IMG/VR virus record: IMGVR_UViG_3300028920_000314
Coordinates: 1-20,151 of that record
Length of the DNA stretch: 20,151 nt
Reading direction: 5' to 3' (one strand)
Origin: a virus
A program made the translations under genes and the position numbers. Position 1 is the stretch's first letter; each line of letters starts with the position of its first letter. This document shows, one piece after another, positions 1-20,151 of the stretch. The notes beneath the pieces were generated by a model. It made no database searches, was not told where the DNA came from, and saw only the letters and a list, made by a program, of their open reading frames with translations.

Positions 1-1601
1 ACCAATTCATCATGGATAGGTAGCAGCAGCTGTACAGCATCCCCACAGGCCTCCTGTAGGTATCTGGCTACCCTTACCTGGGCACGTTTTAGCACTCCAG
101 CTGCTGTACCCTGAATCAGGTAATTAGTGGATATATATGCCTTGTCCCTGTACACCTGGAGTTTCCTGCCAAATGGGGTTTTAATGTATCCCTTTTCCTT
201 TACTTCCCTGATCAGATTTTTGGATAGCCCCATGATACCAGGGAATTTTTGACCATACAGCTTTTTAACTTTCCTGGCTTCATCCCTGGGCAGCAAAATG
301 GTTTCTGCTAATCGTTTATCAGAGGCCCCATAGATAATTGCAAATTGTCCATTTTTTGCAGCACTTCTTAGGATCTTCTTTTTCTTTGTGTCCTGCTCAT
401 CCATAAATTTTGAACCATAGAAAATTGTAGCTGCCTCTGCATGGGGATCTCCACCACTTTCTACCAGGTCCACCATAGCCTGATCCTTGGAAACATTAAT
501 AGCCAGCCTCATTTCAATCCCAGCATAATCTACATGGAAATTCACATACCCAGGCCTTGCTCTAAAACACTTTCTGGCAGGAATAGGGTAGGGATTTGCC
601 AGGGCCTGCTCTTTACTCACATTTTGCATATTTGGCTTAGATGCAGATTGCCTACCAGTTTTCGCGCGATTTGTATTAATGGTACAATGCACCACAGAAT
701 TTTTATCCATGTGATCCAAATAACTTGCCACAATAGGGATTCCATGGGAATAAGATCTATGCTTAGATAGGGCATGCAGTACTGGGTGCTGGTAATCTTT
801 CAATAGGGCAAAGATAGCATCTTTGGATGTACTGGGCTGTCCTGTAGCTGTTAGCTTTGGGGGCATCATTTCCAGCTTTTGATATAGTAACCCAGCTACC
901 TGGGGGCTGCTATTCAGATTCAAATGTTCCCCATTAATGCTGTATACCTCATCATAGGCATCCTGTACCTTTTCCTCCAGATCTGCCAGCAGGGCCTCTG
1001 TATTTCGCTTATGGATCATAATACCCCTGGCCTCCATCCGCTGGGTGATGGGTATCAATACCATTTCATTCCAGTAATCTGCCAGCAGGGCAGCATCCTC
1101 CTGGATCTCTGGCCACCACAGCTGGAATAATAGCATAGTGCGTACCACATCATCTTTCTGGTATGCATCCATAATTTTTTTGGGTACTGTATGGTACCCT
1201 TTTCCACCCCTGGTGTATTTCTTCACTAATTCATCATTGGTAGTGGGATAATTACAAAGGGTGCTACAAAGTTTTTCCAGGGCATGGGTGGGGGCCAGGT
1301 TCTGTAGCATCTGGCTCATTATGATGGTATCATGGAATACTGTATTTTTGGGCACCTGGATACCCGCACCCAATATAGCAGCCAAATCAAATTTTAGATT
1401 ATGACATACCTTTGCAGTACTGGTATCATCAAACAGGGCCTGTAGGGCATCCATACTCTTTTTCCTCACACCCTTTTTCAGGCTATCTACTCTATGCACT
1501 CCCACATTCCCATCCTCATCTGCCCATGACCAGGAAAACATCTTGTGGCCTCTGTATAATTCGAATCCAGTAGTTTCTGTATCAAATGCTACAGCTTTCA
1601 T
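1..1601 (-). CDS. polA: DNA polymerase I, family A (3' end beyond window)
   Basis: Replicative or repair DNA polymerase of the phage. The first 533 codons, read from the reverse strand, are visible and the C-terminus is cut by the window edge. An N-terminal 3'-5' exonuclease domain is seen: Exo I FDTETTG (D7, E9), Exo II HNLKFD (D72), Exo III YQKDD (Y147, D151). The polymerase domain follows: TGRQSASKPNMQN at 315-327, motif A HVDYAGIEMRL (D358), motif B R412-K416-F420-Y424 in front of YG, and motif C HDE at 530-532 at the very edge. All catalytic carboxylates are present, so the enzyme looks active. There is no 5'-3' exonuclease domain, as in many phage polymerases. The residue matching E. 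coli Pol I F762 is Phe (F420). The ATG at 1601 overlaps the stop of the HNH gene (ATGA), suggesting coupled translation. Family assignment is firm. Confidence 0.96.
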   Translation of the reverse strand, partial: MKAVAFDTETTGFELYRGHKMFSWSWADEDGNVGVHRVDSLKKGVRKKSMDALQALFDDTSTAKVCHNLKFDLAAILGAGIQVPKNTVFHDTIIMSQMLQNLAPTHALEKLCSTLCNYPTTNDELVKKYTRGGKGYHTVPKKIMDAYQKDDVVRTMLLFQLWWPEIQEDAALLADYWNEMVLIPITQRMEARGIMIHKRNTEALLADLEEKVQDAYDEVYSINGEHLNLNSSPQVAGLLYQKLEMMPPKLTATGQPSTSKDAIFALLKDYQHPVLHALSKHRSYSHGIPIVASYLDHMDKNSVVHCTINTNRAKTGRQSASKPNMQNVSKEQALANPYPIPARKCFRARPGYVNFHVDYAGIEMRLAINVSKDQAMVDLVESGGDPHAEAATIFYGSKFMDEQDTKKKKILRSAAKNGQFAIIYGASDKRLAETILLPRDEARKVKKLYGQKFPGIMGLSKNLIREVKEKGYIKTPFGRKLQVYRDKAYISTNYLIQGTAAGVLKRAQVRVARYLQEACGDAVQLLLPIHDEL

Positions 1602-1921
1602 TTGCCCATCCCATTGTATTTGGTTTTGTGGGTATACTCTTTCATCCGCACCAGATTCACCCTCCTATTATCCAGCCTATTCCCATTCCTATGATGCACC
1701 ACATACCTGCCATGAGGATCTGCTATTAGTTTATGCATGTATACCCGCTTGCCATTTACTCTTGCCCTGGCATACCCCCTGCATATCCACCAGGAGTATT
1801 TATTTACAATGGCATAATCTTCCACACTATACCTTACTGTGAATCCATGCCCCAGATTTAGGATGTAGTACCATCCAGCTTTACTTTCATAGGCTTTTTG
1901 AATTAGTAATTCTGCCACCAT
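1598..1921 (-). CDS. HNH endonuclease, small free-standing type
   Basis: Putative DNA-nicking or cutting homing-type endonuclease of 107 aa. The HNH core is visible as MHKLIADP, then VVHHRNGNRLDNRRVNL at about residues 75-91, with the His pair and Asn residues in the expected places. In front is a segment (YAIVNKYSWW, then GYARARVNGKRVY) typical of phage HNH_3 proteins. The usual C-terminal AP2-like DNA-binding domain is absent: the protein stops just after HKTKYNGMGK, which resembles the first residues of such a domain, so this could be a naturally short or truncated form. Its start (ATG, with AGAGGGT upstream) lies 19 bases inside the preceding gene, and its stop overlaps the polymerase start. 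A position next to a polymerase gene is common for homing endonucleases; mobility here is inferred. Confidence 0.85.
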   Translation of the reverse strand: MVAELLIQKAYESKAGWYYILNLGHGFTVRYSVEDYAIVNKYSWWICRGYARARVNGKRVYMHKLIADPHGRYVVHHRNGNRLDNRRVNLVRMKEYTHKTKYNGMGK

Positions 1922-2118
1922 GGTATACCCTCTGGCTGCTTTAGCTTTCTTTCTATCCTTTTACGAATCTTTCCCCTGGTACTGGTTCCCACTGCACTCA
2001 TCAGGGCACCATAATCTACCTGGTACCGCCTGGCCACGTTCTGGATGCAGTACCTAAAGCTCCAATCTGGATTTTCCCGCAGTACCCGCTTTACCTCTTT
2101 CACTGCTTCCATCATCAT
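1903..2118 (-). CDS. Small basic protein of unknown function
   Basis: I do not recognise a family. With the start chosen here it is 71 aa, mostly helical in appearance: an N-terminal MMMEAVKEVKRVLRENPDW, a middle with RYCIQNVARRYQVDYGALMSA that has the feel of a helix-turn-helix (not provable by eye), and a basic stretch RGKIRKRIERKLKQ. An ATG at 2166 would add 16 residues, but AGGTGG abuts that codon with no spacing, whereas the ATG at 2118 has GGAGG eight bases upstream. I therefore prefer 2118. It lies between the single-strand binding gene and the HNH gene, overlapping the latter by 19 bases. A DNA-binding role is only a guess from charge and context. Confidence 0.7.
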   Translation of the reverse strand: MMMEAVKEVKRVLRENPDWSFRYCIQNVARRYQVDYGALMSAVGTSTRGKIRKRIERKLKQPEGIPWWQNY

Positions 2119-2201
2119 CTTTATACCCTCCAAAGTACCCCCGCTGGGGGCCTGGTCCAGATCCATCCACCTGGCCCAGGTTATCCCCAGCTGATCAGGG
2201 C

Positions 2202-2984
2202 CTATTTCTTTTTCCGCGCAACTTTCTTTTTAGCTACCGTTTTTTTGGCAGCTGCTTTTTTGGTTTGGATGCACCCAGCCAGTTCCAGCTTTCCAAGCAG
2301 GGTGGTTTCCTCCTCAGTCAATTCATCTGCCTTGTAGGGGCCATTTTCCTGGATCTTTTCAATGAGGGATTCCATGCTTTCACCTTCCTCCTCATCCAGT
2401 TCTACATCCCTGGCCTGGAGAAAAGCTACTGCCTCATCAAAATTATCATCATCAGGATCTTCTGCTGGTGCAGGTGCTGGTGCAGGGGCAGGGGCCTCTG
2501 CTTTAGGTTTTGTAGCCCTGGTGGAAGCACTCTTTGGAGCAGCAGCTGGTGCAGGTGCTGGTGCATCTGCTCCACTTTCCTCCACTGCCAAAATCCGCAC
2601 GTTAGTAAAATCACCAGATACCACTACCCGAATTTTGCATATTGCTGCATCTTTCACAATTGCTTCCAGGATCTCTTCCAGCTCTGTGGGTTCATCTGGG
2701 GCTTCATATCCCATCTGATCTATCCACCGCGCGATAAATTCAGGCCCCCTATCCGTTTCCAGGTGCAGGTAATCATATACCTTTTTCCCCTCAAATTCAC
2801 CTTCCAGGATGCTATGCATCCGCTTGATCATCATTTTCCCACTGCTGCTGGATTCCATGAGTTCTGCCAATTCCAGCTGGGCACGGTAATTTCCTGGGGG
2901 CACTGTGGTAAAAGGTTCTGCACTGGCCTCTTTACCCTTTTGCCAGTTAGATTTCATTGCCTGCAATCTGTTTTTGTAGCTCAT
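2202..2984 (-). CDS. Single-strand DNA-binding protein, DUF669-like
   Basis: Likely binds single-stranded DNA during phage replication and recombination. Residues 28-135 match the pattern of DUF669/OB-fold phage proteins: PPGNYRAQLEL, a KMMIKRMHSILEGEFEGKKV strand pair, then VYDYL and a final KIRVVVSGDFTNVRIL. After this come a low-complexity Ala/Pro linker in two blocks (about 143-180), an acidic segment (EDPDDDNFDEA, then ELDEEEGE), a short helical region and a lysine-rich tail ending KKVARKKK. The linker is encoded partly by a 21-base in-frame direct repeat. Strong AGGAGGT ribosome binding site. The neighbour upstream is a Sak4-like ATPase, the usual partner of such proteins. The acidic and basic ends could contact partner proteins and DNA respectively (inference). 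An AAA-rich tail is unusual, since typical bacterial SSB ends acidic. Confidence 0.8.
   Translation of the reverse strand: MSYKNRLQAMKSNWQKGKEASAEPFTTVPPGNYRAQLELAELMESSSSGKMMIKRMHSILEGEFEGKKVYDYLHLETDRGPEFIARWIDQMGYEAPDEPTELEEILEAIVKDAAICKIRVVVSGDFTNVRILAVEESGADAPAPAPAAAPKSASTRATKPKAEAPAPAPAPAPAEDPDDDNFDEAVAFLQARDVELDEEEGESMESLIEKIQENGPYKADELTEEETTLLGKLELAGCIQTKKAAAKKTVAKKKVARKKK
2464..2565. repeat. 21-base direct repeat in the Ala/Pro linker
   Basis: The same 21 bases, beginning GCTGGTGCAGG on the plus strand, occur at 2464-2484 and 2545-2565. The copies are 81 bases apart, which keeps frame (27 codons). They encode the two Ala-Pro blocks of the single-strand binding protein. Slippage between copies would lengthen or shorten the linker without frameshift. 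Confidence 0.85.
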
Positions 2985-2986
2985 TG

Positions 2987-3859
2987 CTACCTCCTTTTAA
3001 TTGGTTTCTTTTGCACTCCACTACCTGTTTTCTCTGCTCTTTCCTCTGTACCCCCTTTCACGCTTTGCTGCTCATTGTTATATGCAGCCAGTAAATTTGT
3101 GTATGCTTCTTTTGCACTTCTGCCCATTGGGATCTCCAGGATCTGCTTGCCATCAGGTGTATTAAAATGATTCTGTAACCTGGTCCCACCACCTACAAAT
3201 TCATTTCCCCTGATGGTTAGCAGCCTGGTGCCTCCAGAGTATCCATAGTAAGCCCAGATATCAATCAGGCCCACCAGCACCTCCTCTGCCTGGCCTGATA
3301 ATGTAGGCATCATCCTGGCTATCTTCCCCTCCAGGGTATCAACCTCTTTTAGGGTAGCATGGGATAGGGCTATAAAGCCCCCTAATCTCATTAGCCTATT
3401 AATCTGCCTGGCAAATTCCTGCTTGATTTTTTTCCAGGATTTTCCATAATCGTTTGCATCGTGCGGGTGGTCAATCACCAGCTTAATACACATGTAATCA
3501 AAGCACATATCATAGGCTGCATCTACTGTATCCATTATCACAGTTTTAAACTTGGCACCAGTTTTTTCCAGTAGATCAATAGTATGCACCAGATCACCCC
3601 AGTTTTTCACATCTACTTTGTATACAGATAGATCCTTTGCCCCAGGTTCACACATCAGAAAAAGAGCATCTGGAAATTCAGCTGCTATGGTGGTCTTGCC
3701 TATTTTCTTTTCCCCATAAATGAGTATGGAGTATTCCCCCATATTGGCTTTGGGTACAGATTTCTCTGTAGGCAAGCCCCATTCCCTGGTTACACCTCTG
3801 GGTGTAGCCCTGGCCACAGGCCCTGTAGTTTTCCTGGCCACTTTCTTTTTAACTGCCAT
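2987..3859 (-). CDS. Sak4-like RecA-fold ATPase (AAA_24), recombination
   Basis: ATP-dependent single-strand annealing or recombination protein, 290 aa. The Walker A motif is GEKKIGKT (49-56), the Walker B strand is KTVIMD with D110, and a sensor-like strand FIALSHATLKE follows. The segment with IARMMPTLSGQAEEVLVGLIDIWAYYGY and the C-terminal RLLTIRGNEF strand are characteristic of phage AAA_24/Sak4 proteins, which form a short RecA-like core. The N-terminal 25 residues are basic and begin MAVKKKVARKTTG, a near copy of the last residues of the single-strand binding protein encoded next door. ATG at 3859 with AGGAGG five bases upstream. Only two bases separate its stop from the next start codon, so the pair is surely co-translated. 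Sak4 proteins need an SSB partner, which fits the neighbour. Confidence 0.85.
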   Translation of the reverse strand: MAVKKKVARKTTGPVARATPRGVTREWGLPTEKSVPKANMGEYSILIYGEKKIGKTTIAAEFPDALFLMCEPGAKDLSVYKVDVKNWGDLVHTIDLLEKTGAKFKTVIMDTVDAAYDMCFDYMCIKLVIDHPHDANDYGKSWKKIKQEFARQINRLMRLGGFIALSHATLKEVDTLEGKIARMMPTLSGQAEEVLVGLIDIWAYYGYSGGTRLLTIRGNEFVGGGTRLQNHFNTPDGKQILEIPMGRSAKEAYTNLLAAYNNEQQSVKGGTEERAEKTGSGVQKKPIKRR

Positions 3860-3868
3860 TTGGGCCTC

Positions 3869-4045
3869 CTATGCCTTGTTTAGCTGTTGTATATATTCCA
3901 TGAATGCTGGGGGTGGATTATTCCCTACCTTCACCAGGCTAATAGCATCTGTGAATTTTACGGTAGTAATACTATCCTGGGGTACTGTTGAAAAATTATG
4001 TGCCACCTTACACCTTGGGCACCAGTGAATCTGCTGTAGCTTCAT
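3869..4045 (-). CDS. Small CxxC protein of unknown function
   Basis: A 58-aa protein starting MKLQQIHWCPRCKVAHNF. The single CPRC pair near the N-terminus could be half of a metal site completed by a partner or by dimerisation, since no second Cys pair is present. A GTG at 4051 is possible in frame, but it directly abuts the GGAGG signal; the ATG at 4045 lies five bases behind GGAGG and is the better start. It sits between the PD-(D/E)XK nuclease and the Sak4-like ATPase, so a helper role in recombination is possible but not shown. Confidence 0.65.
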   Translation of the reverse strand: MKLQQIHWCPRCKVAHNFSTVPQDSITTVKFTDAISLVKVGNNPPPAFMEYIQQLNKA

Positions 4046-4061
4046 AAACACCTCCTACCTC

Positions 4062-5000
4062 CTAAAGTTCTTCAAACAGTTTTGGTTTCTGCTTGTATGT
4101 TTTCAGTGACCCAGTACCACAGGCCTGGATGTATTCACAGGTCCAGGGGGTTTCACAGTTAAAGCTATTTCTGATAGTAGCCATTCTGCCAGATAGCCAG
4201 GCTTTGTACTCTTTCAGGATTTCACCCAGTTCCTGCTCAAATTGCCTTTTTTCCTTTTCCGTATAGCTTACCTCATACCTCATGAAAAAATGCTCTGGAT
4301 CTTTCCTCACTTCTGCTTCAATACGCTTTGCCAGGTCCCGCAGGCTTTCATTTTTTCCCTGCCTATGCCCTGGGTTCCTGATTACATTGTACAGGCATCC
4401 GCTTATCTTTTTACGCTTTTCCTTTTCAGCTGCCAAGATGTAAAACAGGTTTTGAAAATTGTAGGATAAGGATAGCAGCAGCTTTTCCTCATCTATCCTG
4501 GATCTGGTTTTATGTTCCATCAGCCAAAGGGTTTTCTTTTGCTTCCCCATTTCATACAATCCATCCCGCTTTCCCCGCAGCCTGTACCCTTTATACTTCA
4601 CATCAAAGGTTTTTTCCACCTCCAGCCATTTCCACTTTAGCAGGGTACCCTCATAAAATTCCACGTACACTGGAAGCACTGCACTAACTACCCAGATATT
4701 TTTATTCAGGGCCTCCAGGGATTTCTGATCTTTAATCTCTTTTACCTGCTCTGCACGATATTTTGAAAGCCAGGTTTTCAGCAGTTTTTCTGGTGGTATA
4801 TCCCCTCCCTGCTGAATACGTGTATGGATCTTATCCAGCATTTCATGGAAAGCACTACCAAACTGGGTACTGCTTCTGCCAGGTGCATACCACCTATTCA
4901 GGGAGTATAGGCACCTTTGCCTGCATGCCATAAAATTGGATAGGATGGATTGGGTAATACCATCCTGGATGCTGTACCCCTTCACTACTGGTTTCCTCAT
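4062..5000 (-). CDS. PD-(D/E)XK exonuclease, RecB/Cas4-like, probable Fe-S
   Basis: Predicted DNA exonuclease of 312 aa that would resect ends for the Sak4/SSB pair. RecB-family motifs are visible in order: GSAFHEML with H52 (motif I), RGKRDGL with D146 (motif II), LMEHKTRS with E162 and K164 (motif III), and NFQNLFYILA with Q183 (QxxxY-like motif). Cysteines at 26 or 30 in the N-terminus and a C-terminal set C282-x5-C288-x5-C294 follow the one-plus-three layout of the iron-sulfur cluster in AddB and Cas4-type nucleases, which clamps the nuclease domain. The cluster is inferred from spacing only. ATG with AGGAGG upstream; eleven bases separate it from the resolvase gene. Nuclease family call is firm; polarity and substrate are unknown. 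Confidence 0.88.
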   Translation of the reverse strand: MRKPVVKGYSIQDGITQSILSNFMACRQRCLYSLNRWYAPGRSSTQFGSAFHEMLDKIHTRIQQGGDIPPEKLLKTWLSKYRAEQVKEIKDQKSLEALNKNIWVVSAVLPVYVEFYEGTLLKWKWLEVEKTFDVKYKGYRLRGKRDGLYEMGKQKKTLWLMEHKTRSRIDEEKLLLSLSYNFQNLFYILAAEKEKRKKISGCLYNVIRNPGHRQGKNESLRDLAKRIEAEVRKDPEHFFMRYEVSYTEKEKRQFEQELGEILKEYKAWLSGRMATIRNSFNCETPWTCEYIQACGTGSLKTYKQKPKLFEEL

Positions 5001-5011
5001 GTATCCCTCCT

Positions 5012-5491
5012 CTATAAAATTTTCATTACTGATAGGCCCATACCTACAGCATCAGCCTCATGGTTTTTGTAGGTTTTTCCTATTGCCTGCTCAATTCTTT
5101 CCATTACAATATTTTTTGGCAGCTGTCCCTTCCATTTGCTTGGGGTTAATAATTCTACCCTGGCACCCTTCAATGTAGCCAGGCCACCCAGGTACCCTGT
5201 AAGGTAGCACAATTTGAATACATCCCCTTTGGCTGCACTGGCCATGGATTTGGGGCTTTCCATCCAGAGTTCTGGGAATTCCAGGTATACAGTATCCAGA
5301 GATCTGAAAAGGTTTAAAACTGCTTGGAATTTTGTAGCTATCAAATGGGAATTCTCCAACCAGTACCTGGATTTCTCTGATGGTTTTAGCCTCACTACCC
5401 CAGTATACTCTGGCTCATCCCTACCATCCCACATAGCCCAGCCAGTACCATCCAGGCCTGGATCTACAGTAATAGTTTTAAACAGTTTCAT
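5012..5491 (-). CDS. RuvC-like Holliday junction resolvase
   Basis: Predicted RNase H-fold endonuclease of 159 aa that resolves branched DNA before packaging. First catalytic Asp in VDPGLDGTGWA (D10), second acid in VYLEFPE (E71), C-terminal acids in NHEADAVGMG (E145, D147). The stretch TPSKWKGQLPK at 116-126 is typical of phage RuvC-like enzymes. The length matches RuvC (about 160-175 aa). Its start lies 14 bases inside the end of the helicase gene, with AAGGTAGGG upstream, so the two are co-translated. Helicase plus resolvase in one operon suggests branch migration and resolution acting together (inference). Confidence 0.88.
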   Translation of the reverse strand: MKLFKTITVDPGLDGTGWAMWDGRDEPEYTGVVRLKPSEKSRYWLENSHLIATKFQAVLNLFRSLDTVYLEFPELWMESPKSMASAAKGDVFKLCYLTGYLGGLATLKGARVELLTPSKWKGQLPKNIVMERIEQAIGKTYKNHEADAVGMGLSVMKIL

Positions 5492-6875
5492 ATACCCTAC
5501 CTTTCATCTTTTTAAGCACTCGCAGCATACCCCTGCTATCTGCTTCTTTATTCAAAAGGGAATCTTTTATATCCTCCTCTATACTGTTTTCTACAATGAG
5601 ATCCAGCACCAGCAGGGGGCCTTTTTTTCTTGGGTGCGCTATTCTGTCCTCTGCTTGCAGCCTACTATCCAGGGATGTGGGATTGGAATAGAATATTTCT
5701 GTATCAGCTGTGGATAGATCCACCCCATACTTTGCACACGCTGGGTGGCAGATCACTATCTGATAGGCCCCCTGCCTGAAACCCTCAAAAATATTGTACC
5801 TCTCAGATACTTGGATAGCACCATGCACCACTGGGCAATATCCCAGGTTTTTGGATAGTTCCAGGATCTCATGTATATATTCACACCAGATTACTACCTG
5901 CTGCCCAGATAGTTCCCCAGTAATCAGGCTTACTACCTCCATAATCTTCCCATACCATACTGCCTGCTTATCTATAAAGCCCCCGCACAATTGGCGCAAC
6001 CACTGAAACTGTACCATGGTGTACATTGTTTTCTTCACAGTATCACCATATTCCAGTAAAAATTTCTGCTCTGCTTTCTGGTATGCTTTCCTCAAATCTT
6101 TAGGCAGTTCCAGGGTTCTTTCCTGGTATACCTTTTTATTATCCATGCCTACATCCTTCCTTCCCATTATAAAGGCATACTTATTTATCTGATCCCTGAA
6201 AGGGTCCACCATATCTGGTTTTAGATCCCAGGTTTTAATATCCACAAGTTCACAGTATTTAGCCCTGAATGCATAGTAGCTTTTACAGCCCCACCATGCA
6301 GCCCTGCCCCAGAGAAATAAAAACTGGGTGATGTAATCCAGCTTACCCTCTGGAGCAGGCAGGCCTGAAAGTATCCATCTGTGGGGTACATCTGCAAACC
6401 TGTTTACATACCACTTTGTTACACTCGCTTTTGGATTCTTGATAAAAATGGATTCATCTAATACTACAGCATCCCAATCCATGTAAGCAGTTTCTGGCAG
6501 TACCTCCCACCCCTCTTTATTCATCAGGTTCCATTTCCTGTTTTCCTCCAGGAGTTTTAACCTGGCCTGCCTGGTGCCTTTATTCAGCAGGGCCAGGCTT
6601 TCCTCCCCCTCCATTCCCAATTCACGTACCCAGGCCCCCAGGGCAGCATTGGGTGCTACTACCAGGATGTGCAGCTGCTGCCCCAGGGGTTTATAGAGTT
6701 TGATAACCCTGATAGCTACCAGGGTTTTGCCCAATCTCATTTCCAGGAATCCCGCCACATGCTTGTGCCTCCGCGCGAATTTGAAAAACTCCAGCTGGTG
6801 ACGGTATAGGGATCTTTTTTTAGGCAAGGGCTGTACCCTTACGCAACCGCTGAAACCAGTTATCATTCCTGGCAT
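5478..6875 (-). CDS. SNF2/DEAD-like helicase (superfamily 2)
   Basis: ATP-dependent DNA translocase or helicase, 465 aa. Motifs in order: YRHQLEFFKFA (Q-motif-like, 24-34), Walker A in LEMRLGKT (44-51), Ia in LVVAPNAAL, DExx box VVLDESIFIKNP with D140-E141, motif III LSGLPAPEG (169-177), and in the second RecA domain CAKYGVDLSTAD followed by RLQAEDRIAHPRKKG (motif VI, with the Arg finger in EDRI). The DESI box differs from the DEAH/DESH usual in this group; the two acids remain, so ATP hydrolysis should be kept. ATG at 6875 overlaps the previous gene by 56 bases with only AGAAG as a weak signal; a TTG at 6827 behind AAGGG is an alternative start. It resembles the small SNF2-like helicases of siphophage replication modules. 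Confidence 0.88.
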   Translation of the reverse strand: MPGMITGFSGCVRVQPLPKKRSLYRHQLEFFKFARRHKHVAGFLEMRLGKTLVAIRVIKLYKPLGQQLHILVVAPNAALGAWVRELGMEGEESLALLNKGTRQARLKLLEENRKWNLMNKEGWEVLPETAYMDWDAVVLDESIFIKNPKASVTKWYVNRFADVPHRWILSGLPAPEGKLDYITQFLFLWGRAAWWGCKSYYAFRAKYCELVDIKTWDLKPDMVDPFRDQINKYAFIMGRKDVGMDNKKVYQERTLELPKDLRKAYQKAEQKFLLEYGDTVKKTMYTMVQFQWLRQLCGGFIDKQAVWYGKIMEVVSLITGELSGQQVVIWCEYIHEILELSKNLGYCPVVHGAIQVSERYNIFEGFRQGAYQIVICHPACAKYGVDLSTADTEIFYSNPTSLDSRLQAEDRIAHPRKKGPLLVLDLIVENSIEEDIKDSLLNKEADSRGMLRVLKKMKGRVYETV

Positions 6876-7032
6876 TTACTTCTTTTTGGATATCTCCAAA
6901 GCCCCAGGGGCTACTACCAAAGGCACCATTTTTCTGCCTGCCATCAGCATACTTTTTTGTGGGGCTAAATTTGTCATGGGGTGCCCTGCATGATTTATGC
7001 CATGTTCTTTTTTTCTTTCCCAATGTAAGCAT
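6820..7032 (-). CDS. Small basic protein of unknown function
   Basis: A 70-aa protein rich in Lys and Arg (MLTLGKKKRTWHKSC at the start), with a Gly/Ser/Pro stretch NGAFGSSPWGFGD in the middle and a basic end. No family recognised. AGGAGG lies six bases ahead of the ATG, inside the Lys/Arg-coding end of the preceding gene, and the stop of that gene overlaps this start (TAATG). Its 3' end overlaps the helicase gene by 56 bases if the helicase starts at 6875. Good ribosome binding site and coupling make it likely to be real. Confidence 0.65.
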   Translation of the reverse strand: MLTLGKKKRTWHKSCRAPHDKFSPTKKYADGRQKNGAFGSSPWGFGDIQKEVNARNDNWFQRLRKGTALA

Positions 7033-7625
7033 TACTGCCTCCTCTTTATCTTTTTCCTGGGTACCAGCTTTTTGATAGGCCTTTTCTTTTTGAATTGCCT
7101 AACTACTTTTTGCTGCTGGTATGTTTCTCTCTTTCCATCCTCCAGGGATATGGAGAATGCAATGCAGGTATCTTTGTATTCCTGGTGTATCACCTCCCTC
7201 TGATTTGTGCGTAATAATTCACTTGCCTCATGGTTTCTGCAAAATGATTTCCTGAAAAATTCCCATTTAGTATGCAGGCCATGCTTTTGTATCCCACGGT
7301 TCTGGATCTCATACCCCACCACCATCTGTAATTCTGATCTGGATAAATATGATGGTGCAGGCATTTCAAAAAGTTCCTGGTATTTTTCTTTTAGAAACTG
7401 AAGCAGGCTATACCTGGGTGCAGGCTTACTAAAGATCCTCATGTATGCTGCCCTGGCATCAGCTGTATCTAAATTTTTCAGCCAGTAGCATTCATTGTGA
7501 AATTCAATAGAATCTTGTAGTGCCCTGGTGCGTACCAAACAGGTATCACCCACTGGGGTAGAAACCACTGCTGGTTTGGTGGGTACTTTCCTGGGGATCT
7601 TTCTTTTAATGCTATGCTGTTTCAT
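7032..7625 (-). CDS. Basic protein of unknown function (197 aa)
   Basis: Unrecognised. Both ends are strongly basic (SIKRKIPRKVPTKP at 5-18; KKKRPIKKLVPRKKIKRRQ at the C-terminus) around a core of about 150 residues that contains aromatic and charged helices such as ARAAYMRIFSKPAPRYSLLQ. Cysteines are scattered and no metal motif stands out. Lys/Arg tails suggest binding to nucleic acid (inference). It begins inside the last codons of the preceding gene (14-base overlap) with only a weak ribosome binding site, so translation is probably coupled. Confidence 0.75.
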   Translation of the reverse strand: MKQHSIKRKIPRKVPTKPAVVSTPVGDTCLVRTRALQDSIEFHNECYWLKNLDTADARAAYMRIFSKPAPRYSLLQFLKEKYQELFEMPAPSYLSRSELQMVVGYEIQNRGIQKHGLHTKWEFFRKSFCRNHEASELLRTNQREVIHQEYKDTCIAFSISLEDGKRETYQQQKVVRQFKKKRPIKKLVPRKKIKRRQ

Positions 7626-7848
7626 AGCACTCTAATCTTTCATCTATATAATTCCGCACATGCTCCAGGGGCTTGGCATCATTCCACAATCTGGATTCCC
7701 GCAAATCCCCATTTACAAAAAGCACAAAGCCATTACAATTATAGATGAAAGTTTTAGCCATGCTATGCCTTAAAGCACCCCTGCCATATAGCACACCACC
7801 AGCTGCTGCCAGTGCATTGCATTTTGCATTAATCAAATGATCAGTCAC
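7612..7848 (-). CDS. Unknown protein, first gene of the DNA module
   Basis: About 78 aa, no family recognised. The N-terminus has INAKCNALAAAGGVLYGRGAL and the middle TFIYNCNGFVLFVNGDLRE, suggesting a compact alpha/beta fold; two separate Cys residues are present. The GTG at 7848 is preferred because GGAGG lies five bases ahead of it; an in-frame ATG at 7860 lacks any signal. It is the first gene after the intergenic control region and its terminator, so it probably heads the early or replication operon that runs down to the DNA polymerase. Confidence 0.68.
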   Translation of the reverse strand: MTDHLINAKCNALAAAGGVLYGRGALRHSMAKTFIYNCNGFVLFVNGDLRESRLWNDAKPLEHVRNYIDERLECYETA

Positions 7849-7886
7849 CCCTGCCTCCATCTGTTAAAGTGAATTATGAGATAAAA

Positions 7887-7914
7887 GGTATAATGTTTAT
7901 TTGGGAAAATCCAA
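7887..7914 (-). promoter_or_regulatory. Candidate promoter for the DNA module
   Basis: On the minus strand TTGGAT (7914-7909) and TATACC (7892-7887) are 16 bases apart, resembling sigma-70 -35 and -10 boxes with four matches each. Transcription would start near 7880, 20-30 bases before the first gene of the DNA module. The match is weak and the host's sigma consensus is unknown; placement is the main argument. Confidence 0.3.
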
Positions 7915-7917
7915 TAA
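7897..7917. promoter_or_regulatory. Imperfect inverted repeat, possible operator
   Basis: TTATTTGG (7897-7904) and CCAATAA (7911-7917) are complementary apart from one extra T, with a six-base centre. The repeat lies over the -35 box and spacer of the candidate promoter, where a repressor or activator dimer could act. Confidence 0.3.
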
Positions 7918-7944
7918 TTTCCAAAAAAAATTTTTCTTGCATTT

Positions 7945-7969
7945 TAACCCTTTTAAATTCAAAGGGTTA
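7945..7969. repeat. 9-base perfect inverted repeat
   Basis: TAACCCTTT at 7945-7953 and AAAGGGTTA at 7961-7969 are perfectly complementary around a seven-base centre. No T-run directly follows on either strand, so it is not a classical terminator. It may be a protein-binding site upstream of the candidate promoter. Confidence 0.55.
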
Positions 7970-8020
7970 CAGATTTGGATTTTTAAAGAAATTTGTGGTG
8001 CCTCCTACACCAGGGCAAAT

Positions 8021-8052
8021 AAAAAAGTACCTGGCCACAGGCACCAGGTACT
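8021..8052 (-). terminator. Rho-independent terminator after the lysis gene
   Basis: Read on the minus strand, AGTACCTGG (8052-8044), a nine-base loop and CCAGGTACT (8034-8026) form a perfect 9-bp stem followed at once by five further Ts (8025-8021). It begins 34 bases downstream of the stop codon of the 232-aa lysis gene and would end the structural/lysis transcript. Confidence 0.9.
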
Positions 8053-8086
8053 CTGGAGGAAAGAAACAGAGGAAAGCAGTAGCTAT

Positions 8087-8785
8087 TTAAAAGGGTAGTT
8101 TGATTCCAAATTTGTGTTTCAGCAGATCCTTTGCAATGGTATATCCTGATACTACCAGGCCTGTAATCACTACACCCGAATCCAGCCCAGCATCCTCAAT
8201 AACACCAGCCACCTGGGGCAGGAATTTTTTAATCAGGGTAGCAATAATTAAACTGGCAGCTGTTACAGTTCCAGTTTTCTTAGCAGTGATAGCAGGTTTG
8301 TATGCTGTGGTCAAAGTCTTATTCAATGGTACCTCCTGAGTTTTATATGATGTAACCCTTACAGGTATTAACTCTGTAGGATTGTTTAGAAAAAAATCAT
8401 CAAAAAATTTTAGCAGATCCTCTGCATTGGAATTTTGGGTGCCTATGCATCCAGCTGTACCAGATTTATTTCCATCTGGATGGATAAGGTACCTGCTAAT
8501 AGGATCATGGCCACTATAAGTAGGGTAGGGCCACAGCCTAATTTTCCAAGGCCTGCCTGGTGCATCCTCTATATACATTTTATGTCTTTCCTGGGGTGCA
8601 GGTACCTCTGGGCCAGAATTGATAAACCAGGTTTTTTGTTCAATTGCATTTACTAAAGTACCCCTCCAATTACAGCTACCACTCCTACAGTACCACTGGG
8701 CCTTTATTCTATGCTTTTCAAACAATACCAGATAACCATACCCACGCTTATCATATCCAAAAGTAAATCTGAAAATATCCTGCAT
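8087..8785 (-). CDS. L,D-transpeptidase-like lysis protein with membrane C-terminus
   Basis: Predicted to act on peptidoglycan. Residues 99-116 carry RYLIHPDGNKSGTAGCIGTQ: His102 and Cys113 in the pattern IHxDG...GTxGCIG used by YkuD-like and related small Cys-His cell wall enzymes. The N-terminal region is aromatic-rich beta structure with a C33-x4-C38 pair. Residues 173-197 and 202-219 are hydrophobic, separated by a short acidic hinge (EDAGLDSG), and the end is basic (KHKFGIKLPF), resembling a small two-helix holin. One polypeptide thus seems to hold both an enzyme and membrane segments. AGGAGGT five bases before the ATG overlaps the previous stop. It is the last gene before the terminator. 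Enzyme class is moderately certain; membrane insertion is inferred from hydrophobicity and the actual reaction (cleaving or cross-linking) is unknown. Confidence 0.72.
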   Translation of the reverse strand: MQDIFRFTFGYDKRGYGYLVLFEKHRIKAQWYCRSGSCNWRGTLVNAIEQKTWFINSGPEVPAPQERHKMYIEDAPGRPWKIRLWPYPTYSGHDPISRYLIHPDGNKSGTAGCIGTQNSNAEDLLKFFDDFFLNNPTELIPVRVTSYKTQEVPLNKTLTTAYKPAITAKKTGTVTAASLIIATLIKKFLPQVAGVIEDAGLDSGVVITGLVVSGYTIAKDLLKHKFGIKLPF

Positions 8786-8787
8786 AG

Positions 8788-9081
8788 CTACCTCCTGATC
8801 ATACCCAAATCACTGGGATCTCCACCCAGTTTAGTTACCAAAAATATTAGGGCCTCCCTGATCTCTCTGTAGCTATCTGCATGCTGGTCAGATTCCCGCC
8901 CAATTCGTTCTCTGAATCTTCTGCAATCATCCTTACCACGTTTTTCATCTTCCAGGGCATCTATCCTGGATACCATATGCTCTGTGGATTTATCCCGCAG
9001 TTTCCAGAGAAAAATTATCACAGTGGGTACAGCCACTACCAGGCTACTGATTATCCCCACCATTAGAGGGTGCTGCATCAT
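8788..9081 (-). CDS. Single-span membrane protein, lysis-associated
   Basis: A 97-aa protein with one clear membrane segment (GIISSLVVAVPTVIIFLW, about 9-26), followed by a charged, probably helical domain with many Asp, Glu, Arg and Lys residues, then LIFLVTKLGGDPSDLG. This layout suits an inner membrane spanin subunit or a holin-associated protein; no lipoprotein partner gene is apparent within or beside it. A spaced AAGGA precedes the first ATG; the codon is doubled (MM). It overlaps the upstream coiled-coil gene by 38 bases and stands directly before the L,D-transpeptidase-like gene, so a lysis role is the best guess. Confidence 0.7.
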   Translation of the reverse strand: MMQHPLMVGIISSLVVAVPTVIIFLWKLRDKSTEHMVSRIDALEDEKRGKDDCRRFRERIGRESDQHADSYREIREALIFLVTKLGGDPSDLGMIRR

Positions 9082-9259
9082 TTTCAGGTTCCTTTTCTTT
9101 TTTCAGAACATCATTTTCTTTTTTCAGCTTTCCGTTTTCAACTATCAATCTGCGGATTTCATCACTCATAAAAGTGAGATTTTCAGTAAGGGTAGAGAGA
9201 TTCCTATGCACCTTATTCTCAATTACCTCAACTGATACACTCCGTTTGATTCCTTCCAT
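9044..9259 (-). CDS. Small coiled-coil protein
   Basis: A 71-aa soluble protein. Residues 20-55 show leucine-type heptads with charged flanks (TENLTFMSDEIRRLIVENGK onward), ending in a polar tail PENDAAPSNGGDNQ. No membrane segment. AGGAGGAAGGA directly precedes the ATG. The gene overlaps the membrane protein gene by 38 bases, which implies linked translation and perhaps a physical partnership through coiled coils (inference). No family recognised. Confidence 0.7.
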   Translation of the reverse strand: MEGIKRSVSVEVIENKVHRNLSTLTENLTFMSDEIRRLIVENGKLKKENDVLKKEKEPENDAAPSNGGDNQ

Positions 9260-9280
9260 TCCTTCCTCCTATATTAAAAT

Positions 9281-10729
9281 TTATGCATATTCAAAAAAGA
9301 ATGTACCACTGGCACCCTTGCTACCTGTATTTGTCCATCCAGCAGAATCCCAATCTGTTTCTAAAGTAACCAGGTTTGTATTGTACCCTACATATCCCCT
9401 ACCAGCAAAACTCAAATTGGTAGTATCATCCCTGGCTTTAATTGGAAACATCCAATCTACTGGAGAATTCCTGGCTGTTTTTGGTAGGGTAAATGTAAAT
9501 GTAGTAGCATTACTGGTTCCAATGATATCAAAGGATACAAATACAGTAGCGCCAATAATTTTGTAGTAGATATACCCAGAGGAGGAACTAAAACCCACTA
9601 CAGTAGATGTGCTATAATAATCGGTCCAGGCCTCTGTATACAGATCCAGGCCAGTAGCAGTACCCTCTAAAGTAAGAGTACGCCCACTTAAAGAGCTACC
9701 CCCTATAGCACCCCATACTATCTTTCCACATTCTGATCCAGAGGTAGCATTAGTGATAGTTACTTTTCCGGTCACATACTCTACATCCCCAGCTATACTG
9801 TTTCTTCCTTCATAGATAATTCCAGCAATTACATCACTGGCTGCTGGGCTTGCAGAATCTCTGGTAAGCCTTACAATAGGTCCCTGGGCAGCACCAGCAT
9901 CATTATAGATATACTCCCATTCTCCAATACTTTCCGCTATTTTAAAACCAGCTGAAAACGTCACACCCTTACTGAATGTAAAAGGATAGTTTGAGTATTC
10001 CGAATCATCCCACCACAATTTTCCATTACCAGCACTGGAGGTAGCTGTTAGTAAATCCAGATCCTCTGCTGATGCAGTATAAACATCATACCCGCCTGTC
10101 CCAGTTCTGATATACCCGCCTACTATCAAACCAGCAGAGCTAATTTCAGTACCATCTTTGAATGTAGCTGTAGTGACACTGATATCCAAAATATCCGTAT
10201 TGAAAATCCACCGTTTATAGCTCACATAGGAATCTGTGGTATTGAAGTAGATTTTTTCATATCCTGTTTCATCCCCATTTTCCCTACCTGCTTTTAAATA
10301 TAGATCACCACCTGCTGTTTCTACACCAGTACCATCTGCTGCACGTATATACAAATCTGATCCAGTAGTAGTTCCAGCAGCTACCTGTATGGTATGATCT
10401 ACATCCTTCACAAATTCTACATCCAGATCCAGTACCAGATCTGCATCCTCAATATGCAGGTTATCAGTACCCTCATCATTAAAAGTGATACGCCCAGCAG
10501 ATCCACCCAGGCCTATCCAGGATTCATCTGCATACTGAAAATCCCCCAGGGCATATAGGGTGCTATTGGTACTATCCATAGTAAGGATATTACGTTCAGT
10601 AGTACCATCCTGCTTTACATAGGCCAGGGTATCATTAGTGGTATCATAGGCCAGCATGGAAGCACGTTTGCTGGATGTGATATTTGCCCTGGTATCCTCA
10701 ATATGGGTAATCTTAACATTGGTAGCCAT
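9281..10729 (-). CDS. Tail fibre or receptor-binding structural protein
   Basis: A 482-aa, beta-rich, Thr/Ser/Gly-rich protein. Residues 70-90 contain WIGLGGSAGRITFND, a segment common in phage fibres that present repeated beta structure; further repeats of Gly-rich beta strands follow (SDLYIRAADGTG, GDLYLKAGREN, LTLEGTATGLDLY). The C-terminal 100 residues (GYIYYKIIGATVFVSFDIIG, FTFTLPKTAR) resemble the trimeric fibre heads that carry receptor contacts. AGGAGG is 11 bases from the ATG, rather far, because the stop of the previous gene lies between. Position at the end of the tail module, before lysis genes, agrees with an adsorption role. No chaperone gene is visible downstream. Exact receptor unknown. 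Confidence 0.75.
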   Translation of the reverse strand: MATNVKITHIEDTRANITSSKRASMLAYDTTNDTLAYVKQDGTTERNILTMDSTNSTLYALGDFQYADESWIGLGGSAGRITFNDEGTDNLHIEDADLVLDLDVEFVKDVDHTIQVAAGTTTGSDLYIRAADGTGVETAGGDLYLKAGRENGDETGYEKIYFNTTDSYVSYKRWIFNTDILDISVTTATFKDGTEISSAGLIVGGYIRTGTGGYDVYTASAEDLDLLTATSSAGNGKLWWDDSEYSNYPFTFSKGVTFSAGFKIAESIGEWEYIYNDAGAAQGPIVRLTRDSASPAASDVIAGIIYEGRNSIAGDVEYVTGKVTITNATSGSECGKIVWGAIGGSSLSGRTLTLEGTATGLDLYTEAWTDYYSTSTVVGFSSSSGYIYYKIIGATVFVSFDIIGTSNATTFTFTLPKTARNSPVDWMFPIKARDDTTNLSFAGRGYVGYNTNLVTLETDWDSAGWTNTGSKGASGTFFFEYA

Positions 10730-10732
10730 TTT

Positions 10733-11521
10733 CTAAAACACCTCCTGTATAAATTCACCAGTAGCAAAAGTATCTACCTTTTCATCACCTGTAGCATAGG
10801 TATCTATCCAATCCTCATCACTGGGGATAGGTGGGGATGCAGGCCCCATTTGGAGCAGCTTTAGCTGCACACCTGGCTGTTTTCCATGGATAGGCAGGGT
10901 GATTCTATGACCAGTTACCAGCCAGGTGCAGCCACTTAAAAAAGAGAAATTGGTGATGATATCCCCAGTAATCCCTACTTTATCAAACAGTTCAATATCC
11001 AAAACTGAATAGGTGCAATCCATCACAATTTCCACCAGGGGTGCCACCCTCCATTTGATGAGCAGCATGGCCAGTTTTTCAGCTGTATCCCCATCCCTAA
11101 TACCATTAGCATATAGGGTATACCCTCTTTCCTCATCTATGTAATCGTATGAATCAGCCAAAAGACCACTATAATAGCTGCCACCATGGCCATCATCGTC
11201 AATAGTTGTAAAGTTATGATCTTCACCAGTACCTCCTGTATATTGGCAGAATTTTTTAGCCCATCCACCATCTAAAGCCAGGTTTGGTTTGTAATAAAGA
11301 TCTATGCGAGTGATTAGCCTGGAAGTATTTGTAAATGAGTAATCCCAGGAGGCCAGGCCACCATCTATTATAATTTCATCATTGGTAATATTCCTGGTAA
11401 TACTTGCAGGTTCATCCAGAGATACAGGTGCTATTGACCCATCAAATCTTTCAAAAGAGGCCCCGCCTGATTGCCAAAGCAGCCATCTCAGTATATCCCT
11501 AAATTTTAATACCTCACTCAT
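10733..11521 (-). CDS. Tail hub/tip protein, C-terminal half-like
   Basis: A 262-aa structural protein. The segment from about 135 to 185 (YANGIRDGDTAEKLAMLLIK, then VEIVMDCTYSVLDIELFDKVGI) matches the general pattern at the end of phage tail hub proteins, where a helix precedes a beta-barrel with a 'vGD'-type turn. The last 25 residues contain a small tandem repeat (DTYATGDEKV then DTFATGEFIQ). Start ATG overlaps the stop of the 698-aa gene (TAATG) with no ribosome binding site, so the two proteins are made in coupled fashion. I infer that they form one hub assembly split over two genes; sequence similarity is too weak to be certain. Confidence 0.6.
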   Translation of the reverse strand: MSEVLKFRDILRWLLWQSGGASFERFDGSIAPVSLDEPASITRNITNDEIIIDGGLASWDYSFTNTSRLITRIDLYYKPNLALDGGWAKKFCQYTGGTGEDHNFTTIDDDGHGGSYYSGLLADSYDYIDEERGYTLYANGIRDGDTAEKLAMLLIKWRVAPLVEIVMDCTYSVLDIELFDKVGITGDIITNFSFLSGCTWLVTGHRITLPIHGKQPGVQLKLLQMGPASPPIPSDEDWIDTYATGDEKVDTFATGEFIQEVF

Positions 11522-13617
11522 TATGATATATCCATATCTGAATTAATACTGCATGCCAATTTCCAAGCAGATCTATCTGTATCAAAAGCAGATAAATATG
11601 TACTATCCAGATCACTGGAGGATAAGCTGGGCACCTCAGTATTTATAAAATCTTCTATTACATCTGCTGGTGCCTCAATTAATGTTGCACCATCTTTCCT
11701 GGCTTCCCCACGCACATAGAAATCATACTCTATGGGTGAAGTTTTAAAATCCATCCTAATCCCAAAGGCATACAGAGAATTATACACATTGCCAGCAGCA
11801 ATATTATACCCACTAATATGCATAATCACACTGTATTTCACACTGGATAACTCAGATACATCTGTAAGGCCATTATATGTTCCAAATGGTCTATCATCTT
11901 CACCTGCTACTCCAGTTATATTATTCCATAATTCCGCAGTATCCCCACCAGCTGCTCTGTATACCTTATCTATTTCCAGGGCACCATCTACCTGGGTCCA
12001 GGCACTATGGTAAAAGATATTATCCCCAGTACCATAGTATTTAGTCATATTATCACTTTGGCTTTGATCCTCCCCACCATATAGCTTTTTCATGGTAACA
12101 GGGCCTGTACGATTTGGGGCACTGCCTGTAATGGTTCCTACCTCAGTTACCTCATACATATTTTCTGTGGTTCTGTATTTGGTTCCTACAATAGGATCTA
12201 CACTACCATTGGTCATAGTAAACCGATGGTATATTTCATGATCACCATCTTTAGCTATTCGCATAGATCCCACCAGCATATTATAGGCCTCTGCTGGAGG
12301 CCCCAGGGCTGTAGTAAATTGAGTTCTAATCCTGGTAGCAGCCATAGCATATTGATTTACCACAGTACCCGATATTCCAGGGCTTTCAAAAAGCATATCT
12401 GCCTGCACATATGCTTCATACTCTGTATCCTGGGGTGTATTGAATGCATTATGCTTGTATTCTACCCGCTTGCCCAGGTCCACTGCACCCTCTATATTTT
12501 CCTCTACATTCTGCCATTCTCCTGCATTTTTATCCTGGGTAGTGGGATCTATATCTGCCACATGTAGCATACCAGAATATCCCTGTGGCCAGAAAGTATG
12601 GGATAGCTGAATACGCAATGAGCCATAGGTATCTGTTACCTGGTAGATAGATGCACCAGCTAAATGTACTGCTGGGGTAGTATTCCCATATCCTCTTTCC
12701 ACTGGTACCTTATTCCCACTATACTCTGCTGGGTCCCTGGTTACCAACATCATTTCAGTATCTATGATAAGCAGGCACTGTGGGGCAGCAGATCCACCAC
12801 TGGAATCCGTAAAGGATATTTTGGTATAATCATCTACCTCTAACTCATTTGCACTTTCAGATATACCATTGGTTAAATCTGTTTCTGTATCATTGTAGAA
12901 ATTCAGCTGGTTATTATCAGATCCAATAGTAAACTGGTCAGTATCAGAGGTTTCAAAAGCAGTTTCTGTTTGGGGATCATACAGCTGGATAGAATCAAAA
13001 GATTTCCAGGGCTGTAGGTCAAAAACGATTTCTGGAGCATTCCCATATTCAGAGGTTACCACCACTGGGAGGAAAGCATTATCATCAGTCCAATCCCCAT
13101 AAGCAATTGGGTAGATCTTCCCACGGTATTTTTCATTTACTGTATCTGGCAGGGGGGTGCCTATTTCCTTATCCCTCAATTCCCCTTTACCCCTGCATAC
13201 AAATACAATATCCTGTTTATTGGGTATTGCCTCCTGCACCTTACCTGTAAAGAATACATCATAGGTAGCTGTACTCATGGTGGCACCATAGCCTATACCA
13301 ATTTCCACTACCCTGCCCAGATAATCAGCACCATCTATTGTACCAGCTGTATTATCAAAGGTTATCCGCACATCAGAGGTTTTAGCTGTAGGATCATCCA
13401 GTGGGGTAGCTGCATTATCAATTTCTGAAACATCTACCAGGCTATCTGCCCATACAGTGGTATCTGCTCCAAAACTCTCTGCTCTGATAGTACCAGCTGC
13501 TATGTAATCAATACCACTGCCCCAATCATCAGAAGCATTTTTGGTAAATCGTATTACAGCATATACTGCACCCCCATCCAGTACAGCTGTTAATCCTGCT
13601 TTTAGGGTCCTGGCCAT
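11521..13617 (-). CDS. Large tail protein, hub/baseplate type
   Basis: A 698-aa structural protein. Residues 1-160 look like the beta-barrel start of tail hub proteins (VRITFDN...GRVVEIGIGYG...VFFTGKV...), then YPIAYGDW at 169-176. Residues 283-325 (LIIDTEMMLVTRD, then VERGYGNTTPAVHLAGASIY at 306-325) carry the 'RGxxGTxxxxHxxGxxIY' signature often seen in phage tail and baseplate proteins. The remaining 370 residues are beta-rich with few recognisable features and may bind fibres. It follows the tape measure and a 139-aa gene, the usual position for distal tail/hub genes. GGAGG lies eleven bases from the ATG, across the previous stop. Function by position and motif; subclass unknown. Confidence 0.65.
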   Translation of the reverse strand: MARTLKAGLTAVLDGGAVYAVIRFTKNASDDWGSGIDYIAAGTIRAESFGADTTVWADSLVDVSEIDNAATPLDDPTAKTSDVRITFDNTAGTIDGADYLGRVVEIGIGYGATMSTATYDVFFTGKVQEAIPNKQDIVFVCRGKGELRDKEIGTPLPDTVNEKYRGKIYPIAYGDWTDDNAFLPVVVTSEYGNAPEIVFDLQPWKSFDSIQLYDPQTETAFETSDTDQFTIGSDNNQLNFYNDTETDLTNGISESANELEVDDYTKISFTDSSGGSAAPQCLLIIDTEMMLVTRDPAEYSGNKVPVERGYGNTTPAVHLAGASIYQVTDTYGSLRIQLSHTFWPQGYSGMLHVADIDPTTQDKNAGEWQNVEENIEGAVDLGKRVEYKHNAFNTPQDTEYEAYVQADMLFESPGISGTVVNQYAMAATRIRTQFTTALGPPAEAYNMLVGSMRIAKDGDHEIYHRFTMTNGSVDPIVGTKYRTTENMYEVTEVGTITGSAPNRTGPVTMKKLYGGEDQSQSDNMTKYYGTGDNIFYHSAWTQVDGALEIDKVYRAAGGDTAELWNNITGVAGEDDRPFGTYNGLTDVSELSSVKYSVIMHISGYNIAAGNVYNSLYAFGIRMDFKTSPIEYDFYVRGEARKDGATLIEAPADVIEDFINTEVPSLSSSDLDSTYLSAFDTDRSAWKLACSINSDMDIS

Positions 13618-14037
13618 TTAGCTTACATCCTCCCTATAAGGCAGCACGATATCATAAAAAGTACCTGGCCGAATAAATGTAAACACACCATCCAGGGTAG
13701 GGCCTCCATTGTAAAATACAGTGATATTGGTATTATCCCCTTTGCCCAGATCCGTATTGGTGGGGGGTGTGATCACAAAAGAATTCTGCTGGAATATCAC
13801 CGTATCCCTTAAAAATTTTCTAAGTCCTGTAGTAGCATTATCTACCTCATCCTTTGGTACATTATTGATTACCAGGATACCCTTTATGATATTTGGGCCA
13901 TTATCATATGTAGCTGTACCACCATCAGCAGTTTCCCTGAAATACTGATTGTACCTATCAGTCCACCATTTCCTGGGGTAGGTAGGATTTTTTGTAATGG
14001 TGCATACCACTGCATCTTTGGTGAATACTGTACTCAT
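13618..14037 (-). CDS. Minor tail protein of unknown type
   Basis: A 139-aa protein directly after the tape measure gene (TAATG overlap). It is beta-rich (KGILVINNVPKDEV, NSFVITPPTNTDLG, GVFTFIRPGTFYDIVLPY) with a Trp/Tyr/Arg-rich segment near the N-terminus (RKWWTDRYNQYF). No family recognised. By synteny it could be a distal tail or tail tip adaptor protein, which is small for a classical Dit. Ends flush with the start of the 698-aa gene. Confidence 0.65.
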   Translation of the reverse strand: MSTVFTKDAVVCTITKNPTYPRKWWTDRYNQYFRETADGGTATYDNGPNIIKGILVINNVPKDEVDNATTGLRKFLRDTVIFQQNSFVITPPTNTDLGKGDNTNITVFYNGGPTLDGVFTFIRPGTFYDIVLPYREDVS

Positions 14038-15761
14038 TATCTACGCACCTCCATAGCCAGGGCAGGCAGTAGCCTATCTCTTAAAAATGCCTCTTCACCT
14101 ATCATATTCCCCTGGATCACTACGCTAATATTTCCACCCCTGGCAGATCCCTGTACAGAATCATCTACCCTGCTATCTACCCTATCATTGGGTAGTACTT
14201 TAGCCCCCTGGGGCAGTACCACTGTTTCTGGTCCCTTTTCACCCACAGTATACACACCACCCCTGGCACCCTCTGTACCCGCTTGCAGGCCCCCAGAGAT
14301 CCCAGAGAATACCCCGCCAAACAAGGCACCAAAAGGCCCCCCTATGGCTGTAGGCAGCACCATCCCTGCAATCTGCAATCCTAATTTCATAAAGGACCGC
14401 CCAAAATCATCAAAATCAAAATTCTGAAAACCATTCACAATACCGCTGCCTATGGATTGCCCGATAGTTTGGGCTATGGTTTCTGCTTTGTTTTTAAATT
14501 CTAACAGTACCTTTTCCAAAAAGGTTAAAGATTTTTCTATGGGCTGATCAATATTTGGGGCCACTTCTTTTTTTATAGCCTTGCCAGTTTTGGTAGCTGA
14601 TTCACGCAAGGCTTCAAAACGCACCCGCGCGTTATCCAATTTCTCATTATTAGATTCCCAGGCCCCCACCAGTTTATCATTTATTGTAGCTGCTAATTGA
14701 GCAGCACCCTTTTGTGCAGCTACTACAGGCCCAAGCATTTTTTCTGCTGCTTCCCCAATAGCACCACCCATACCCTGTAGCTTAAATAATAAGCCTGCTA
14801 AATCTGTAAGCATATTACTAAAACCAGAGGTAATTCTATTTAAACCCTCCAAAATTCCTACTACAAAAATTCTATGAAAGAATTGAATATTAGCAGCCCA
14901 TAAAAATCTAAGTCCCTGAATACCTACCCAAAAATTATCTACCCAGTTCCAAATGGTTTCTGTGAGATCCTGGAATATCTTTTTATTTGCAGATACCTTT
15001 TTTGTAAGTTCCTCAATTTTAGGGGTTAGCTTTTCCATGATGGGCAAAATGGATTCCCGCTTTAACCCCTCCCAGGTCCTGGTTAATCTGGTCATAGCAT
15101 CAGTATACTGAGCAGCTTTAGTAGCCCCCTCTGTGGTCCAGGCTATCCCAAGTTCTTTAGCCTGTTGCATCTGGGCCTGGATTGCACCAGTTCCCTGATC
15201 CAGGATTGCTACCATTTCAGCCCCAGATCTACCAAAGATCTCCTGAGCCAGGGCCAGTTTCCTGGTTTGATCCTCCATATTTGAAATTTTACTGGTGGCC
15301 TCCAGCACTACACTTTGTACGCTTTTCATCCTTCCACCTGATGCACGTACCTCAATACCCAGCTCATCAAAAGCATCCTTTGCAGTTCTTAATCCATCAT
15401 CTGCTGCTTTCATGTTCCTGGTAAGCCTCCTGAAAGCAGGTTCAAGGCTACTGATATTAGTACCCGCTAATTCTGCCACATACCCAAACTGTGATAGAAA
15501 TTCTACAGAAGCACCCACCCGCTGGGATAGCTTATCAAAATCATCCCCTAATTTTGCTACTGCCTGGAAAGATGCTACAAAGGATTTTACAGCCTGGGTA
15601 GCTTTGCCCAGGGCTTTGATAAGCAGCTGGGCACCAAATACTGCCTTAAACTGATCCCCGAAACGCTTAGTTTGGTTTCCCAGCTTCCCAATCCGCTTGC
15701 CCAGCTGATTAATTGCCACAGATCCCTTATCATCTACCTGGATCTCAAATTTTAAAGGCAT
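14037..15761 (-). CDS. Tail tape measure protein
   Basis: Sets tail length and probably helps DNA entry. The 574 aa show the expected layout: a long helical N-terminal part rich in Ala, Lys and Gln (LGKRIGKLGNQTKRF; KATQAVKSFVASFQAVAKLG), a region with LSQRVGASVEFLSQFGYVAE and ALAQEIFGRSGAEMVAIL typical of phage tape measures, hydrophobic segments around 300-345 and 455-490 (IAGMVLPTAIGGPFGALFGG), and a C-terminal GEKGPETVVLPQGAKVLPND motif. Following the chaperone genes is the canonical place. If 1.5 angstrom per residue holds, the tail would be roughly 85-90 nm. AGGAGA five bases from the ATG. Confidence 0.93.
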   Translation of the reverse strand: MPLKFEIQVDDKGSVAINQLGKRIGKLGNQTKRFGDQFKAVFGAQLLIKALGKATQAVKSFVASFQAVAKLGDDFDKLSQRVGASVEFLSQFGYVAELAGTNISSLEPAFRRLTRNMKAADDGLRTAKDAFDELGIEVRASGGRMKSVQSVVLEATSKISNMEDQTRKLALAQEIFGRSGAEMVAILDQGTGAIQAQMQQAKELGIAWTTEGATKAAQYTDAMTRLTRTWEGLKRESILPIMEKLTPKIEELTKKVSANKKIFQDLTETIWNWVDNFWVGIQGLRFLWAANIQFFHRIFVVGILEGLNRITSGFSNMLTDLAGLLFKLQGMGGAIGEAAEKMLGPVVAAQKGAAQLAATINDKLVGAWESNNEKLDNARVRFEALRESATKTGKAIKKEVAPNIDQPIEKSLTFLEKVLLEFKNKAETIAQTIGQSIGSGIVNGFQNFDFDDFGRSFMKLGLQIAGMVLPTAIGGPFGALFGGVFSGISGGLQAGTEGARGGVYTVGEKGPETVVLPQGAKVLPNDRVDSRVDDSVQGSARGGNISVVIQGNMIGEEAFLRDRLLPALAMEVRR

Positions 15762-15763
15762 GG

Positions 15764-16509
15764 CTATCTCCTGTATCTACCTTTGTTTTGCTGCTGCTTC
15801 ATTTTTGCTGCTTGCTGCTCTGCTGCTATTTTCCTATCCCTATGCACTTTTCTCCTGATGTATCCCATGGTTTGGGCTACACAGTTCCAGTACTCATCTT
15901 CCCCCATTGGTAAAATCTTTTCTTTGGAGATCTCTGGGAGTAATGCTACACTTGGGCACTGGTCCCCATCCAGTGGGGAAATGTTTATGGCTAATACCAT
16001 GAGGTTCCAGAATTCCATTAGCCCACTGTACTGCATCAGATATAGTGGGTTCACATCCCAATCTTTTATATACTTGCATCGGCCCGATATACACGGCACA
16101 CCCCCCTGGATAAATTCATGCTTTTCCTGGTAGCACCTGGTACAGCAGCTGGGTGCCCATTGGTAATCTATTGTGCATTCGAGCCATTGGCTAAATTTTC
16201 AAAGGGTCCTTTTAAAAGGATAGCCAGTTTATCCTGCATGTTTTCATCTGTAATCAGGGCACTGGCAATTTCTCTTTTAGTACCCTCATCCACTGGTAAA
16301 GGATTCCCACTATCTCCATCCTCAATACCTTCCCATCCTTTAATGGATTCCTGTAGGTATTTATATCCAATCTCCAGCCCACTGGCCTCCTCTTGGGATT
16401 TCCCAGGAAAATTTTTTAAGATGAATTCTGCCAGTGGTATGGGTTCTAAAATTAGTACTGCTCCATCTTTCCATTCTACCTTTTGTTCTTTCCTCCGTTC
16501 AAACTTCAC
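15764..16509 (-). CDS. Tail assembly chaperone, frameshifted long form (gpGT-like)
   Basis: Read as a fusion: 106 residues of the short chaperone, then a -1 shift at 16192-16198, then 142 residues in the new frame, 248 aa in total. The extension runs SQWLECTIDYQWAPS... and carries Cys at 112, 122, 123, 126, 140 and 145 (CxxC and Cx4C spacing), then a helical part and a basic, Gln/Lys-rich end (KMKQQQNKGRYRR). In the -1 frame a TGA at 16201-16199 lies just upstream of the slippery site and no stop occurs from there to 15764, so the shift must happen between 16199 and the zero-frame stop at 16168. Position between tube and tape measure genes matches lambda gpGT, which binds tail tube and tape measure. 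The shift itself is predicted. Confidence 0.82.
16168..16509 (-). CDS. Tail assembly chaperone, short form (gpG-like)
   Basis: A 113-aa protein expected to coat the tape measure protein during tail assembly and not to stay in the virion. It starts with GTG at 16509, overlapping the tube gene stop as TAGTG with AGGAGG just upstream. The segment IKGWEGIEDGDSGNPLPVDE (about 57-76), then TKREIASALI, is the recognisable hallmark of phage tail chaperones. Located directly before the tape measure gene, apart from its own frameshift extension. Zero-frame termination at TAG 16170-16168 would be the major outcome. Confidence 0.85.
   Translation of the reverse strand: MKFERRKEQKVEWKDGAVLILEPIPLAEFILKNFPGKSQEEASGLEIGYKYLQESIKGWEGIEDGDSGNPLPVDEGTKREIASALITDENMQDKLAILLKGPFENLANGSNAQ
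16192..16198 (-). promoter_or_regulatory. -1 ribosomal frameshift slippery site A AAT TTA
   Basis: The heptamer AAATTTA is in the required phase (X XXY YYZ: A AAT TTA) for the chaperone frame, 22 bases before its stop codon. Both tRNAs can re-pair after slipping by one base. The same heptamer drives the gag-pol shift of Rous sarcoma virus. Downstream only a short AGCC/GGCT hairpin (16192-16182) is evident; no strong pseudoknot was found by eye. Confidence 0.8.
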
Positions 16510-17651
16510 TATTCCCTCCTCATTTCATTAGTTGAATTTGTATTATCTGCCAGTATCATCATCTGGCCACCCTGGATAAGATTAATACTGCTCAATTCTG
16601 TACTGAAAACTGGGGAGGATACATCTGGTTCCTTTCCACAGTTAAAGGTAATAGGATGGGTAGGTACATCCTCCTCTGTTAAAGAAGCATCTGAAAGCAC
16701 CACACTTGGAAAATACAGGCCCCAGGAATAGCTACCAGTAGTGTATACTGCTTTTATTACACACTCCTGCCAGGAATCCCTATAACCCATATAGGTATCT
16801 ACAGAATGCCTGGAGATCACAAAGGACCCAGAAACACTTACCTGGCCAGCCAGGGTGGGTTCTATGATGTATAGACCACTTTCACAATCCCGCTTAATGC
16901 TTAATGGTATCTCCACCTCCACATTAAAATTTGATACCCCAAGCTCCACATAAGCCCCACCAGAGGGCTTTACAGAAAATGTTAGGTGCCTATGCAGCAC
17001 ACTATTTGAACTACCTTGCAGGGCTGTGGCATAGGTCCAGGAACTACTGGAGTAATCTGCCCTACCCTCTTTAGGCCCCATTGCTTTGGCAGTACATTTT
17101 ACCATACCATCATCTGCTGTACTGGCAATAGAAAAGCCACTGCATAGCTGGTGATGATACCTATAATCATTTGGCCCCAGGGCAAATGCAAACGTACCAA
17201 ACCTATTTTTCCTATCATCTGCATTATAATCCCCAGCTGTTTGCTCTGCTGTCCTGTAGGCTGTAAAATGTCTTTCATGGCTATCCAATTCATAGCATTT
17301 ACGATAGTAGCCCCCACCCAAATCCTCTGGGCTGCTTCCACCATCCTCATACCCCATAAGCCAGTACCAAAGTTTATCCATACCATCATACCGCACATTC
17401 CACTCCAGGGAATCCATGGGGGCCTCCAGGCCTACCTGTACTGGCAGATCCTCAAAAGCTAAACCCTCTATAGATTCATCTGGCTGTTGCTGTGGATTCA
17501 CCTTAATATTTTTGGTAAGGTATGGGAATGCATCATTTGCGCCCAAGCTCATAATGGTATTACCATTAAAGCCCCAGCCTGTACTGCCCATGAGTTTCCC
17601 AGCTTCCAAACTCATGGCCATTTTGGATTCTATTTTTGTGGTTACTCCCAT
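16509..17651 (-). CDS. Tail tube protein, second paralogue
   Basis: A 380-aa structural protein related to the product of the gene just upstream. Shared blocks: DESIEGLAFEDLPVQ (58-72) matches DESIVGIAFPDLPLQ, and VISRHSVDTYMGYRD in the C-terminal third matches TISRHDADTWHGFRD. These fit the Phage_tube_2 type of tail tube protein. The central part has more aromatic and Cys content than the paralogue and an insertion around 105-160. GGGAG six bases before the ATG; stop overlaps the chaperone GTG. It may build the main tube or a specialised part; which of the two copies is the abundant one cannot be told from sequence. Confidence 0.8.
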   Translation of the reverse strand: MGVTTKIESKMAMSLEAGKLMGSTGWGFNGNTIMSLGANDAFPYLTKNIKVNPQQQPDESIEGLAFEDLPVQVGLEAPMDSLEWNVRYDGMDKLWYWLMGYEDGGSSPEDLGGGYYRKCYELDSHERHFTAYRTAEQTAGDYNADDRKNRFGTFAFALGPNDYRYHHQLCSGFSIASTADDGMVKCTAKAMGPKEGRADYSSSSWTYATALQGSSNSVLHRHLTFSVKPSGGAYVELGVSNFNVEVEIPLSIKRDCESGLYIIEPTLAGQVSVSGSFVISRHSVDTYMGYRDSWQECVIKAVYTTGSYSWGLYFPSVVLSDASLTEEDVPTHPITFNCGKEPDVSSPVFSTELSSINLIQGGQMMILADNTNSTNEMRRE

Positions 17652-17664
17652 CTGTTACTCCCTA

Positions 17665-18630
17665 TTATGTATTGGTAAGGCTTGCCCGAATAGCTGAATT
17701 AAAAGCCATATTTGAATTACTGTAATTTGCATCTATTCCATTCCTGGCACATCTGCATGTAACAGTAAGGGTATTTACATCATCCTCTGTTTTTTCCAGG
17801 GTTTCAATTACAAAATTTGGAATTTCAAATTGTAAGATAGCATCAGCAGCCCCATAGTAGTTAATATCTGCCTGGAGGGCTGTATGGTTATCCCTGAATC
17901 CATGCCAGGTATCTGCATCATGCCTGGATATGGTAAATTCAAAGGTAGCTTCTGGCCTACCTGCACTGGAGGATAGTAGCACCAGAGGGCTTTGACCATT
18001 ACAGTATTGCTCCCCATAGTTCCAATTTACTCCAATATCAATTGATTCTATGCACTGATTATCACCACTATCCAGGGCATCATCCTGGTTACCTATTCTG
18101 ATATACCCATTAGTGCCCCCTGCATGGTGATGTACCAGCCTGGTACCTGGGGTAGTAGTCATAGCAGGAAATGCTGAATCATCCCGCACCTCTGCTACAT
18201 ATCCTATAACCCCAGCAGTCATATGCAGATCACCCTCTGCTTCACTTACAAAATGCACATCATTAAAAATGCATCCTGCATACTTGTAGGTTTTCACCTC
18301 ATCCAGGCCCACAAAGCTCATGGTTTTATCATTCTTATCTGTGGGCAGGGTGAATACCTTTGCAGCTACAGATCCAAATACACCTTCCAGGGCCTCCTCA
18401 ATGGTATCCACATCCAGCTGGGTACTCAAATCCCCTGTCATATGTCGCACACCCTGCAAAGGCAGATCTGGAAAAGCAATACCCACTATAGATTCATCAT
18501 CTATCATATCAAAACTTTGGTGCAGGGTAAAACTGGTAAAGGGCATCTGAATACTTGGGGCATCATACTGCCCTGTGGTACCTTCCTCTTTCCATCCCGC
18601 TTTCCTCAATACTTGTACACTTGTACCCAT
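17665..18630 (-). CDS. Tail tube protein, first paralogue
   Basis: A 321-aa tail tube protein. DESIVGIAFPDLPLQ at 45-59 and FTISRHDADTWHGFRDN in the C-terminal third are the blocks shared with the next gene. The N-terminal loop (GWKEEGTTGQYDAPSIQMPF) and strongly beta-type strands suit a tube ring subunit. A His-rich VHHHAG loop lies around 166-171. GAGGAG lies eight bases from the ATG. It follows the tail terminator candidate, the usual site for the major tail protein gene, so it is the conventional candidate for the main tube. Confidence 0.82.
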   Translation of the reverse strand: MGTSVQVLRKAGWKEEGTTGQYDAPSIQMPFTSFTLHQSFDMIDDESIVGIAFPDLPLQGVRHMTGDLSTQLDVDTIEEALEGVFGSVAAKVFTLPTDKNDKTMSFVGLDEVKTYKYAGCIFNDVHFVSEAEGDLHMTAGVIGYVAEVRDDSAFPAMTTTPGTRLVHHHAGGTNGYIRIGNQDDALDSGDNQCIESIDIGVNWNYGEQYCNGQSPLVLLSSSAGRPEATFEFTISRHDADTWHGFRDNHTALQADINYYGAADAILQFEIPNFVIETLEKTEDDVNTLTVTCRCARNGIDANYSNSNMAFNSAIRASLTNT

Positions 18631-18645
18631 AACACACTCCTCTTT

Positions 18646-19200
18646 TTATGCTGTTGTATCTGTTGTATCCACCATAATATTGAAAGAAACCACTGAGGTA
18701 TTCAGCTTTTGACTATGTTCCTTATAATACAACTCTATGTTGAATTCTCCAAAAGTCATTCTGAAACCAGGGCATGGGGCACTGGCATCATCAATAAAAC
18801 TGTATACCTGGGTTTTTATCTGTACCGCCACATCTTCCAAATCTTTCATATCCTGGCCAGTGGTCCTATCTGGGCTTTCTGCATAATGATGCACATGCAC
18901 ATCAAAACTGTAGCTGGTTCTGATATTCCGCTGATCAATGTACTCTACTCCATCTACACCCCTATACAGAATACCCGCCACTGGGAAATATGATGCAGCT
19001 TGTAAATCCAGGCCCCCATAGTTATGGGTACCCACAATCACCTCTTTTAAATCGCTGATAGCCTCCAGCTTTGCTTTCAGGTTATCCAGGAGGTAATCAA
19101 AGGTAGTGCTACCTGGATCTGTTACAGTACCATAGCCCTGCCTCAATTCCCCAAATGTAGCACGTTCTACCCAGGTGGTAGGATAATGAAATGCAGGCAT
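18646..19200 (-). CDS. Probable tail terminator / tail completion protein
   Basis: A 184-aa protein placed between head-tail joining genes and the tube genes. An N-terminal helix-rich part (FDYLLDNLKAKLEAISDLKE) is followed by alternating strands (RTSYSFDVHVHHYAE; SVVSFNIMVDTTDTTA), an alpha/beta pattern like gpU-type terminators that cap the finished tail. No diagnostic motif is visible, so the call rests on fold impression and synteny. ATG overlaps the previous stop (TAATG) with little ribosome binding signal, implying coupled translation. Confidence 0.6.
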   Translation of the reverse strand: MPAFHYPTTWVERATFGELRQGYGTVTDPGSTTFDYLLDNLKAKLEAISDLKEVIVGTHNYGGLDLQAASYFPVAGILYRGVDGVEYIDQRNIRTSYSFDVHVHHYAESPDRTTGQDMKDLEDVAVQIKTQVYSFIDDASAPCPGFRMTFGEFNIELYYKEHSQKLNTSVVSFNIMVDTTDTTA

Positions 19201-19823
19201 TAGCTTACCGTCCTGGTTTTAGCTGAATCATCATATGTATGGGTGATGGTTTCACTGTTATCATCTGTAAAGGTCAAAACCTCATTATCAGATCCAGATA
19301 CTGCCATATTCCCATTAATCACAGCACTCATATCTGCCAGCAGATCCCTCTCAGTAAAAATAATCTGGGATTCTACTACGGTAGCTGATGTACTGGATAT
19401 CCCACCAAATACAATACAATTCCCATCCATTTCACTGGCTGTAAGAGTGATAGCATACACACCTGGTAGATTTGTGCTATCCGGTTCTGTAATGCTTCCA
19501 GCATTGGTAGGGGCACCAGCAGCACCACCATCTTTAGCTACCCGCAAGGTAAAATTTGCAGAGTCTCCAGATCTGCCTGATGCATCGTTAGAATTCCAGG
19601 CCCTAAAGTACACCACATATTCCCTACCTTTAATTACTGTCATAGGATTACCACCTTGTATTTGTAGGACTAAATAAGCATCTGTTTTATCAGTATCTAC
19701 TGATGGGAGGCCCAGCACTACCAGGGCATTCACATCATTCCAGTATCCAATAGCACCAGGGCACCCATCCTGATTAGGCCAGTTTACTACACCATATCTT
19801 TCCTGCTCCAGATCAAAAGACAT
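19200..19823 (-). CDS. Beta-sandwich structural protein of unknown role
   Basis: A 207-aa beta-rich protein. The centre (FTLRVAKDGGAAGAPTNAGS, then PGVYAITLTASEMDGNCIVF) matches a beta module that recurs in phage virion and fibre proteins, in which a strand pair flanks a 'Gly-x-Tyr-x-x-x-Leu-x-x-x-Glu' segment. The N- and C-terminal parts are acidic and Thr/Ser-rich. It lies between a head-tail joining protein and the tail terminator candidate, unusual for a fibre, so it could be a collar or tube decoration protein (inference). AAGGTG before the ATG, inside the end of the preceding gene. Confidence 0.6.
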   Translation of the reverse strand: MSFDLEQERYGVVNWPNQDGCPGAIGYWNDVNALVVLGLPSVDTDKTDAYLVLQIQGGNPMTVIKGREYVVYFRAWNSNDASGRSGDSANFTLRVAKDGGAAGAPTNAGSITEPDSTNLPGVYAITLTASEMDGNCIVFGGISSTSATVVESQIIFTERDLLADMSAVINGNMAVSGSDNEVLTFTDDNSETITHTYDDSAKTRTVS

Positions 19824-19824
19824 A

Positions 19825-20151
19825 TCACACCTTAAAAGTACTTCTTAGGGATTTCCCAAGATTCCTGGTGAAGGTTTTTTTGTTCTGCTCCAGGGCAGGT
19901 TCTAAAAATTTTCGTATCCTTCCACGGATTCCACGAGTCTCATGTTTAATTCTATACCTCACATCTGCACTGCCTTTTTCCACAATACTTAACCTGGCCA
20001 CATAAAATTTCTTATTCCCTTCACTCTGGGGTGAAACCCAGAAAAGCAAATGTGGATCTGCCTTTAATCTACGCCTGGTTTTTGATTTGGTCCAGCTGCC
20101 TGGGCTTTTCAATATCCTTTTTAATAGTCCAGTTCGTTCTGTAAGTTTACC
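19825..20151 (-). CDS. Head-tail joining protein, HK97 gp10-like (5' end beyond window)
   Basis: The frame is open from the right edge, so the true start lies outside; a TTG at 20112 is only an internal codon. The visible 108 residues begin GKLTERTGLLKRIL, the 'L-x-x-R-T-G-x-L' segment typical of HK97 gp10-like neck/tail completion proteins. It continues with strands (LLFWVSPQSEGNKKFYVARL), a GSADVRYRIKHETRG turn and a basic helix ending NLGKSLRSTFKV. Placement ahead of the tail terminator is as expected for the head-tail interface. Without the N-terminus, the family is probable rather than certain. Confidence 0.68.
   Translation of the reverse strand, partial: GKLTERTGLLKRILKSPGSWTKSKTRRRLKADPHLLFWVSPQSEGNKKFYVARLSIVEKGSADVRYRIKHETRGIRGRIRKFLEPALEQNKKTFTRNLGKSLRSTFKV

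Follow-up and report, generated by a model that had tools for sequence, protein, structure and literature searches.

Can one phage gene supply both a lysis enzyme and a holin? In textbook lysis the two are separate proteins, and the endolysin waits in the cytoplasm while the holin acts in the membrane. The question is raised by a 232-aa ORF (8087..8785, minus strand; ATG start, taken from the ORF list and its translation) in a 20,151-base virus record, the whole of which we call the window. The gene comprises an enzyme domain, a linker and a two-helix tail, and a first-pass annotation had read it as a cell wall enzyme of the L,D-transpeptidase type joined to a small holin-like domain in a single polypeptide.

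Gene context and the YkuD-fold enzyme

The 232-aa gene is transcribed in the late direction, and the gene order is tape measure, tail and fibre-like genes, then the 232-aa gene, then helicase genes. Its Shine-Dalgarno sequence, AGGAGG at 8791-8796, stands 5 nt before the ATG and is overlapped by the end of the 97-aa gene upstream. Directly behind the gene lies a strong intrinsic terminator (8024..8054, minus strand) with a 12-pair stem and a T-run (-18.2 kcal/mol, z -3.0). This site between tail genes and terminator is a usual one for a lysis cassette, and the proposed lysis role gains support from position both in the window and in the relatives described below.

The 97-aa protein upstream of the enzyme gene (8788..9081, minus strand) has one strong N-terminal transmembrane helix (residues 6-28, dG -0.98) and, by charge, an N-out/C-in layout. 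The protein matched no family above cut-off in Pfam, PHROG or NCBIfam; a DUF2730 match was not listed at E up to 10, in a search whose HMMER filters drop most weak matches. Its size and layout are those described for Mu gp25 (PMC9239132), and it is in layout that it resembles the Mu gp25/DUF2730 releasins. We regard it as a candidate separate holin or releasin-like protein. A coiled-coil-like 71-aa protein with its own AGGAGG start is encoded at 9044..9259 (minus strand), and its YabA-like matches are all below threshold. Elsewhere in the window, the helicase gene retrieved no related phage from viral_contigs, and a 107-aa ORF (1598-1921, minus strand) contains an HHRNGNRLDNR stretch that by eye resembles an HNH homing endonuclease.

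Residues 1-146 (8348..8785, minus strand) were modelled confidently by AlphaFold2, with pLDDT mostly > 90, and the model, its VIA-align matches and its identity to relatives define a YkuD-fold catalytic domain. The nearest solved structure was B. subtilis YkuD (1y7m; Z 12.3, rmsd 2.2 over 107 residues in VIA-align), followed by the L,D-carboxypeptidases Csd6 and Pgp2 (Z about 11), L,D-transpeptidases and Tlde1a (Z 10.3); the structural matches listed for this domain were all L,D-transpeptidases, L,D-carboxypeptidases or Tlde1a. A sequence-profile search of the PDB yielded designed trefoils only, through their short PDG motif. Residues 99-116, YLIHPDGNKSGTAGCIGT, contain H102 (codon 8480-8482) and C113 (codon 8447-8449, both on the minus strand) within the catalytic domain. 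When back-translated, the pattern HPDGxxxGxxGCIG occurred once in the window and in 0/100 shuffles, and H102, G112 and C113 were invariant in all 12 aligned sequences, with the whole motif invariant or nearly so. The Cys-His motif noticed at first pass is therefore real.

The 232-aa protein scored 18.2 bits against Pfam YkuD (PF03734), under the gathering cut-off of 23.4, and its relative L135 cleared that cut-off with 24.4 bits. Judged by sequence, the protein is thus a divergent branch of YkuD and not an outsider, and fold, motif and the L135 score together bear out the earlier assignment to YkuD-type enzymes. It shares the fold and the Cys-His site with the PF03734 family, Csd6 and Pgp2, but differs in its score below the Pfam cut-off, the lack of a signal peptide and its phage context. 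The classical L,D-transpeptidase motif is SHGC-x-R; the motif here ends GC-I-G instead. Tlde1 (PF10908) and DUF5675 (PF18925) are weakly matched by HPDG...GCIG relatives such as L027, whereas the 232-aa protein matches neither in Pfam and has a distinct N-terminal half as well as the tail. The candidate endolysin of Vibrio phage Martha 12B12 (VPCG_00031) is presumably of the DUF5675 type. We know of no enzyme activity for the subfamily of the 232-aa enzyme, and from its context we infer hydrolysis rather than transfer.

To place this domain among its relatives, we searched with the whole protein and with its motif. As a query, the whole 232-aa protein found no direct homologue in viral_contigs or phages. 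A scan with the enzyme motif pattern gave 62 loci, and five close relatives emerged from motif scans (L014/L064, L033/L065, L066/L127, L076 and L135). L064, L065, L066 and L076 were 35-42% identical to the enzyme domain, and L135 joined them by profile (E 5e-36). The profile of the close relatives also reached a broader HPDG...GCIG group, including L027 (1.8e-12) and L063 (3.6e-10). The pattern W-K-x-R-x-W...HPDG had 47 hits in genome_contigs, with L076 the only true relative, and the enzyme family was found in no other of the 168 genomes of the L076 phylum.

Where the context was readable, the enzyme of the relatives came behind tail genes or other late genes and frequently had small membrane proteins as neighbours. 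It stands alone in L064, L076 and L135; in L064 and L076 the gene after it overlaps or abuts it and encodes a small membrane protein. Other architectures were also seen. The protein at L065:1552-2853, a locus that shares its contig with L033, combines the enzyme in one chain with a patatin-like phospholipase (Pfam E 4e-15), and so pairs a wall enzyme with one that putatively acts on membrane lipids. At L127:913-2028 (L066/L127) the enzyme carries a C-terminal domain of ~190 aa with no Pfam family; we had considered a permuted NlpC/P60 domain, a name that Pfam did not support and that we dropped. At L135:11445-12220, the gene that overlaps and follows the enzyme may, by eye, contain a similar domain. 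L076:4121-5486 lies in a Fibrobacterota bin, in an apparent prophage with a terminase-like gene. There the enzyme is flanked on one side by an OmpA-family protein (Pfam E 1e-9; hydrophobic N-terminal segments, lipobox-like site) and on the other by an 89-aa one-helix protein, a possible lysis cassette of a Fibrobacterota phage.

The linker and the two-helix tail

The catalytic domain is followed by a basic linker (residues 147-170; 8276..8347, minus strand; net charge +4) that is predicted to be disordered, with pLDDT < 50 for 149-174. Next come two weakly hydrophobic helices, at residues 171-189 and 199-218 (8132..8275, minus strand; from dG and model helices), around an acidic hinge (190-202, net charge -3), and a basic C-terminal tail with the stop codon (residues 219-232; 8087..8131, minus strand; net charge +3). 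The hydrophobic segments, acidic hinge and basic end described at first pass are thus present as stated.

These two helices were also the top membrane-insertion segments, with apparent dG of 1.46 and 2.03 kcal/mol; their Kyte-Doolittle maxima (1.55 and 1.42) fall under the usual 1.6. On the same dG scale, which uses published position-dependent parameters and has lambda S and lambda R as its only check, the lambda S holin helices gave -0.04, 1.92 and 2.52, and the best segment of soluble lambda R gave 5.9. We then asked how often such segments are paired within 80 residues among 49 coding-strand ORFs of at least 60 aa from the window and two related phage loci. Two ORFs had such a pair: the 232-aa protein and the ORF that immediately follows the L064 enzyme gene. 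Of 2000 shuffles of the tail that preserved its composition, 44 reached the segment pair.

In the models, the tail formed helices at 176-198 and 203-226; they are 23-26 residues long, and a short turn connects them (pLDDT 54-78). Modelled by itself, the tail folded into a hairpin of so general a shape that a fold search with it would not be informative. Helix 2 is evenly hydrophobic and not amphipathic, and K186-K187 lie near the end of helix 1. With +4 in the linker, -3 in the hinge and +3 in the tail, the charges agree with an N-in/C-in hairpin. Structure prediction thus gave no confident soluble helix fold for the tail, and the membrane hairpin, modelled at low to middling confidence, is a putative one.

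Searches with the tail alone of Pfam, PHROGs (best, phrog_9875 at E 0.1), phages, plasmids, viral contigs and the fetched loci gave no homologue. The same searches of Pfam and PHROGs matched no wall-binding family; homologues with a wall-binding domain had been named at first pass as the finding that would speak against a holin-like part. We also tried kinship with lambda S TM2-TM3 and rejected it: an HMM of 11 lambda-type holins gave 0.6 bits, equalled by 199/1000 shuffles. Pairwise comparison with the neighbouring membrane proteins of the relatives stayed at chance level; the result for the 89-aa protein of L076 (19/1000 shuffles) is unremarkable among 7 tests.

Because the hairpin has no detectable relatives, the label "holin" rests on size, charge pattern, position and a hydrophobicity that equals that of the lambda S helices on this dG scale. 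Class II holins, such as the pinholin of phage 21, are small proteins with two helices and an N-in/C-in topology. The hairpin resembles them in charge pattern and, by prediction, in size and helix number, but we found no sequence relation, and it is a putative hole former. The proposed fusion of enzyme and holin is plausible: hydropathy, charges and the predicted hairpin speak for it, while the low model confidence, the missing homologues and the failed lambda S test speak against it.

An internal start and A-run junctions

If the tail acts as a holin, is it made only as part of the enzyme? We noticed a second Shine-Dalgarno sequence, AGGAGG, inside the gene (8332..8337, minus strand), laid out as at the gene's own start. 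It precedes a TTG at 8324-8326 (Leu154) in the arrangement AGGAGG-N5-TTG and predicts a nested in-frame ORF of 79 aa (8087..8326, minus strand). The internal start, AGGAGGTACCATTG, and the gene's own start, AGGAGGTAGCTATG, have the same layout and the same 5-nt spacing. The predicted 79-aa product begins in the linker and includes the entire hairpin.

How much weight does this site bear? Among the other AGGAGG-N5-NTG sites on the minus strand, 8/10 start genes or listed ORFs, two of these (sites 7032 and 4045) being ORFs of 70 and 58 aa. The remaining two are GTG sites inside genes that apparently are not gene starts, one out of frame (11226) and one in frame within an AAA_24 ATPase gene (3274), where it could start a C-terminal product. 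Under synonymous recoding, internal in-frame sites averaged 0.54 across all genes of the window, and 4.75% of recodings of the 232-aa gene produced one. The region of the internal start is predicted to be weakly structured. Given the two recoding values, we consider the sequence evidence for an internal start moderate; it is strengthened by the site falling right on the domain junction. These features suggest that the hairpin may also be made alone as a holin-sized protein. The single polypeptide of the first-pass annotation is accordingly borne out as a 232-aa ORF and is probably incomplete as a description, since a start at 154 predicts a separate hairpin.

That an endolysin gene can carry a second, in-frame start is established for phages of Gram-positive hosts; their short product is the C-terminal, mostly wall-binding, part (PMC9430671, PMC4777826, PMC7098653). 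CTP1L, LysIME-EF1 and LysP7951 share with the 232-aa gene a start signal that is internal, in frame and in the linker (PMC4777826, PMC7098653, PMC9430671). Unlike in those enzymes, the short product here would be a holin-like membrane hairpin and not a wall-binding domain.

A different arrangement with a similar predicted outcome was found among the more distant relatives. In ~40 viral contigs (L003-L062), a 3-TM holin-like protein is followed by a related HPDG...GCIG enzyme across an A9-A11 run (for example at L032:3804, L004:706 and L027:5229). The holin frame stops just past these 9-11 A, which also mark the opening of the enzyme frame. In most loci the enzyme is out of frame with the holin, in -1 at about 24 distinct junctions and in +1 at one, counts drawn from interrelated contigs in which homopolymer assembly errors are possible in single cases. 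With 11 A, in L027 and L059, holin and enzyme are in frame and form a 318-aa fusion; L050 is cut, yet resembles these two, and L032 has an L027-type junction with 10 A, out of frame. No ATG, GTG or TTG precedes the catalytic motif in the enzyme frame of L008 and L023, and in many other A-run loci the first start codon of that frame is a TTG within the enzyme domain. A/T runs of at least 9 occur at about 0.3 per kb in these loci, yet one lies at the holin-enzyme junction throughout.

The holin-like part of L027 matched phrog_2524, of unknown function (E 1.5e-18), and Pfam GTA_holin_3TM at 18.9 bits, below cut-off; a gene of Pseudoalteromonas phage ACA1 that is 41% identical to it is annotated as a holin. 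Slippage or frameshifting at the run would give a free holin and a holin-enzyme fusion. We found no report of holin-enzyme slippage at an A-run in the paper library searched. The A-run loci would provide a predicted, independent precedent for a free holin alongside a holin-tethered enzyme.

Proposed mechanism and competing explanations

Taken together, we tentatively favor reading the 232-aa protein as a tailed phage's lysis enzyme, a YkuD-fold domain attached to a holin-like hairpin that is also made as a free 79-aa protein. The cysteine peptidase would probably cut peptidoglycan L,D bonds at diaminopimelate. The hairpin, with both ends cytoplasmic, would tether it to the inner membrane; since a signal peptide is absent, the enzyme would stay on the cytoplasmic face and wait there for the hairpin layer to open, whereupon it would gain access to the wall along the lesion's edge. 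Translation from the second ribosome-binding site, where the two domains meet, would give the hairpin alone, so that the membrane assembly would hold both free and enzyme-bearing hairpins. We put forward with more doubt the wider proposal that one gene in one frame encodes a lysis pair of permanently tethered enzyme-holin and free holin, the two parts thus being assembled together, the ratio of starts setting the timing and poly-A slippage serving the same end elsewhere.

Several observations weigh against the tethered enzyme with a free hairpin. The helices are weak, the model is of low to middling quality and the hairpin has no homologue; the transmembrane helix of the 97-aa gene is better and could belong to the holin; the internal start codon is TTG, at a site that recoding produces in 4.75% of cases. 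The internal in-frame site of the AAA_24 gene lacks an obvious domain boundary, and such sites therefore also arise without one.

The main rival takes the hairpin for a membrane anchor or an envelope-disturbing tail and assigns the role of holin, or of a Mu gp25-like releasin, to the 97-aa protein. We think this possible, with doubt. The 97-aa protein holds the strongest transmembrane helix of the cassette and has the size and layout of Mu gp25 (PMC9239132), and small one-helix proteins adjoin the enzyme in L076 and L064 too. No match to DUF2730 or another family was listed for it, however; hydrophobicity is spread evenly around helix 2 of the tail, which is not amphipathic, and a plain anchor would need neither an acidic hinge nor an internal start.

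Less probable is the loss of a stop codon that fused two genes, in which case the internal Shine-Dalgarno and TTG would be leftovers and the fusion alone would matter now. Enzyme and membrane protein are indeed adjacent, overlapping genes in L064, and in L065 and L066 the downstream domain is a C-terminal fusion. But the internal Shine-Dalgarno is perfect, its spacing is that of real starts in the window and the site is predicted to be weakly structured.

We consider it improbable that the protein, instead of serving lysis, alters the host wall as a membrane-bound L,D-transpeptidase or carboxypeptidase, for example to exclude other phages or to resist premature lysis. YkuD enzymes mostly cross-link or trim, and fold alone does not distinguish hydrolysis from transfer; against this, the window proteins tested included no other candidate lysis enzyme, and the relatives occupy the same position, next to membrane genes of lysis type, one of them fused to a phospholipase. 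Least probable of all is a soluble two-helix module for oligomerisation or wall binding outside the membrane, for which the weak hydrophobicity, K186-K187 and a model confidence too low to decide could be cited, and against which stand the charge pattern, helices of 23-26 residues that fit a membrane hairpin and the absent wall-binding match.

How does a tethered enzyme with a free hairpin compare with known systems? In S. aureus phage 187, a holin gene is embedded in the endolysin gene, out of frame. There, as proposed here, holin information lies within an endolysin gene, but the hairpin of the 232-aa gene shares the reading frame and the polypeptide of the enzyme. Clostridium sporogenes TpeE is a natural holin-endolysin fusion and, like the 232-aa protein, joins both in one polypeptide (PMC9527704). 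It differs in that its holin is N-terminal, with one helix and an amphipathic helix, in its enzyme and in that an internal start was not described (PMC9527704). We found no description of a holin-like tail released by an in-frame internal start from an enzyme of the L,D-transpeptidase type.

YkuD-type lysis enzymes in phages are, as first suggested, uncommon, though they have precedents in the Martha 12B12 candidate endolysin (PMC9239132), in YkuD-type phage entries of BFVD and in the loci described here. This divergent YkuD branch, with its several fusion partners, adds to the few candidate lysis enzymes of this fold in phages. If the tethered enzyme and the free hairpin are both made, then together with the predicted A-run route in a second phage group they would make tethering a recurrent design, whose effect on the timing of lysis would be directly testable.
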